A stretch of DNA of 64,000 nucleotides from Erythrobacteraceae bacterium CCH12-C2 (lineage in GTDB: Bacteria; Pseudomonadota; Alphaproteobacteria; Sphingomonadales; Sphingomonadaceae): assembly GCA_001556995.1 (NCBI GenBank), contig LSKF01000120.1:53536-117535 (forward strand). Reading direction: 5' to 3'. A program made the translations under genes and the position numbers. Position 1 is the stretch's first letter, and each line of letters begins with the position of its first letter. The notes beneath the pieces are model-generated. The model saw only the letters and a list, made by a program, of their open reading frames with translations, made no database searches and was not told the DNA's origin. Shown here in pieces: positions 1 to 64,000 of the stretch.

Positions 1-1448
1 AGCAGCAAAGCGAGTGCCTGCTGCCCGCTTTCGGCGCGGGTGAGCTGGGTGCGGGTGGCCTCGCTCAATGCGCCCGGAAACGCCGCTTCGGCGCGGGCGA
101 TGATGCCATCCTGCGGGACATTGCGGGCGATCCGCTCGGCAAGCTCAACCCGCTTGACCAGCGCGTCAGGGCCAGCCCAGCTGGCGGCGATATCGTCATA
201 ACCAGCGGGCGACGGCGCGCGCCATGGCACTTGGCCGAGCTGCGTCAGGGCGCCGACGAGCCGCTGGGGCGGGAGCGCTTCGGCGCCGGTCATGCGCATG
301 GCTGCGATCAACCATTCAGTGGGCGTGCGGAACTTGACCGGCTCCGGCGTCCAGGCCTCAGGCGAGGCGATCAGAGTGCGGGTCAGGCTGGCGAGATCGC
401 CGCCGGTTTTGCGGAAATCCGCCTCCAGCCGGGCCACCAGCGCAGGCGGCGGGGTGTCACCGGCGAAGTGGCGGGCGAACTTGGTGGCGATGTGGCGCGC
501 GGTCGACGGGTGCGCGGCGAGATCATCGAGGATGCTGAGCGCCTGCACCGCCTCGCCAGCAGGATATCTGCGCCCGAGCACCTGCCGCGCGCCCGGTTCA
601 TGCACCAGCGCCACAAACGCCGCGCCGGTCGGCTGATCCTCGGCAAAGCGGCCCACGCGGCCGATCCCCGGCACCGTCCACCCGGTCAGCGCGCGGGCGA
701 GCTCGGTCACATCGGCCTGGCTGTACACGCCGTCGACCCCCAGCGTATGCAATTCGAGCACCTCGCGCGCGAGGTTTTCGTTGAGCCCGCGCGGGCGCTG
801 CGGGTTGGCCGCGCGCCGGGCGGCGCGCTGCGCGAAGGGGGCGTTGGGGCCGATCGATTGGAACTGGTCAAGATAGACCAACATCGCCGGATGCAGGACC
901 GCTGCCTTCAGCATGTCCGAAAAGCGCCCGAGGACGTGCGGGCGGATTGCGGTGAATTCGTGCGGGCCGGCCTCGAATTGGGTGCCGGGCTTGCCGACCG
1001 AGACGCTGAAATGGTTCGACCAGAAATGCACCAGCCGCTCGATCATCGGCGTGGGGCTGGTGATGGCAAGGTTCATCCGCACCGCGATGTCATCGGCGAG
1101 CACCCGGCGCGCTTCGGCCAGTTTCTCGCGATATTCGGGAGGGAGTGCGGCCAAGGCGGCTTCGCGCGGGTTTTCCTCCGCCATCCCACCCGCCATATCG
1201 CCAGCCATAGCCGGAGCATTGGCTGCGTTCGCAGCGGCCAGCGCACGGGTATCTTGCTGGAAACGCCGGAGCAGCTCGAGCACTTCGCCGGTCTTGGCCC
1301 GCGTATTGACCCTTGCCGCGATGGTGGGCGGGGCCGGGTCATAGGCATCGAGCTGGCTCAGCAGATACCGCTGCGGATTGGACGGCACGCTGTCCTTCGC
1401 GCTGAAACCATAGCCGAAGCGGTGGAGCGCGATGCTGGCCGGGCTCAT
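1..1448 (-). CDS. DUF1800 family protein (3' end outside window)
   Basis: The minus-strand reading frame opens with ATG at 1448 and stays open to the left edge, so the C-terminus is missing. The N-terminus (ALHRFGYGFSAKDS) and the last visible residues (ATRTQLTRAESGQQALALLL) are typical of DUF1800 proteins, where the latter sits about ten residues from the end. Only a few codons are therefore likely missing. The biochemical function of the family is unknown. Its genes are usually followed by a DUF1501 gene, which here would lie beyond the left edge. A possible start further upstream (1480) reads into a stop, which supports 1448. Several long plus-strand frames across it are GC-rich shadows. 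Confidence 0.8.
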   Translation of the reverse strand, partial: MSPASIALHRFGYGFSAKDSVPSNPQRYLLSQLDAYDPAPPTIAARVNTRAKTGEVLELLRRFQQDTRALAAANAANAPAMAGDMAGGMAEENPREAALAALPPEYREKLAEARRVLADDIAVRMNLAITSPTPMIERLVHFWSNHFSVSVGKPGTQFEAGPHEFTAIRPHVLGRFSDMLKAAVLHPAMLVYLDQFQSIGPNAPFAQRAARRAANPQRPRGLNENLAREVLELHTLGVDGVYSQADVTELARALTGWTVPGIGRVGRFAEDQPTGAAFVALVHEPGARQVLGRRYPAGEAVQALSILDDLAAHPSTARHIATKFARHFAGDTPPPALVARLEADFRKTGGDLASLTRTLIASPEAWTPEPVKFRTPTEWLIAAMRMTGAEALPPQRLVGALTQLGQVPWRAPSPAGYDDIAASWAGPDALVKRVELAERIARNVPQDGIIARAEAAFPGALSEATRTQLTRAESGQQALALL

Positions 1449-1581
1449 GGGCGGGCCCTATCGGAAGCGGTCAGACGCATGGCGTGGCTCTCCAATCTCG
1501 TCAGTGTTGATGCGGCAATTCTTGCGCTTTGACCTTCCAACGCGCGAACGCACCATTCCCTTCGCGACAAGCTGCGGAGTT

Positions 1582-3534
1582 TCACGGCGTGACGATGTCG
1601 AAGCCCTGCGGCATGGGGTCAAGCGCGTCGATCAGGTGTTGCAGCGCGGCGATATCGCCTTCGACCTGGAGCCCGGCGCCCTGCATCGCGGCCACGGGCT
1701 GCTTGAGGAACAGCATGGCCAGCAGCAGCGCGCGCGGCCCGCGCACCGTCACATCGGGCGTGCTCGGCAATCCTCCAACGCGCCCGATCAGCACCCGGCT
1801 ATTGGCTTCGAGCGTGGCCTGCTCCTTGCGGTCGGTCAGCTCCAGCGCCACCGTGAGCCGGGGCCGTTCAAACCGCTCCGGCGCAAACCGGGTCGCGGCG
1901 GAATCGAGCAGTTCCTGCGTGGCGATGGCGGCGATGAGATCAGCGCTCTGCGCGGCCGACATCGGCGCGCGCCCGTTGGTCAGGTCGCCAGCAGCGGCAA
2001 GGAACTGATTGCGCCAGATTGCGCTTTCGGACCTGTAGCCTTGTTGGCGGTAGCTCTGTGCCAGCAGCGCCTTGGCCTCAGGCGTGTCGGGCGCGGCGAA
2101 GACGAGATTCTGCAGTAGGTCCGACGCCCAGCGGTAATCCCCGGCCGCCATGGCATTGCGCGCCAGTGCCATGGTGCGCTCCGGTCCGCCCAAGGCCTCA
2201 ATCAGGCGCGTCGCCCGGGCAACGGGCGGGTGGGCGTGGAGATTGGCGGGGACGGCATCATACCAGCCGAGATAGAACTGGTAGATCGCCTTCGCATTAT
2301 GGCTGACCGTACCGTAATACCCGTGGGTTGACCATTCATCCGCCAGCCCCGTCGGCGGGGCGTTGTCGAGCGCTTCAGCGATCTCAGCCATGGTCTCGCC
2401 GCGGTTCATGCGCCGCACAGTCTGATCATGCAGCCAGCGGTAATTGTCGCGCTGGGCGGTGAGCCATGCAGTGGCTTGATCACGTCCGAAGATCGGCCAG
2501 CAATGGCTTGATATTACAGCATTGCTCTGCGGGGCGTAGCGCGTCACCGCCTCATCGAGATAATGCGCCCAAGCACGCGCATCGCGCACCTTCGCGCCGC
2601 GCGGGGTGAGGATGTTGTGCAAGGTGCAGGTGGCGATCTCGGCGGCGAGGAAGGTCTTTTCAGGCTCGATGAAGACGTTGAATTCGGCCGGGGCCTCGCT
2701 GCCCGAGACGATCTGGAATTCGAGGGTCACGCCGTCCACCACCCGCGTCTCGCCCGTGGCGGCGATGGTAAGGGTAGGGGGGATGAGCGACAGCGTGCCG
2801 CCCGAAACCGCCATGCCGATGCCGCTGCCCATCTGCCCTTGTGGCCCCGGCGTCATCCCGGTGCCGAACTGATAGGCGGCCCTTCGCGTCATCGCGCCCC
2901 CGGCTATAAAATTCTCGGAGGTCGCCTCTTCCATGAAGCCTTCGGGCGCGATCACTTGCGTGCGGCCTGCAGCCACGTCGGCTGGATCGGCAACCCCGCG
3001 CACCCCGCCGAAATGGTCGGCATGGCTGTGCGAATAGATCACCGCGCTCACCGGGCGCTGGCCAAGCGTAGCGTTGACGAGCTCCATCGCCGCGCGCGCG
3101 GTTTCGACGCCGGTGAGCGGATCGATCACGATCCAGCCCGTCGCCCCGCGAATGATCGTCATGTTCGAAAGATCGAACCCGCGCACCTGCCAGACATTGT
3201 CGGTCACCTGATAGAGCCCATGGTGCTTGAGATACCGCATGTGCCGCCACAGGCTCGGGTGGACCGTGTCGGGCGCGGGTCCATCGACAAAGGCATAGGC
3301 GGCGAGGTTCCAGACCGGCTTGCCGTTTGCCCCTGTAATAATCGGATCGCTGCGGGTGGCGAGAAAGCCGCGGCGGACAGAGTCCGCGTCGCGGGTGCCA
3401 TCAGCAGGTAGTTGCGCCGCAGCGGCCTGTTGTGCAGCACTGGTGGCTGGGCTTGCGGCGTTTTCCTGCGCCGCGCCAGATGTGGCGGCCATCCCGGCCA
3501 GCGCTATCGCGGCCAAGCTTGGTGCAAATCTCAT
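1582..3534 (-). CDS. Secreted alkylsulfatase-type metallo-beta-lactamase fold hydrolase
   Basis: A 650-residue protein of the SdsA1/BDS1 type, which hydrolyses alkyl sulfate esters such as SDS. A Sec signal peptide covers about residues 1-22. The binuclear zinc motif SHSHADH is at 168-174 (His169, His171, Asp173, His174), with further probable ligands in APEGFMEEATSEN (about 203-215) and SSHCWPIF (about 357-364). The C-terminal 110 residues fit the SCP2-like domain that closes this family, and the total length is usual for it. The ATG at 3534 has a strong GGAGGA ribosome site five bases upstream. The exact substrate, and primary versus secondary sulfate ester, cannot be read from sequence. 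Confidence 0.85.
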   Translation of the reverse strand: MRFAPSLAAIALAGMAATSGAAQENAASPATSAAQQAAAAQLPADGTRDADSVRRGFLATRSDPIITGANGKPVWNLAAYAFVDGPAPDTVHPSLWRHMRYLKHHGLYQVTDNVWQVRGFDLSNMTIIRGATGWIVIDPLTGVETARAAMELVNATLGQRPVSAVIYSHSHADHFGGVRGVADPADVAAGRTQVIAPEGFMEEATSENFIAGGAMTRRAAYQFGTGMTPGPQGQMGSGIGMAVSGGTLSLIPPTLTIAATGETRVVDGVTLEFQIVSGSEAPAEFNVFIEPEKTFLAAEIATCTLHNILTPRGAKVRDARAWAHYLDEAVTRYAPQSNAVISSHCWPIFGRDQATAWLTAQRDNYRWLHDQTVRRMNRGETMAEIAEALDNAPPTGLADEWSTHGYYGTVSHNAKAIYQFYLGWYDAVPANLHAHPPVARATRLIEALGGPERTMALARNAMAAGDYRWASDLLQNLVFAAPDTPEAKALLAQSYRQQGYRSESAIWRNQFLAAAGDLTNGRAPMSAAQSADLIAAIATQELLDSAATRFAPERFERPRLTVALELTDRKEQATLEANSRVLIGRVGGLPSTPDVTVRGPRALLLAMLFLKQPVAAMQGAGLQVEGDIAALQHLIDALDPMPQGFDIVTP

Positions 3535-3586
3535 GCTGTCCTCCCTCTCGTCCCCACGCTGGTGATGCCCCCGCGCGGCGAAGGAT

Positions 3587-4429
3587 TCAAGCGCGGTGGC
3601 CGATCGCCTGGCCCATCCGGACCGGATCGCCCGGCTTCAGACCCTCCAGCCACGCCGCCCGGCCCGGCTCGAACAGCAGCACCACGGTAGAGCCCAGGTA
3701 GAAACGGCCCATCTCTGCACCAGCGGCCAACACGGGCGCATCGGCGGAGAAATCCTCGCGCAGCACCTCGCGCTGATGCACCGCGAAGCGCCGGGGCCAG
3801 ACGGTGTCGATCCCCGCGACGATCATCGCCCCGACCATCACGCTGGCAAAGCGGCCATCGGGGCCATCGAACAGGCAGGCGAGGCGTTCGTTGCGGGCGA
3901 ACAGGCGGTCGACCCCCTCAGCCGTCTGCTGGTTAACCGAAAACAGCTGGCCGGGGATATAGGCGGTCGATTGCAGCGTTCCGGCAGCGGGCATGTGGAC
4001 GCGGTGATAATCGCGCGGGCTGAGATAGATGGTCATAAACCGCCCGCCCTCGAACCGCGCGGCTGCCTCTGCGCCATGACCGAGGAGGTCAGCGGCGCTG
4101 AAGCTGCGGCCCTTGGCTTGGATGATCTCACCGCCGGTAATCGTGCCCAATTGGCTGATCGCGCCATCGGCCGGGCTGAGGATGAACCTTTCGGTATCAG
4201 CCAGCGGCCGCGCGCCGGGCTTCAGCTCGCGGGTGAAGAAATCATTGAAGCTGGAAAATTCGCGGGCGTCGCGCGCCGCATCGGCGAGGTCGACGTCGTA
4301 GGCGGCGATGAACCGCTGGATCAGGCGATCCTTCAGCCATGGCCGCTCGCTCGCCGCCACTGCTCCGGCAAGCCGGGACAAGGCGTGCTGCGGCACGATA
4401 TGCTGGAGCAGGATAAAGGGCGAGACCAT
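3587..4429 (-). CDS. psd: Phosphatidylserine decarboxylase proenzyme
   Basis: A 280-residue pyruvoyl enzyme that makes phosphatidylethanolamine from phosphatidylserine at the inner membrane. The self-cleavage motif LGST is at 245-248, with cleavage expected between Gly246 and Ser247 to leave the pyruvoyl group on the alpha chain. The charge-relay Asp88 (in SPADGA) and His145 (in YHRVHMP) are present. The length and full-length alignment fit the bacterial class I enzyme. A TTG codon directly upstream (4432) is also in frame, but the ATG at 4429 is the likelier start. It is not followed by pssA, the frequent partner; the flanking genes are unrelated. Confidence 0.93.
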   Translation of the reverse strand: MVSPFILLQHIVPQHALSRLAGAVAASERPWLKDRLIQRFIAAYDVDLADAARDAREFSSFNDFFTRELKPGARPLADTERFILSPADGAISQLGTITGGEIIQAKGRSFSAADLLGHGAEAAARFEGGRFMTIYLSPRDYHRVHMPAAGTLQSTAYIPGQLFSVNQQTAEGVDRLFARNERLACLFDGPDGRFASVMVGAMIVAGIDTVWPRRFAVHQREVLREDFSADAPVLAAGAEMGRFYLGSTVVLLFEPGRAAWLEGLKPGDPVRMGQAIGHRA

Positions 4430-4535
4430 CAAGCAGACCAGACGCGTTTAGGGGAACGGAGCGCGGCCTCTTGCCCGCTGGCGCTGCAAATGTCGATGGG
4501 ACTGCGGCGGGCTCCTTGGCCCGCCGATCAGTGGA

Positions 4536-5597
4536 TCAAAGGCCGCGCGCCTTGCGGCTTTCCCGCACCAGCTCGGCCATGCGCAAGCTCGCTCCGGCGG
4601 AGGTCTTGCGCGCATGGTCTGCGCCAACCGATTGCGCGGTGGCCAGAGCCTCGGCGAACAACCGCCCGCCGACCGAGATCACGATCGGTTCACCCGCCAC
4701 GGCAATCCGGCTGCGGGCAATCGTCGTGCGCAAGCGCTCGATCGACGCTTCACGCCCCAGCGCGTCCGAGAGCCCGATGTCGAGCGCATCCGGGTGCTGA
4801 GCGCGCACCTGATTGGTCAGCGCCTCGGCGCTATCAGGAAAGGTCATATCGACCCGCCAGCCCGCATCAGTGAACTGATCGGCCAGCATCGAGGTGCCAA
4901 GCATATGCGGCTCTCCGGGCGCGGTGGCGAGCAGGACCGAATAGCGGCTGTTGCGGATGGTGTCGGCGGTCTGACTATAGCGCACAGCGTGGCCGGCCAT
5001 CTGCAACATGCTGAGCCCGATGGTGAGATCGATCTCGCAGCACTCATCCGCCAGCCACGCATCGCCCAACGCGCAGGCCGCCGGTTCAATCAGCAGCGAG
5101 ACGATCGCCGTGCTGGTCCAGCCCTCTTCTGCCAAGGCAGCGATAAAGGCGTTGAGGCGGATATCGTCGGCATCGAGCGCGAGCCGCACGAGCTCGGCGA
5201 CATATCCCGACACCGCTTCGGGCATCGGCCGTGCGGTGCGCGGTGTGCCGGTGGGTGCTTCGTCAAGGCGGCTGTAAAGCAGCAGATCCCAGTCCGAGAA
5301 CAGGCGCGCCGAGACGATATGTTCGCTGATCACTTCGATGTGATCATGACGGGTGTCACGCTTGATCGAGACCCAAAGCGCATCAAGCTTGTCCGGTGGT
5401 CCTTCGATGGTCTGGAGAAAGCAGCCGTCTTCGAACAACAGCATGCCGGTGACGCCCAGACTGCGGTTGCGCTTGCGGGCCTTACCGACCAGCGCCTGAA
5501 GATCGGCTGATCCCGGCGAAGATGTCGCGGTGCTCTTGTATGTGAGGGAGGCTATCCAGCCGCCATCGCCTGATTTGTCCCCGCCGGACTGTCCCAT
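4536..5597 (-). CDS. BLUF photoreceptor fused to a B12-binding-like domain (AppA-like)
   Basis: A 353-residue protein. The N-terminal BLUF flavin blue-light sensor spans about residues 14-110, with the photocycle Tyr20, flavin-contacting Asn44 and Gln62 (in FLQTIEG), and Trp103. A helical-bundle region follows at about 130-210. A Rossmann-type cobalamin-binding-like domain covers about 215-345 and carries EPHMLG at 229-234, the ExHxxG form of the DxHxxG B12 motif. This arrangement resembles AppA (BLUF plus SCHIC) and the PpaA/AerR regulators of photosynthesis genes. I chose the ATG at 5597, preceded by AGGGGA; a TTG at 5618 would add seven residues. There is no output enzyme domain, so it probably acts by binding a partner such as a PpsR-type repressor. 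That partner role is inference. Confidence 0.85.
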   Translation of the reverse strand: MGQSGGDKSGDGGWIASLTYKSTATSSPGSADLQALVGKARKRNRSLGVTGMLLFEDGCFLQTIEGPPDKLDALWVSIKRDTRHDHIEVISEHIVSARLFSDWDLLLYSRLDEAPTGTPRTARPMPEAVSGYVAELVRLALDADDIRLNAFIAALAEEGWTSTAIVSLLIEPAACALGDAWLADECCEIDLTIGLSMLQMAGHAVRYSQTADTIRNSRYSVLLATAPGEPHMLGTSMLADQFTDAGWRVDMTFPDSAEALTNQVRAQHPDALDIGLSDALGREASIERLRTTIARSRIAVAGEPIVISVGGRLFAEALATAQSVGADHARKTSAGASLRMAELVRESRKARGL

Positions 5598-5915
5598 ACC
5601 CTCATCCCCTATCGCCAAGTACGGGGATCACGGGGAGGCAGAGCAGCAAGCATGCGCGACCAGACCACCCGGCAGACGATCCCCATCCGCCAATTTTTGG
5701 CTCTGCAGCTTCAACGCTCTATCGTTCAAGCTGTGGCACCGACTCCGGCGATGCCATGGCGTCATGTGCCGCAAAGATAAAGGAGCATCCGTCAAGCTGG
5801 CTTGATCGTCAAGTGACAAGCAAGCAACACAGGTCAAACGCCGCGGAGATTGCAAAATCCGAGCGGGCAAATGCCTATGGCAGGATCAGCATCGCGCCGC
5901 CCTGCACACAACACC
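5598..5915. other. Intergenic region, no gene seen
   Basis: This 318-base gap separates the BLUF sensor gene from the end of the aminotransferase gene, both on the minus strand. It must carry the BLUF promoter, but I see no convincing -35/-10 pair, operator or hairpin. Short frames crossing it have no ribosome site or recognisable product. Confidence 0.6.
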
Positions 5916-7049
5916 TCAGGCCCAGAGCTTCTCGGCCATTTCTGGCAGCGCGGCGGTGTAGCGGGCGACGTCCTCGATCTTGCCGGTGCTGACCCGCGAA
6001 TAGCCCTTCCACGGGCCATAGGCACCGCGGATCGCGATCCCCTGCGCGGCCATGGCATCGCGCAGGGCATCGGCATCGGGCACCTGCACGAAGACAAAAT
6101 TGGTTTGCGAGGGCAGGGCGGTCAGCCCGGCCTTGGCGACGGCTTCGTTGATCATAGCGCGCCCTTCGAGCACCATCGCGCGCGACTGGTTGAGGAACGT
6201 GGTGTCATTATAGCTCGCAATCGCCGCTGCCACCCCGGCGAGATTGCCGCCGAAGCTCATCAGGTGCGATCGGATCGTCGCGGCATTGGCCTCGCTGGTA
6301 ATGGCATAGCCGACGCGCAGCCCTGCCATGCCGTAGATCTTGGAGAAGGTGCGGCACACGATCACGTCTTCTCCGGCGCGCACCAGATCGATCATGGCGT
6401 TGTCGTCGGGCCGGTCGGTGAGCTCGTTGTAGGCTTCATCGATCAGCACCGTGGCCTTCGGCGCGACCTTGCGGCTGAAAGCGCGCAGATCGCTGGCCGG
6501 GATCAGCATACCGGTGGGGTTGTTGGGATTGCAGATCTGCACCAGCGACACGCCGCTATCGACCTTGGATGCCATCGCCGCCAGATCGACGCTCATGTCT
6601 GCTGCTAGCGGCACCCGGACCGATGTTACGCCCTGTCGCTCACCATAAAGCACGGTCGTGTCCCAGAACAGATCGGGGCACAAGATCGTGCCCTTGCGGC
6701 CCCAGGCGAGGGCGATGGCACACAGGATTTCGGTCGATCCGTCGCCGATTACCACCTGCTTGGGGCTGACCGAATGGCGCTCGGCGATCATCGCGATCAG
6801 GCGTTCCACGCCGCGGTCGGTGTAGTAGCAGCCCATCTTGGCGGTTTCGGCGATGGCGCGCAGGGCGGAAGGGGCGGGGCCATAGGGGTTCTCGTTGCGG
6901 CTCAGGAGCGCCTGCCCGATCTTGGGTCCGAAATCGGGCTCAGCGGCGGCGGCGCTGCTCATCGCGGCGCTGAGGCTCGAAAGCGGCAGCGCGCCCAAGC
7001 CGCTGGCAAGGCTGGCCCCGGCGAGGAAGGATCGGCGATTGGTCGGCAT
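5916..7049 (-). CDS. Tat-signal HisC-like PLP-dependent aminotransferase
   Basis: A 377-residue class I/II aminotransferase resembling histidinol-phosphate aminotransferase. The body shows ENPYGP near residue 48, the NPNNPTG motif, DEAYNE, and the PLP-lysine region TFSKIYGMAGLRVGY, so it should be catalytically complete. The N-terminus reads TNRRSFLAG followed by a hydrophobic Ala-rich stretch to about residue 36, a twin-arginine export signal. The ATG at 7049 has AAGGAA seven bases upstream; a longer open frame running to 7622 is a shadow of the neighbouring permease gene. It lies 32 bases downstream of the TauE/SafE gene and is probably co-transcribed. Its substrate is unknown; a periplasmic PLP aminotransferase is unusual. 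Confidence 0.85.
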   Translation of the reverse strand: MPTNRRSFLAGASLASGLGALPLSSLSAAMSSAAAAEPDFGPKIGQALLSRNENPYGPAPSALRAIAETAKMGCYYTDRGVERLIAMIAERHSVSPKQVVIGDGSTEILCAIALAWGRKGTILCPDLFWDTTVLYGERQGVTSVRVPLAADMSVDLAAMASKVDSGVSLVQICNPNNPTGMLIPASDLRAFSRKVAPKATVLIDEAYNELTDRPDDNAMIDLVRAGEDVIVCRTFSKIYGMAGLRVGYAITSEANAATIRSHLMSFGGNLAGVAAAIASYNDTTFLNQSRAMVLEGRAMINEAVAKAGLTALPSQTNFVFVQVPDADALRDAMAAQGIAIRGAYGPWKGYSRVSTGKIEDVARYTAALPEMAEKLWA

Positions 7050-7081
7050 GGGCAGTTCCTTTGCAAAAGAGCGTGGAAGCG

Positions 7082-7900
7082 TCAGAATTTGGCGATCATC
7101 AGAACACCGATGAAGGTGAGATAAAGTCCGAAAACCCGGCGCAAAATGGCGGGCGCAAGATAGTGTGCTGCCGCAACGCCCATGGGGGCAAAGATGACCG
7201 ATGTGGTAATCAACACGGCGGCGGCTGGCAAATGCACGTAACCCAAAGCGCCCCAGCCAAGTCCGCGTTCGCCAAGGCCGATGATAATGAAGCCGATAGT
7301 CGCCGGAATCGCAATTACCGCGCCCATCCCCGCTGCCGTGCCGATCGCGCGGTGGATCGGGGTGCCGCAGATCGTCATCGTGACGGTGGTGAGTGTGCCG
7401 CCCCCGATCCCGAGCAGGGTCGAGAACATGCCGAGCGCGCTGGCGATGCCTGCACGCGGCAGGCCCGAAGGTAAGGCTGCAAACAGCGGGGCGCCTTGGC
7501 GCGCGGGCAGCAGGAAATAGATTGCAAAGCCCAGCACTCCTGTGCCGAAGATCACCGCCAGGTAAGCGCCGGAGACCATGTCGGCTAGCAGTGTGCCCAG
7601 CACGGTCCCGCCCATCACCCACACCGCCCAGCTTTGCAGCAGGCTGAAATCCACCGATCCCCGCTGCGCATGGCTGCTGGTCGCACGGATCGAGGTGAAA
7701 ATGATCGAGGCGAGCGACGTGCCAACAGCGACATGGGCGGTTTGTTCAGGCGAGACTCCGATGATCGGGAGCAAGAACATCAGCGCCGGCACAACCACAA
7801 ACCCACCGCCAATACCAAACAGGCCGCCGGCAAAGCCAGCAGCCGCACCGGCGGTGATCAAAGCCGGCAGCGCAAGGACGAGCGGAGAGAGGTCACTCAT
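7082..7900 (-). CDS. TauE/SafE family sulfite exporter-like permease
   Basis: A 272-residue, about eight-helix inner-membrane protein. The two half-repeats each carry the glycine-rich signature (GGLFGIGGGFVVVP and STLLGIGGGTLTT) typical of the TauE/SafE (DUF81) family of anion or organosulfur exporters. The ATG at 7900 (MSDLSPL) is preferred over a TTG at 7936 because the added residues look non-native. The downstream Tat-exported aminotransferase is 32 bases away, so the pair may handle one exported or scavenged compound. The substrate cannot be assigned from sequence. Confidence 0.85.
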   Translation of the reverse strand: MSDLSPLVLALPALITAGAAAGFAGGLFGIGGGFVVVPALMFLLPIIGVSPEQTAHVAVGTSLASIIFTSIRATSSHAQRGSVDFSLLQSWAVWVMGGTVLGTLLADMVSGAYLAVIFGTGVLGFAIYFLLPARQGAPLFAALPSGLPRAGIASALGMFSTLLGIGGGTLTTVTMTICGTPIHRAIGTAAGMGAVIAIPATIGFIIIGLGERGLGWGALGYVHLPAAAVLITTSVIFAPMGVAAAHYLAPAILRRVFGLYLTFIGVLMIAKF

Positions 7901-8152
7901 TGCGCGCAATGGTAAAGGCGCGATGCCGATCGCCAAGTGAATTGTTACGCAGCGGCATGGGGTAAATGCCCCATTGCATCATCATGTCCATCATTTTGCG
8001 GGGGAGAATCATCGCAACTAATTGCCGCCAAACTGTTGCCTTGCCGCAACAATCATTCGACTTTTTGGGCCTCGGTTGCATTTTTGTTGCATCACCAACG
8101 CTCCCGCGCGTTCATATCGCATCGCAAAATATAAGTCATAAAGGTGGTCATC

Positions 8153-10786
8153 ATGCGAATTCGCGCTCTCCTTCTTGCCTCGCTTGTCATGCCTGCAACG
8201 CCTGCCTTCGCGCAGGACGAGGAAACGCAGGCGACCGACGCCGGACAGGCGATCATCGTGACGGGTTCGCGCCGTGCCGACCGCACCGTCGGTGACAGCG
8301 CCGTGCCGATCGATCTCATCACCGCCGATCAGCTGAACAATTCCGGCTTAACCGAAACCGCGCGCCTGCTGCGCGATCTGGTGCCGAGTCTCAACTTCCC
8401 GCAGCCCTCGATCACCGACGGTACCGACGTGATCCGACCCGCCACCTTGCGCGGATTGGGCGCGGACCAGACCCTCGTGCTCATCAACGGCAAGCGCCGC
8501 CATGCCTCGGCGCTGCTCAACATCAATGGCTCGGTCGGGCGCGGGACGCAGGCGGTCGACATCAACTTCATCCCGGCTTCCGCGATTGGCCAGATCGAAG
8601 TGCTGCGCGATGGCGCGGCGGCGCAATATGGCTCGGACGCGATCGCCGGGGTGATCAACTTCCAGCTCAACAACGCGCGGAAGGGCGCAACATTCTCGGC
8701 CACCTATGGCGGCTATGTCACCAATATCGACGGGGTGAACGAGATTACCGGCCTCGTGATTGGCGCCAACGGCCAGCCCACGCTGGCACCCGATGGCACG
8801 CTGGCCGTGAACGATACGGGCAAGAAGCTCAGCGTGACCGATGGCGGGGTGCTGACGCTATCATCGAACTTTGGCCTTCCGCTCGGCGCAGACGGGTTCA
8901 TCAACCTGACCGCAGAGTATCGCGACCGCGATGACACCAACCGCACCGGCTATGACCGACGCACGCAGTACAATATCGTCGGCGGTCTGCGTGACCCGCG
9001 CGAGCAGACCTTTGACCGCCGCTCGCACCGATATGGCGATGCGCGGACCGAGGATTTCTCGCTGTTTGCCAATATGGGCATCCCGCTGGATGATCAGGTC
9101 GAATTCTATGCGTTTGGCGGCTATGGCGAACGGCGCGGGAATTCCGCCGGCTTCTATCGCATCCCCTCGGATGCGCGCAACGTCGTGGCCATCTATCCCG
9201 ATGGGTTCCTGCCGGAAATTGACACGCTTTCGAAGGACTGGTCCATCACCGGCGGCATTCGCGGCGAACTGGGCGGGTGGGATTTCGATCTTTCGGCGCA
9301 ATATGGCCAGAATCAGGTCGATTACCGCGTGCTCAATTCGCTCAATGCTTCGCTCGGCGCGGCCAGCCCCACAGAGTTTGACGCTGGCGGTCTGAAATAC
9401 ACCCAATGGATCAACAATTTCGGTGTTACCCGCGATATCGAAGGCCTGTTCGATCGCACCACGCTGGCCTTCGGTCTGGAGTACCGGCGCGAATCCTTCC
9501 AGGTCAGCCCGGGTGAGCCGGATAGCTTCCGCTTTGGCGGCGTGCGGGTGAACCAGAACAACCCGCTCAACACCAGCACCGCGGGCGCGGCGCCGGGCAG
9601 CCAGGTGTTCCCCGGCTTTCAGCCGACCATCGGTGGCGTTTCGGTCGTGGGCGTCAATGCCCGCGAGAACTTCTCGGCCTATGCCGAACTCGATATCGAC
9701 CTGATCCCGCAGTGGAACCTGCAGCTTGCAGGCCGTTATGAGGACTATTCCGACTTTGGCAGCGACTGGAACGGCAAGATTGCCACCCGGTTTGAAATCA
9801 CCGACTGGTTGGCGATCCGCGGCGCGGCTTCGACTGGGTTCCGCGCCCCGGGCGTCGCTCAGCAGTTCTTCGCCGCCGCTGCGACCAACAACGTGGCAGG
9901 CGTGCTGGTCGACGCCGTGACCCTGCCGGTCGGGAACCCGGTCGCTCAGGCACTCGGCGCATCGCCGCTCAAGCCCGAAACCGCATTCAACTGGTCGGTT
10001 GGTACGGTCTTGAGCCCGTTTGCGCGCTTCAACCTTACGGTTGACTGGTTCCAGATCGATATTGATGACCGCATCGTCCTGACCGAGAACCTCTCGGCAA
10101 CCCGCGATGCCAATGGCAATCCGAGCGGCACCGGCGCGGGGCGCGCGATTGCGACGATCCTCAACAATGCCGGGTTCAACACCATCTCGGCGGCCCGTTT
10201 CTTCATCAACGGGATCGACACCCGCACCCGCGGGGTCGACGCGATTGCAACCTACCGGATGGACATTGGCAGCTCGGGCAAGCTCAATCTGACCGCGGGC
10301 TACAACTGGACCGACAATGAGATCACCGGCCGCAACGATACGCCGGGCGCGCTCAATCAGGTGCCGGGGGTCGTGCTGTTCGGGCGTCTGGAATCGCTGC
10401 GCATCGAGCAGGGCCAGCCGCGCGACCGGATCAATCTCGGCCTCGATTATTCGCAGGACTGGGTTTCCTTGACGCTGCGTGGCAACCGGTTCGGCCGAGT
10501 GCTGGCGCCGGGCACCGATGCCTTTACCGACCTGACGATTGCGCCGGCCTGGGTGCTTGATGCCGAGGTGCGGGTCGAGCCGATCAACGGGCTCGAATTC
10601 GCGGTGGGATCGAACAACCTGCTCGACAAATATCCGACTTCGAACCCCACCGGGGTTGGCACTGATCCGGTGACCGGCAACCCGCGCAATAACTCAGCCA
10701 ACAACTACTTCCTGCCGTTTTCAAGCTTCTCACCCTTCGGCTTCAACGGCCGGTTCATCTATGGCCGGGTGAGTTATCGGTTCTAG
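8153..10786 (+). CDS. TonB-dependent outer-membrane receptor
   Basis: An 877-residue receptor. A signal peptide covers about residues 1-22 (ending PAFAQ). The TonB-box-like IIVTG lies near residue 36. The plug domain runs to about 170, with TLRGLGADQTLVLINGKRR and VLRDGAAAQYGSDAIAGVINF, and a beta-barrel ends in the typical terminal aromatic residue (GRVSYRF). The start is the ATG at 8153, because AAGGTGG at 8141-8147 sits five bases upstream; an upstream GTG at 8144 overlaps that site. Barrel features do not reveal the ligand. No transport operon adjoins it, so substrate and partners are unknown. Confidence 0.92.
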   Translation: MRIRALLLASLVMPATPAFAQDEETQATDAGQAIIVTGSRRADRTVGDSAVPIDLITADQLNNSGLTETARLLRDLVPSLNFPQPSITDGTDVIRPATLRGLGADQTLVLINGKRRHASALLNINGSVGRGTQAVDINFIPASAIGQIEVLRDGAAAQYGSDAIAGVINFQLNNARKGATFSATYGGYVTNIDGVNEITGLVIGANGQPTLAPDGTLAVNDTGKKLSVTDGGVLTLSSNFGLPLGADGFINLTAEYRDRDDTNRTGYDRRTQYNIVGGLRDPREQTFDRRSHRYGDARTEDFSLFANMGIPLDDQVEFYAFGGYGERRGNSAGFYRIPSDARNVVAIYPDGFLPEIDTLSKDWSITGGIRGELGGWDFDLSAQYGQNQVDYRVLNSLNASLGAASPTEFDAGGLKYTQWINNFGVTRDIEGLFDRTTLAFGLEYRRESFQVSPGEPDSFRFGGVRVNQNNPLNTSTAGAAPGSQVFPGFQPTIGGVSVVGVNARENFSAYAELDIDLIPQWNLQLAGRYEDYSDFGSDWNGKIATRFEITDWLAIRGAASTGFRAPGVAQQFFAAAATNNVAGVLVDAVTLPVGNPVAQALGASPLKPETAFNWSVGTVLSPFARFNLTVDWFQIDIDDRIVLTENLSATRDANGNPSGTGAGRAIATILNNAGFNTISAARFFINGIDTRTRGVDAIATYRMDIGSSGKLNLTAGYNWTDNEITGRNDTPGALNQVPGVVLFGRLESLRIEQGQPRDRINLGLDYSQDWVSLTLRGNRFGRVLAPGTDAFTDLTIAPAWVLDAEVRVEPINGLEFAVGSNNLLDKYPTSNPTGVGTDPVTGNPRNNSANNYFLPFSSFSPFGFNGRFIYGRVSYRF

Positions 10787-10811
10787 GACCGGGTTCCCTG
10801 TTTCAGGAAAA

Positions 10812-10843
10812 GACGCGGGCGGGAGGCACGTCTCGCCCGCGTC
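10812..10843 (+). terminator. Stem-loop after TonB receptor gene
   Basis: A perfect 10-bp inverted repeat (GACGCGGGCG and its complement) with a 12-base loop lies 26 bases after the receptor stop codon. There is no T-run, so it may be a stabilising 3' hairpin rather than a true intrinsic terminator. Confidence 0.5.
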
Positions 10844-10878
10844 GTCCGGCTCCTGTCCGGGCGAGGCGGTGGATGAAA

Positions 10879-10904
10879 ATCCTAGGATTGCAATATTTTA
10901 GGAT
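10879..10904 (-). terminator. Possible terminator of tRNA-Gln
   Basis: Read on the minus strand just after the tRNA, ATCCTA and TAGGAT can pair around a 14-base loop and are followed by TTTTC. The stem is short and the call is weak. Confidence 0.35.
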
Positions 10905-10909
10905 AGGTC

Positions 10910-10984
10910 TGGCTGGGGCGGAAGGATTCGAACCTTCGCATGGCGGTACCAAAAACCGCTGCCTTACCGCTTGGCTACGCCCCA
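10910..10984 (-). tRNA. tRNA-Gln (anticodon UUG)
   Basis: The minus strand folds as a 75-base tRNA with an encoded CCA. The 7-bp acceptor pairs TGGGGCG with CGCCCCA, with G as discriminator base. The anticodon arm pairs GCGGT with ACCGC around the loop TTTTGGT, giving anticodon TTG, which reads CAA. The T arm contains GGTTCGAATCC. All arms are intact. Confidence 0.96.
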
Positions 10985-10997
10985 GCAAGAGCGGCGC

Positions 10998-11025
10998 TCT
11001 ATAGCGGCTTCGATCAAGATGTGAA
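10998..11025 (-). promoter_or_regulatory. Promoter of tRNA-Gln
   Basis: On the minus strand, TTCACA (11025-11020) and TATAGA (11003-10998) are separated by 16 bases. The predicted start point lies about seven bases before the mature tRNA 5' end, a good fit for a short-leader stable-RNA promoter. Confidence 0.55.
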
Positions 11026-11065
11026 GGGGGCGAAAGCACGTAAATTCGCGCTTTCGCCGCGCCGT

Positions 11066-11938
11066 TCAGGCCGGGGGGCCGGCCTCCAGCCGCTTGCCTT
11101 CAAAGTCGGCCGCCGAATGGCGTTCCTTCAATTGCGTATCCTCGTGGCCCCACACCTTGTTGACGATCCGCCCGCGCTGCACTGCGGGCCGCGCGTTGAT
11201 CTCGGCCACCCAGCGGGCGACGTTGGTGTATTCGTCGATGTTGAGGAAGGTCTTGGCGTCGTTGTAGATATTGCCTTCCACAAACGGCGCGAGCCACGGG
11301 AAGTTGGCGATATCTGCGAGGGTGTATTCATCGCCGGCAAGGAACCGGCTCTCGGCGAGGCGCTTGTCCGCCACGTCGAAGATGCGCTTGGTTTCCATCG
11401 CGTAGCGATTGATCGGGTATTCGTATTTCTCGGGCGCATAGGCGTAGAAATGCCCGAAACCGCCGCCAATGAAGGGACCGCTTGCGACCTGCCAGAACAC
11501 CCAGCTCAACACCTCAGCGCGGGCCTGCGGCTCGGTGGGCAGGAACATTCCGAATTTTTCCGCGAGGTGCACAAGGATCGCGCCGCTCTCAAACACCCGG
11601 AATGGCGCGGGGCCGCTGCGGTCGAGCAGGGCGGGGATCTTGGAATTGGGGTTGATGCCCACAAAGCCGCTGCCGAATTGCTCGCCCGCGCCGATATTGA
11701 CCGTCCAGGCGTCATATTCCGCGCCCGCGTGCCCGGCTTCGAGCAATTCTTCGAGCATGATTGTCGCCTTCACCCCGTTGGGGGTGGCGAGCGAATAAAG
11801 CTGGAAGGGGTGCTCGCCCACCGGTAGCTCCCGCTCCTCGCGCGCGCCGGCGGTCGGCCGGTTGATGCCGGCGAAGCGTCCGCCCGAAACGGTGTCGGCG
11901 CTCCAGACGGCGGGCGGGGTGTAGGTGGGATCGGCCAT
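11066..11938 (-). CDS. yghU: YghU-type glutathione S-transferase
   Basis: A 290-residue Nu-class GST/disulfide-bond reductase. The sequence follows the E. coli YghU pattern closely: TYTPPAVW and GRFAGINRP at the start, LPVGEHPFQLYSLATPNG, the thioredoxin-fold segment NPNSKIPAL followed by FESGAI that binds glutathione (about residues 95-120), then GGGFGHFYAYAPEKYEYPINR in the helical domain and RPAVQRGRIVN near the end. The family has GSH-dependent peroxidase and disulfide reductase activity. The cytosolic enzyme starts at the ATG at 11938. It diverges from nadE across a 191-base gap. The long C-terminal tail is usual for this class. Confidence 0.93.
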   Translation of the reverse strand: MADPTYTPPAVWSADTVSGGRFAGINRPTAGAREERELPVGEHPFQLYSLATPNGVKATIMLEELLEAGHAGAEYDAWTVNIGAGEQFGSGFVGINPNSKIPALLDRSGPAPFRVFESGAILVHLAEKFGMFLPTEPQARAEVLSWVFWQVASGPFIGGGFGHFYAYAPEKYEYPINRYAMETKRIFDVADKRLAESRFLAGDEYTLADIANFPWLAPFVEGNIYNDAKTFLNIDEYTNVARWVAEINARPAVQRGRIVNKVWGHEDTQLKERHSAADFEGKRLEAGPPA

Positions 11939-12129
11939 GGTGCGAAGGCTCCTTGAAGGTTACCCGCGACACTTGGGCGCTGCCCCGCCAAGGTGCAAGC
12001 ATCGGTGAGCATCGAAAGACTAGGGCGCGGCAAAGCAGGACTTTTGCGGCCCCCTCAGCCGCCCTGCTAGGAACCTTGCGGATTCCTCGCTAGAGGCTTT
12101 CCCCGAACCACCCGGAGCGCGCAAGCACC

Positions 12130-14223
12130 ATGCCCGAAACCTCGCACCCCTTCTTCGATTGCCACGAACACGGCTTCGTCCGGGTCGCCACCGCGACCCC
12201 GTGCAGTCGTCCGGCCGATGTCGCCTACAACACCAAGGGCGTGCTGGCCGAGGCCGCGAAGGCCCATGCGGCGCAGGTCGATCTGGTGGTGTACCCGGAG
12301 CTGTGCCTCTCGAGCTATGCGATCGATGATCTGCTGCTGCAGGAGGCGCTGCTTGACCGGGTTGAGCAGGCGGTGGCGGAGGTCGTGGCGGCTTCGGCTG
12401 ACATCAGCCCGGTGCTGGTGGTCGGCGCACCGCTGCGGCGGGCGGGCAAGCTTTACAACTGCGCGCTGGTGATCGCGGGCGGCGAGTTGCTCGGCGTGGT
12501 GCCGAAGAGCTTCCTGCCCAATTACCGCGAGTTCTATGAAAAGCGCTATTTCACCTCGGGGCGCGATACGCGCGAATTGTGGATTGGGGTGGCGGGGATG
12601 GAGGTGCCCTTCGGCACCGATCTGGTCTTTACCGCCGGGAACCTGCCGGGCTTCAGCATCGGGGTGGAGATCTGCGAGGATTTCTGGGCGCCGATCCCGC
12701 CGGCGATGCGCACCGCGCTCGCGGGCGCGCTGATCCTGTGCAACCTCTCCGCCTCGCCCGTCACCATCGGGCGCGCGGATGACCGCCACCTGCACTGCCG
12801 TTCGAGTGCCAGCCGCGCCATCGCCGCCTATGTCTATTCGGCGAGCGGGCATGGGGAGAGCACCACCGATCTCGCGTGGGACGGGCAGGGCGTGATCTAC
12901 GAAATGGGCACGCTTCTCGCCCAGAGCGAACGGTTCGACCGGCGCGGCGAGCTGTGCATCGCCGATATCGACACCGCGCGCCTCGCAGCGGAGCGTCTGC
13001 GCAACCAGACCTTCGCCGATGCCGCCGCCGCTGAAGGCAACCCGGAAGATTTCTATCGCAAGGTCGTGTTCGAGCATGCCTTCACCGCAGGCGACATTGG
13101 CCTTAGGCGCGATGTCGCGCGCTTCCCCTTTGTCCCTGACCGGCCCGACAAGCTCGACGAGGACTGTTACGAGGCCTTCAACATCCAGGTCGATGCGCTG
13201 ATGCGGCGAATCGAGTCCACGGGCGCAAAGAGCCTTGTGATCGGGATTTCGGGCGGGCTCGATAGCACCCATGCGCTGATCGTTGCGGCCAAGGCGTGCG
13301 ACCGACTGGGCCTGCCGAGAAGCTTCATCCGGGGCTACACCATGCCCGGCTTCGGCACGTCCGAGGGCACCAAGACCAATGCTCTCCGCCTGATGGCGGC
13401 GCTGGAGATCACGGCGGGTGAGATCGACATTACCCCTGCCGCCAACCGGATGCTCGCCGATATCGGCCACGCCTTTGCTGATGGCGAGCCGGTGCATGAC
13501 GTGGTGTTCGAGAATGTCCAGGCGGGCCTGCGCACCGATTACCTGTTCCGCCTCGCAGGCCAGCATGGAGGCTTTGTGCTCGGCACGGGCGACCTCAGCG
13601 AGCTGGCGCTCGGCTGGTGCACCTATGGTGTGGGCGACCACATGAGCCATTACGGGATCAATGCAGGCGTGCCCAAGACGCTGATCCAGTATCTGATCCG
13701 CTGGGTGATCGCCACCGGACAATTCTGTGATTCCTGCGCGGAGGTGCTCGGCGAGGTGCTGGGCACCGAGATCAGCCCCGAGCTGGTGCCGCCGGGTGCG
13801 GGCGGTGCGGTACAATCGACCGAGAGTCTGGTGGGGCCTTACGAATTGAACGACTTCTTCCTCCACCACGTGATCCGCTATGGTCAGCGCCCTTCCAAGG
13901 TTGCGTTTCTGGCGTGGCATGCGTGGAAGGATGCTGCAGCGGGGCTGTGGCCTGCGGGCTTCCCGGCGGATCGCCGCAATGCCTATACCTTGCCGACCAT
14001 TGCGCATTGGCTGGACAAGTTCCTGCACCGTTTCTTCGGCTTCTCGCAGTTCAAGCGTTCCGCGCTTCCCAACGGGCCCAAGGTCAGCTCGCAAGGCGCA
14101 CTTTCCCCGCGCGGGGACTGGCGCGCGCCGTCCGATGCGGTGGCGACCGTGTGGCGCGCAGAATTGCGGGAGAAGCTGCCCGAGGATGTGGTGCGCGAGG
14201 TATTCGGCGACCCTCCCGCCTGA
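12130..14223 (+). CDS. nadE: Glutamine-dependent NAD+ synthetase
   Basis: A 697-residue two-domain enzyme that makes NAD+ from nicotinate adenine dinucleotide, ATP and glutamine-derived ammonia. The N-terminal carbon-nitrogen hydrolase (amidase) domain, about 15-290, carries the catalytic triad Glu57, Lys126 and Cys182. The C-terminal synthetase domain has the ATP pyrophosphatase P-loop SGGLDST at 374-380. Its length matches the long glutamine-dependent form. The stop codon overlaps the start of the EamA permease gene by one base, so the two are translationally coupled. Confidence 0.96.
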   Translation: MPETSHPFFDCHEHGFVRVATATPCSRPADVAYNTKGVLAEAAKAHAAQVDLVVYPELCLSSYAIDDLLLQEALLDRVEQAVAEVVAASADISPVLVVGAPLRRAGKLYNCALVIAGGELLGVVPKSFLPNYREFYEKRYFTSGRDTRELWIGVAGMEVPFGTDLVFTAGNLPGFSIGVEICEDFWAPIPPAMRTALAGALILCNLSASPVTIGRADDRHLHCRSSASRAIAAYVYSASGHGESTTDLAWDGQGVIYEMGTLLAQSERFDRRGELCIADIDTARLAAERLRNQTFADAAAAEGNPEDFYRKVVFEHAFTAGDIGLRRDVARFPFVPDRPDKLDEDCYEAFNIQVDALMRRIESTGAKSLVIGISGGLDSTHALIVAAKACDRLGLPRSFIRGYTMPGFGTSEGTKTNALRLMAALEITAGEIDITPAANRMLADIGHAFADGEPVHDVVFENVQAGLRTDYLFRLAGQHGGFVLGTGDLSELALGWCTYGVGDHMSHYGINAGVPKTLIQYLIRWVIATGQFCDSCAEVLGEVLGTEISPELVPPGAGGAVQSTESLVGPYELNDFFLHHVIRYGQRPSKVAFLAWHAWKDAAAGLWPAGFPADRRNAYTLPTIAHWLDKFLHRFFGFSQFKRSALPNGPKVSSQGALSPRGDWRAPSDAVATVWRAELREKLPEDVVREVFGDPPA

Positions 14224-15122
14224 TGCCCAAGAGCCTACCCCTCTCCGCGCTCGGGATCATGCTGTTCTGCAACGTCGCTTGGGCGATGAATGTGGTGGTG
14301 AGCAAGATCGCGGTGTCAACGCTTGGCCTGCCACCGCTGTTCTACACCGTGTTGCGTTCGGCGACGGTGCTGGCGGTGCTGTTCCCGCTGCTACGCCATA
14401 TTCCCCAGCGCCTGCCGCTGGTGCTTGCCGTCGGGTTTGCAGTGACGGGGGGGAGTTTCGGGCTGCAATTCGTGGGGCTACAGACCGCGAGCCCCTCGGC
14501 GGTGGGGATCGTCAATCTCTCAGGAGCGCCGCTTACCGTCCTGTTTGCCGTCATCTTTCTGGGCGAGGAAGTGCGCTGGCGGCGCGGGCTGGGGATGGCG
14601 CTGGCGCTGGGCGGCGTGGGGCTTGCGATCGGCGCGCCTTCGGGGGCGAATGATCCGGTGGGGCTGGGGTTTGCCTTTGCCGGGGTGTTGATCGGGGCCT
14701 TCGCCTCGGTGTTCGTCAAGCGGATCGAGATTGGCTCGGTGACCTTGCAGGCGTGGGCCGCAGTGGCTTCGCTGGCGGTGATGCTGCCAGCATCGCTGCT
14801 GCTGGAAACGGGGCAGATCGCCGCCGTGGAGGCCGCGCCGCTGGCAGTGGCGGGGTGCGTGCTGTTTGCCGGGCTGGTGGTGTCGGTCGGCGCGCATTCA
14901 TCCTATTTCCGGCTGTTCCAGCGCCATGATGCGAACCTGATCGTGCCGCTCACCCTGCTGACCCCGCTGCTGACCATCGCCTTCGGGACGTGGCTGACGG
15001 GGGACACGATCGACTGGTCATTGATCGTCGGCGGGACGATGGCGCTGACCGGCGTGGCGATCATCGTCATCCGCCCCAGCCGCACGATCTTCAAACCGTG
15101 GCTGATGCGGCCCAAGCTGTAA
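14223..15122 (+). CDS. EamA/DMT-family permease
   Basis: A 299-residue inner-membrane protein with about ten hydrophobic helices in two EamA half-repeats. Each half ends in the family-like pattern, for example APLTVLFAVIFLGEEVRWRRGLGMALALGG and TPLLTIAFGTWLTGDT near the C-terminus. Such proteins export or import small metabolites; the substrate is unknown. The ATG overlaps the nadE stop (TGATG), which decides the start against a longer 402-codon open frame reading through nadE in another frame. The perfect parS site begins eight bases after its stop. Confidence 0.88.
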   Translation: MPKSLPLSALGIMLFCNVAWAMNVVVSKIAVSTLGLPPLFYTVLRSATVLAVLFPLLRHIPQRLPLVLAVGFAVTGGSFGLQFVGLQTASPSAVGIVNLSGAPLTVLFAVIFLGEEVRWRRGLGMALALGGVGLAIGAPSGANDPVGLGFAFAGVLIGAFASVFVKRIEIGSVTLQAWAAVASLAVMLPASLLLETGQIAAVEAAPLAVAGCVLFAGLVVSVGAHSSYFRLFQRHDANLIVPLTLLTPLLTIAFGTWLTGDTIDWSLIVGGTMALTGVAIIVIRPSRTIFKPWLMRPKL

Positions 15123-15130
15123 GCCAGCGA

Positions 15131-15146
15131 TGTTTCACGTGAAACA
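15131..15146. promoter_or_regulatory. parS centromere site (ParB-binding)
   Basis: The sequence TGTTTCACGTGAAACA is a perfect 16-base palindrome identical to the bacterial chromosomal parS consensus. ParB loads here as a clamp and ParA moves the origin region. It lies between the EamA permease gene and the azoreductase gene, outside any coding sequence. It is the only full match I see in the window. ParA and ParB genes are not in the window. Confidence 0.93.
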
Positions 15147-15276
15147 TTTCAAGAACATAAATTGCCACAACGAGCGTGGCAATGACCCCGCGATGAAACG
15201 GCAATGACCCGCCGACGACCCGCGAACGGGTGACCGGGGGCGAGGGACGCCCCCGGTTCACGATGCAATGCGCCGA

Positions 15277-15873
15277 TCAGGCCGCGAGCTTGAGCGCGGC
15301 TTCCTTGGCGGCGGCGATCTTTTCCTCGCCGTCCACACCCATGATCCCGTCGGCCGCCACGATTGCGACATCGGTGATGCCGAGGAAACCAAGGAAGAAG
15401 GTCAGCCAGCGGCTCATGTAGTCGAAGTCAGCGCCCACGGGGGTGCCGCCGCTGGCGATGGCGAGATAGGCCTTCTTGCCGGTCAGCAGGCCTTCGGGGC
15501 CATTGGCGGTGTAGCGGAAGGTAGTGCCGACACGGGCGACGAGGTCGGCCCAGGCCTTGAGCACGGCGGGCGGGCCGAAATTGTAGATCGGCGAGGCGAT
15601 CACGATTGTGTCGGCCGCCTGCAATTCGGCGATCAGGGTGTCGGCGATGGCGGCGAGCTCGGCCTGCTCCGGCGTGCGATCCGCCGCCGGGGTGAGGTTC
15701 GCGCCAAACCGCTCGGCGCTGACATAGGGCAGGTCGTTGGCGGCCAGATCACGGGTGGTGACGCTGGCACCGCTCTTGGCAGCAAGGCCATCGACGATGG
15801 ACTGGCCCAGCCCGCGCGAGATGCTCTCGGCGTCCGAACGGATGCTGGCGGTGATGTAGAGAATGTTGCTCAT
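15277..15873 (-). CDS. azoR: FMN-dependent NADH-azoreductase
   Basis: A 198-residue flavodoxin-fold quinone/azo reductase. Visible are the FMN phosphate-binding start ITASIRSDAESIS (residues 6-18), ASPIYNFGPPAVLKAWAD around residue 90, and ASGGTPVG with the isoalloxazine-contacting loop around 140. Length fits AzoR/AcpD. The ATG at 15873 has AAGGAA seven bases upstream. It follows the pirin gene by 87 bases on the same strand with a hairpin between them; both are plausible targets of the LysR gene beyond pirin. In vivo it probably reduces quinones. Confidence 0.92.
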   Translation of the reverse strand: MSNILYITASIRSDAESISRGLGQSIVDGLAAKSGASVTTRDLAANDLPYVSAERFGANLTPAADRTPEQAELAAIADTLIAELQAADTIVIASPIYNFGPPAVLKAWADLVARVGTTFRYTANGPEGLLTGKKAYLAIASGGTPVGADFDYMSRWLTFFLGFLGITDVAIVAADGIMGVDGEEKIAAAKEAALKLAA

Positions 15874-15909
15874 GGCAGGGTTCCTTTTGTGCAAGAGAGG
15901 AAGGGGGGT

Positions 15910-15948
15910 GGAGCCGACCGCTCGGGGGAGAGGGGGGCGGCCGGCTCC
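15910..15948 (-). terminator. Hairpin between pirin and azoreductase genes
   Basis: GGAGCCG at 15910-15916 pairs with CGGCTCC at 15942-15948. There is no T-run on the minus strand, so partial termination or an mRNA processing role is possible but unproven. Confidence 0.35.
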
Positions 15949-15960
15949 GGCGGGGTGGTG

Positions 15961-16662
15961 TCAGGCAGCGTCGACCAGCACGACTTCGCTGTCTTCCAGC
16001 GCGGTGATCGTCACCGATTGTTGCGCTGTGATCGCGACACCATCACGGGCATTCGCCTCGACATCGTCGATGCGGATCTTGCCGGTGGCGGGCACCAGAT
16101 AGAGGTGACGGTCAGCGCTGCGGGGCGTGTAGGTCACGCTTTCCCCGGCCCGGATCGTCGCCCCCAGCACCCGCGCATCGGCGCGGATCTTGAGTGCATC
16201 ATTGTCGTTCGCCACGCCGCTCGCGAGCGGCACGAAGCTGCCGTTGCGGTCGTCCTTGGGGAACTGGCGCGCGCCCCAGCTGGGTTCGCCGCCGCGCTCG
16301 TCGGGGATGATCCAGATCTGGAACAGCGTGGTTTCCTCGCCTTCGAGGTTGTATTCCGAGTGGCGCACGCCATTGCCGGCGCTCATCACCTGCACGTCGC
16401 CCGCTTCGGTGCGGCCTTCATTGCCCATGCTGTCGCGGTGCGTGATCGCGCCCTTGCGGACATAGGTGATGATTTCCATGTCGCTGTGCGGATGGGTGGG
16501 AAAGCCGGTGCCGGGCGCGATCGCGTCATCGTTCCAGACCCTGAGTGCGCCCCAATGGACGCGGGCGGGATCGTGGTAATTGGCGAAAGAGAAGTGATGA
16601 TGCGCATCGAGCCAGCCGTGGTTGGCGGCGCCGAGGGTGTTGAAGGGACGAAGTTCGATCAT
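15961..16662 (-). CDS. Pirin family protein
   Basis: A 233-residue bicupin of the YhhW/pirin type. The N-terminal cupin has the metal-binding cluster FPTHPHSDMEII (about residues 55-66: two His plus later His and Glu in AGNGVRHSEYN), as in quercetinase-like pirins. The ATG at 16662 has AGGAG upstream, which rules out a 32-codon extension. The gene is divergent from the LysR gene at 16766 with a 103-base shared control region. That layout suggests LysR controls pirin and probably the azoreductase downstream, a common redox-response pairing. Confidence 0.92.
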   Translation of the reverse strand: MIELRPFNTLGAANHGWLDAHHHFSFANYHDPARVHWGALRVWNDDAIAPGTGFPTHPHSDMEIITYVRKGAITHRDSMGNEGRTEAGDVQVMSAGNGVRHSEYNLEGEETTLFQIWIIPDERGGEPSWGARQFPKDDRNGSFVPLASGVANDNDALKIRADARVLGATIRAGESVTYTPRSADRHLYLVPATGKIRIDDVEANARDGVAITAQQSVTITALEDSEVVLVDAA

Positions 16663-16765
16663 GTCGTGTCTCCTGTCTTGGTGAAGCCCAGATAGGACAC
16701 CAAGCCTGTGCGGATAAGTGCAATAAAACTTGCCAAGATGTTCGGAATATCTGAACATGTGAGAT

Positions 16766-17704
16766 ATGAAGCTCGGCGATCCTACCCTCGATCAACTGCG
16801 CATTTTCCTCGCTGTGGCCGAGCATGGCAGCTTTGGCGGCGCGGCGGCCGCCATGGGGCGCGCAGTGTCGGCGGTGTCTTATGGAATTGCGCAATTGGAG
16901 GCGCAGCTGGGCCTCAGCCTGTTCGAGCGCGAAGGCTCGCGCCGTCCGGTGCTGACGGCGGCGGGAGCGGGGCTGCTGGCCGAGGCGCGGCGTGTGGCCG
17001 ACGGGGTCGATGCACTGCTGGCCAAGGCCCGCTCGCTCCATGCGGGGCAAGAGCCTTCGCTGACGCTGGTGGTCGACGTGATGGTCCCGAGCGAGGTCAC
17101 CGCGCGGGTGCTGGGCGAATTCCGGCGCATGTTCCCGACTTGCGCGCTGACCTTGCGGATCGAAGGATTGGGCGCGGTCGCATCCTGCCTGATTGAAGGC
17201 GGGGCCGATCTCGCCATCGGCGGGCCGGTCATCGGCGATCAACCCGCGCTGGAGCGGCAGGCGGTGGGGGAGGTCGACCTGATCCCCGTCGCCGCGCCCT
17301 CGCACCCCTTGGCACAGGCCGGTATCGCGCCGGGAGAAAGCCGCCGCCACCTGCAATTGGTGTTGACCGACCGCTCGCCGCTGACGGAAGGCCGCGAGTT
17401 TTCTGTCCTGAGCCCGCTCATCTGGCGGCTGGGCGATCTGGGGGCGAAGCATTCGCTGCTGAAAGAAGGCCTCGGTTGGGGCAACATGCCGCGCGGCATG
17501 GTCGCGGGCGATCTCGCGAGCGGCGCGCTGGTGGCACTGGACCTTCCGGAAAAGCCGGGGGCGCATTACGGCCTCAACGCGCTGTGGCGGCGCGACACGC
17601 GGCTCGGCCCTGCGGCGAGCTGGCTGGTGGATGCGTTCAAGGCGGGGTTGGCAGGAAACCCAGACGTTTCCCCTAACGTCACCCCAGCGCAAGCTGGGGC
17701 CTAG
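16766..17704 (+). CDS. LysR-family transcriptional regulator
   Basis: A 312-residue regulator. The winged helix-turn-helix is at about residues 1-65 (LDQLRIFLAVAEHGSFGGAAAAMGRAVSAVSYGIAQLE), followed by a periplasmic-binding-protein-like effector domain at about 90-295. It is divergent from the pirin and azoreductase genes, its likely targets. The last eight residues (VTPAQAGA) and the stop codon are encoded by one arm of a dispersed palindromic repeat, so the natural C-terminus has probably been replaced or extended by it. Confidence 0.92.
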   Translation: MKLGDPTLDQLRIFLAVAEHGSFGGAAAAMGRAVSAVSYGIAQLEAQLGLSLFEREGSRRPVLTAAGAGLLAEARRVADGVDALLAKARSLHAGQEPSLTLVVDVMVPSEVTARVLGEFRRMFPTCALTLRIEGLGAVASCLIEGGADLAIGGPVIGDQPALERQAVGEVDLIPVAAPSHPLAQAGIAPGESRRHLQLVLTDRSPLTEGREFSVLSPLIWRLGDLGAKHSLLKEGLGWGNMPRGMVAGDLASGALVALDLPEKPGAHYGLNALWRRDTRLGPAASWLVDAFKAGLAGNPDVSPNVTPAQAGA

Positions 17705-17757
17705 GGCCGCATAGAACAGCGCTTGCCGCCCTAGGTCCCAGCTTGCGCTGGGATGAC
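17678..17757. repeat. Paired REP-like palindromes between convergent genes
   Basis: Two arms in opposite orientation, 17678-17706 and 17728-17757. Each contains a small palindrome (CCCAGC GCAA GCTGGG type) ending in CCTAGG, and together they can form one long hairpin. The CTAG of each arm provides the TAG stop of the gene entering it from that side. Related copies occur at 40119-40148, 40711-40740 and 54487-54577. Confidence 0.85.
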
Positions 17758-18399
17758 GGCAGTGGGGGCATCTGGTCCAAAAAATGTCGCCGCATCGCCC
17801 GCCTGCCACAGCGCGAATTTGGGCATGATGGCGGCGAAAAGTTCCGACGCCGCGTGGCCGTCAAGCCACCTCTGCAAGCGCGGCAGAGGTTGCTGCGCGA
17901 ACCACGCGGGGTCGATGGCAGCAAACTGGCGAATGAAGGGGAACAGGGCGATATCGGTGAGGGTGCGGGATTGCCCGCAAAGGTAAGGCCCGCTTTCCAA
18001 CCGCGCCTCCAGCGGGACGAGCAGCGCGAGGGCGGCGGCGCGGTGATCGGTGATGCCGTCCTCCTCGTACCGACCCGGATACTTGGCGCGGTCGAGGTGG
18101 TGCTTGAATGGCCCGTCGTTCACCGCGATCAGCCCGCCGTCATCGCCCGCCAGCCAGCCCTCGGGGTCATGCTGCGCGAGCGCCCAGCGCATGATGCCGA
18201 GGCTCTCGTCGATGATGGTGCCATCGGCCAGAACCAGCACCGGTACGGTCGCTTTGGGCGAGGCTTCAGCAAGCTGCGGCGGCTTGGCGGCGAGCTTCAC
18301 TTCGCGCAATTCGACGGTGATCCCCGCCACCCACAAGGCCATGCGCGCGCGGATGGCATAGGGGCAGCGGCGGAAGGAATAGAGGATCGGCGAACTCAT
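17731..18399 (-). CDS. Glutathione S-transferase family protein
   Basis: A 222-residue GST. The N-terminal thioredoxin-like domain begins [18 protein letters not shown], with Cys-Pro-Tyr near residue 12, followed by the glutathione-site segment [18 protein letters not shown] (about 46-63). The helical domain has [14 protein letters not shown]. The start is the ATG at 18399, overlapping the trhO stop by four bases (ATGA), so it is the last gene of the ilvE-orf-trhO-gst operon. The C-terminal VIPAQAGT and the stop come from the palindromic repeat at 17728-17757. Substrate unknown. Confidence 0.9.
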
Positions 18400-19334
18400 T
18401 CCTTCGGCAATCGCACCGCGCCGACATGCAATTCGCCCCGCGCCTTGGCGAGGGCTTCCTGCCGCTGGCGCTCGGCATAGCCGGCGCGTTGTTCGGGAGT
18501 GCGTTCGTGGATGCAGACGGGGCAGCTCACGCCGTCCTCGTAATCGGGGTGCGCGAGCGCTTCGGCATCGAGCGGGCGGCGGCAAGCGCGGCACAGCTGG
18601 AACGTGCCCTGTTCGAGGCCATGGCGCACCGTCACCCGCTCATCAAAGACGAAGCATTCGCCTTCCCACAGGCTCTGCTGCGCAGGCACTTGTTCAAGAT
18701 ATTTGAGAATGCCGCCCTTGAGGTGATAGACTTCGTCAATCCCCTCGGCGCGCAGGAAGCTTGTGGATTTCTCGCAGCGAATGCCGCCGGTGCAGAACAT
18801 CGCCACGCGTTTCTTGCCATCGAGCAATTCCTCGCGGTGTTCGCGGAACCAGGCGGGAAAATCGCGGAAGGTGGGCGTGCGCGGATCGACCGCGCCTGCG
18901 AATGTGCCGACTGCGACTTCGTAATCGTTGCGGGTGTCGATCACCACCGTATCGGGGTCGGCGATCAGCGCGTTCCAATCATGCGGGTCGACATAGTGAC
19001 CCGCGCTGAGGGTCGGGTTGATGTCGGGCTCGCCCATGGTCACGATCTCGCGCTTCACCCGCACCTTCATGCGGTAGAACGGCGTCGCGGGCGCCCCTGA
19101 AAACTTCACGTCGAGCTCCGCGCACCCCGGCAGCGCCCGGATCATATCGAGCACCGCCGCCAGCGCGTTATCGGTGCCCGCAATGGTGCCATTGATCCCC
19201 TCGCGCGCGAGCAGCAGCGTGCCCTTAATCCCCGCCGCCTCGCAGGCGGCGAGCAGGGGCGCGCGCAGGGCCTCGGGATCAGAGAAGGGCGTAAACTTGT
19301 AGAGCGCGGCGACTTGGATGGGCTGCGGGGTCAT
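18396..19334 (-). CDS. trhO: tRNA uridine(34) hydroxylase TrhO (rhodanese domain)
   Basis: A 312-residue YceA/TrhO protein, which uses O2 to hydroxylate U34 of certain tRNAs in the 5-methoxyuridine pathway. It has an N-terminal acylphosphatase-like part ([14 protein letters not shown]) and a rhodanese domain around 120-220 with DTRNDYEV and the catalytic-loop [13 protein letters not shown] cysteine-rich C-terminus follows ([17 protein letters not shown]). The ATG at 19334 overlaps the preceding small gene's stop by four bases; an in-frame start 14 codons upstream would overlap it more. Translationally coupled on both sides. Confidence 0.93.
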
Positions 19335-19729
19335 CCCTCTACCGCCTTGCCCGTGCTTGCCGGTCCTCCAGAGCATGGCGATGCGCCGAGGGACACCGCG
19401 AGGCCGCGCTTCTCGAGCGTGATCGGACCGCCAATCTTACAGCCTTCGAGCGATGGGCCCGGCCCGTTCAAACGGAACATCCGCTTCGACCCGTCCTCCA
19501 TCCTGACGAAGACGGCCTGGCTCTCACGGGGCTGGAAGCGTCTCTCCACGATTGCGCCTGTGCCGAGGTAGGCGGCGGATATAATCTCCGGCGTCTGCGC
19601 ACGCAGCGCTTCGCGCCGCTCGGTCCACCAGACCTTAACGGAAAGGAGCAATCCCGCTATCGCAAGGAATGCCACGGCCACTCCCACCCACTCGCGGCGC
19701 CACAAGGGTTGGCGGAAGGGATCGCCCAT
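19331..19729 (-). CDS. Small single-pass membrane protein of unknown function
   Basis: A 132-residue protein with one hydrophobic helix near residues 14-32 ([21 protein letters not shown]) and a roughly 95-residue soluble domain, probably periplasmic. I do not recognise the family. Its ATG is four bases after the ilvE stop and its own stop overlaps the trhO start, so it is firmly within that operon and likely real despite being unrecognised. Confidence 0.75.
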
Positions 19730-19733
19730 GCGC

Positions 19734-20810
19734 CTATATCCGCATCACCCAGCCGTGGGTGTCCGCGATCCGGCCGGTCTGGAGGCCCACCAGCGTTTCG
19801 CGCAGGGCCGCGGTGGTCTGACCGATCCCGCCTGCACCGATGGTGAATTCGCCGTCGTGCGAGGCGACTTTGCCGACCGCTGTCACCACCGCTGCCGTGC
19901 CGCAGGCGAGCACTTCGACCAGATGGCCGCTCGCCGCGTCCGCGCGCCATTGGTCGATGGCGTAGGGGGATTCGGAGACTGTGAGGCCCTGTTCTTCCAG
20001 CAGCGTCATCAGGCTGTCGCGGGTGATGCCGGGGAGGATCGTGCCGGTCAGCGGCGGGGTGATGACGGTGCCATCGGCGAAGACGAAGAACAGGTTCATG
20101 CCGCCCAGTTCCTCGACCCAGCGGCGCTCGACCGCATCGAGGAACAGCACTTGGTCATGGCCCATCGCAAAGGCCTGTCCGGTGGGCACAAGGCTGGCAG
20201 CGTAATTGCCCCCGCACTTGGCCGCCCCAGTGCCGCCGGGGGCGGCGCGGGTGTAGTCGGAAATCCAGATGCTCACCGCCTTGGCGCCGGACTTGAAGTA
20301 ATTGCCGGCCGGACTTGCGATGACGATGAACTTGTATTTCTTCGCCGGACGCACCCCGAGGAAGGCCTCGGTCGCGATCATGAAGGGCCGCAGGTACAGC
20401 GAGCCGCCCTCGACCGCCGGATACCAGTCGCCATCCACCTCCAGCAGCGCGCGGATGCTGGCAATGAACAGCTCGGGCGGGAGATGCGGCATCGCCAGCC
20501 GGTCCGCCGAAGCGTTGAAGCGTGCGGCGTTGGCTTCGGGCCGGAACAGGCCGAGTGCGCCATCGGGATGGCGATAGGCCTTGAGGCCTTCGAAGATTTC
20601 CTGCGCATAGTGCAGCACACTCGCCGCCGGATCGAGCGGGATGGGGCCGCGCGGGGCCACCGTGGGGGTCTGCCAGCCGCCCAGCGCCTCGTCATAGTCG
20701 ATCACGACCATGTGATCGGTGAACACGGTCCCGAAGCCGGGATCAGCGATCAACTGCTCGCGGATGTCGGCGGGCGTAGGCGCGGGGTGGGGGAGGCGGA
20801 TAAAGTCCAT
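19734..20810 (-). CDS. ilvE: Branched-chain amino acid aminotransferase
   Basis: A 358-residue fold-type IV PLP enzyme that interconverts Leu, Ile and Val with their 2-oxo acids. Key segments are YAQEIFEGLKAYR (about residues 69-81), LYLRPFMIAT, and GAAKCGGNYAAS, which carries the PLP-binding Lys. EELGGMNLFFVF and LTGTILPGITRDSL complete the cofactor site. The length matches the long IlvE/BCAT form. The ATG at 20810 begins the conserved sequence; an upstream in-frame ATG adds 23 unrelated residues. It is the first protein gene of a four-gene operon and is preceded by a 370-base hairpin-rich leader. Confidence 0.95.
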   Translation of the reverse strand: MDFIRLPHPAPTPADIREQLIADPGFGTVFTDHMVVIDYDEALGGWQTPTVAPRGPIPLDPAASVLHYAQEIFEGLKAYRHPDGALGLFRPEANAARFNASADRLAMPHLPPELFIASIRALLEVDGDWYPAVEGGSLYLRPFMIATEAFLGVRPAKKYKFIVIASPAGNYFKSGAKAVSIWISDYTRAAPGGTGAAKCGGNYAASLVPTGQAFAMGHDQVLFLDAVERRWVEELGGMNLFFVFADGTVITPPLTGTILPGITRDSLMTLLEEQGLTVSESPYAIDQWRADAASGHLVEVLACGTAAVVTAVGKVASHDGEFTIGAGGIGQTTAALRETLVGLQTGRIADTHGWVMRI

Positions 20811-20963
20811 GGCAAAGCGCCTAATGCTGCACGGTCCCAAGGGCAAGACACGTGTTGGCAGTGCCTGCCCCTCCACCATCCCGAGGATGGTCCCATTGCA
20901 TTAAAGGGGGAGGCCTGAACGGTCGCATCGCGACCGCAAGGCCGACCGGCCGCCCGCAGGTGC

Positions 20964-20982
20964 TCGAGCCCGCAGGGCTCGA
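20964..20982. promoter_or_regulatory. Perfect 8-bp hairpin in ilvE leader
   Basis: TCGAGCCC and GGGCTCGA pair around a GCA triloop. It lies between the terminator-like hairpin and the ilvE start and could shape the mRNA 5' region. Confidence 0.5.
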
Positions 20983-20995
20983 AACGCACCGAGGA

Positions 20996-21017
20996 CGAAC
21001 CCGCGGAGGCGGGTTCG
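20996..21017. promoter_or_regulatory. Perfect 9-bp hairpin in ilvE leader
   Basis: CGAACCCGC and GCGGGTTCG pair around a four-base loop. It follows the terminator-like hairpin in the direction of ilvE transcription. Confidence 0.5.
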
Positions 21018-21032
21018 CAAAACAAACAATGA

Positions 21033-21069
21033 AAAGGGCGCTTCCAGCCCGTCGGTGGAAACGCCCTTT
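21033..21069 (-). terminator. Intrinsic terminator or attenuator between tiny ORF and ilvE
   Basis: On the minus strand an 8-bp GC-rich stem (AAAGGGCG with CGCCCTTT) continues after one mismatch into five more pairs around a nine-base loop, and is followed by TTTCATTGTTTG. It lies 54 bases after the tiny ORF stop and about 220 bases before ilvE, the layout of an attenuator. Confidence 0.65.
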
Positions 21070-21122
21070 CATGGTCAGCGGCCAGGAAGTGCCGCTCACG
21101 AAGCCTCTAAGGGTATCCGAAA

Positions 21123-21179
21123 TTACCGATAGTGCCTCGCGCGGAAACTTGCCGACCTCTCTGCTGAACCATGAGACAT
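21123..21179 (-). CDS. Tiny leader ORF with extended Shine-Dalgarno
   Basis: ATG at 21179 opens an 18-codon frame, MSHGSAERSASFRARHYR, ending in TAA. Directly upstream on the minus strand, GAAAGGAGGTGATCC (21195-21181) is a 15-base perfect complement of the 3' end of alphaproteobacterial 16S rRNA, far more than needed for an ordinary gene. A terminator-like hairpin follows at 21069-21033, then ilvE. The peptide has no Leu, Ile or Val run, so it is not a classical branched-chain attenuator peptide; it is rich in Arg, Ser and Ala. It could be a regulatory uORF or a small protein. Confidence 0.5.
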   Translation of the reverse strand: MSHGSAERSASFRARHYR

Positions 21180-21180
21180 C

Positions 21181-21195
21181 GGATCACCTCCTTTC
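21181..21195 (-). promoter_or_regulatory. Extreme Shine-Dalgarno sequence
   Basis: GAAAGGAGGTGATCC on the minus strand matches the 16S rRNA 3' tail over 15 bases and sits one base before the ATG at 21179. Read on the plus strand it equals the 16S 3' end itself. Confidence 0.7.
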
Positions 21196-21358
21196 GCGCT
21201 AGTGTGCCAAGACCCTCTCGTTTCACCGGGGGCCGAGGACCGCGTTCGCCGCTGGCCTCGGGTGTTGTTTTGAATCATGTGATTCGTCAGGACAAGTCTT
21301 GTTTATTTCTTTTCCCACGTCATAATCACACTTCGCCGGTCGAGAACCGGGATGCAGC

Positions 21359-21383
21359 GCCTGAGGGAAACCTCGGGCGTTTT
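21359..21383 (+). terminator. Plus-strand terminator-like hairpin
   Basis: GCCTGAGG and CCTCGGGC pair (one G-T pair) around a GAAA tetraloop, followed by GTTTT. No plus-strand gene precedes it, so it may end an unannotated small RNA or be incidental. Confidence 0.4.
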
Positions 21384-21460
21384 GCATTTGGGGCGCGGCA
21401 TGTGGACAGGCTGTGCGTGAACCTGTGGATATTAATGTATAGAATCGCTCGGCGGGTCGC

Positions 21461-22006
21461 CTAGCGGCAATCCTCGATCACCCGGCTGACCTCGGCATGG
21501 CTGGGCAGATAGAGCGGCGGCATCCCTTGTGCGCCGATCGCGAACTTCCCCTTCGAAAGGGCCATTGCATCGAGCAACGCAAGGTCGCCGGGCATGGTAG
21601 CCTCAGGCGGACCCTCGCCCATCCGAAGCGGCAAGGCTCCAGCCTCGGTCTCGGTCCGGATTTCTGCAACCGGTGAGCGAGCGGCGCTGGAAGGCAAGGT
21701 CAGAAACATCGTCTTCCGGCCGCGCTCGCAGCGCAAGCGTGCGAGCGCAGTATTGTCTTGGCTGAGGAAGGTGGCTGCGCTGCCCCCCAATACCGCCTCG
21801 TAACGCCATTGGCCCGGCGTAACGGCGGCATCGATCCAGGTGTCGGAAAGAAACCCGCTCACTGCGGGCGCGGGCGAGGGCGCAGGGGTTGGTCGGGCAA
21901 TAGAGGCGGGCGCCGGTGCGGGAGCCGGTTCTGCCGGCGCGGAGACGCAGGCGGGCAAGGCGAGGCTGATGGCCAGCGCGGGGGCGAGGCGATGGGCGGC
22001 TTTCAT
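21461..22006 (-). CDS. Predicted lipoprotein of unknown function
   Basis: A 181-residue protein. It has a lipoprotein signal peptide with lipobox LPAC at about residues 18-21, then an Ala/Pro-rich linker (about 24-50) and a globular domain with WRYEAVLGGSAATF and a Cys pair (LRCERG, IEDCR). The ATG at 22006 starts the signal; upstream in-frame codons would bury it. I do not recognise the family. The head-to-head neighbour is tlyA, with 35 bases between the starts. Confidence 0.75.
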   Translation of the reverse strand: MKAAHRLAPALAISLALPACVSAPAEPAPAPAPASIARPTPAPSPAPAVSGFLSDTWIDAAVTPGQWRYEAVLGGSAATFLSQDNTALARLRCERGRKTMFLTLPSSAARSPVAEIRTETEAGALPLRMGEGPPEATMPGDLALLDAMALSKGKFAIGAQGMPPLYLPSHAEVSRVIEDCR

Positions 22007-22041
22007 CCCTGCATTGTGCGCGCTAGAGCCTTGGCTTGTCC

Positions 22042-22806
22042 ATGCCTGATCACCCACCCCGCCTGCCAAAAGCCCAAAAGCGCCGTGTCGACCAACTGCT
22101 GGTCGAGCGCGGCCTCGCCGAAAGTCGCGCGCGGGCGCAGGCGCTGGTGATGGCGGGGCTGGTATTCGCGGGCAAGACCAAGATCGCCAAGCCCGGTCAG
22201 CAACTCGCTGAAGACATCGCGCTGGAGGTGCGCGGCCGCGATCATCCCTGGGTCAGCCGGGGCGGGATCAAGCTGGCGCATGCAATCGACCATTTCGGGC
22301 TCGATCCGGCGGGCGCGGTGGCAATGGATATTGGCTCGTCGACCGGCGGGTTCACCGACGTACTTCTCACCCACGGTGCAGCTCATGTGTTCTGCGTCGA
22401 CAGCGGCACCAACCAGCTTGCGTGGCGGCTGCGCGAGGACCCGCGTGTGACCGTGCTGGAACAAACCAGCGCGCGCATCCTCACGCCGCAGCACATCGAC
22501 CGGGCGTGCAACTGGGTGGTGTGCGATGCGAGCTTTATCAGCCTCGCCAAGGTGCTCGACGTGCCGCTTGGGCTGGCGGCGCCGCAGTGTCAGCTGGTCG
22601 CGCTGATCAAGCCGCAATTCGAAGTGGGGCGCGAGGAGGTCGGCAAGGGCGGGGTGGTGCGCGATCCGGCGCTGCATGCGCGGGTGTGTGAGGAGGTGCG
22701 CTTTTGGCTCGAAGGGCTGGGCTGGGCGGTCACGGGTATCGTGCCAAGTCCGATCACTGGACCTGAAGGCAATGTGGAATTCTTGATCGCTGCCACGCGG
22801 GGGTGA
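22042..22806 (+). CDS. tlyA: TlyA family rRNA 2'-O-methyltransferase
   Basis: A 254-residue protein with an N-terminal S4 RNA-binding domain (RVDQLLVERGLAESRARAQALV, about 15-75) and an FtsJ-type methyltransferase domain. The S-adenosylmethionine loop is DIGSSTGGFTDVLL near 88-101, and the later motifs CDASFISL and LIKPQFEVG carry catalytic Asp and Lys. Family members methylate cytidines in 16S and 23S rRNA; older annotations call it haemolysin A. The ATG at 22042 is preferred over a TTG two codons upstream. Confidence 0.92.
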   Translation: MPDHPPRLPKAQKRRVDQLLVERGLAESRARAQALVMAGLVFAGKTKIAKPGQQLAEDIALEVRGRDHPWVSRGGIKLAHAIDHFGLDPAGAVAMDIGSSTGGFTDVLLTHGAAHVFCVDSGTNQLAWRLREDPRVTVLEQTSARILTPQHIDRACNWVVCDASFISLAKVLDVPLGLAAPQCQLVALIKPQFEVGREEVGKGGVVRDPALHARVCEEVRFWLEGLGWAVTGIVPSPITGPEGNVEFLIAATRG

Positions 22807-22825
22807 GCCGCCGCTCCCAAAGAAA

Positions 22826-22859
22826 AGACCGGCAGCAACCCGTGGGTCACTACCGGTCT
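22826..22859 (-). terminator. Terminator between tlyA and the repeat-rich lipoprotein gene
   Basis: AGACCGG and CCGGTCT pair, with a second ACCC/GGGT pairing inside. On the minus strand it is followed by TTTTCTTT, ending the lipoprotein transcript; on the plus strand a T-rich run also follows, so it may serve tlyA too. Confidence 0.75.
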
Positions 22860-22909
22860 CATTCTTTCCCGATCACGACCATCAGGCCGTGACTGGCAAG
22901 CCGTAAGGC

Positions 22910-23164
22910 TTACTGAGCCGGGGTGGCTTCGGCAGCCGGGGCTTCAGCAGCCATGGCATCGCCTTCGGCCGGAGCAGCTTCAGCAGCCATCGCATCGCCT
23001 TCAGCAGCCATGGCATCGCCTTCGGCCGGAGCAGCTTCAGCAGCCATCGCGTCTTCAGCAACGGCGGTTTCGTCAGCAGCGGTGTCAGCAGCTTCTTCAG
23101 CAGCCGGCGAGCAAGCAACAACGCCGAGGGCGAGGACGGCGGCGAGCGCAAAGGTCTTCTTCAT
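22910..23164 (-). CDS. Small Ala/Glu-rich lipoprotein with internal repeats
   Basis: An 84-residue protein. MKKTFALAAVLALGVVACSP is a lipoprotein signal with lipobox VVAC, the Cys being residue 19. The mature part is almost only Ala, Glu, Asp, Pro, Met and Thr, with repeated AAPAEGDAMAAE units and no aromatic residues, so it is probably disordered and acidic. The ATG at 23164 follows AGGGGAAA. It may be an abundant envelope lipoprotein; function unknown. The repeat array could change length between strains. Confidence 0.75.
   Translation of the reverse strand: MKKTFALAAVLALGVVACSPAAEEAADTAADETAVAEDAMAAEAAPAEGDAMAAEGDAMAAEAAPAEGDAMAAEAPAAEATPAQ
22951..23050. repeat. 57-bp tandem coding repeat
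   Basis: The unit beginning CCATGGCATCGCC at 22951 recurs at 23008 with a period of 57 bases (19 codons) and near-identical sequence, within the small lipoprotein gene. Shorter GCAGCC-type repeats flank it. Confidence 0.8.
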
Positions 23165-23479
23165 GTCATTTCCCCTGAAAGGCCGAAAAATTCGGACAAT
23201 AATGAGCGAAAGCGCGTTCGTTATAAACTTCCTGCAGCGATCGCGCTTCCGAATCACGGCAGGAATGTGGCACGCCTAGCAGAGGTTGTGCCAGCGGCCC
23301 AAGCCTTTCGTGCACTTCCCACGACTTTGTGCACCATCAAACCGCTGTTGCCGGGGAAGGTGGTTCATTGCGGGGCAATTTCTCAGCGATAAGTTGGCGT
23401 ATGTAGGGGGCTCTGTTATTCGCCACCGCATTGAAAGGGCGAGGGGCCAGTCCGGGCTGTTTCGCTCCAAGGAAACGCA
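23165..23479. other. Divergent promoter region, no gene seen
   Basis: These 315 bases separate the minus-strand lipoprotein gene from tspO. The part next to the lipoprotein gene is AT-richer and contains TATAAC on the minus strand as a possible -10. I see no clear -35 partner, operator or hairpin. Confidence 0.55.
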
Positions 23480-24028
23480 ATGAATGTTCTCGCCTCAAAG
23501 TCCCAGCTCCGCGCCAGTCTGCTGCGCTGGTCGCTGTTCATGGTGCCGCTGGTGCTGCTGATCGGCTTTGCCGCGGGAAAACTTGGTGGGCCGGACACAG
23601 CCTGGTTTGCCGGCCTCAACAAGCCCGCGATCTATCCGCCGCCGGTGGTGTTCGGCATTGTCTGGAGCATCCTGTTCGTCCTGATTGGCCTGTCGCTCGC
23701 CATCGTGGCCAGCGCGTGGGGCGCAGCGGGTCGCGTGGCGGCACTCATTGCCTTCGCAGTGCATTTCATCGGCACGCAGAGCTGGTCGGCGGTGTTTTTC
23801 GGGATGCAGGAGATGGTCGCCGGCCTGCTGGTGCTGGGCTACGGCATTGCGACCTTGCTGGTGGCGATTGCCCTGATCGGCCGGGTAAGGCGTGGGGCCG
23901 CGCTGCTGCTATTGCCCTATTTTGCGTGGTTGTGTTTTGCTGCGGTGCTTAACTACCAGTTCGTGACCGCCAACCCTGATGGCGGGCAGCGCGGAGCAAG
24001 TGGAGCGGAAACCCGGGTCGAATTGTAG
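23480..24028 (+). CDS. tspO: TspO/MBR family tryptophan-rich sensory protein
   Basis: A 182-residue, five-helix membrane protein. The signature WFAGLNKPAIYPPPVVFGIVWSILFVLIGLS spans helices 1-2 (about 42-72), followed by QSWSAVFFGMQEM and LLPYFAWLCFAAVLNYQF. It binds porphyrins or steroids; in Rhodobacter TspO modulates tetrapyrrole and photosynthesis gene expression through the AppA/PpsR system. The start has AAGGAAA upstream. The N-terminal 15 residues and the hydrophilic tail after about 165 are slightly longer than in the core family. Confidence 0.92.
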   Translation: MNVLASKSQLRASLLRWSLFMVPLVLLIGFAAGKLGGPDTAWFAGLNKPAIYPPPVVFGIVWSILFVLIGLSLAIVASAWGAAGRVAALIAFAVHFIGTQSWSAVFFGMQEMVAGLLVLGYGIATLLVAIALIGRVRRGAALLLLPYFAWLCFAAVLNYQFVTANPDGGQRGASGAETRVEL

Positions 24029-24075
24029 TCGCTGCGATACTGGACAAGCCGCCTTCCAATCGCCAAATACGCGCC

Positions 24076-24327
24076 ATGCAAAGCCAGAACCCGATCATCG
24101 CCGACCTCGTCAAACTCGCCAACAGTGCCGCAGGCACCATGGCAGGCATGTCGCGCGAAGCCCGCGAAAGCGCGCGCGAGCGGCTGCGTGAGGCGTTTGG
24201 CGGCATCGACTTCGTGAGCCGCGAGGAATTCGACACCGTCAAGGCGATGGCGCAAAAGGCGCGCGAACAGGCCGATGCGCTCGAAGCGCGGCTGGCGGCG
24301 CTGGAAACCAAGCTCTCCAAGAAGTAA
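24076..24327 (+). CDS. ubiK: UbiK/BMFP family ubiquinone biosynthesis accessory factor
   Basis: An 83-residue protein with an amphipathic N-terminal region (DLVKLANSAAGTMAGMSREARE) and a C-terminal coiled coil (EQADALEARLAALETKLSKK), matching the BMFP/UbiK (YqiC) family. These trimeric, membrane-fusogenic proteins help ubiquinone synthesis under aerobic conditions. The small size is normal. The recO start follows 16 bases downstream, suggesting co-transcription. Confidence 0.88.
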   Translation: MQSQNPIIADLVKLANSAAGTMAGMSREARESARERLREAFGGIDFVSREEFDTVKAMAQKAREQADALEARLAALETKLSKK

Positions 24328-24343
24328 GCGTAAGGCCGCAGGC

Positions 24344-24943
24344 ATGAACCTGCGCGCCTCGGCCATCCTCCTCGCCGCCCGCGCACAGGGCGAGACGGGG
24401 GCGATTGCCCGGCTGTTGACGGCCGAGGCGGGGCTGGTCGCAGGCTATGTCGCGGGAGGGCGCGGACGGCAGATGCGCGCGGTGATGGTGCCGGGCAACC
24501 GCGTGGCGCTCGATCTGGTGACCCGTTCCGCGAGCCAATTGCCGTTCGCACGGCTGGAACTGGAACATTCGCGCGCTGCGCTGATGACCGAGCCGCTGCC
24601 TGCCGTTGCGATCCAGTGGGCTTGCGGACTGACGGCCACCGCGCTGCCCGAACGCAATCCCTATCCCGATCTCTTCGATGCGCTCGATGCGCTGCTCAGC
24701 GCCATTGCCATTGCCCCTTCGGCACGCGGCTGGGTTAGTGGGCTCATCGCCTATGAAACCATGCTGCTGCGCGAGCTTGGCTATGGCGGCGGCCCGCCGC
24801 CGCAGGCGGAGGATCTGCCGGGCCAGCTCAAGGCGCTCGGCCAGCTCGAAGGCCAGCTCGGGCACTACCTGCTTGCAGGGCGCAAGGGCGATGTTATGGG
24901 CGCGAGGCGGCTGCTGACCGAGCGGCTCGCGCGCATGGCTTGA
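24344..24943 (+). CDS. recO: DNA repair protein RecO
   Basis: A 199-residue protein with the N-terminal OB fold typical of RecO ([34 protein letters not shown], about 8-42) and a helical domain. RecO loads RecA at single-strand gaps together with RecF and RecR. It is shorter than the 230-245 residues usual for RecO, and the zinc-binding cysteine cluster is not evident, as in some alphaproteobacterial forms. It ends 11 bases before the leuB GTG start. Confidence 0.87.
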
Positions 24944-24954
24944 GGGGATACCTG

Positions 24955-26013
24955 GTGAAAATTGCAGTCCTGCCCGGCGACGGGATCGGCCCCGAAGTGA
25001 CGGCGGAAGCCGTGGCCGTGCTCGAAGCGCTGGCGCTGCCGGGGTTGACCCTGTTCGAAGGCGATGTGGGCGGCATCGCGTACCATCGCCACGGCGTGCC
25101 GCTGCCGGAGGAAACGCTGGCGATGGCGCGCGAAGCGGACGCGGTGCTGTTCGGCGCGGTCGGTGATCCGACCTGCGATGCGCTGGAACGCCATTTGCGG
25201 CCCGAACAGGCGATTCTGGGCCTCAGGAAGCACCTCGGCCTCTTCGCCAACCTGCGCCCCGCGCGGGTGTTTGCCGGGCTGGAGCACCTCTCACCGCTGC
25301 GCCCCGATATTGCTGCCAGCCTCGACCTGCTGATCATCCGCGAGCTGACCGGCGATGTCTATTTCGGGGCCAAGGGCCAGCGCGTGACCGATGACGGCGA
25401 GCGCGAGGGCTGGGACGCGATGTCCTATGCCGAACACGAGGTGCGCCGCATTGCTCATGTCGCGTTCCGCGCAGCGGCAGCGGGCGGCCTGCCGCTCACC
25501 AGCGTCGACAAGGCCAATGTGCTCGAAACCAGCCAGCTGTGGCGCGATGTGGTGATCGAGGTTGCGGCGGAATACCCCGAAGTTGCGCTCGATCACATGT
25601 ATGTCGATAATGCCGCGATGCAGCTGGTCAGCCACCCGGACCGGTTTGGCGTGGTGCTGACCGGCAATCTGTTCGGCGATATCTTGTCCGATCTTGCCAG
25701 CGCTGCGGTGGGTTCGATTGGCCTGCTCCCCAGCGCTTCGCTGGGCCAGCGCCAGACGGCCCACGGCACCTTCGGCCTCTACGAACCAATCCACGGCAGC
25801 GCGCCCGATATCGCCGGGCAGGGCAAGGCCAATCCGATGGCGACGATCCTGTCGGCAGCGATGATGCTGCGCCATTCGTTTGGGATGGAGGCTGAGGCGG
25901 CGCGGATCGAAGCTGCTGTCGCGCGGACTCTGGCGGACGGCATCCTCGGCGGCGATCTGGGTGGGAGCCACGGCACCGCCGCGATCGGCGCAGCGGTGCG
26001 CGAACGGCTCTAG
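24955..26013 (+). CDS. leuB: 3-Isopropylmalate dehydrogenase
   Basis: A 352-residue decarboxylating dehydrogenase of leucine synthesis (3-isopropylmalate to 2-oxoisocaproate, NAD+). The sequence shows [10 protein letters not shown] at the start, [14 protein letters not shown], the substrate Arg in [26 protein letters not shown], and the metal-binding [13 protein letters not shown] and GDILSDLAS segments. NAD-binding [15 protein letters not shown] is near 275. The GTG at 24955 has GAGGGGA upstream; an upstream TTG adds five unlikely residues. It is close behind recO, so the mRNA may be shared. Confidence 0.95.
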
Positions 26014-26071
26014 CGCGGTTCGGGCGCCCGCATTTTATGGTTTATAAAGAATTATGGTCCAATAGGGGGGC

Positions 26072-27241
26072 ATGGATCAGACCTTCTTTTTGCGCCATGA
26101 ATCGGTCGAGGATGACCTTGCCGAAATCTGGCCGGCAATCTCGCCCATGACGCTCGACCTGGCGATCATCCTGCCCACGCTCAACGAGCGCGGCAACCTA
26201 GGCCCGCTGGTCGAGCGCATCGACCGTGCGATCGGCAATGCGGCCGTTTGGGAGGTCATCATCGTCGACGATGATAGCCGCGATGGCACCGCCGACGAAG
26301 CCCGCGCCATCGCGCTCAAAGATCCACGGGTGCGCGTGATCCAGCGCATCGGACGCCGCGGCCTTGCCAGCGCTGCGATCGAGGGGTTCTGCGCCACCGC
26401 TGCGCCGTTTGTGGCGGTGATGGATGCTGACCACCAGCACGATCCCGCGCTCCTGCCCGGGATGATCGCCGCGCTCAAGAGCGGCGAGGCTGAAATCTGC
26501 GTCGCCAGCCGGTTCGCCGAAGGGGCCAGCACCGCCGATTGGGCCGCGCCGGAACGCGAGAAGCTTTCGACCTATGCCAATGCTCTGGCGCGCAAGATCA
26601 CCGGGGTTGATCTCAGCGATCCGATGAGCGGTTACTTCATGCTCCCCGCCGCCACCGCCCGCAATCTTGTGCCGCGCCTGTCGGGGATCGGCTTCAAGAT
26701 CCTGCTCGATCTCCTCGCCACTGCGGATGCTCCCATGAAGGTCAAGGAATTCCCCCTCAATTTCGCCGCCCGCCGCGAAGGAGAAAGCAAGCTGGACCGC
26801 GCCATTCTGTTCGATTTCCTCGCAGGGCTCTACGACAAGGTGCTCGGCAAGGTGATCCCCACGCGCTTTGCCCTGTTCGGCACGGTCGGTGCCCTTGGCG
26901 TCGCTGTGCACTTTGCGGTGCTTACTTTGCTGCTGTTTGCCATCGGCGAGCGATTTGCGATCGCGCAGACCGCAGCCGTGCTGGTGGCGATGAGCTTCAA
27001 TTTCTGGCTCAACAACTGGCTGACCTATCGCGACAAGCGGCTCAAGGGCATGGGCGCGCTGCTGCGCGGCTGGCTCGGGTTCTGCGCGACCTGTGCAGTC
27101 GGTGCCTTTGCCAACGTCGCGATTGCAACCTTCCTCCAAGGGCAGGGCGTGTTCTGGGTGCTGGCGGCTTTGGCCGGGATCGCGGTGGGCTCGGTGTGGA
27201 ACTACGCGCTGTCGAACCGCTTCGTCTGGGGTCGCTTCTAG
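26072..27241 (+). CDS. DPM1-type GT2 glycosyltransferase fused to GtrA domain
   Basis: A 389-residue fusion. The GT2 domain (about residues 28-250) has LPTLNERGNL, the nucleotide-sugar Asp triad IIVDDDSRDGT, and the metal-binding DADHQHDP, as in polyprenyl-phosphate mannose/glucose synthases. A GtrA-like four-helix membrane domain follows (about 265-389). Such fusions transfer sugar from a nucleotide donor to polyprenyl phosphate and may also flip it. The convergent PMT-type gene three bases away could use the product, so the pair probably forms a glycosylation module; this is inference. Confidence 0.9.
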   Translation: MDQTFFLRHESVEDDLAEIWPAISPMTLDLAIILPTLNERGNLGPLVERIDRAIGNAAVWEVIIVDDDSRDGTADEARAIALKDPRVRVIQRIGRRGLASAAIEGFCATAAPFVAVMDADHQHDPALLPGMIAALKSGEAEICVASRFAEGASTADWAAPEREKLSTYANALARKITGVDLSDPMSGYFMLPAATARNLVPRLSGIGFKILLDLLATADAPMKVKEFPLNFAARREGESKLDRAILFDFLAGLYDKVLGKVIPTRFALFGTVGALGVAVHFAVLTLLLFAIGERFAIAQTAAVLVAMSFNFWLNNWLTYRDKRLKGMGALLRGWLGFCATCAVGAFANVAIATFLQGQGVFWVLAALAGIAVGSVWNYALSNRFVWGRF

Positions 27242-27244
27242 GCC

Positions 27245-28579
27245 CTAACGCCAGCCGGTGAGCCACGTCCATTTGGCAAAGCTCATCGCGTCCAGCAGCG
27301 GCGCGGCGGCGAGCACCTTGTAAAACAGCGCGAAGAGGCCGGTCGATCCGGCCAGCACCGCCCACGCCAGCCGGCCCCAGCGTGCCCGCTTGTGCCATTC
27401 GGCCAGCGCCAGCGCCAATGCGGCGAGCAGGAAAAAGCTCGGCACGAAATAGTGGTAATAGAACTGCACGGGCTTGGGCGCGATGACCCACAGGCCGAGG
27501 CTCGCGACATAGCCGATCACCGCTCCCAGCCGCGCCCAATTCGTAGGGCGCAAGCCGCTGGTGAGGCACCAGATCAGCGCCGGCAGGCCAAGCAGCATCG
27601 TCAGCGGATTGCCGATCAGCAGCACCCCGCGCTGCGCTCCGTCGACCACCTCGTAAAGATACCAGATCCCGCGCGTGTTCAGCACCCATTGCGGCCAGTT
27701 GCTTTGGTAATTGTGGGGCGAGAGTATCTGCCTTTGCAGCGCGAGGATTTCGCCATGAAAGCCGATCAGGCCCTGTTCGGCGAGCGGGGAGGGATGGAGA
27801 AGCTCTGCCAGCCAGTAGCCGGGCAGGAAGGTAAGGGCATAAGTCACGAGCGGCACCAGCCCGAGCCACACGAAAGCCTCGACCAGCGTGACCCCCGGCA
27901 CCGGCGCGCCCCGGCGGCTGAGGAACAGGCGCCTGCGCCCGGCTGAAAGGCGCGCGGCAAAAAAGGCAAGGCCGGGCAGAACCGCCAAGGGAATCGCATT
28001 CCACTTCGCCCCCATGGCGCAGCCGAGCGCCACGCCGGTCAGCGCCAAGCGCCAGCGCCCGGTCTCAGGCTCACGGCAGGCGCCGGCAAACTGCCACGCC
28101 GCGATGGCAAGGAAAGCTGCCATGAAAATGTCGAGCATCGCGATGCGTGACTGGATGAAAAGGTGAAAGCCTGTGGCCAGCAGCAGCCCGAAGGCGAGGG
28201 CGGCGAAGCGATCCTCGCTGGCGTGCCACAGCGCGCGCATGCTGGCGAATAGCGCCAGCGTGCCTGCCAAGAGCGGCATGATCCGCCAGCCGACCGGGTT
28301 ATCGCCGAAAAGCGCGATCCCCAGCGCGATTAACTCCTTGCCCAGCAGCGGATGCTCCCGGTTGAGGTAAGCGCCATTGCCCTCGGCGAACAGGCTCACA
28401 ATCTCGCGCGCGGCCGGAAGATAGTGAATCTCGTCGAAATAGGCGATCGACGGGGTCGCAAGTCGCCAGCTTGCTGTCAGCGCATAAATCCCGGTCAAGG
28501 CCAGACACAATGCCAACGGGTCGCGGGGGTGCACGCGCGCCGGAGTATCGGACAAAAGGGAAGCGCGCGCCTCGGCCAT
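27245..28579 (-). CDS. PMT-family (GT39) membrane glycosyltransferase
   Basis: A 444-residue polytopic membrane protein with roughly 10-11 hydrophobic helices. The first periplasmic loop carries the lipid-linked-sugar transferase pattern (YFDEIHYLPAAREIV, then YLNREHPLLGKELIALGI, about 40-85), the Asp-Glu and Glu-His-Pro motifs of PMT enzymes. Members transfer mannose or a related sugar from polyprenyl phosphate to protein or other acceptors. The ATG at 28579 is chosen because upstream in-frame codons are Pro/Cys-rich and implausible. It converges on the GT2-GtrA gene. Confidence 0.9.
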   Translation of the reverse strand: MAEARASLLSDTPARVHPRDPLALCLALTGIYALTASWRLATPSIAYFDEIHYLPAAREIVSLFAEGNGAYLNREHPLLGKELIALGIALFGDNPVGWRIMPLLAGTLALFASMRALWHASEDRFAALAFGLLLATGFHLFIQSRIAMLDIFMAAFLAIAAWQFAGACREPETGRWRLALTGVALGCAMGAKWNAIPLAVLPGLAFFAARLSAGRRRLFLSRRGAPVPGVTLVEAFVWLGLVPLVTYALTFLPGYWLAELLHPSPLAEQGLIGFHGEILALQRQILSPHNYQSNWPQWVLNTRGIWYLYEVVDGAQRGVLLIGNPLTMLLGLPALIWCLTSGLRPTNWARLGAVIGYVASLGLWVIAPKPVQFYYHYFVPSFFLLAALALALAEWHKRARWGRLAWAVLAGSTGLFALFYKVLAAAPLLDAMSFAKWTWLTGWR

Positions 28580-28622
28580 GGGCGCTGCGATTAGGCAGCG
28601 CCCCTGCCAAGGGCAAGCGCGA

Positions 28623-29036
28623 TTATGCGGCGGCGGTGGGGCCGGCTGCTGCGGCGCGGGTCCGCTGCTCCAACCAGAACAATCGTGCTGCCATAGCCAA
28701 CAGGCCGATGCTGGCGGTGCAGATGACAAACAGGGCCCAAGGCATGATATTCATCCCCGCCGCCCGCGCGCGCGGGATGATCAGGAACAGACCGACCAGC
28801 ACTGCCGAGACCAGATCCCACCACACCTGAACGCCCGTCAGGTTGGCAGAATGGTTGGTCCAGAACATGACCGGCCCTTCTTTCCACAGCTGAACGGCGG
28901 TAAACCCGCCAAACGCGACCGAGAGCACCGCGGCAAGCAGGGCAGAACCGGTCACGCGCTGTTGCACGGCAATGGCGATAAATGCGATGACGGCAGCGAC
29001 GGCGATGGCGATGGTGAGAATTTGCGGCGCACTCAT
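28623..29036 (-). CDS. Four-helix membrane protein of unknown function
   Basis: A 137-residue protein with about four transmembrane helices, starting ILTIAIAVAAVIAFIAIAV and ending in a charged, Ala-rich tail. I do not recognise the family. It is divergent from the TetR gene at 29112 with only 75 bases between the starts, and that gap holds a palindrome at 29088-29103. It is therefore a likely TetR target. Confidence 0.75.
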   Translation of the reverse strand: MSAPQILTIAIAVAAVIAFIAIAVQQRVTGSALLAAVLSVAFGGFTAVQLWKEGPVMFWTNHSANLTGVQVWWDLVSAVLVGLFLIIPRARAAGMNIMPWALFVICTASIGLLAMAARLFWLEQRTRAAAAGPTAAA

Positions 29037-29087
29037 GGCGGTCTCCGGCGAATGATGTTAAAGATAATGATCAGATAGATAAAGAAA

Positions 29088-29103
29088 TGTAGCGACTGCT
29101 ACA
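29088..29103. promoter_or_regulatory. Candidate TetR operator
   Basis: TGTAGC-GACT-GCTACA is a perfect 6-bp inverted repeat with a four-base spacer. It lies just before the tetR start, in the gap shared with the divergent membrane-protein gene. Confidence 0.55.
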
Positions 29104-29111
29104 AGAGGATA

Positions 29112-29660
29112 ATGACCAGCCAGCGCCTTTCCCGCGAAGTTCTTCTGCCTCGCCTCGCCGAACATGTGCTGGCGCATGGCTTGGGGCAGGCGAGCCTGCG
29201 TCCGCTCGCCAAGGCGGCGGGGACCAGCGACCGCATGCTCATTTACCATTTCGGCACCAAGGAAGCGCTGATCACCGAGCTGCTTGGCTACATCACCGGG
29301 GTCTATTCCGCGATCCTCGACGGGGTGATGGCCGATTATCGCCCGGCGACCCGCAACGAGGTCTTGATGCGGATTCTCGCGCAGAACGACGATCCGGCGA
29401 TCGCGCCCTTCATGATGTTGTGGTGGGAGATTGTCGCAGGCGCGGCGCGCGACCTGCCCGGCTTCCGGGTCGCGGCGCGGGCGATGGTTGAACAATTGCA
29501 TGCCTGGCTTGAAGGGCAGATGCCCGCAGGCGATCACGACCCCAAAGGCGGGGCCAGTTATCTGCTCACCGTGATCGAGGGAACCATGATGCTCGCAGCC
29601 CTCGGCCATGAAGACACGGCGCGCGAAGGCCTGCTTGCGGGCGGGCTCTTGCAGCCCTAG
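29112..29660 (+). CDS. TetR-family transcriptional regulator
   Basis: A 182-residue regulator. The helix-turn-helix is at about residues 10-55 (LASHGLG-type helix, then LRPLAKAAGTSDRMLIYHFGTKEALI), followed by a helical ligand-binding domain with several Trp and Met residues. The start has AAGAGGATA upstream. It is divergent from the small membrane-protein gene with a palindromic operator candidate between them, and lies 11 bases before metZ, so it may share an mRNA with metZ. Inducer unknown. Confidence 0.88.
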   Translation: MTSQRLSREVLLPRLAEHVLAHGLGQASLRPLAKAAGTSDRMLIYHFGTKEALITELLGYITGVYSAILDGVMADYRPATRNEVLMRILAQNDDPAIAPFMMLWWEIVAGAARDLPGFRVAARAMVEQLHAWLEGQMPAGDHDPKGGASYLLTVIEGTMMLAALGHEDTAREGLLAGGLLQP

Positions 29661-29671
29661 AGACGCCCCCC

Positions 29672-30889
29672 ATGAAGAAGACCACCGGCATGGACCGCGC
29701 CGCCACCGCGAATTGGCGCCCCGCAACCCGCGCGCTGCGCGGCGGCACCTGGCGCTCCGAACATGGCGAGACAAGCGAAGCACTGTTCCTCACCTCAGGC
29801 TACACCTACGACGACGCGCAGACCGTCGCTGATCGCTTTGCCGGCACGGCGCAGGGCATGACCTATTCGCGCCTCCAGAACCCCACGGTGGCGATGCTGG
29901 AGGAACGCATCGCGCTGATGGAAGGGGCCGAGGCTTGCCGCACGCAGGCCACCGGCATGGCGGCAATGACCGCGGCGCTGCTGTGCCAGCTTTCGGCTGG
30001 CGATCACGTGGTCGCCGCCCGCGCCGCCTTTGGCTCGTGCCGCTGGCTGGTCGATACGCTGCTGCCCAAGTTCGGCATCGCAACCACCGTGATCGACAGC
30101 GCCGATAACGCCGCTTGGGAAGCCGCGATCCGGCCCAACACCAAGGTGTTCTTCTTCGAGACCCCGGCCAACCCGACGCTCGATATCGTCGATCTCGCCT
30201 ATGTCTGCGGCCTCGCGAAGGCGCATGGGATCACCACGGTGGTCGACAACGCCTTCGCCTCGCCCGTGCTCCAGCGCCCGATGGAATTCGGCGCGGATGT
30301 GGTGGCCTATTCCGCCACAAAACTGATGGACGGGCAGGGCCGGGTGCTCGCGGGCGCGATCTGCGCCTCGAAGCAGTGGATCGACGAGGTGTTGATGCCG
30401 TTCCAGCGCAACACCGGCCCAACGCTCTCCGCCTTCAACGCCTGGGTGGTGCTGAAGGGGCTGGAAACGCTCCCCTTGCGTGCATTCAAACAGTCCGAAC
30501 AGGCCGTGGCCTTGGGCGAGTTCCTCGAACCGCGCGTGCGCGCTGCGGGTGGCCAACTGCTGCACCCCGGCTTGCCAAGCCACCCGCGCCACAACCTCGC
30601 GCGCGCCCAGATGGACGCGACGGGCCCGATCTTCGCGCTGGATGTGGGCACCCGCGCCCGTGCCTTTGCCATCCTTGATGCCCTCAAGCTCGTCGATATC
30701 TCGAACAATATCGGCGATGCCCGTTCGCTGATGTGCCACCCCGCCTCCAGCACCCACGCCAATATGGGCGACGAAGCCCGCGCCGCGATGGGTGTGACCG
30801 AGGGGCTGCTGCGCATCAACGTGGGTCTGGAAGACATCGCCGATCTCACCGAGGACATGGATCAGGCGCTCGCTGCGGCGGGCATTTAG
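29672..30889 (+). CDS. metZ: O-succinylhomoserine sulfhydrylase
   Basis: A 405-residue Cys/Met-metabolism PLP enzyme that makes homocysteine from O-succinylhomoserine and sulfide. The sequence has LTSGYTYDDAQTVADRF, YSRLQNPTV, ATGMAAMTAAL, FFFETPANPTLDIVDL and the PLP-Lys segment YSATKLMDGQGR (about 210), the MetZ form rather than MetB. The start has weak ribosome signals; the ATG at 29690 six codons later is also possible. The next gene starts 12 bases after the stop. Confidence 0.93.
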   Translation: MKKTTGMDRAATANWRPATRALRGGTWRSEHGETSEALFLTSGYTYDDAQTVADRFAGTAQGMTYSRLQNPTVAMLEERIALMEGAEACRTQATGMAAMTAALLCQLSAGDHVVAARAAFGSCRWLVDTLLPKFGIATTVIDSADNAAWEAAIRPNTKVFFFETPANPTLDIVDLAYVCGLAKAHGITTVVDNAFASPVLQRPMEFGADVVAYSATKLMDGQGRVLAGAICASKQWIDEVLMPFQRNTGPTLSAFNAWVVLKGLETLPLRAFKQSEQAVALGEFLEPRVRAAGGQLLHPGLPSHPRHNLARAQMDATGPIFALDVGTRARAFAILDALKLVDISNNIGDARSLMCHPASSTHANMGDEARAAMGVTEGLLRINVGLEDIADLTEDMDQALAAAGI

Positions 30890-30901
30890 GGAGGAGCCCC
30901 A

Positions 30902-31510
30902 ATGGCCAAGCGTGTGGAACTCGTCTTCGATATCGTCTCGCCCAATGCCTACCTCGTGTGGTGGCCGCTGCGCGAGCTGATCGACCGCTATGAGGCCGAG
31001 CTTGATGTGATCCCCGTGTTCCTCGGCGGGATGCACCGCCTGACCGGCAACGCCCCGCCGATGATCCGCGACGCCGAGGTCAAGGGCAAGAACGAATACG
31101 CGATGCTCGAAATGCAGCGCTTCATCGCCAAGCATGGGCTGACGAAGTGGCGGATGCATCCGCAGTTCCCGTTCAATTCGATCCTGTTCCAGCGAATGCT
31201 CTATGCCGCAGATCAGGACGGGCGCGGGGTGCAGTTTGCCGAGGCGCTGCTGCGCGCGGTGTGGGAACAAAGCATCGACATCGCCGCGCCCGAAGCCATT
31301 GGCGCTGCCGTGAGCGCCGCCGGGTTCGATGCCGCCGATCTCTTCGCCCGCGCTCAGACCGATGAGGTCAAGCAGGGTCTTGTGGCCAACACCGATGCAG
31401 CGGTTGCGCGCGGCGCTTTCGGCATCCCGACGATGTGGGTCGATGGGACGGAGATGTTTTTCGGGAAAGAGCGCCTCGGCCAGATCGAAGAACTGCTCGC
31501 CAAGGGCTAG
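30902..31510 (+). CDS. 2-Hydroxychromene-2-carboxylate isomerase-like (DsbA family) protein
   Basis: A 202-residue thioredoxin-fold protein of the HCCA isomerase/kappa-GST group. The start VELVFDIVSPNAYLVWWPL carries the Ser-Pro in place of the Cys-X-X-Cys of DsbA, a helical insert follows, and the C-terminus has FGIPTMWVDG with the cis-Pro and EMFFGKERL. In naphthalene degradation such enzymes isomerise a chromene; outside such operons, as here beside metZ, the role is probably general glutathione chemistry. GGGAGGAG precedes the ATG. Confidence 0.87.
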   Translation: MAKRVELVFDIVSPNAYLVWWPLRELIDRYEAELDVIPVFLGGMHRLTGNAPPMIRDAEVKGKNEYAMLEMQRFIAKHGLTKWRMHPQFPFNSILFQRMLYAADQDGRGVQFAEALLRAVWEQSIDIAAPEAIGAAVSAAGFDAADLFARAQTDEVKQGLVANTDAAVARGAFGIPTMWVDGTEMFFGKERLGQIEELLAKG

Positions 31511-31671
31511 GCCTGGCTATGCGGCAGCTTTCGGGTTTGCGCAAAGTCGAGGCTGGCGGCTGACGTTGGGTGGCTCCCGGTATCGCGGTGATTTGCCTGG
31601 CTGCTGATCTTGACCGGCAGTGCTCGCGACTTTCCACTCGGACGTTCGGACCTCGGTGCAAATCATGCGAC

Positions 31672-33594
31672 CTAAAAGTCGATTCCCAAGCTGAACTGCA
31701 CCGCGCGCCCATCAATAAAGCCGTACACGCCACTTCCAAAAACGTCCCAACCGAAGGTGTTGCCCAGGTTGGTAGCGCTCAGCCGGGCCTGCGCCGGAAC
31801 CTCGCCGAGACGGAAGCCGTAGCGCACGCCTGCATCGAACAAGGCTCGCGCCGGCACGCGAACCGCGTTGCTGCTGGTTGCGATGATCGAGGATTGTGCC
31901 CGCACTCCGACCGACAGGGTTACGCCCTCCGCAACGGGCGGTCTCCAATCGAAGGCGAGATTAAAGCGCCGGTCGGGTCGTCCGACCGCCTCGGTCCCCA
32001 CCGTTCCTGCCTCCACCGCCGGGCCGCGCACCTTCGAATCGCCGATTATCGCGCCGCCCACCACATCGAGCCGAGGGGTAATCGCGCCAGAAAGGCTCAC
32101 TTCGAAGCCCCGGTTCGCGGTACTGCCGAGCTGGCTGAACGCGCCTTGCGGGTCGAACTGGAAATAGGGGCGGCCCAGGTCATAGGCACCCAATACCAGG
32201 CTGAGATCGGGCTTCACCTTCCAGCGCAGGCCGACATCGTATTGGCGGGTCCGGCTGGCGGGCAGCGGGGCGTTGCGATTGGTCGCGCTGCCCGGTGCGG
32301 CGCCGCTGTCCTCCAGCCCCTCGGCATAACTGGCATAGGCCGACAGGCTTTCGTTGAATCGCAGGGAGCCGGTCGCGGTGAGCAGCAACGGGCTGGCCCT
32401 GCCGACCAGCGCCGCGCCGTTGCCCGGCACGGCGCGCTGTCGGTAGTCGGTCTTCTGGATACCGAGATTAAGGTCAACGCCGCCCCGCCAGCTGAGAGCA
32501 TATCCTGCCGCGATCGTGCCCTGCCGTATCTGATTGAGGTCTTGTGCTCCGAACGCAGGGGCCGGAGGCGGCGCAGGCTGGGGCGCGCCGATTGCAATCC
32601 TGCCCAGATCGACGAACTGGCTCCCTCCGAAAAGGCGCTCGCGCAAGCGCCCGCGCAGTGACAGCGTGAGCGTGTGCCGCACATCGCGGCTGCTGAAGGC
32701 GCGGTCGAGCCGCAGCTCACCGCTGGTCGATCCATTGCGCGCGGGCGGATCGGTGACGATCAGCTGGCTCGCAGTCGCATCGGGGGTGACGTCGAGATAG
32801 AGGTTGGCAAAGCTCGCTGGGGCGTTCGAGACCGAGCGGAACAGCCCTGCCCGCAGCCGCCAGCCATCTTCCTGCCACTTGACGACAGTGCCGAAATTGT
32901 AGCGGTTGCGCGCGTTTTCGGCCCAAGCCGGCCCGGTGAACAACAGGCGCGGGACGCGCGGGGGCAGATATTCGCCCGCGGTAATGTAATCGGGCGGACT
33001 CTGTGCCTCGCGCATCGCGAGATAGGAAAAGAAGGGCACGACCTCGAGACTGTCAGAGGGCTTCCATTCAAAGGTTGCGCTTCCCGAGGCGATCCAGTCG
33101 GTGGTGCCGTTTCCATAGCGTTCGCGATAGGCCCCGGCGCCGAGCGCCGCGCCCAAACGCGGGGAAAGCCGGACATCGGCGGTCGCTTCTGAGACCAGAA
33201 AGCCGAACGTGTCAGCCGAGGCGAACAGGCTGCGCCCCGGGTTCGCGGCAGGTCTGCGCAGCCGGATGTCGACCACACCCGAGGGAGCAGGAAAGGCGAA
33301 GCCCTGCGCTGCTATCCCGACGCGTATTGTGGTGGTTGATCGCAATAGCGACGAAGGCAGCGTCACCGGGTCGATATAGAGATCTTCGAGCCGCACATTG
33401 CCCGCATCGACGGCTGAAAATCCGCGCACATCATCTGAGCCGTAGAGCCCGATGTTTTCGCGCCCGATGCTGGTGCCGAAAGCATCCTCGGCAGCCTGAA
33501 GTGCATTTTCGGTCGAACGCTGGGCGTGCAGCGGCGCTGCGGCACCACCAGCAAACAGCGCGGCAACCAGCCCTGCCATAGATGTAATTTTCAT
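31672..33594 (-). CDS. TonB-dependent receptor
   Basis: A 640-residue outer-membrane receptor, shorter than the one at 8153. A signal peptide covers about 1-25 (ending PLHAQ). The plug is at about 30-120 with DDVRGFSAVDAGNVRLEDLYIDP, and the barrel ends VQFSLGIDF with terminal Phe. The plug resembles siderophore-type receptors but lacks an obvious TonB-box consensus. The ATG at 33594 begins the signal. A LysR gene diverges from it 101 bases away and probably controls it. Ligand unknown. Confidence 0.87.
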   Translation of the reverse strand: MKITSMAGLVAALFAGGAAAPLHAQRSTENALQAAEDAFGTSIGRENIGLYGSDDVRGFSAVDAGNVRLEDLYIDPVTLPSSLLRSTTTIRVGIAAQGFAFPAPSGVVDIRLRRPAANPGRSLFASADTFGFLVSEATADVRLSPRLGAALGAGAYRERYGNGTTDWIASGSATFEWKPSDSLEVVPFFSYLAMREAQSPPDYITAGEYLPPRVPRLLFTGPAWAENARNRYNFGTVVKWQEDGWRLRAGLFRSVSNAPASFANLYLDVTPDATASQLIVTDPPARNGSTSGELRLDRAFSSRDVRHTLTLSLRGRLRERLFGGSQFVDLGRIAIGAPQPAPPPAPAFGAQDLNQIRQGTIAAGYALSWRGGVDLNLGIQKTDYRQRAVPGNGAALVGRASPLLLTATGSLRFNESLSAYASYAEGLEDSGAAPGSATNRNAPLPASRTRQYDVGLRWKVKPDLSLVLGAYDLGRPYFQFDPQGAFSQLGSTANRGFEVSLSGAITPRLDVVGGAIIGDSKVRGPAVEAGTVGTEAVGRPDRRFNLAFDWRPPVAEGVTLSVGVRAQSSIIATSSNAVRVPARALFDAGVRYGFRLGEVPAQARLSATNLGNTFGWDVFGSGVYGFIDGRAVQFSLGIDF

Positions 33595-33695
33595 GGAATG
33601 TGAAATCTGACCTGTTGAACGGAGCGCTTGTTTTCCCTGCAAATCCTGCAATGACTATCGAATTGATCCGCATCTCACATGAGGAAATCTCAAAT

Positions 33696-34568
33696 ATGTT
33701 GGCGCGCGCCTCGCTCAGTGTTTCGCTCAATGCCCTGCGCGTTTTCGAAGCAGTGGTGCGGCTCGGTGGGGTGACTCCAGCTGCCGCCGAACTGGGGCTG
33801 ACCGCGTCTGCGATCAGTCATCAGCTCAGGACCCTGGACGCCGCGATGGCCCTGCCGGTGCTCCGGCGCGAGGGGAGAAGGGCTGTGCCGACGATGCAGG
33901 GTGCAAAGCTCGCCGCACAGCTGAGCGCCGCCTTCGCTGTGATCGACGATGCCATCGACGAAGTCCGCAGCGCGCGACAAGTAATGACGATTAGCGCCTA
34001 TGACAGCTTCGCAGTCAACTGGCTGCTGCCACGCCTTGCCCGCTTTACCGAGTCCCGGCCCGAGATCGACGTCCGCCTGGCGACCTCGCCGCGGTTGCTT
34101 GATCTCGAGCGCGAGCGGATCGATTGCGCGATCCGGCTCGGCCCTGGCGGCTGGCCGGGCCTTGATGCGCATTTGCTGGTGCCGCAGTATTTCGGCCCGC
34201 TGGTGCGCCGCGACCGGGCTGAGGGGGCGCCAGTCCCGCGCATCGTATGGGTCGGGTGCGAAGATGATTGGGACCCTTGGCCACAATGGGACCAGGGCGG
34301 GCAGGAAATCAGGGTGATGTCGCGCGAGCTGGTGATCGGGGCGGTGATGGCGGGGACAGGCATGGGTGTGCTCGATCTGATCCTTATGTCCGACCGGATC
34401 GCCAACGGCGAGGTCGTTGTTTCGGGCCCGCGCCATGCCTCCTCGTGGAGCTATTATCTCGCGATTCCCGCCGGACGCCGGTCACCTCCCCACGTCAAAG
34501 CCTTTGCCGATTGGGTGCGCGACGAAATGGGTCGCACCGAGCGCTTCCTGAATGAGAATGTAGGGTGA
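33696..34568 (+). CDS. LysR-family (GcvA-type) transcriptional regulator
   Basis: A 290-residue regulator. The N-terminal helix-turn-helix (SLNALRVFEAVVRLGGVTPAAAELGLTASAISHQLRTLD, about 10-48) is GcvA-like. The effector domain runs from about 90 and includes SRELVIGAVMAGTGMGVLDLIL. The ATG at 33696 follows GAGGAAA; an in-frame start at 33600 would add 32 residues that run into the shared promoter with the TonB receptor. The divergent receptor gene is the likely target. Confidence 0.9.
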   Translation: MLARASLSVSLNALRVFEAVVRLGGVTPAAAELGLTASAISHQLRTLDAAMALPVLRREGRRAVPTMQGAKLAAQLSAAFAVIDDAIDEVRSARQVMTISAYDSFAVNWLLPRLARFTESRPEIDVRLATSPRLLDLERERIDCAIRLGPGGWPGLDAHLLVPQYFGPLVRRDRAEGAPVPRIVWVGCEDDWDPWPQWDQGGQEIRVMSRELVIGAVMAGTGMGVLDLILMSDRIANGEVVVSGPRHASSWSYYLAIPAGRRSPPHVKAFADWVRDEMGRTERFLNENVG

Positions 34569-34787
34569 CGGCTACTGTTGCATCCAGCCATTGATCCGCA
34601 GCGCCATGCTATCCGGCGCTCGCGGGATTTTGTGCGACAACAGCCAAGACCGCCATGACGAAGGCTTGGCCCCGGGAGGCTTTACCCAATCCCAATTACT
34701 TGAATGAGGTCGAAAGCTGCATGGTCGCTTTCGGGACGCGAGCGGCACAAGTGGGCCTTGTGGCGCGTCGTGAGGGCAAACCCCCAC

Positions 34788-35498
34788 TCACCCCGCCATT
34801 ACATCCTCCAGCGGCACATCCATGATCGGATAGCGCCGCCACTCTGCCCAGTCATAGTGCCACCATTCGTTGGCGAGCGGCACGAAGCCTTCGGCCACCA
34901 TCCAATCCTCCAGCATCCGGCTCGCGGCGACGGCCTCGGCAGGGGCATTGGTGTTGCTGCGATAGGCAGCCGGGGTGAAATCGTCATAGGGGCTGGGCAT
35001 CACCACCTCCACGCCCTGCCGGTGCAGCGAGAGATCGACCGAACACCCGCGATTGTGGCGCGATCCGGTCGCCGGGGTGGCGACGAACTCGCGCTTGTCG
35101 GGCGGGGTCTGGTCCCACATCGCCTTGGTGATGCGCCAGGGGCGATAGGCGTCGAAGATGACGAGGCCATACCTTTCAGCCTCAGCGCGGGTCTGCACTC
35201 GGGACAGCGCCTCGGCCACCGGACGTTGCAGCACGGCGCGGGCGACCGGATAGAGCACTCGGCCCATGAAGTTGGCCGGGGTCGCATAGCGGATGTCGAA
35301 CCGCAGGCGCGGATCGAAGCGCGCAAGGTCAACCAGATCGCTGCGGGCGGTTGCGGCGGGGTCGACTGGCAGGGTCAGCGCGTTGTCCGCCCGCGTGACA
35401 CATCCGCCCAGCCAGCCTGACAGACCCACCGTGCCAAGCCCACGCAGCACGGTGCGGCGGGTGGCCAGCGAGGTGGGGGTTGAGGGTGTCTTGTGCAT
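34788..35498 (-). CDS. D-Ala-D-Ala dipeptidase (VanX/DdpX family), predicted lipoprotein
   Basis: A 236-residue zinc dipeptidase. The metal site is complete: Ser146-x-His148-x-x-Gly151 and Asp155, then Glu211-Trp-Trp-His214. Arg119 in DAYRP is the transition-state residue. The N-terminus has a twin-arginine-like stretch (TRRTVLRG) and a lipobox-like LGGC with Cys33, so it is probably an exported lipoprotein. Outside resistance clusters such enzymes recycle or scavenge cell-wall D-Ala-D-Ala; there are no vanA or vanH partners here. AAGGA lies before the ATG. Confidence 0.9.
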   Translation of the reverse strand: MHKTPSTPTSLATRRTVLRGLGTVGLSGWLGGCVTRADNALTLPVDPAATARSDLVDLARFDPRLRFDIRYATPANFMGRVLYPVARAVLQRPVAEALSRVQTRAEAERYGLVIFDAYRPWRITKAMWDQTPPDKREFVATPATGSRHNRGCSVDLSLHRQGVEVVMPSPYDDFTPAAYRSNTNAPAEAVAASRMLEDWMVAEGFVPLANEWWHYDWAEWRRYPIMDVPLEDVMAG

Positions 35499-35670
35499 TC
35501 ACGGTCCTTCCATCATGCCTCAGCGTAACCGATTGCTGTCTGATGCCGAATGGCGAGAAACGCTTTTTGTGGCGTTGCGGATCATTTTCACCATCCGATC
35601 GGGATACCAAACGGAAAACCCGCGTTAGGGTCTTGTGGCGTCCGCGCGATCCGTTAGTCTGAGGCACGAT

Positions 35671-36084
35671 ATGAAGGAATTCTTCCAGCACGCTGCCACC
35701 ACCGACGGAGTCACCGTCCGGGTCGCTGTGAACTATCTCCCGGAACAGTCCCACCCGGAAGCGGGCAAGTGGTTCTGGGTCTATCACATTCGCATCGAGA
35801 ACGGCTCGCACGAGAGCTTGCGTCTGCGCACCCGGCACTGGCGCATCACCGATGGGCGCGGGATGGTGAACCATGTCGATGGAGAAGGCGTGGTGGGCGA
35901 ACAGCCGCTGCTCGCGCCGGGGCAGAGCCATGACTATGTCTCGGGCTGCCCGCTGACGACGCCGTTCGGCTCGATGGAGGGGTTCTACACCTTCCAGCGC
36001 TCGGATGGCTCGCCGACTGAAGTGCGCATTCCCTTCTTCCCGCTCGCCGCGCCCGAGACTGCGGAAGGCCGCGCGCGCCGCTGA
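35671..36084 (+). CDS. apaG: ApaG family protein
   Basis: A 137-residue DUF525 (ApaG) protein with a fibronectin-III-like beta fold. Recognisable are VRVAVNYLPEQSHPEAGKWFWVYHIRIENGS, the central VDGEGVVGEQPLLAPG, and the near-universal SGCPLTTPFGSMEGFY. The family is linked to Co2+/Mg2+ homeostasis and pyrophosphate binding, but the mechanism is unsettled. The ATG at 35671 follows GAGGC. It is followed by a LysR-type gene 39 bases on. Confidence 0.92.
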   Translation: MKEFFQHAATTDGVTVRVAVNYLPEQSHPEAGKWFWVYHIRIENGSHESLRLRTRHWRITDGRGMVNHVDGEGVVGEQPLLAPGQSHDYVSGCPLTTPFGSMEGFYTFQRSDGSPTEVRIPFFPLAAPETAEGRARR

Positions 36085-36123
36085 GGCTTGCAGAGGGGCG
36101 GCGGCCCGCCTAATCAGCCGCTT

Positions 36124-36924
36124 GTGAAGCGCACGCATCTCCCCCTCAACGCCCTGCGCGTGTTCGACGCCGCCGCGCGGCACCTTTCCTTCACCCGCGC
36201 TGCGGACGAGCTGGCCGTAACCCCCGCCGCCGTAGGCCAGCAGATCCGCGCGCTTGAGGACGTGCTCGGCGTCGTCCTGTTCCGCCGCACGCCCAAGGGG
36301 CTGGAATTGACGCCCGAGGCCGAGGCGGGGCTCGATCCCTTGCGCGAAGGCTTCCTCCGCTTCGAGGAGAGCGTCGCCGCGATGCAGGCGGGGCAGGCCT
36401 CGGACCGCTACACCATCGCCGCACCGCGCGAGTTCTTCGCCGAATGGCTCGCCCCGCGCCTTGCCCGGTTCCAGGCCGAGACCGCAGGCATCCAGTACAT
36501 CCTCTCCCCCGACGAGCACGCCGATTTCACCGAGGCGAACCTTGACCTCGCGATCCGGCTGGTCGACGGGCCGGGCGAGCTTGAGGGCGTCCAGCTTGCC
36601 CCGGCGACCCGCGTCACCGTCGCCGCGCCGACGATCCTGCCGAGCGCGGCGGATCGCTGGATCGACTGGCCCGGCGCGCCTTTGCCCGAGGGCACCAACC
36701 CCTGCATCCGCGCCGGCTCCCCCGGACAGGCGCTCGCCTCGGCGCTCGGAGGGATGGGCCGCACGATCCTGCCGCTGGCGCTGGCTGAGGCTGCGGTGGC
36801 GCGCGGCGCGCTCACCGTGCTCGAAGGCCCCGAACCCGCCCGCCGCGCCTATTGGCTCCTCGCCCCCGCGCCGCAATGGCGATCGAAGAAGGTGCGCGCG
36901 CTGGTGGCGTTTTTGTCCGCCTAA
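36124..36924 (+). CDS. GcvA-type LysR transcriptional regulator
   Basis: A 266-residue LysR regulator. The helix-turn-helix (LPLNALRVFDAAARHLSFTRAADELAVTPAAVGQQIRALE, about 6-45) is followed by an effector domain of about 175 residues. The GTG at 36124 is preferred; an in-frame TTG at 36088 would add 12 Pro/Gly-rich residues. The effector domain is somewhat short. Its last codons and stop are within the first copy of an exact 27-bp direct repeat. Target genes are not evident. Confidence 0.88.
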   Translation: MKRTHLPLNALRVFDAAARHLSFTRAADELAVTPAAVGQQIRALEDVLGVVLFRRTPKGLELTPEAEAGLDPLREGFLRFEESVAAMQAGQASDRYTIAAPREFFAEWLAPRLARFQAETAGIQYILSPDEHADFTEANLDLAIRLVDGPGELEGVQLAPATRVTVAAPTILPSAADRWIDWPGAPLPEGTNPCIRAGSPGQALASALGGMGRTILPLALAEAAVARGALTVLEGPEPARRAYWLLAPAPQWRSKKVRALVAFLSA

Positions 36925-36966
36925 CGCTGCGCTGCTTGAGGCGTTTTTGTCCGCCTAACGCTGCGC
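36906..36966. repeat. Exact 27-bp direct duplication at a gene end
   Basis: The 27 bases at 36906-36932 recur exactly at 36940-36966 after a seven-base spacer. The first copy contains the LysR stop codon, so the duplication left the protein intact. It looks like a recent local slippage event. Confidence 0.9.
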
Positions 36967-36970
36967 CGCG

Positions 36971-37777
36971 TTACAGCAGGTCGGGTTTGATCCCGAACTG
37001 TGCCGGGTCTTCCTGCGGCCAGCGGCCCTCGGCCTTCAGCTGTTCGGCCCGCGCCTTGAACGCCGGGTCATTCAGGTCGATCCCCATCGCCTCCAGCCGC
37101 GCCTCCCACAGCTTGGTGAAGCCCTTGTACCAGCGGGCGACCATCACGTGGATGTGCTTGAGCCGCTTCGCCTCCGCGACCGGATCATTGGCGATCCGCC
37201 GCTGCTCCGCCGCATAGGCCGCCGCGACCTTCTCATAGAGCGGGTGTCCCAGCCCCACTTCCTTCTGCTGGTTATAGCGGTGGGGGAGGCGGTTGCGCAG
37301 GAAGAACATCACGAGGGCCTCGTTATGCCGCCGCTCCACCCCCACGACCTTGCCGCCGTGGAGGATCGGCTTCTCCTCGCCGGTGATCGCGCGGGCGAGG
37401 GCGCAGTCCTCCAGCCGGCTCACCCCCCGATCCAGCGCCGCATCCCACGCTGCGCGAAAGCCCTCCGCCCCAGGCCGCTGGCGCAGCTTGTAGAGCGCCT
37501 CCATGCTCTTGCCGACATGGCGCGCGGCGTGGCTGACGATGCCGGTGGCGGCGAGCTGGGCGATGAAGGCGCGCTGCACATCGGGCGTAATCGAGTTCGA
37601 CCGCGCCGCGACGTGGGGCACGGGCATGAAGCCGAGCAGCGGATCATCGGGCGCGGGCGGCGCGAGTTCGAAGGCAACGGCCGAGGTCGCCTGCCGCGGG
37701 ACCTTGCGCTTGTTGCGGACAACGGGGCGAGCCGGATCGCGGGACGGGCGAGGGGGCGAGGAGAGGCGCTTGGTCAT
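36971..37777 (-). CDS. Terminase-small-subunit-like DNA-binding protein of unknown function
   Basis: A 268-residue basic protein with a Lys/Arg/Pro-rich start. A helical segment (RAFIAQLAATGIVSHAARHVGKSMEALYKLRQRPGAEGFRAAW, about 65-107) looks like a helix-turn-helix of the kind found in phage small terminases and transposase-like repressors. The rest (EKPILHGGKVVGVERRHNEALVMFFLRNRLPHRY) is conserved-looking but not assigned to a family I know. The ATG at 37777 lacks a good ribosome site; a longer frame to 38005 is Ser/Pro-rich and unlikely. It lies next to the restriction-modification island. Confidence 0.65.
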   Translation of the reverse strand: MTKRLSSPPRPSRDPARPVVRNKRKVPRQATSAVAFELAPPAPDDPLLGFMPVPHVAARSNSITPDVQRAFIAQLAATGIVSHAARHVGKSMEALYKLRQRPGAEGFRAAWDAALDRGVSRLEDCALARAITGEEKPILHGGKVVGVERRHNEALVMFFLRNRLPHRYNQQKEVGLGHPLYEKVAAAYAAEQRRIANDPVAEAKRLKHIHVMVARWYKGFTKLWEARLEAMGIDLNDPAFKARAEQLKAEGRWPQEDPAQFGIKPDLL

Positions 37778-38029
37778 AACGCGGGGAGAGATTGCACAGA
37801 TTTTCCGAGTAGGAAATTCTCGCCCTGCCGGTGGCGAGAGGGTGGCGTTACGGGGCGACCTCAATCGCGTGGAGCAGTGGGCAGAGCCGGGTGCGACGGT
37901 CCTCGGCAGGGCCACAGAAGGTGACTCGGGGAGACGTCCCTCGCACGTTCCAGATTGTTCAGGACAGTCTTTGATCGATTGGCGGCTAGGGAAAACTAGC
38001 CCCATATCGGACCCGTTGGGTTTCTTTTG

Positions 38030-39232
38030 ATGTTCGATGCAGGCTATGTGGCAAACATGGCAGGCAAGCTAAACGTTGTTGATTTGTTCTCAGGTGCAGG
38101 TGGAATGTCCTTTGGCTTCCACGCTCACGGAGCATTTGACCTTGTTGCCGCTGCCGATGCTGAGATCGGCAAGCCGACTGCGGGTATTGGAAGTTTGCAA
38201 TGCAATCGGACCTACTCGGCTAACATCGGGATCACACCGAAAAACATCGACTTATCCGCCGTCGTCGCTAGTGACCTTCGTGAAATGTTGAACCTTGATG
38301 GGGTCAAGGTGAACGTTTTGAGCGTCTGCCCCCCGTGCACAGGATTCTCGCGGACTAATCCAGACAATCACCTTCGGGACGATCCGAGAAACAGTTTGGT
38401 TTCTAAAGCCGCAGATTTTGCTTTGGAACTGGATGCTGATGTAGTTGTGATGGAGAACGCTCGAGAATTAATTAGAGGAAATTTTACACACCACTATCGA
38501 GCACTTAGGGAAAAGTTAGAAGACAGTGGATACAATGTATTCGGAAGAAATTATTTTCTTTCCAGATTTGGGCTACCACAGCGTCGTGAGCGTGCAATTA
38601 TAATTGCTGTCAAGGAAAAATACCCCCTCTATACGCTCGAAAGTATGTGGGATGGTTGGTCAGTGGCAACGAATGCCTTGACTGTGAGGCGAGCTATTGA
38701 AACTGCACATAGCTTAGAGACTGCCGATCATCGTCATCCAAAGTTTTCATCAGAAGCGGTTGCCCATCGGCTTGCAGCCATTCCCAAAGATGGCGGTTCT
38801 TGGATTGACCTCCTGAAACACCCTCGGGTTGATTCCCTCCTGACAAACTCCATGAAGCGCATCGCGTCCGCGGGCAAGCTGGGGTCTTATCCTGACGTTT
38901 ATGGGCGAATGGCATGGGATCGCCCTGCCCCCACGATTAAGCGCGAATGCGCGCACATTGGGAATGGACGCTACGCGCATCCGGAAGAGGATCGGCTTTG
39001 CAGTCTCGCTGAGATGGCCGTGATGAACGGCTTCCCCGCCAACTACAATTTCCCTGACACTTCTCTGTCAAACGCTTACCGCCACGTTGGCGATGCAGTG
39101 CCCCCGTTGGTGTCTTACCAAATCGCTCACCTCACCAAGTGGATCTTGACCAACGAGCAGCCGGGTATGCAAGAGCTTGTTTTGCCTTATACATCGCTCA
39201 AATCTGGAGATTTGATTCGCGAGGCGGCATAG
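38030..39232 (+). CDS. DNA (cytosine-5-)-methyltransferase of a type II RM system
   Basis: A 400-residue C5-cytosine methyltransferase. Motif I is DLFSGAGGMSFGF at 18-30; motif IV has the catalytic Cys103 in CPPCTGFS; motif VI is ENA at 141-143; motif VIII is QRRER at 183-187; motif X is YRHVGDAVPPLV near the C-terminus. The target recognition domain is about 230-320. The ATG at 38030 or an in-frame ATG nine codons later (38057) could be the start. Its stop overlaps the endonuclease start. The DNA here is AT-richer than its neighbours, so it was probably acquired laterally. Confidence 0.95.
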   Translation: MFDAGYVANMAGKLNVVDLFSGAGGMSFGFHAHGAFDLVAAADAEIGKPTAGIGSLQCNRTYSANIGITPKNIDLSAVVASDLREMLNLDGVKVNVLSVCPPCTGFSRTNPDNHLRDDPRNSLVSKAADFALELDADVVVMENARELIRGNFTHHYRALREKLEDSGYNVFGRNYFLSRFGLPQRRERAIIIAVKEKYPLYTLESMWDGWSVATNALTVRRAIETAHSLETADHRHPKFSSEAVAHRLAAIPKDGGSWIDLLKHPRVDSLLTNSMKRIASAGKLGSYPDVYGRMAWDRPAPTIKRECAHIGNGRYAHPEEDRLCSLAEMAVMNGFPANYNFPDTSLSNAYRHVGDAVPPLVSYQIAHLTKWILTNEQPGMQELVLPYTSLKSGDLIREAA

Positions 39233-39936
39233 TGGTGCTGACACCTAGTGAGACCCGTCATGTAAACGAACTGCTTGCGGCGCTTCGTGGCCCATGTTTT
39301 GAAGTGTTCGACCCCAGCTTGGGGTTCTCACAAGCTTTTGCGGATGATTTCCGCGCGAGCCTAATGATCCATCATTATTATCTTAGAGCGACTCTAGGTA
39401 CGAACTTTTTCGAGTCAGCGTTCCTAAAGGCAGTAACGGCGGCAGGCCATACAGTAAGCTCGGCGCCGGACGGTGGACGCTTCTGGGACGTTGAGATCGA
39501 TGGTAAAAAGGTCAGCTTGAAGTCCTCAGCAGCAAAGGACATGAGGCGCGACACATTGCATATCTCAAAACTTTGTGAAGCTGCATGGATACAAGATATG
39601 CGTAGTGCTGCTCAACGAGAGCAGCAAACAAAGGCTCTATTTGAAGATTACACAAACCTAGTCGACAACATCATTCAGCTGAGATTCTTCAAGAAGACAG
39701 CCATCTATGAGTTGGTGCAAATCCCATGCAAACTGCTTCGGCAGGTGTTGGAAGTTCCGCGCGCCAACTTCTCTGCGGATGGACCACGCATTGGAATTCC
39801 AGTCGGCAAGGACCCGCCAGACTTTACGCTGAATCTCGACCGTTCGGATGCAAAGATTACGCTCACAAACATTAACAAGCGCGTTTGCCAGGTGGTTGGG
39901 CATTGGAAACTTGACCCCCACCCCAAACCCGCCTAA
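39232..39936 (+). CDS. Probable type II restriction endonuclease
   Basis: A 234-residue protein directly after the methyltransferase, overlapping it by one base (GTG start at 39232, with GAGGCGG upstream; GTG at 39235 is also possible). A PD-(D/E)XK-like active site can be read as Glu61 (FFESAFLKA), Asp86 (FWDVEIDG) and Ser95-Leu-Lys97 (VSLKSS), spaced as in this nuclease superfamily. I do not recognise its specificity. Position and motif together make an endonuclease the best call. Low GC supports transfer of the pair as a unit. Confidence 0.78.
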   Translation: MVLTPSETRHVNELLAALRGPCFEVFDPSLGFSQAFADDFRASLMIHHYYLRATLGTNFFESAFLKAVTAAGHTVSSAPDGGRFWDVEIDGKKVSLKSSAAKDMRRDTLHISKLCEAAWIQDMRSAAQREQQTKALFEDYTNLVDNIIQLRFFKKTAIYELVQIPCKLLRQVLEVPRANFSADGPRIGIPVGKDPPDFTLNLDRSDAKITLTNINKRVCQVVGHWKLDPHPKPA

Positions 39937-40070
39937 GGGCGCGCATCCTCTGGGGGGCTTGCCCTTCGGATAGAGCTGAACATTGGCGGCCTCGTCCTTT
40001 TCCAAGGGCAGTCGTCAAAGTAACCCGGTGGCCGAAGGGCCGTTCGATTGGGTGGAGCGTTTCGGCCTGA

Positions 40071-40088
40071 CCTTGCCGCGAGGCAAGG
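40071..40088. promoter_or_regulatory. GNRA-loop hairpin upstream of rpsL
   Basis: CCTTGCC and GGCAAGG form a perfect 7-bp stem capped by GCGA, 135 bases before rpsL. It may be a leader structure of the str operon or the end of an upstream transcript. Confidence 0.4.
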
Positions 40089-40118
40089 GTGTTCGCGTTG
40101 CCAAGCGTAGCGCGTGCC

Positions 40119-40148
40119 GCCCTCGGTCTCAGCTTTCGCTGGGATGAC
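40119..40148. repeat. REP-like palindrome upstream of rpsL
   Basis: GGTCTCAGCTTTCGCTGGGATGACGG-like unit of the dispersed palindrome family, one degenerate arm only. It lies 75 bases before the rpsL start. Confidence 0.7.
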
Positions 40149-40222
40149 GGGTTTGGGCAAATCCTCCCCTCTCACATCGTCCGGTTCCGGTGTCGCCATC
40201 AACATGGTGAAGTGAGAACTTA

Positions 40223-40594
40223 ATGCCGACGATCAACCAGCTGGTCCGCAAGGGCCGCGTTCCGCAGAAGGCCAAGTCCAAGGTCCCTGCGATGGAGCAG
40301 AACCCGCAGAAGCGCGGCGTTTGCACCCGCGTCTACACGACGACCCCGAAGAAGCCGAACTCGGCGCTGCGCAAGGTGGCCAAGGTGCGCCTGACCAACC
40401 AGCGCGAAGTCATCAGCTACATCCCGGGCGAAGGCCACAACCTGCAGGAGCACAGCGTCGTGCTGATCCGCGGCGGGCGTGTGCGCGACCTTCCCGGCGT
40501 GCGCTATCACGTGCTGCGCGGCGTGCTCGACACGCAGGGCGTGAAGGACCGCAAGCAGTCGCGTTCGAAGTACGGCGCCAAGCGTCCGAAGTGA
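40223..40594 (+). CDS. rpsL: 30S ribosomal protein S12
   Basis: A 123-residue S12, first gene of the str operon. The decoding-centre signatures [18 protein letters not shown] and [28 protein letters not shown] are complete. The lysine residues whose change gives streptomycin resistance appear unaltered (TPKKPNS, RVRDLPG). An AAGTGAGAAC stretch is the only ribosome-site candidate. The gap to rpsG (189 bases) contains a hairpin and a palindromic repeat, longer than usual. Confidence 0.98.
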
Positions 40595-40621
40595 CCTGTC
40601 CGGGGGAGAGGTCATCCTCGA

Positions 40622-40642
40622 AAAATCGCCATCAGCGATTTT
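40622..40642 (+). terminator. Hairpin between rpsL and rpsG
   Basis: AAAATCGC and GCGATTTT pair perfectly around CATCA, nested within a weaker GGGGGAGA/TCTCCC pairing. It may attenuate or mark mRNA processing within the str operon. Confidence 0.45.
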
Positions 40643-40710
40643 ATCGGGGATCTCCCTCCTCCTGCCAGAACGCTTGTTAGGCTGAGTTTTTTTAGACCGA
40701 GTGCACAAGG

Positions 40711-40740
40711 CCCTAGGTCCCAGCTTTCGCTGGGATGACG
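40711..40740. repeat. REP-like palindrome between rpsL and rpsG
   Basis: CCCTAGGTCCCAGC TTTC GCTGGGATGACG-type copy, nearly identical to the 17728-17757 arm. It sits inside the str operon, 44 bases before rpsG. Confidence 0.85.
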
Positions 40741-40783
40741 TTTGAAAAGGTCCCGTGCGCTCTGCTTGTCTGGAGTATTTGCA

Positions 40784-41254
40784 ATGTCACGTCGTCGTCG
40801 TCCCGAAAAGCGGGTCATCCTGCCCGATCCCCAGTACGGGGATCAGATCCTGTCGAAGTTCATGAACAACCTGATGTATGACGGCAAGAAGGCCGTCGCG
40901 GAAGGGATCGTGTACTCGGCGCTCGAAACGATCGAAGCCAAGGCCAAGGCCGATCCGATCCAGCTGTTCCATGATGCGCTCAACAATGTGAAGCCGCAGG
41001 TCGAAGTGCGCAGCCGCCGTGTGGGTGGTGCGACGTACCAGGTGCCGGTCGAGGTGCGCCCCGAGCGTGCTCAGGCGCTGGCGATCCGCTGGCTGATCAC
41101 CGCGGCGCGCGGGCGTCCGGAAACCACGATGGCCGCGCGGCTGTCGGGTGAGCTGATGGATGCGGCCAACAACCGCGGCAACGCGGTCAAGAAGCGCGAA
41201 GACACCCACCGGATGGCCGACGCCAACCGGGCCTTCTCGCACTACCGCTGGTAA
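40784..41254 (+). CDS. rpsG: 30S ribosomal protein S7
   Basis: A 156-residue S7 starting [16 protein letters not shown], with [20 protein letters not shown] in the 16S-binding core. It nucleates assembly of the 30S head. The ATG at 40784 gives the usual length; an upstream in-frame start adds 14 residues that include the repeat-flanking sequence and is rejected. Confidence 0.98.
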
Positions 41255-41389
41255 GTGCCCGGCAGGGGAAAGGGCCGCTCGGTATGAAAATCGGGCGGCC
41301 GGTCTTTCCGCTGTCACAAATCCAACTATATGGGGCGGGTGCGCGGCCGTGTTGGGCTGCCCCGCTTCTCCAACCTTAGGGAATTCACC

Positions 41390-43477
<2,088 letters not shown>

Positions 43478-43571
43478 GCTGCGTCAGCAGTCTAGGGGCG
43501 GCGCCTGATTCTGCGGGCGCCCCCGTTCTCCCGCGAACACACATTTTCATCCAAGAAGGTACACCAGAGAT

Positions 43572-44762
43572 ATGGCCAAGGAAAAGTTCCAGCGGAATAA
43601 GCCGCACTGCAACATCGGCACCATCGGTCACGTTGACCATGGCAAGACCACGCTGACGGCTGCGATCACCAAGGTGATGGCCGAAACCTACGGCGGTAGC
43701 GCCGTGGATTTCGCCAACATCGACAAGGCTCCGGAAGAGCGTGAGCGCGGCATCACCATCTCGACCGCGCACGTCGAGTATGAATCGGCTGCCCGTCACT
43801 ACGCGCACGTCGACTGCCCGGGTCACGCTGACTACGTGAAGAACATGATCACCGGTGCCGCCCAGATGGACGGCGCGATCCTGGTGGTGAACGCTGCCGA
43901 CGGCCCGATGCCCCAGACCCGTGAGCACATCCTGCTCGCCCGTCAGGTCGGCGTGCCGGCGCTGGTCGTGTACATGAACAAGGTCGACCAGGTTGACGAC
44001 GAGGAAATCCTCGAGCTGGTCGAACTGGAAGTGCGCGAGCTGCTCTCGTCGTATGACTTCGACGGTGACAATATTCCGATCGTCAAGGGTTCGGCTCTGG
44101 CCGCTCTCGAAGGCCGTGACGACAACATCGGCAAGGACTCGATCATTGCCCTGATCGAAGCCGTTGACGCCTACATCCCGCAGCCCGACCGTCCGGTCGA
44201 CAAGCCGTTCCTGATGCCGATCGAAGACGTGTTCTCGATCTCGGGTCGCGGCACCGTGGTGACCGGCCGTATCGAAACCGGCATCGTCAACGTGGGTGAC
44301 GAAGTCGAAATCGTCGGCATCAAGGACACCCGCAAGACCACCGTCACCGGCGTGGAAATGTTCCGCAAGCTGCTCGATCGCGGTGAAGCTGGCGACAACG
44401 TCGGCGCCCTGATCCGCGGCGTTGCCCGTGAAGAAGTTGAGCGCGGCCAGGTTCTCTGCAAGCCCGGTTCGGTCAAGCCGCACACCGAGTTCAGCGCCGA
44501 AGTCTACGTGCTGTCGAAGGACGAAGGTGGCCGTCACACGCCGTTCTTCGCCAACTACCGCCCGCAGTTCTACTTCCGCACCACCGACGTGACCGGCGAA
44601 GTGATCCTTCCCGAAGGCACCGAAATGGTGATGCCGGGCGACAACGTGACCATCGGCGTCAAGCTGATCGCCCCGATCGCCATGGACGAAGGTCTGCGCT
44701 TCGCGATCCGCGAAGGCGGCCGCACCGTGGGTTCGGGCGTCGTTGCCAAGATCACCAAGTAA
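43572..44762 (+). CDS. tuf: Elongation factor Tu
   Basis: A 396-residue EF-Tu. GHVDHGKTT (about 19-27), [11 protein letters not shown] and NKVDQVDD are the GTPase motifs; the C-terminal domains with [14 protein letters not shown] and [13 protein letters not shown] bind aminoacyl-tRNA. Length and residues are typical. It closes the str operon before a strong terminator. Only one copy is in the window. Confidence 0.98.
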
Positions 44763-44799
44763 GCGCGTCGCTGCCTAGCGCAGCAGACTAAGCGATAGA

Positions 44800-44837
44800 G
44801 AGGCCCGGCGCTCATATGAGCTGCCGGGCCTCTTTTT
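44800..44837 (+). terminator. Terminator of the str operon
   Basis: A perfect 10-bp stem (GAGGCCCGGC and its complement) around GCTCATATGAGCT, itself partly self-complementary, is followed by TTTTT. It lies 37 bases after the tuf stop. Confidence 0.93.
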
Positions 44838-44863
44838 GTGTGAGGGCAGGGTGATCACCCGGT

Positions 44864-44901
44864 CCGAAAATACAGTCGTTTAACGGTCATGTAATTTTCG
44901 G
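44864..44901. promoter_or_regulatory. Inverted repeat upstream of the S10 promoter
   Basis: CCGAAAAT (44864-44871) and ATTTTCGG (44894-44901) form an 8-bp inverted repeat separated by 22 bases, ending 11 bases before the predicted -35. It could be a regulator site. Confidence 0.45.
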
Positions 44902-44912
44902 TCTGAGAGCCC

Positions 44913-44941
44913 TTGCCAGAATCCAACTCGGCCCGTATAGG
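44913..44941 (+). promoter_or_regulatory. Promoter of the S10 operon
   Basis: TTGCCA (44913-44918) and TATAGG (44936-44941) are separated by 17 bases, a good sigma-70-type fit. The implied transcript has a leader of about 145 bases before rpsJ, including a GC-rich hairpin near 44990-45030. Confidence 0.6.
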
Positions 44942-45094
44942 CCCGCATCCCCGACGGAGATTCGTCTCTCGAAGGCACGAGTTTTGAGGAAGGCCGCCCG
45001 CTCCGGGAAACCGAGCTAAGCGGGGCGGTCTTTGTTTTTGGGAAATGCCAGCACCGCTGGTTGCTCCTTGGCTCTTTCGCATCGGTAATAGGAC

Positions 45095-45406
<312 letters not shown>

Positions 45407-45414
45407 GCCAGCCG

Positions 45415-45655
45415 AAATGCCCCCCGCTTCGGCAGGGGGCCTCTATCGTTGAGGCAATAGCCTCACCTGACGATAGGGTGGATACCGCCGGAACCTATTC
45501 CGGGCTGCGTCCCCCGTCTCGCTCCAGCGGCCTTGCGGCCAGCCAGAGCACTCAGCCCGGACGGGGCGATGCATGACAATTCGGGCTGAACTGGGGCTGC
45601 GGCGCTTGCGCTGTGGCCTCACACGCACCCTCGGATGGTCCGCAGGGTGCCTCTG
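45415..45655 (+). ncRNA. Structured RNA region between rpsJ and rplC
   Basis: Four successive hairpins can be drawn: GCCCCC/GGGGGC at 45419-45440; CTATCGT/ACGATAG (45443-45476) enclosing a perfect TGAGGC/GCCTCA stem; CCGGGCTG/CAGCCCGG (45500-45560) enclosing GGCC-TTGC-GGCC; and GCACCCT/AGGGTGC at 45625-45650. No coding frame is convincing. It may be a leader by which a ribosomal protein such as L4 controls rplC onward, or a processing region; both are inference. Confidence 0.55.
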
Positions 45656-45672
45656 TTGAGGAGTAACTGACG

Positions 45673-46467
45673 ATGCGCACCGGCGTTATCGCAAAGAAAG
45701 TCGGGATGACCCGCCTCTTCCAGGAGGACGGACGGCACGTGCCTGTGACCGTTCTCGCGCTGGAAGATTGCCAGGTGGTTTCGCACCGCACTGCTGACCG
45801 CGATGGCTACTACGCCGTCCAGCTCGGCGCGGGCGAAGCCAAACAGAAGAACGTTGCCAAGCCGCAGCGTGAACATTTCGCCAAGGCCGATGTCGGCCTG
45901 AAGAAGAAGGTCGCCGAGTTCCGGGTCGAGAGCGAAGACGGCCTCGTGCCGGTCGGCGCCACGATCAGTGCCGAGCACTTCATTGCTGGCCAGATGGTCG
46001 ACATCACCGGCCACACGCAGGGCAAGGGCTTTGCCGGCGCCATGAAGCGCTGGGGCTTCGGCGGTATGCGCGCCACCCACGGCGTCTCGATCTCGCACCG
46101 TGCGCATGGTTCGACCGGTAACCGTCAGGATCCGGGCCGCGTGTTCAAGGGCAAGAAGATGGCCGGCCACATGGGCGACCGTCAGCGCACCCAGCAGAAC
46201 CTCGAAATCGTCCGCACCGACGCCGAGCGCGGTCTTCTCTTCGTCAAGGGCTCGGTCCCGGGCGCGAAGAACGGCTGGCTGCTTGTGCGCGATGCCGTGA
46301 AGCTGCCGCTTCCCGAAGGCGTGCCGTTCCCCGGCGCTGTGCTCGAGAAGAAGGCACCTGTGGCTGACGAGACCCCCTCGGTCGTCGAAGCTGCCGCTGA
46401 AGAAGCCATCGTGACCGAAGCTGTCGAAACCGACGCCGCGGCCACCGAAGAAAACAAGGAAGGCTGA
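45673..46467 (+). CDS. rplC: 50S ribosomal protein L3
   Basis: A 264-residue L3. [15 protein letters not shown] is at the start, and the central loop [39 protein letters not shown] reaches toward the peptidyl-transferase centre. About 35-40 residues after the normal end form an Ala/Glu/Thr-rich acidic tail (about 225-264), longer than in E. coli (209 residues). Role of the tail unknown. Confidence 0.97.
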
Positions 46468-46470
46468 GCC

Positions 46471-47097
46471 ATGAAGATCAAGGTTCAGAAAATCGACGGC
46501 GGCAAGGCTGCGGGCGATATCGAACTGTCGGATGACGTGTTCGGCATCGAGCCGCGTGCTGATATCCTCCACCGGGTCGTGACCTGGCAGCTCGAAAACC
46601 GCCGCGGGACCGCCCGCCCGACGCGTGAGCGCTCGGACGTGGCCCGCACCGGCAAGAAGTTCGGCAAGCAGAAGGGCGGCGGTACCGCTCGTCACGGCGA
46701 CCGTGCAGCTCCGATCTTCATCGGCGGCGGTAAGGCCCACGGCGCGCGCAAGCGTGACTTCGAGCAGTCGCTCAACAAGAAGATCCGTGCGCTCGGCCTC
46801 AAGATGGCCCTCTCGAGCAAGGCCAAGGACGGCCTGGTTGTGGTGGACAGCCTCGAGCTGGCCGAAGCCAAGACCAAGGTCCTCAAGGGCCACCTCGCCA
46901 AGGCTGGTTTTGCGGGCAAGATCCTCGTGATCGACGGCGAGCAGGTGGATGCGGGCTTCAAGAAAGCTGCTGGCAACCTGCCGGGCATCAACGTGCTCCC
47001 CGCGATCGGTGCCAATGTCTACGACATCCTCAACCACGACACGCTGGTGCTGACCAAGGCCGCTGTCGAAAAGCTGGAGGCGCGCTTCAATGGCTAA
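46471..47097 (+). CDS. rplD: 50S ribosomal protein L4
   Basis: A 208-residue L4. The tunnel loop [48 protein letters not shown] (about 36-85) is complete. In E. coli L4 represses its own operon; whether that holds here is not shown. It starts three bases after rplC and overlaps rplW by eight bases. Confidence 0.98.
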
Positions 47098-47398
47098 GAA
47101 GCAGACTGTCGATGCGCGTCACTACGACGTGATCATCGCGCCGCACATCACGGAAAAGTCGACCCTCGCGTCGGAACAGAACGCCGTGGTCTTCAAGGTC
47201 GCCGGCAACGCGACCAAGCCGCAGATCAAGGAAGCGATCGAGGCGATCTACGACAAGAAGGTCGTCGCCGTGAACACCCTGATCATGAAGGGCAAGACCA
47301 AGCGCTGGAAGGGCAAGGCTTACACCCGCTCTGACGTGAAGAAGGCCATTGTCACCCTCGCCGAGGGTGAAATGATCGACATCACCAGCGGTATCTGA
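47090..47398 (+). CDS. rplW: 50S ribosomal protein L23
   Basis: A 102-residue L23 with [27 protein letters not shown] and the basic hairpin [25 protein letters not shown]. It lies at the exit tunnel and docks trigger factor and SRP. It overlaps rplD by eight bases. Confidence 0.98.
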
Positions 47399-47421
47399 GG
47401 CCAAGGGACAGGACACGAACA

Positions 47422-48258
47422 ATGGCACTCAAGAACTACAAGCCGACCAGTCCCGCCCGTCGCGGTCTGATCCTGGTCGACAAGTCGGCGCTCTACAAGG
47501 GCAAGCCGGTGAAGGCGCTTACCGAAGGCAAGCGCAAGACCGGTGGTCGCAACAACAAGGGCCATGTCACCTCGCGTGGCATCGCCGGTGGTCACAAGCA
47601 GAAGTACCGCTTCATCGACTTCAAGCGTCGCAAGTGGGACATGCCGGCCACCGTCGAGCGTCTGGAATATGACCCGAACCGCACCGCCTTCATCGCGCTG
47701 GTGAAGTACGAAGACGGCGAGCAGGCCTACATCATCGCTCCGCAGCGTCTGGCTGTCGGTGACGTTGTGGTCGCAGGCGAAAAGACCGACACCAAGCCGG
47801 GCAACGCGATGCTGCTCGGTCAGATGCCGGTCGGCACGATCTGCCACAATGTCGAGATGAAGCCGGGCAAGGGCGGTCAGATCGCCCGTTCGGCCGGCAC
47901 CTATGTGCAGGTCGTCGGCCGTGACCGTGCGATGGTGATCGTCCGCCTCAACTCGGGTGAGCAGCGTTACCTGCGCGCCGATTGCATGGGCACGGTGGGT
48001 GCGGTGTCGAACCCCGACAACGCCAACCAGAACTTTGCCAAGGCCGGCCGTTCGCGCTGGATGGGGAAGCGTCCTCTGACCCGCGGCGTGGCCAAGAACC
48101 CGGTCGATCACCCGCACGGTGGTGGTGAAGGCCGGACCTCGGGCGGTCGCCATCCGGTGACCCCGTGGGGCAAGCCGACCAAGGGTGCCCGTACGCGCCA
48201 TAACAAGCAGACGGACAAGATGATCATCCGTTCGCGTCACGCGAAGAAGAAGAGGTAA
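47422..48258 (+). CDS. rplB: 50S ribosomal protein L2
   Basis: A 278-residue L2. The conserved C-terminal [34 protein letters not shown], with the His important for peptidyl transfer, is intact. Normal length and position between rplW and rpsS. Confidence 0.98.
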
Positions 48259-48264
48259 GAGACG

Positions 48265-48540
48265 ATGGCACGTTCCGTCTGGAAAGGTCCGTTTGTCGAG
48301 CTGAGCCTGCTGAAGAAGGCTGAGAGCGCGCAGGAAACCACGAACGCCAAGCCGATCAAGACCTGGTCGCGGCGTTCGACGATCCTGCCGCAGTTCGTCG
48401 GGCTCACCTTCAATGTCTATAACGGGCACAAGTTCATTCCCGTTTCGGTTTCGGAAGAAATGGTCGGCCACAAGCTTGGTGAATTTGCGCCCACGCGCAC
48501 CTTCCCCGGCCACGCTGCCGACAAGAAGGGCAAGCGCTAA
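48265..48540 (+). CDS. rpsS: 30S ribosomal protein S19
   Basis: A 91-residue S19 with [17 protein letters not shown] and [28 protein letters not shown]. It forms the head with S13. Its stop overlaps the rplV start by one base (TAATG). Confidence 0.98.
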
Positions 48541-48917
48541 TGGGCAAGGCAAAAGCACCCCGCCGCGTGGGCGATAACGAGGCGCTGGCCGTCGGCACCA
48601 CGATCCGTGGTTCGGCGCAGAAGCTGAACCTCGTGGCCGCTCTGATCCGTGGCAAGAAGGCTGAGGAAGCATTGAACATCCTCGCCTTTTCGAAGCGGGC
48701 GATGGCACGCGATGCGAGCAAGGTACTCGCCTCGGCGATCGCCAATGCGGAAAACAACCACAATCTCGACGTCGACGCGTTGATCGTGGCGGAAGCTTCG
48801 GTCGGCAAGTCGGTGACGATGAAGCGGTTCCACACCCGCGGCCGCGGCAAGTCGACCCGGATCCTCAAGCCGTTCTCGCGGCTGCGGATCGTCGTTCGCG
48901 AAGCAGAAGAGGCGTAA
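48540..48917 (+). CDS. rplV: 50S ribosomal protein L22
   Basis: A 125-residue L22 with [27 protein letters not shown] and the tunnel hairpin [23 protein letters not shown]. Translationally coupled to rpsS; one base separates its stop from the rpsC start. Confidence 0.98.
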
Positions 48918-48918
48918 G

Positions 48919-49614
48919 ATGGGCCAGAAGAGCAATCCGATCGGTCTGCGCCTGCAGATCAACCGCACCTGGGACAGCCGCTGGTACGCCGAAGGGCGTG
49001 ACTATGCGCAGCTGCTCAAGGAAGACATCGCGATCCGCAAGTACATCATGAAGAACCTGCCCCAGGCGGCAGTTTCCAAGGTGGTGATCGAGCGTCCGGC
49101 GAAGCTGTGCCGCGTGTCGATCTATGCAGCGCGTCCCGGTGTGATCATCGGCAAGAAGGGCGCAGACATCGAAAAGCTGCGTTCGAAGCTTGCCACCATG
49201 ACGCCGAGCGAAGTGAAGCTGAACATCGTTGAAATCCGCAAGCCGGAAATCGATGCCAAGCTCGTGGCGCAGGGCATTGCCGATCAGCTGGTACGCCGCG
49301 TGGCGTTCCGCCGGGCGATGAAGCGTGCGGTTCAGTCGGCGCTGCGTCTGGGTGCCGAGGGCATCAAGATCGTGTGCGGCGGCCGTCTCGGCGGGGCGGA
49401 AATCGCCCGCGTGGAATGGTACCGCGAAGGCCGCGTGCCGCTCCATACGCTGCGCGCGAATATCGATTACGCCGATACCGAGGCGCTGACCGCCTACGGG
49501 ATCATCGGGATCAAGGTGTGGATCTTCAAGGGCGAGATCCTCGCCCATGATCCGACCGCACAGGACCGCCTGATGATGGAAGCACAGACTTCCGGCGTCC
49601 GGCCGGCTCGTTGA
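48919..49614 (+). CDS. rpsC: 30S ribosomal protein S3
   Basis: A 231-residue S3 with an N-terminal KH domain ([18 protein letters not shown]) and a C-terminal RNA-binding domain ([30 protein letters not shown]). Part of the mRNA entry channel. Normal length. Confidence 0.98.
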
Positions 49615-49625
49615 GGTAACAGACC

Positions 49626-50060
49626 ATGTTGCAACCGAAAAAGACCAAGTTCCGCAAGCAGTTCAAGGGACGGATCAAGGGCGATGCCAAGGGTGGCACC
49701 ACCCTTAACTTCGGCTCCTATGGCCTCAAGGCGCTTGAGCCCGAGCGGGTCACCGCTCGCCAGATCGAAGCGGCGCGTCGTGCCATCACCCGTCACATCA
49801 AGCGTCAGGGTCGCCTCTGGATCCGCGTGTTCCCCGATGTGCCGGTGTCGAAGAAGCCTGCCGAAGTCCGTCAGGGTAAGGGCAAGGGTTCGGTCGAATA
49901 TTGGGCAGCCAAGGTGAAGCCGGGCCGCATCCTGTTCGAACTCGACGGCGTTGCCGGCCCGCTGGCCGCTGAAGCATTCGAGCGTGCAGCGATGAAGCTG
50001 CCGATCAAGACCAAGGTTGTCGCCCGTCTGGGTGACACCAGCCATCTGGGAGGCGAATAA
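49626..50060 (+). CDS. rplP: 50S ribosomal protein L16
   Basis: A 144-residue L16 with [52 protein letters not shown] and [10 protein letters not shown]. It organises the A and P sites. Stop overlaps the rpmC start by one base. Confidence 0.98.
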
Positions 50061-50272
50061 TGGCCGATATCGCGGACCTTCGCACCAAGACCGATGATCA
50101 GCTGACCGCAGAGCTCACCGAGCTCAAGCGCGAGCAGTACAACCTCCGGTTCCAGGCTGCGACCAACCAGCTTGAAGCCCCGTCGCGCATCCGTCAGGTG
50201 CGCCGGAGCATCGCGCAGATCAAGACGCTGCAAAGCGAGCGTGCGGCGAAGGCCGCCGCCGCCAAGGTTTGA
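50060..50272 (+). CDS. rpmC: 50S ribosomal protein L29
   Basis: A 70-residue L29 with LRTKTDDQLTAELTELKREQYNLRFQAATNQLE and RRSIAQIKTLQSER, a two-helix protein near the tunnel exit. Coupled to rplP by a one-base overlap. Confidence 0.97.
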   Translation: MADIADLRTKTDDQLTAELTELKREQYNLRFQAATNQLEAPSRIRQVRRSIAQIKTLQSERAAKAAAAKV

Positions 50273-50283
50273 AGGAGTAGACA

Positions 50284-50574
50284 ATGCCCAAGCGCATCCT
50301 CGTCGGGACTGTCACCTCCGACAAGACTGACAAGACCGTGACCGTGCTGGTCGAACGCAAGGTGAAGCACCCGCTCTACGGGAAGATCATCCGTCGTTCG
50401 AAGAAGTATCACGCTCACGACGAAGCGAACGAATACACCGTGGGCGATGTTGTGCGGATCGAAGAGACCCGCCCGATGTCGAAGACCAAGACCTGGATCG
50501 TTAAGGACCGGGTTGTTGCGGGCGGTACGCAGGCGATCGAGGCTGATCTCGACGTCGCAGCGGCCGGGAACTGA
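50284..50574 (+). CDS. rpsQ: 30S ribosomal protein S17
   Basis: A 96-residue S17 with [42 protein letters not shown]. It is the last gene of the S10 set; a 75-base gap follows before rplN, where an extra promoter could lie. The C-terminus is a little longer than in E. coli. Confidence 0.98.
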
Positions 50575-50649
50575 GTTAGACGTAAACGGAACTGCCGGGC
50601 CCCAGTCGGATTGGGCGTCCCGGAAAGCCACTGAGAAGGAACCGGATCA

Positions 50650-51018
50650 ATGATCCAGATGCAATCCAATCTCGACGTCGCGGACAATAGCGGCGCCAAG
50701 CGCGTCCAGTGCATCAAGGTGCTGGGCGGGTCAAAGCGTCGGACCGCGGGCGTCGGCGACGTGATCGTCGTCTCCATCAAGGAGGCGCAGCCGCGTGCCA
50801 AGGTCAAGAAGGGCGACGTTCACCGCGCGGTGATCGTGCGCACCCGCAAGGACGTGCGCCGTCCCGATGGCACCGTGATCCGCTTCGACACCAATGCCGC
50901 CGTGCTGGTCAACAAGAATGAGGAGCCGATCGGCACCCGTATCTTTGGCCCCGTGGTGCGCGAACTGCGTGGCCGCGGCTTCATGAAGATCATCTCGCTT
51001 GCTCCGGAGGTGCTGTAA
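50650..51018 (+). CDS. rplN: 50S ribosomal protein L14
   Basis: A 122-residue L14 with [27 protein letters not shown] and [31 protein letters not shown]. First gene of the spc part, overlapping rplX by one base. Confidence 0.98.
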
Positions 51019-51338
51019 TGTCGGCCGCCAAGATCAAGAAGGGTGACAGCGTCGTCGTGCTGTCGGGCAAGGACAAGGGCCGCACCGGTACGGTCGCGCA
51101 GGTCATGCCGAAGGACGGCAAGGTCGTCGTCGACGGTATCAACATCGTCGCGCGTCACCGCAAGCCCAGCCAGGCCAACCCGCAGGGTGGCATCGACCGG
51201 TTCCCGGCCCCGATGCACATCTCGAAGGTTGCCCTCGCTGATCCCAAGGATGGCAAGCCCACCCGCGTCCGCTTTGAAGAGCAGGATGGCAAGAAGGTGC
51301 GCGTTGCCGTGAAGAGCGGGGAGACCATCAATGGCTGA
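51018..51338 (+). CDS. rplX: 50S ribosomal protein L24
   Basis: A 106-residue L24 with a KOW motif near the start ([22 protein letters not shown]) and [22 protein letters not shown]. An assembly initiator of the 50S subunit. It overlaps rplE by eight bases. Confidence 0.98.
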
Positions 51339-51918
51339 TGCAACCTATACGCCGCGGATGAAGGCGAAGTATGACGCCGAAATCGTCAAGGCGATGACCG
51401 AAAAGTTCGGTTACAAGAACCACCTCGAAGTGCCGAAGCTTGAAAAGATCACGCTCAACATGGGCGTGGGCGAAGCGAGCCAGGACAAGAAGAAGGTTCA
51501 GACCGCCGCTGAGGAAATGGCGCTGATCGCTGGCCAGAAGCCGGTCATCACGCTCGCCAAGAAGTCGATCGCTCAGTTCAAGCTGCGCGAAGGCATGCCG
51601 ATCGGTTGCAAGGTGACCTTGCGCCGTGAGCGGATGTACGAATTCCTCGATCGTCTGGTGACCGTGGCCATGCCGCGCATCCGTGACTTCCGCGGGCTGA
51701 ACGCCAAGTCGTTTGATGGCCGCGGCAATTACGCGATGGGGCTGAAGGAACAGATCGTGTTCCCCGAAATCAGCTACGACAAGATCGAAAAGGTGCGGGG
51801 GATGGACATCATCGTGACCACCACCGCCAAGACCGACGAAGAGGCGCGCGAATTGCTGCGTCTGTTCGGCTTCCCCTTCGCGGGCGAGGCCAAGGGTGAA
51901 CAGAAGGAGGCGGCGTGA
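51331..51918 (+). CDS. rplE: 50S ribosomal protein L5
   Basis: A 195-residue L5 with [49 protein letters not shown] and [17 protein letters not shown]. Binds 5S rRNA. Slightly longer than in E. coli (179) because of a short charged C-terminal tail. Confidence 0.98.
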
Positions 51919-51960
51919 GCCGCCCCTCGATGACGACACGAAAGAAGAGAGCTTAAGTCC

Positions 51961-52266
51961 ATGGCGAAACTGAGTTCCATCAACAAGAATGAGCGTCGCA
52001 AGAAGCTCGTCAAGCAGTACGCTGCGAAGTACGAGAAGCTGAAGGCGATCGCTGATGACGAGTCCCTCGATGAGACCGAGCGCCTGATGGCCCGGCTCAA
52101 GATGGCCGAGCTTCCGCGCAATGCGAACCCGACCCGGGTCCGCAACCGTTGCGCCACCACCGGCCGCCCGCGCGGCTATTACCGCAAGTTCGGCATCAAC
52201 CGTATCGAACTGCGCGAACTCGGCAACAGCGGGATGATTCCCGGTCTGACCAAGTCGAGCTGGTGA
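51961..52266 (+). CDS. rpsN: 30S ribosomal protein S14 (zinc-independent form)
   Basis: A 101-residue S14 of the longer type lacking the zinc-binding CxxC pairs; the only Cys is in [27 protein letters not shown]. Its form means S14 here does not depend on zinc. Normal position between rplE and rpsH. Confidence 0.98.
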
Positions 52267-52276
52267 GGACTGAATT

Positions 52277-52672
52277 ATGGCAATGACCGATCCCCTGGGT
52301 GATATGCTCACCCGCATCCGCAACGGCCAGCGTGCGAAGAAGGACTCCGTCCTGACTCCCGCCAGCAACCTGCGTGCAAGCGTGCTCGAAGTGCTTCAGC
52401 GTGAAGGCTACATCCGTGGCTACAGCGAAGACAATTCGGGCAAGCACAAGGCGCTGCGGATCGAACTGAAGTATTTCGAAGGCGAGCCTGCGATCAAGCA
52501 TGTCGCCCGCGTGTCCAAGCCTGGCCGCCGGATCTATTCGGGTTCCAAGGAACTCCCGACGGTTCGCAACGGCCTTGGCATCACCATCGTATCGACGCCG
52601 AAGGGCGTGCTCTCGGATGCCGAAGCGCGCAACTACAACGTCGGCGGCGAAGTGCTGGCGGAGGTGTTCTGA
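52277..52672 (+). CDS. rpsH: 30S ribosomal protein S8
   Basis: A 131-residue S8 starting [15 protein letters not shown] and ending with [43 protein letters not shown] is the conserved C-terminal core. In E. coli it represses the spc operon. It overlaps rplF by one base. Confidence 0.98.
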
Positions 52673-53205
52673 TGAGCCGCATCGGTAAAAAGCCGGTGGC
52701 GATCCCTGGCGGGGTGACGGCCACCATCGACAACGGCACGCTGACCGTGAAGGGCCCAAAGGGCACTCTCGCGATGGGCCTGTCGGACCTGGTCGAGTAC
52801 AAGCTCGAAGAGGGCGAAATCTCGGTCAAGCCGGCCAATGACAGCCGTCAGGCACGGGCCTTCTGGGGCATGCAGCGCACGCTGGTCTCGAACCTGGTTG
52901 AAGGCGTCACGGACGGCTTCACCAAGGTCCTCGTGATCAAGGGCGTCGGCTACCGCGCCAACGCGCAGGGTCGCAATCTGAAGTTGCAGCTCGGCTACAG
53001 CCACGATGTCGACCTGCCAGTGCCCGAGGGCCTCGAAGTGAAGACCCCGGATCAGACCACGGTCGAAATCAGCGGGACGGACAAGCAGGCCGTCGGCCAG
53101 TTTGCCGCCGAAATCCGTCGCTGGCGCAAGCCGGAACCCTACAAGGGCAAGGGCATCGCCTACAAGGGCGAGTTTATCTTCCGCAAGGAAGGGAAGAAGA
53201 GATAA
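52672..53205 (+). CDS. rplF: 50S ribosomal protein L6
   Basis: A 177-residue L6 with [16 protein letters not shown], the duplicated alpha-beta fold, and the C-terminal [19 protein letters not shown]. Near the factor-binding site. One base separates it from the rplR start. Confidence 0.98.
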
Positions 53206-53206
53206 G

Positions 53207-53551
53207 ATGGCAAAGCTTTCCCTTTTCGAACGGCGCCGTCGCCGGGTCCGTACCGCGCTGCGGGCGCGTGCTGGTGGCAAGCCCCGTCTGTCGGTCCACC
53301 GCACCGGTCGTCACATCTATGCCCAGATCATCGATGACGCCGCAGGGCGCACGGTGGCTGCAGCCTCGACGCTTGGGGTCGCGGCCAGCGGCGCCAACAT
53401 CGATGCCGCTGTGCTGGTCGGCAAGCAGATCGCCGAAGCGGCCAAGCAGGCGGGCGTGACGACTGTCGTGTTCGACCGCGGCGGTTTCCTGTTTCATGGC
53501 CGCGTCAAGGCGCTGGCCGATGCCGCCCGCGAAGGCGGGCTGGAGTTCTGA
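53207..53551 (+). CDS. rplR: 50S ribosomal protein L18
   Basis: A 114-residue L18 starting [18 protein letters not shown], with [18 protein letters not shown] and [26 protein letters not shown]. Binds 5S rRNA with L5. The ATG at 53207 gives the normal length; a longer frame begins inside rplF. Stop overlaps the rpsE start. Confidence 0.98.
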
Positions 53552-54270
53552 TGATGGCTGACGAAAACACCATTGAAACCCCCGAGGTCGTGACCGACGT
53601 CGCTGCCGAAGGCGGTGAAGCGCAGGGCCGTCGTGGCCGTGGTCGCGGCGGCAACCGTGATGGCGGTAACCGCGAAGGCGGCGGCCGTGGTCGTGGCGGT
53701 CGTGACGATCGTCGCGGCGGCAAGCCCGAGGAAGATGATGGCATCATCGAAAAGCTGGTGCACATCAACCGCGTCTCCAAGACCGTGAAGGGCGGCAAGC
53801 GCTTCGGCTTTGCAGCTCTGGTTGTGGTCGGTGACGGTCAGGGCCGCGTCGGCTTTGGCCATGGCAAGGCGCGCGAAGTGCCTGAAGCCATCACCAAGGC
53901 GACGGCTGCTGCCCGCAAGAAGATGATCCGCGTGCCGCTCAAGGAAGGGCGCACCCTGCACCATGACGGCAATGGCCGTTTCGGCGCGGGCAAGGTGACC
54001 CTGCGCACTGCGCCTCCGGGGACCGGCATCATCGCCGGTGGTCCGATGCGCGCCGTGTTCGAGAGCCTGGGCGTTGCCGACGTGGTGACCAAGTCGGTCG
54101 GCACTTCGAACCCCTACAACATGATCCGTGCCACCTTTGACGCGCTGACTGAGCAGACTTCGCCGAAGTCGGTGGCTCAGCGTCGCGGCAAGAAGGTTGC
54201 CGACCTTCTGGGTCGTGGCGGGTCGAGCGCAGCTGAGGCGGAAGCCGATGCTGCCGCGATCGTGGAGTAA
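53551..54270 (+). CDS. rpsE: 30S ribosomal protein S5 with RG-rich N-terminal extension
   Basis: A 239-residue S5. The core begins at about residue 66 ([31 protein letters not shown]) and contains [10 protein letters not shown] and the second domain with [18 protein letters not shown]. In front lies an extension of about 60 residues with an acidic start and then [16 protein letters not shown] Arg/Gly repeats. E. coli S5 is 167 residues, so the extension is large. It probably contacts rRNA or is disordered. Two adjacent ATGs (53551 and 53554) can start it. Confidence 0.97.
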
Positions 54271-54276
54271 TCCGAC

Positions 54277-54453
54277 ATGGCAACCATCAAGATCAAGCAG
54301 GTCGGTTCGCCGATCCGTCGCCCCGCCGCTCAGCGCGAGATCCTCATCGGTCTCGGGCTGAACAAGATGCACAAGATCGTCGAGCGTCAGGACACCCCCG
54401 AGGTGCGCGGCGCAATCGCCAAGATCCCGCATCTGGTGCAGGTGATCGACTAA
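54277..54453 (+). CDS. rpmD: 50S ribosomal protein L30
   Basis: A 58-residue L30 ([16 protein letters not shown]..., with [20 protein letters not shown]). Normal for this small protein, six bases after rpsE. The gap of 141 bases to rplO contains two palindromic repeat elements. Confidence 0.97.
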
Positions 54454-54486
54454 GATACTGTGGCGGGGAGGAATTCGTCCTCCCTC

Positions 54487-54577
54487 GTCATCCCGGCGAA
54501 GGCCGGGATCCAGAGCGGTCAGCGCGTCCTCTCTGCGGCAGAGCTAACCTCAGGCCCCAGCTTTCGCTGGGGTAAAC
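54487..54577. repeat. Two REP-like palindromes between rpmD and rplO
   Basis: GTCATCCCGGCGAAGGCCGGGATCCAG at 54487-54513 and CTCAGGCCCCAGCTTTCGCTGGGGTAAAC at 54549-54577 are two members of the dispersed palindrome family, in opposite orientation with a 35-base spacer. They lie inside the spc operon. Confidence 0.85.
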
Positions 54578-54594
54578 TTCAGCGAGTGCACACT

Positions 54595-55128
54595 ATGAAA
54601 CTGAATGACATCCGCGACAATGCCGGTGCCCGCAAGGGCCGCATCCGCGTCGGCCGTGGTATCGGCTCGGGCAAGGGCAAGACATCGGCTCGTGGTCAAA
54701 AGGGTCAGAAGGCCCGTTCGGGCGTGGCCATCAAGGGCTTTGAAGGCGGCCAGATGCCGCTTCACATGCGTCTGCCGAAGCGCGGCTTCAACAATCCGTT
54801 CGGCAAGGATTATGCCGAGGTGAACATCGGCATGATCCAGAAGTTCATCGATGCGGGCAAGCTCGATGCGAAGGCGACCATCACCGAAGAAATCCTGCGC
54901 GAAGCGGGCCTGGTGCGCGGCGGCAAGGATGGCGTGCGTCTGCTCGGCAAGGGTGAGATCACCGCCAAGGCGACCTTCGCTGTGACCGGTGCGACCAAGG
55001 GCGCGATTGCTGCGGTCGAAAAGGCCGGCGGCAGCGTCGAAGTGGCTCCCGCCGCGACCCCCGAGCATGAAAAGAAGCTCGCGCGCCGCGACGCCAACAA
55101 GGCGGCCAAGGCAGCCGCAGCGAAGTAA
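54595..55128 (+). CDS. rplO: 50S ribosomal protein L15
   Basis: A 177-residue L15 with [41 protein letters not shown] and [18 protein letters not shown]. The C-terminal Ala/Lys-rich tail is slightly longer than in E. coli. The ATG at 54595 is fixed by homology; an in-frame start at 54460 would translate the palindromic repeats. Confidence 0.97.
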
Positions 55129-55289
55129 TCGACGAAATGCGGAGCGCGGGGGTTCGACAAGTGCCCCCGCGCTCCCTATTTACGCTCCCGCGTGCCTGTC
55201 CGATGCCGGAAAGGCGCGCCAAGATTGGTCCATGGCCGCCGCCAGACTGGCGCGGCCTCAGGGCCCAGAGCTAGGATCGACGGGACGAC

Positions 55290-56654
55290 ATGGCATCACG
55301 CGCCGATAATATCGCGAGCAACCTGAACCTCGGCAATTTCGCCAAGGCGACAGAACTGCGCCAGCGCATCTGGTTCACCATCGGGGCGCTCATTGTTTTC
55401 CGCTTCCTGAGCTTCGTGCCGCTGCCCGGCGTCAATCCGTTGATCCTCGGCGAGCTTTACGATCAGGCCCGCGGCGGGATCCTCGATCTGTTCAATGCAT
55501 TTTCGGGCGGCAGCCTCGAGCGCATGAGCCTCATCGCGCTCGGCGTTATGCCTTACATCACCGCCTCGATTGTGGTGCAGATGGCCTCGGCGCTGCATCC
55601 GACCCTCTCCGCGCTCAAGAAAGAGGGCGCGACCGGGCGGCAGAAGCTGAACCAGTACACTCGCTATGGCGCGGTGTTCCTGTGCGCGATCCAGGGTTAC
55701 TTCCTTGCAGTTGGCCTTGAGAGCTTTGCCGCGCAGAGCGGCCTCCAAGCCGTGGTCAACCCCGGCTACATGTTCCGCATCGGCGCTGTGGTCAGCCTTG
55801 TTGGCGGCACGATGTTCCTGTTGTGGCTGGGTGAGCAGATCACCAGCCGCGGGATCGGCAATGGCATCTCGCTGATCATCATGGCGGGGATCGTTGCGCA
55901 GTTCCCGAGCTTTGGCACCAACCTGTTCGAAGGCGGCCGCACCGGGGCGATTTCGCCGGTGATCATCATCGGCTTCATCGCCATGGTGGTGGTGCTGATC
56001 CTGCTGATTTCGTTCATGGAGCGCGCCCAGCGCCGCCTGCTGATCCAGTATCCCAAGCGCGCAACCCAGCGGGGGATGATGCAGGCCGAGCGCTCGCACC
56101 TCCCGCTCAAGATCAATACCGCAGGCGTGATCCCGCCGATCTTTGCCAGCTCGCTCCTGCTGCTCCCGTTGACGATTTCGCAGTTTGCGGGGAGTTCGGT
56201 GGATACTGCCAGCACGTTCGGCAATGTGATCGTGACACTCAACCAGTACCTCGCCCATGGGCAGCCGCTCTACATGCTGCTCTACGGCATCGGGATCGTC
56301 TTCTTCTGCTTCTTCTACACCGCGGTGGTGTTCAACCCCGAGGAGACGGCGGACAACCTGAAGAAGAACGGCGGCTTCATTCCGGGCATCCGTCCCGGCA
56401 AGCGCACGGCCGATTATCTCGAATATGTGCTGACCCGGATCACGGTGGTCGGGGCGGCCTATTTGACGGTGGTCTGCGTGGTGCCGGAATACATGATCGC
56501 GCAGACGGGGATTCCGCTGTTCCTCGGCGGCACCTCGTTGTTGATCGTGGTCAACGTGACGGTTGACACCATCAGCCAGGTGCAGTCGCATCTTCTCGCC
56601 CACCAATATGGCGATCTCATCAAGAAGGCGAAGCTCAAGGGCCGGATGCGCTGA
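55290..56654 (+). CDS. secY: Preprotein translocase subunit SecY
   Basis: A 454-residue, ten-helix channel of the Sec translocon. The plug and lateral-gate segments FLSFVPLPGVN, GVMPYITASIVVQMAS, and the cytoplasmic RRLLIQYPKRATQRG and NPEETADNLKKNGGFIPGIRPG loops are complete. No rpmJ (L36) gene follows, unlike in E. coli; adk comes next after 104 bases. Confidence 0.98.
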   Translation: MASRADNIASNLNLGNFAKATELRQRIWFTIGALIVFRFLSFVPLPGVNPLILGELYDQARGGILDLFNAFSGGSLERMSLIALGVMPYITASIVVQMASALHPTLSALKKEGATGRQKLNQYTRYGAVFLCAIQGYFLAVGLESFAAQSGLQAVVNPGYMFRIGAVVSLVGGTMFLLWLGEQITSRGIGNGISLIIMAGIVAQFPSFGTNLFEGGRTGAISPVIIIGFIAMVVVLILLISFMERAQRRLLIQYPKRATQRGMMQAERSHLPLKINTAGVIPPIFASSLLLLPLTISQFAGSSVDTASTFGNVIVTLNQYLAHGQPLYMLLYGIGIVFFCFFYTAVVFNPEETADNLKKNGGFIPGIRPGKRTADYLEYVLTRITVVGAAYLTVVCVVPEYMIAQTGIPLFLGGTSLLIVVNVTVDTISQVQSHLLAHQYGDLIKKAKLKGRMR

Positions 56655-56758
56655 TATCCGACCAAAGGCTGGTTGACGCGCGCCTGCGCATAGTTGAACC
56701 CACAAGACTGCTAAACGCCCCGGGCATTGCACCTGCGGCTATCAATGGGGGACGGTTC

Positions 56759-57406
56759 GTGAATATCATTCTTCTAGGCCCTCCCGGAGCAGGCAAGGGC
56801 ACGCAAAGTGCTGGACTGGTCGAGCGCCACGGCATGCGGCAGCTTTCAACCGGCGACATGCTGCGCGCTGCCGTCAAGGCGGGAACGCCGGTGGGCCTCA
56901 AGGCCAAGGCGGTGATGGAGCGCGGCGAGTTGGTCTCGGACGAGATCGTCTCTGATCTGATCGATGCCGAACTGGCGGCGATGGGTCCTGAAATGGGCGC
57001 GATCTTCGACGGCTATCCCCGCACCGCCGCGCAGGCGGACGCGCTCGATGCGATCCTCGCGCGCAACGGCCGCACGCTCGATCACGTGATCGAGCTTGAG
57101 GTGAACGAGGACGCGCTGGTCGAGCGCATCACCGGGCGCTTTTCCTGCGGCAATTGCGGCACGCTCTATCACGATACCGCCAACCCGCCTTTGACCCCTG
57201 GGGTGTGCGACACCTGCGGGAGCACCGAATTCAAGCGCCGCCCGGACGATAACGAAGAGACCGTGCGGATGCGGATGCAGGAATATCGCGCCAAGACCGC
57301 ACCGATCCTGCCCGGCTATGAAGCGCGCGGGATCGTCACAAGGGTTGATGGCATGGCCGCAATCGATACGGTTGCGGACCAGATCGATGCGATTTTGCGC
57401 GGTTGA
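56759..57406 (+). CDS. adk: Adenylate kinase with zinc-type LID
   Basis: A 215-residue long-form adenylate kinase (ATP + AMP = 2 ADP). The P-loop GPPGAGKGT is at 7-15, AMP-site FDGYPRT at 83-89, and the LID carries four cysteines, Cys130, Cys133, Cys150 and Cys153, a structural zinc site. GTG start, fixed by homology. Position after secY is standard. Confidence 0.97.
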   Translation: MNIILLGPPGAGKGTQSAGLVERHGMRQLSTGDMLRAAVKAGTPVGLKAKAVMERGELVSDEIVSDLIDAELAAMGPEMGAIFDGYPRTAAQADALDAILARNGRTLDHVIELEVNEDALVERITGRFSCGNCGTLYHDTANPPLTPGVCDTCGSTEFKRRPDDNEETVRMRMQEYRAKTAPILPGYEARGIVTRVDGMAAIDTVADQIDAILRG

Positions 57407-57458
57407 GGTGCCTGTGGCAGGGTAGGCGGCGCACTCTGGTTATTGCTGGGAGGCTCTT

Positions 57459-58259
57459 ATGACCCGTCTGCTTGGTTATCTTGCTACCGCCGCCGTGATG
57501 CTTGGGGCATCGCCGCTCGCTGCCGAAGTGATTTCCGAGAAGCCTGAGGGCTTCGTGTCCCGCCAAGAAGTGATCGTGAGCGCCAGCCCCAAGGACGTGT
57601 GGCTGGCGCTGATCTCCCCGGCCGGCTGGTGGCGTTCGGACCATACCTGGTCGGGGGAGGCCAAGAACCTGACGCTGACCCCGCAAGCGGGGGGCTGTTT
57701 CTGCGAGACTATTCCCGAAGTCGATACGCCCGGAAAGTTTACGCTCGAGGGCAGTGTTGAGCACATGCGGGTAATCCAAGCCTATCCCGAGAAGGCGCTG
57801 CGGATGCAGGGTGCCTTGGGACCGCTGCAGAGCGAGCCGGTGAACGGCATTCTCACCATCGCGATCAGCGAAGTGAAGGAAGGCACGCGCATCGTGTGGG
57901 AGTATAACGTCGGCGGGTCGATGCGTTACGAGGTGCCGGTGATCGCTAAGGCGGTCGATGGTGTGATGGGCGCGCAAATCGCCGCTTTGGCAAAGCTGCT
58001 CGGCCCAGTGAAAGTGGCTCCGGCTGCGCCGGCGCCGGAGTCCAAGGGAGGTGCACCGAGCGGACCGGCTACAGTGGGGCCGGATCAAGCTGTGTCACCG
58101 AATTCTGCCAAGTCGCCGGTGCCTGCGCCGACACCTGCAACGGCACCATCGGCGAAACCGGCTACGCAAGCGGCTCCGAAACCTGCTACCAAGCCAGCGC
58201 CAAAGCCGTCGACGGTCGAGGATGCTTTCGCTGATCTGGACGACAAGCCCAAGCGTTAA
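57459..58259 (+). CDS. Secreted SRPBCC (AHSA1-like) domain protein
   Basis: A 266-residue protein with a Sec signal peptide (about 1-23, ending PLAAE). An SRPBCC/START-like domain (about 28-185) shows KDVWLALISPAGWWRSDHTWSG, GGCFCETIP and EGTRIVWEYNVGGSMR, as in AHSA1-type polyketide cyclase/ATPase-activator folds. The final 75 residues are Ala/Pro/Lys-rich and probably disordered. GGGAGG lies before the ATG. It sits between adk and rpsM, a place not typical for such a gene; its ligand and role are unknown. Confidence 0.83.
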   Translation: MTRLLGYLATAAVMLGASPLAAEVISEKPEGFVSRQEVIVSASPKDVWLALISPAGWWRSDHTWSGEAKNLTLTPQAGGCFCETIPEVDTPGKFTLEGSVEHMRVIQAYPEKALRMQGALGPLQSEPVNGILTIAISEVKEGTRIVWEYNVGGSMRYEVPVIAKAVDGVMGAQIAALAKLLGPVKVAPAAPAPESKGGAPSGPATVGPDQAVSPNSAKSPVPAPTPATAPSAKPATQAAPKPATKPAPKPSTVEDAFADLDDKPKR

Positions 58260-58531
58260 GCGGCCTGTTTGCTAGTAGCTTTTGAGAGGTCACTTTGCGC
58301 TCGACGAGGGCAGTTGACCTCGCGGGCGAATCAGCCTAAGCGCGCCACTCATTCGACATGTTCGAAGCAAGTTCGGCAGGCATCGCCTATGCGCGTGTCG
58401 ACCGGACTTTTTGTTGTTTGCGCCTCTGGCTGATGTCAGGCGCGCGGGGGCAAGCGGGCATATCGGTGAATGAGCGTTGAGATAGGGGGCGGCCCTGATG
58501 TCGCAAACCCCTGTGGAGCATGGAGAAATAA
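58260..58531. other. Gap before rpsM, no gene seen
   Basis: This 272-base stretch follows the SRPBCC gene and probably carries the promoter of the alpha operon. I see no clear promoter consensus or strong hairpin, and no supported frame. Confidence 0.5.
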
Positions 58532-58900
58532 GTGGCTCGTATTGCCGGGGTCAATATCCCCACCAACAAGCGCGTGATCATTGCGCTGACCTATATTCAC
58601 GGGATTGGTCGCACGACGGCTGTCCAGATCGCTGACAAGCTTGGCATCGCCCACAGCGCACGTGTGCAGGACCTCTCGGATGAGGAAGTGCTGCGTCTGC
58701 GTGAGGCGATCGACGCGGAATACACCGTGGAAGGTGACCTGCGTCGCCAGACCGCGATGAACATCAAGCGTCTGATGGACCTGCGTGCCTATCGCGGTCT
58801 GCGCCATCGCAGTGGTCTGCCCGTTCGCGGTCAGCGCACGCACACCAACGCCCGCACCCGCAAGGGTAAGGCCAAGCCCATCGCGGGCAAGAAGAAGTAA
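58532..58900 (+). CDS. rpsM: 30S ribosomal protein S13
   Basis: A 122-residue S13 (GTG start) with [28 protein letters not shown] and [27 protein letters not shown]. First gene of the alpha operon here, preceded by 272 bases. Confidence 0.98.
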
Positions 58901-58956
58901 GCGGGCGTAAAGCCGCTCACGCTTTTTCCTTCTGACGAGCTAGAGGAATTCAAACA

Positions 58957-59346
58957 ATGGCACGCGAACCAGGCCGTATCCGGCGCCGTGACAAAAAGAA
59001 CATCACCAGCGGCGTTGCGCATATCAACGCCAGCTTCAACAACACCATGATCACCATCACCGATGCGCAGGGCAATGCGATCAGCTGGTCCAGCGCCGGG
59101 ATGATGGGTTTCAAGGGCAGCCGCAAGTCGACGCCCTATGCCGCGCAGGTTGCGGCTGACGATGCGGGCAAGAAGGCTGCCGAACACGGCGTGCGCACGC
59201 TCGAAGTCGAAGTGAAGGGCCCGGGTTCGGGCCGTGAGAGCGCATTGCGCGGCCTCGCCGCTGTGGGCTTTAACATCACCTCGATCCGCGACGTGACCCC
59301 GATCCCGCACAACGGGGTCCGCCCGTCCAAGCGTCGCCGCGTCTGA
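58957..59346 (+). CDS. rpsK: 30S ribosomal protein S11
   Basis: A 129-residue S11 with [40 protein letters not shown] and [17 protein letters not shown]. Lines the mRNA exit. The rpsD (S4) gene that sits next to it in E. coli is absent, as usual in alphaproteobacteria. Confidence 0.98.
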
Positions 59347-59473
59347 TCCGCCGGGATGGCGATGGTGCCGAGCGCCGTCGCCGCCCGAACGGGTCTGATG
59401 CCGCGCTTCTCACAAGCGCCTCCGGCCCGCCCAGAATGTGAACCGCCTTCCACAGGCGAATTAGGGGAAATCC

Positions 59474-60529
59474 ATGTCCGTCAACACGAAGAACTGGCAG
59501 GAACTCAAGAAACCCAACACCCTCGAAATCAAGGATGGCGGCGATCGGTTGCGCAAGGTGACCTTCGTTGCCGAGCCGCTTGAGCGCGGCTTTGGCTTGA
59601 CGCTGGGCAACGCGCTGCGCCGTGTGCTGCTGTCGAGCCTTCAGGGCGCGGCGATCACCTCGATCAAGATCGAGAACGTGCTGCACGAATTCTCCTCGCT
59701 CGCCGGCGTGCGCGAAGATGTGACCGACATCGTCCTCAACGTGAAGCAGATCGCGCTGAAGATGGAAGGCGAAGGCCCCAAGCGGCTCCAGCTTTCGGCC
59801 ACTGGCCCGGGCGCGGTCAAGGCGGGGGATATCGCTGTCACCGGCGATATCGAGATCATGAACAAGGATCTGGTGATCTGCCAGCTCGATGAAGGCGCGA
59901 CGCTCAACATGGAGCTGACCGCGGACACGGGCAAGGGCTACAGCCCGGCGGTGCAGAACCGTCCGGCTGACGCGCCGATCGGGCTGATCCCGGTCGACTC
60001 GCTCTACTCGCCGGTTCGCCAGGTGAGCTACAAGGTCGAGAACGCCCGCGTCGGTCAGGAGCTTGACTATGACAAGCTCTCGCTGACCGTCGAAACCGAT
60101 GGCACCGTTACCCCGGAAGACGCCGTGGCCTATGCCGCGCGCATTCTGCAGGATCAGCTGACGCTGTTCGTCCACTTCGAAGACGGCATCCCGCAGCCGG
60201 TCGGCACGATGATCGGCCACGCGGTGCAGCCCGAAGAGAGCGACGCCAACCAGCTCAACCGTTACCTCCTCAAGAAGGTGGACGAGCTGGAACTCTCGGT
60301 CCGCAGCGCCAACTGCCTCAAGAACGACAACATCATCTACATCGGCGATCTGGTCCAGAAGACCGAAGCCGAGATGCTGCGCACGCCGAACTTCGGCCGC
60401 AAGTCTTTGAACGAGATCAAGGAAGTGCTCTCCAGCATGGGCCTGCGTCTCGGCATGGACATCCCCGGCTGGCCGCCGGAGAACATCGAAGAGATGGCCA
60501 AGAAGCTCGAACAAGAGCTGCTGGGTTAA
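59474..60529 (+). CDS. rpoA: RNA polymerase alpha subunit
   Basis: A 351-residue alpha subunit. The N-terminal dimerisation domain (about 15-235) has [30 protein letters not shown], and the C-terminal domain (about 260-335) has [46 protein letters not shown], which contacts UP elements and activators. AGGGGAAA precedes the ATG. Slightly longer than the E. coli protein. Confidence 0.98.
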
Positions 60530-60540
60530 GCTATTGGTGG

Positions 60541-60560
60541 GCCCCTGCTTTGGCAGGGGC
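60541..60560 (+). promoter_or_regulatory. Hairpin between rpoA and rplQ
   Basis: GCCCCTG and CAGGGGC form a perfect 7-bp stem with a six-base loop and no T-run. It may stabilise or separate the two messages. Confidence 0.45.
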
Positions 60561-60647
60561 TCGCATCAAGGGTGAAGGTGGCGGCCCTGATGGTCACCAG
60601 CACTGGGCTACCTGACACGGGCCCTTTACGAACGAAGGAAGAATACA

Positions 60648-61064
60648 ATGCGTCATGGTATTTCCGGCCGCAAGCTCGGCCGCCGCACGGGTCACCGCAA
60701 CGCCCTGTTCCGCAACATGGCCGCCGCGCTGATCAAGCACGAGCAGATCACCACTACGCTGCCCAAGGCCAAGGAACTGCGCCCCTACATCGAAAAGCTG
60801 ATCACGCTGGCGAAGCGTGGCGGCCTGTCGAACCGTCGTCTGGCCATGAGCCGCTTGGGTGACGAAGCGCAGCTCAAGAAGCTCTTCGACATCCTCGCCG
60901 AGCGTTATTCGGACCGCGAAGGCGGCTACACCCGCGTGCTGCGCGCTGGCGTGCGCGCTGGTGACGCGGTGCAGATGGCGATCATCGAGTTGGTCGACCG
61001 CGACGAAGCCGCCAAGGGTCAGGATTCTGGTCCGGTGCAGGCGGACGAATACGAAGACGCGTAA
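60648..61064 (+). CDS. rplQ: 50S ribosomal protein L17
   Basis: A 138-residue L17 starting [45 protein letters not shown], with [14 protein letters not shown] near the end. The acidic C-terminal tail is a usual alphaproteobacterial variation. It closes the ribosomal cluster before a terminator. Confidence 0.97.
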
Positions 61065-61090
61065 GTTCGCGCTTCACAGGAATAGAGGCA

Positions 61091-61130
61091 AGGGCCGGGG
61101 CGGGGACGCTTTCCGGCCCTTTCCTTTTGC
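61091..61130 (+). terminator. Terminator of the alpha operon
   Basis: AGGGCCGG (61091-61098) and CCGGCCCT (61113-61120) form a stem of eight pairs with a 14-base loop, followed by TTCCTTTTGC. It lies 26 bases after the rplQ stop. Confidence 0.8.
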
Positions 61131-61154
61131 ACGGGCAGGGCTAGTGTCGCGGGC

Positions 61155-62516
61155 ATGATCCGCAACGCCCTCGCAGCCGCAACGCTGCTCCTCGCCGCCG
61201 TTCCCGCCGCCGCGCAATCCCAGCAGGAAGTCTTGGACGCGCGCTACGACCGCGCGCTCGCGGGAGGATACAAGGCGCTGATGCTGTGCGGCGCAATTTC
61301 CAGCGCTGAACGCAATCGCAACGAACGGACGGCGGAGAGTGTTCATCAGTGGGAGCTGACGGGTATTGACCCGGCGCTCGATCCGATCGTTCGTGACCTG
61401 CCGTTTCAAGTGGTCAGGGCCCCCGATGGGAGAGTCAGCCACGTAGCGGTCGATTGGGCCGAAGGTTCGGTGCCACGCATAGCCCGCCATGACCCTGACG
61501 AAGGATGTAACGCGCTGCCGATCGGCATGGACGCGCCTGACGAGAAGCGCTTTGCGCCGGATAAAGATGGGTTTGTCATCAGGTCCGATCATCCGATGGT
61601 CGAGGGCAAGCTGGTCGATGCCGCAAAGGCGGCTTTCGGTGGAGGCTATGGGAAAGGCACGCGGACAACGGCGGTCGTGGTCAGCATCGATAATCGCGTG
61701 GCAGTGGCCGAGTATGCTGAGGGAATCGGCAACACCCCCCAGCGCACCTGGTCGGTTGCCAAGAGCATCGCAGCCACGCTGGTGGGCGCGGCGGTCTATC
61801 GGGGTGAGGCAGATGTGACCGCTTCGGCGGGGCTGGGCGAAAGCGCCGCCGATCCGCGCCGGGCGATTACCATCGATCACCTCTTACGCATGGCCTCGGG
61901 CCGCTATTCCGATTCGCCCGGCAACCGCACCGATCCGCTCTATTGGGGAGGGGCGACGGTGGATGAGGTGGCGCTCGATTGGCCGCTCATCGCCAAGCCG
62001 GGCAGCACCTATCGCTACGCCAATAACGACACGCTGGCCGCTGTCGCTGCGATCAAGCCGACCTTTGCGGCGCACCCCCCGGCTGCGTTCTTTGCCAAGC
62101 TGGGGATGATCGACACGGTTGCTGAAACCGACTGGCAGGGCGATTATATCCTCTCCTCACAGGTCTGGACGACGGCGAGTGACCTTGCGGCATTCGGTCA
62201 GCTCTATCTCAATGACGGCAAGCTGCCCGATGGCACCCGCGTTCTGCCCGAAGGCTGGGTGAGGAATGTCACCACCCCCTCCGGCCCGCAGCCTCCGACG
62301 GGCACCTTTGGCTATGGGGCGGGGTTCTGGCTGCTCAACAAGGAGCAGGGTGTACCTCCCGATACCTTCGCAGCGATCGGCAACCGCGGGCAATATGTGG
62401 TGATCGTCCCTTCGCGGCAGGTGGTGATCGTGCGCCGGGGCGAAGATCCGCCAGGCTCCGGGTTCGACATCGCCGCGTTCACGCGCGATGTGCTGGCGGC
62501 GCTTCCGGCGGAGTAA
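61155..62516 (+). CDS. Exported serine hydrolase, beta-lactamase/class C esterase fold
   Basis: A 453-residue protein with a signal peptide (about 1-20, ending AAAQ). The nucleophile motif is Ser200-Val-Ala-Lys203 (SxxK) in TWSVAKSIAATL, and Tyr287-Ala-Asn289 is the YxN motif. The third class C motif (KTG/HTG) is not obvious; the C-terminal GYGAGFWLL and NRGQYVVIV region may substitute. It is likely an esterase or peptidase-like enzyme rather than a resistance lactamase. About 130 residues lie before the catalytic domain and are unassigned. Confidence 0.85.
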   Translation: MIRNALAAATLLLAAVPAAAQSQQEVLDARYDRALAGGYKALMLCGAISSAERNRNERTAESVHQWELTGIDPALDPIVRDLPFQVVRAPDGRVSHVAVDWAEGSVPRIARHDPDEGCNALPIGMDAPDEKRFAPDKDGFVIRSDHPMVEGKLVDAAKAAFGGGYGKGTRTTAVVVSIDNRVAVAEYAEGIGNTPQRTWSVAKSIAATLVGAAVYRGEADVTASAGLGESAADPRRAITIDHLLRMASGRYSDSPGNRTDPLYWGGATVDEVALDWPLIAKPGSTYRYANNDTLAAVAAIKPTFAAHPPAAFFAKLGMIDTVAETDWQGDYILSSQVWTTASDLAAFGQLYLNDGKLPDGTRVLPEGWVRNVTTPSGPQPPTGTFGYGAGFWLLNKEQGVPPDTFAAIGNRGQYVVIVPSRQVVIVRRGEDPPGSGFDIAAFTRDVLAALPAE

Positions 62517-62689
62517 GGTGATGAAACACTGCCGAAGGGGTGGTTTTCGGCATCAATTTGTTCATCCAAAGTGCCATAAAAATTAACAGCACCTGTCAGC
62601 CCAATTCAGCCAAGCCTCAGCGCGAATCGCGCACAACGTCCTCGACACCCCGGCAATCCCGCCAGCGGTGCCAGACGAGGACACATCTG

Positions 62690-63232
62690 ATGACCACCAA
62701 GACCAACCGGCTGGCCTCCGGCACATGGGCCCGGCTTTCGCTCGGCGCGGTCGCTGCTACGGCGCTGACTGCGGCTTCCATCACCCCTGCCGCGGCGCAG
62801 GACCGCCGCGACCGCGACGGGATCAGCGCGGGCGAGGTTATCGCCGGAGCCGTGGTGATCGGCGGGATCGCGGCGCTCGCGGGCGCCTTTGATGGCGACC
62901 GTAATGATCGCCGCTATGCCTACAACGACCGCAATTATCGCGGCGGCTATGACCGGGGCAGCTTCGGCTATGCCGGCAACCCGCGCGGCGCAGTCGATCG
63001 CTGCGTGCGTGCTGCCGAGAACCAGGCGCGCCGCTTCGGCGGCTACCGCTATGCCGATGTGATCGATGTGCGCGACATTGACCGCACCCGCGACGGCTTC
63101 CGGGTCCGTGGCCGGATCGATGTCGGTGGCGGGTATGACCGGCGCGGCAGCGATCGTGGCAATTTCACGTGCCACATCGATGGTCGCGGAGCGCCCTTGA
63201 TTGATTTCAACGGCATCCGCCGCTTGCGCTAA
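62690..63232 (+). CDS. Exported Arg/Asp/Tyr-rich protein with a glycine-zipper-like helix
   Basis: A 180-residue protein with a signal peptide (about 1-36, ending PAAAQ). A hydrophobic Gly-rich segment SAGEVIAGAVVIGGIAALAGAF (about 44-65) is followed by a DRNDRR-rich linker and a C-terminal domain with two Cys (AVDRCVRAAENQARR and NFTCHIDGRG). GAGGA precedes the ATG at 62690. The next gene has the same plan and is a paralogue. I do not recognise a named function. Confidence 0.8.
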   Translation: MTTKTNRLASGTWARLSLGAVAATALTAASITPAAAQDRRDRDGISAGEVIAGAVVIGGIAALAGAFDGDRNDRRYAYNDRNYRGGYDRGSFGYAGNPRGAVDRCVRAAENQARRFGGYRYADVIDVRDIDRTRDGFRVRGRIDVGGGYDRRGSDRGNFTCHIDGRGAPLIDFNGIRRLR

Positions 63233-63247
63233 GACTGATACTATACG

Positions 63248-63281
63248 GCGCCCCGCCTCTCGGTTTCGAGCGGCGGGGCGC
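63248..63281 (+). terminator. Hairpin after the first paralogue
   Basis: GCGCCCCGCC and GGCGGGGCGC pair perfectly over 10 bp around a 14-base loop and are followed by TTCTC. A likely terminator with a weak T-run. Confidence 0.7.
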
Positions 63282-63384
63282 TTCTCGGTGTGACCGGTTC
63301 ATCGCTGCGCAAGGCAGTCCTGTCTACTTATCGGGCTATCAGGGCGATTGGTGGGCGCTCGTCGCAGAACAGGAGGGAGCAATC

Positions 63385-64000
63385 ATGGCTCTGACTTTCC
63401 GCGCGCCCCTTGTTGCCGGCGCGCTCGCTTTTACAACGCTTCTCATCTCGCCCGCCGCGGCCGCCGGCCTGCCACAAGCGAGGTCTGCGACGTACGCCCC
63501 CGCTTTCGATCAGAGCCGCTTTGATCCGGCCTCCGCCACCGCCGATTGGCGCTGCCGGGGGTGGGGCTGCGGCTGGGGGCATCGGCGTGGTTGGCGGCGC
63601 AATCGCGTTGATGCGGGCGATGTGCTGATCGGCGCGGCGATCATTGGCGGGATTGCCGCCATCGCCAGCGCCAACAACAACCGTAACCGTCAGCGCGATG
63701 TCGTGGTGGTCGAGCGTGACGTGCGCAATCCCGATTGGGACCAGCGCGACACCCGCCGATACGATGATCGCCGCGCCGCCCCGCGCGGCACCGGGGCCTC
63801 AGGCCTCGATAATGCCGTCACCCTGTGCCTCGACCGGATCGAGCGCGATGTGCGGGTCGACACGGTCGATAATGTCGATCGCACCGCATCGGGCTGGCAG
63901 GTCAGCGGGGTGCTGTTCAACGGCGCGCCGTTCCAGTGCCGGATCGGCAATAGCGGACAGATTGATGGGATTGATTACGGCGGCGGCTTCGCCGTAGCCC
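63385..64000 (+). CDS. Second exported Arg/Asp-rich protein (cut by right edge)
   Basis: The frame opens at ATG 63385 with AGGAGGGA upstream and runs without a stop to the right edge (205 codons). It has a signal peptide (about 1-24), a Trp/Arg/Gly-rich stretch (WRCRGWGCGWGHRRGWRRN), then VLIGAAIIGGIAAIASA, a DRRAAPRG linker and a domain with two Cys (VTLCLDRIE and PFQCRIGNSGQIDGIDY). The order matches the preceding gene, so the two are paralogues. Function unknown. Confidence 0.8.
   Translation, partial: MALTFRAPLVAGALAFTTLLISPAAAAGLPQARSATYAPAFDQSRFDPASATADWRCRGWGCGWGHRRGWRRNRVDAGDVLIGAAIIGGIAAIASANNNRNRQRDVVVVERDVRNPDWDQRDTRRYDDRRAAPRGTGASGLDNAVTLCLDRIERDVRVDTVDNVDRTASGWQVSGVLFNGAPFQCRIGNSGQIDGIDYGGGFAVA

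Follow-up and report, generated by a model that had tools for sequence, protein, structure and literature searches.

Does a tiny reading frame that precedes ilvE on the minus strand, behind a 15-nt Shine-Dalgarno (SD) sequence, control that gene, or does it belong to something else? We addressed this in the window, that is, the whole 64,000-nucleotide stretch of DNA analysed here. The initial annotation had listed an 18-codon ORF, a 15-base SD, a terminator-like hairpin, two perfect palindromes and ilvE, all of which are present on the minus strand, and had described the peptide as Arg/Ser-rich without Leu/Ile/Val runs, which we confirmed, as it lacks any Ile, Leu or Val. It had offered three interpretations, of which attenuation of ilvE did not hold up under comparison, whereas a stand-alone gene did and a different signal (ribosome capture) gives the best fit. 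The features on which the argument rests are:

21293-21301, minus strand: palindrome CAAGACTTG, column-conserved in alignment A3, whose CTTGTC half is the probable -35 element.
21272-21276, minus strand: GATTC, a GANTC (CcrM-type) site at the upstream edge of the probable -10 element.
21273-21268, minus strand: probable -10 element, TCAAAA.
21233-21261, minus strand: 5' hairpin CCGAGGCCAGCGGCGAACGCGGTCCTCGG, where the RNA is inferred to begin (covariation, 25 sequences).
21195-21181, minus strand: SD GAAAGGAGGTGATCC, 15-nt complement of the 16S rRNA 3' tail, 1 nt before the ATG.
21179-21123, minus strand: 18-codon ORF, ATG to TAA, peptide MSHGSAERSASFRARHYR.
21163-21173, minus strand: 5' arm CATGGTTCAGC of the long-range helix P1, in codons 3-6 (class-wide permutation test).
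21152-21182, minus strand: possible start-codon hairpin CCGATGTCTC / GAGAGGTCGG with the P1 5' arm in its loop (suggestive only).
21097-21141, minus strand: stop-codon hairpin CGCGAGGC...GCTTCGTG, whose upper part contains the stop codon (compensated pairs).
21077-21096, minus strand: hairpin AGCGGC-loop-GCCGCT with ACTTCC in the loop.
21079-21070, minus strand: P1 3' arm GCTGACCATG (CTGACCATG conservation and class-wide permutation test).
21069-21032, minus strand: Rho-independent-type terminator with a 9-nt loop.
20810-19734, minus strand: ilvE, aminotransferase class IV (Aminotran_4, E 2.1e-28), a neighbour outside the unit.

From its promoter and terminator sequences we infer that the unit is expressed as a discrete small RNA, which would start at about 21262 and span ~230 nt (21262-21032); ilvE begins ~220 nt beyond the terminator. 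A 291-nt region here folds better than 200 of 200 shuffles (z -3.6). With its loop of 9 nt, the terminator at 21069-21032 was not picked by our terminator scan, which admitted loops of 3-8 only. Exact AAAGGAGGTGATCC has a single match in the window, where 0.28 matches would be expected with up to two mismatches and at least one was seen in 23 of 100 shuffles; together with the recurrence across genomes described below, these figures led us to reject the idea that an SD had arisen by chance in intergenic DNA. The two perfect palindromes (20960-21018, minus strand) separate the terminator from ilvE and look like fast-changing intergenic hairpins because relatives (L015, L122 and L121) carry different palindromes after the terminator.

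Searching GTDB genomes for the SD followed by a start codon, 24-54 bases and an HY(R/S)-stop end yielded at least 119 loci, every listed match being 71 nt long; since the pattern demanded H-Y-(R/S)-stop, the C-terminal identity of the 119 listed loci is built in. Eighty titles among the matches listed are Sphingomonadales genera or proteobacterial bins without genus. Within Sphingomonadales, AAAGGAGGTGATCC with ATG, GTG or TTG (the only starts this pattern admitted) within 0-6 nt occurred in 90 of 196 genomes, one per genome and with a spacing of 1 nt in every listed match, and the reversed pattern in 0. A covariance model of 32 sequences (R1) matched 103 of the 196, including 13 genomes that lack the exact 14-mer, and all 13 of those loci have a near-perfect SD, a start codon and Ser as second codon. 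The ORF, the ribosome site and the hairpin, whose lack of conservation had been named at the outset as grounds for abandoning the initial reading, proved conserved. In wider samples the exact 20-letter core was found, always as a single copy, in 56 of the 385 genomes from the class and in 61 of the 398 from the phylum, two sets that overlap; here the pattern limited the start to A/G/T-TG and required TC in the second codon. One exact copy per matching genome, with its own promoter-like and terminator sequences, bears out the suggestion of a small stand-alone gene. The RNA is not universal, as 93 of the 196 Sphingomonadales genomes had no match to R1 and 156 of 190 class-sample genomes none to the Rfam family RF01867 at E<=1e-4, strict filters losing weak matches.

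In one genome (G018) both an MSHGS-type copy and an MSHC-type copy resembling the Caulobacter RNA CC2171 were read (L268, L269), and in three others (G325, G364, G383) an MSHC-type second copy was read (L265, L266, L267), the first copy being a strong model match. Such second copies in genomes with an MSHGS-type match suggest an old duplication. Six IMG/VR viral contigs (L272-L277) contain the 21-letter core, and a 24-aa peptide query against plasmids returned one chance-level match only (E 10, Streptomyces).

What is most strongly conserved are the parts that would contact the ribosome. The 16S tail was read as GGATCACCTCCTTTC in Erythrobacter dokdonensis (L221) and three further Sphingomonadales genomes, a set outside which the window's own 16S lies, and it reads GGCTGGATCACCTCCTTTCTAAGG in all four; it is from these related genomes that the SD is taken to complement 15 nt, which is essentially the whole 16S single strand after helix 45. 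The SD-16S duplex is computed at -28.0 kcal/mol and those of five variants at -22.9 to -27.4, compared with about -10 for SDs of 6-7 nt. In 29 loci from a search with RF01867 (L126-L154) the 15-mer is exact in 20 and near-exact in eight, the script finding none in one (L138), a locus that was dropped before counting. Twelve natural SD variants carry 18 substitutions, and 12 of the 18 retain a Watson-Crick or G-U pair with the tail as against 7 of 45 possible single changes, a descriptive count that is uncorrected for shared ancestry and transition bias and excludes the one-base-shorter form of L252-L255. The exact complement in 20 of the 29 loci and the G-U pairing kept by many variants make ribosome capture, already raised as an alternative signal, the one that fits best. 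No loop is invariant over as long a stretch as the 16S complement together with the start region.

A complementary, SD-sequestering segment within the RNA was also considered. In the window RNA the ACTTCC loop can pair with GGAGGT, not significantly better than in shuffles (z -0.8), which makes it a weak candidate. Across the family the internal anti-SD has a mean z of -0.61, with 10 of 36 below -1, and is clear only in part, as at ORF +42 (TGGATCnTCGCCTC) in some CC2171-like RNAs. The distant members L144, L152 and L154 carry a strong anti-SD (ACCTCCT; GATCCCACCTCCTTA in L154) ~70-130 nt past the start codon, inside or after the ORF, which could mask the SD.

The start codon beside the SD opens a constrained frame. 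In 33 of 33 non-redundant class RNAs the first frame-0 stop comes ahead of the terminator, 42-111 nt past the start, giving ORFs of 14-35 codons, whereas in the other two frames the first stop lies in this range in 8 and 10 of the 33. This set excluded L154, a doubtful member, and L188, whose 56-codon ORF exceeded a 120-nt limit; since that limit alone removed L188, the frame-0 figure is more properly 33 of 34. L188 has the same SD and start, followed by an ORF with a signal-peptide-like beginning. Of the 33 RNAs, 18 start with ATG, 13 with GTG and two with TTG, and all have TCN as second codon, features that the searches partly demanded. The ORF is thus open, frame-constrained and provided with a valid start, as expected of a translated small mRNA or a dual-function RNA.

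The first codons also take part in a long-range helix, P1, formed by codons 2-8 with the bases before the terminator. In 34 class-wide RNAs (208 before near-duplicate removal) these segments paired with a mean of -15.8 kcal/mol with their own partners and -10.1 with swapped ones (sd of permutation means 0.55), and none of 20,000 permutations was as low, although in five of the 34 (L151, L153, L154, L185, L192) at least 10 swapped partners pair better than their own. Inside Sphingomonadales P1 is nearly invariant; its 3' arm, as CTGACCATG, is present in 117 of 117 loci with DNA reaching it among the 119 matches listed. This arm abuts the terminator stem, where an antiterminator might be sought, and formation of P1 leaves the stem intact. 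As for the local hairpins, the one at the stop codon has compensated pairs in 67 sequences (e.g. CG 40 / GC 22 and UA 37 / CG 18). The 10-pair 5' hairpin is paired in 91.5% of cells in 25 Erythrobacter-like sequences, with 12 cells changed on both sides compared to 5.0 in shuffles (0/500 as high), five pairs with a double change compared to 3.0 (25/500 as high) and a covariation score of 0.270 compared to 0.185 (0/500 as high). The possible start-codon hairpin is paired in 95.5% of cells in 32 sequences but lacks double changes and does no better than column shuffles.

The whole layout resembles RF01867, the family of the Caulobacter sRNA CC2171, whose model matches 21204-21035 over its full length (1-159) with 48.6 bits and E 3.3e-9. 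Because this score is below the family cut-off of 75 bits, with no hit at gathering level, we call the window RNA a relative of RF01867 and not a member. In the alignment CGAAAGGAGGUGAUCC and UGUCUCAU are identical, and a long-range helix closing onto the terminator, a hallmark looked for in assessing the relationship, is P1 itself. In the class sample RF01867 matched 34 of 190 genomes at E<=1e-4 and 7 of 190 above the cut-off (35 matches, 30 with loci inspected), and among 14 named controls only Caulobacter vibrioides matched at E<=1e-4; this search itself set no limits on start or second codon, which the script displaying its loci did. CC2171 is a Caulobacter sRNA from Landt et al. 2008, as cited in PMC4117421, and RF01867 is included in a Mesorhizobium huakuii sRNA table (PMC5596092). 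In the literature searched, made up of papers other than the original report (Landt 2008), CC2171/RF01867 appears as single table entries with no function. According to Schrader 2014, two earlier predicted Caulobacter ncRNAs are translated (PMC4117421), and CC2171 may therefore already be known to be translated. In PMC11005374 the table on Hfq goes by CCNA_R names.

Upstream of the unit lies CAAGnCTTGT; CAAGNCTTGT has no match in the 64 kb window other than 21293-21301, which was scored on both strands because the site is palindromic. In their upstream 190 nt, 108 of 140 non-redundant loci have a GANTC 8-24 nt past a CTTG, while ten control pentamers reach 3-32 of 140. The arrangement of a CAAGnCTTG palindrome at the probable -35 and GANTC at the probable -10 is conserved across Sphingomonadales loci. 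Caulobacter has 96 cell-cycle-regulated start sites with GANTC within 50 bp upstream, and where the GANTC lies between -10 and -35 activation comes at 40-60 min (PMC4287350). By analogy, the conserved GANTC (CcrM) promoter site could link the Sphingomonadales RNA to chromosome replication.

Comparison of the sequences thus establishes that the RNA is widely conserved and present as one exact copy per matching genome, together with complementarity to 16S, constraint on frame and length, covariation in P1, a terminator of its own and independence from ilvE (below). The reading that we tentatively favour is a free-standing RNA, related to CC2171/RF01867, that captures 30S subunits via the 16S tail and is opened by initiation. 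Its 5' part would pair with the complete single-stranded 16S 3' tail (15 bp), capturing 30S subunits or being captured by them, and the adjacent start codon would let a captured subunit start an ORF of 14-35 codons, the sequence of the peptide being of little consequence. With all 15 bp formed, 1 nt is left before the start codon, which should be too little for that codon to sit in the P site; the fully paired 30S and the P-site start codon are probably alternatives, and a waiting state of full pairing, followed by initiation, is plausible. In the unbound RNA the start region would be locked in P1 against the base of the terminator, initiation would have to open P1 and so expose its 3' arm, and the opened RNA may then act in trans or be turned over. 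The closed and ribosome-opened states could report or buffer free 30S. The capture function itself, the opening of P1 by binding and the output of the opened RNA, be it in trans or through its own stability, are proposed on the strength of these patterns, and a 15-nt SD is also explicable as plain strong initiation. In its wider form, the proposal is of a dedicated ancient alphaproteobacterial RNA that holds 30S by the entire 16S tail and is fold-switched by that contact, a free-ribosome sensor or buffer with, in Sphingomonadales, a GANTC-bearing promoter; we regard this as possible and put it forward with more reserve. An RNA selected for pairing with rRNA would give a direct handle on the sensing or allocation of free 30S subunits, and the covarying P1 helix makes a two-state model concrete.

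A usual trans-acting base-pairing sRNA, in which the ORF and SD would confer a dual function or set the lifetime and the seed would be either the 3' arm of P1 or a hairpin loop (in many Sphingomonadales, ACTTCC), is an unlikely though serious alternative. Its relative RF01867 is classed as an sRNA in Rfam, and a terminator-like hairpin past the stop codon was picked by the script in 208 of 213 loci (four of the five misses are sequence ends, the fifth L043). The ACTTCC loop is common in the order but varies in part, whereas it is the 16S complement with the start region that forms the longest invariant stretch. Furthermore, Sphingomonadales terminators end in short U-runs, unlike typical Hfq sRNAs.

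We consider it rather improbable that the unit is a small mRNA whose product is a peptide of lineage-specific sequence. The constraint on frame and length would be in keeping with this, as would an ORF of 57 nt in all 119 matches listed (39-69 nt being allowed by the pattern, and the stop-to-CTGACCATG distance varying from 37 to 61 nt) and the motifs common inside groups (MSHGSA.., ..TWIVAS.., KRCHLAGIAR). However, beyond MS the peptides of one group have little in common with those of another, codons 11-13 show at least about as much variation at their first two positions as at the third, and the change from HYR to HIR or HTR at the C-terminus is accompanied by a change in the stop hairpin. 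C-termini (HYR, HIR, HTR, YYL, RETKA) differ between groups and within the order, and with no conserved C-terminal arrest sequence and peptides that differ between groups, a conserved peptide or arrest-peptide leader was rejected. Two members from genomes of 8.0 and 7.3 Mb (L304 and L305) have an ORF of only 14 codons and the common peptide end KRCHLAGIAR. SEP1 of Sinorhizobium meliloti, with 23 aa and the top translation efficiency of 54 candidate sORFs (PMC10117765), was considered as a family member and dropped; the identity is unsupported because its reported pI of 4.18 (PMC10117765) disagrees with the 5.36, 5.36, 5.71 and 8.06 computed for four 23-aa members.

Improbable, too, is an abundant decoy or store by which idle 30S subunits would have their 16S tail sequestered or protected, translation of the RNA being incidental. 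The 15-nt tail complement with wobble-preserving variants would suit such a role, as would the single nucleotide left by full pairing, which on structural grounds should not permit P-site seating, but the starts are ATG, GTG or TTG (partly demanded by the searches) and frame 0 is constrained.

There remains ilvE. We examined 148 loci of the window type, comprising the 119 listed matches and 29 from the order sample, a few of which share a genome. Of these listed loci, 103 have the start of ilvE no more than 800 nt away and 19 have it at 868-2967 nt; in 15 with 1.5 kb or more of downstream sequence (six with only 1.5 kb) no ilvE was found, the other 11 not being assessable. Genes replacing or preceding it encode Na/H exchanger, SoxYZ, PepSY, ClC, Prismane, 5-FTHF cyclo-ligase and 3-hydroxyacyl-CoA dehydrogenase proteins. 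Around other class members we took 30 flanking proteins at 17 loci; a Pfam family was assigned to 24, and these are of many unrelated kinds (HisKA, CinA, M13 peptidase, MFS, ThiC, phage-integrase type and others). For 30 such members, at least two of which are in Sphingomonadales genomes (L136, L183) and so not strictly of other orders, a heuristic gene caller placed the first downstream ORF on the same strand as the RNA in 16 cases and on the other strand in 14. Despite the shared strand and order and the proximity in 103 of 148 listed loci, a leader-peptide attenuator of ilvE, as the layout had first suggested, is thus rejected as highly improbable: Ile, Leu and Val codons are absent, linkage upstream of ilvE is only partly conserved, with other genes between, and neighbours and their strands vary. 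An attenuator-like order beside a biosynthetic gene can be mere synteny.

The unit does share with the amino-acid attenuation leaders (ilv/leu/trp) a short ORF, hairpins, a terminator and a biosynthetic gene in the same order, but it differs from them in having no regulatory codons, in a gene linkage that is only partly conserved and in relatives that adjoin unrelated genes. As a possible dual-function RNA from an alphaproteobacterium, small and with a tiny translated ORF, it recalls rnTrpL/peTrpL of S. meliloti (PMC10117765); rnTrpL, as described there, is leaderless and corresponds to the trp attenuator, whereas the window RNA has no parent operon and is most conserved in its SD. In Staphylococcus aureus (PMC13009471) an SD-antiSD helix extended beyond the canonical core likewise affects initiation, there through two extra pairs on the aur mRNA and predicted for many mRNAs, in contrast to the 15 nt on one dedicated RNA per genome of the window type. 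The closest likeness is to CC2171 (RF01867), which has the same GAAAGGAGGUGAUCC-start-UCUCAU core, closing helix and terminator, and from which the window form differs by its 18-codon MSHGS ORF, stop-codon hairpin, extra 5' hairpin and GANTC promoter site. Across RF01867 and its relatives, the most conserved parts are those of a ribosome contact, namely the 15-nt 16S complement, the start codon and a bounded frame.
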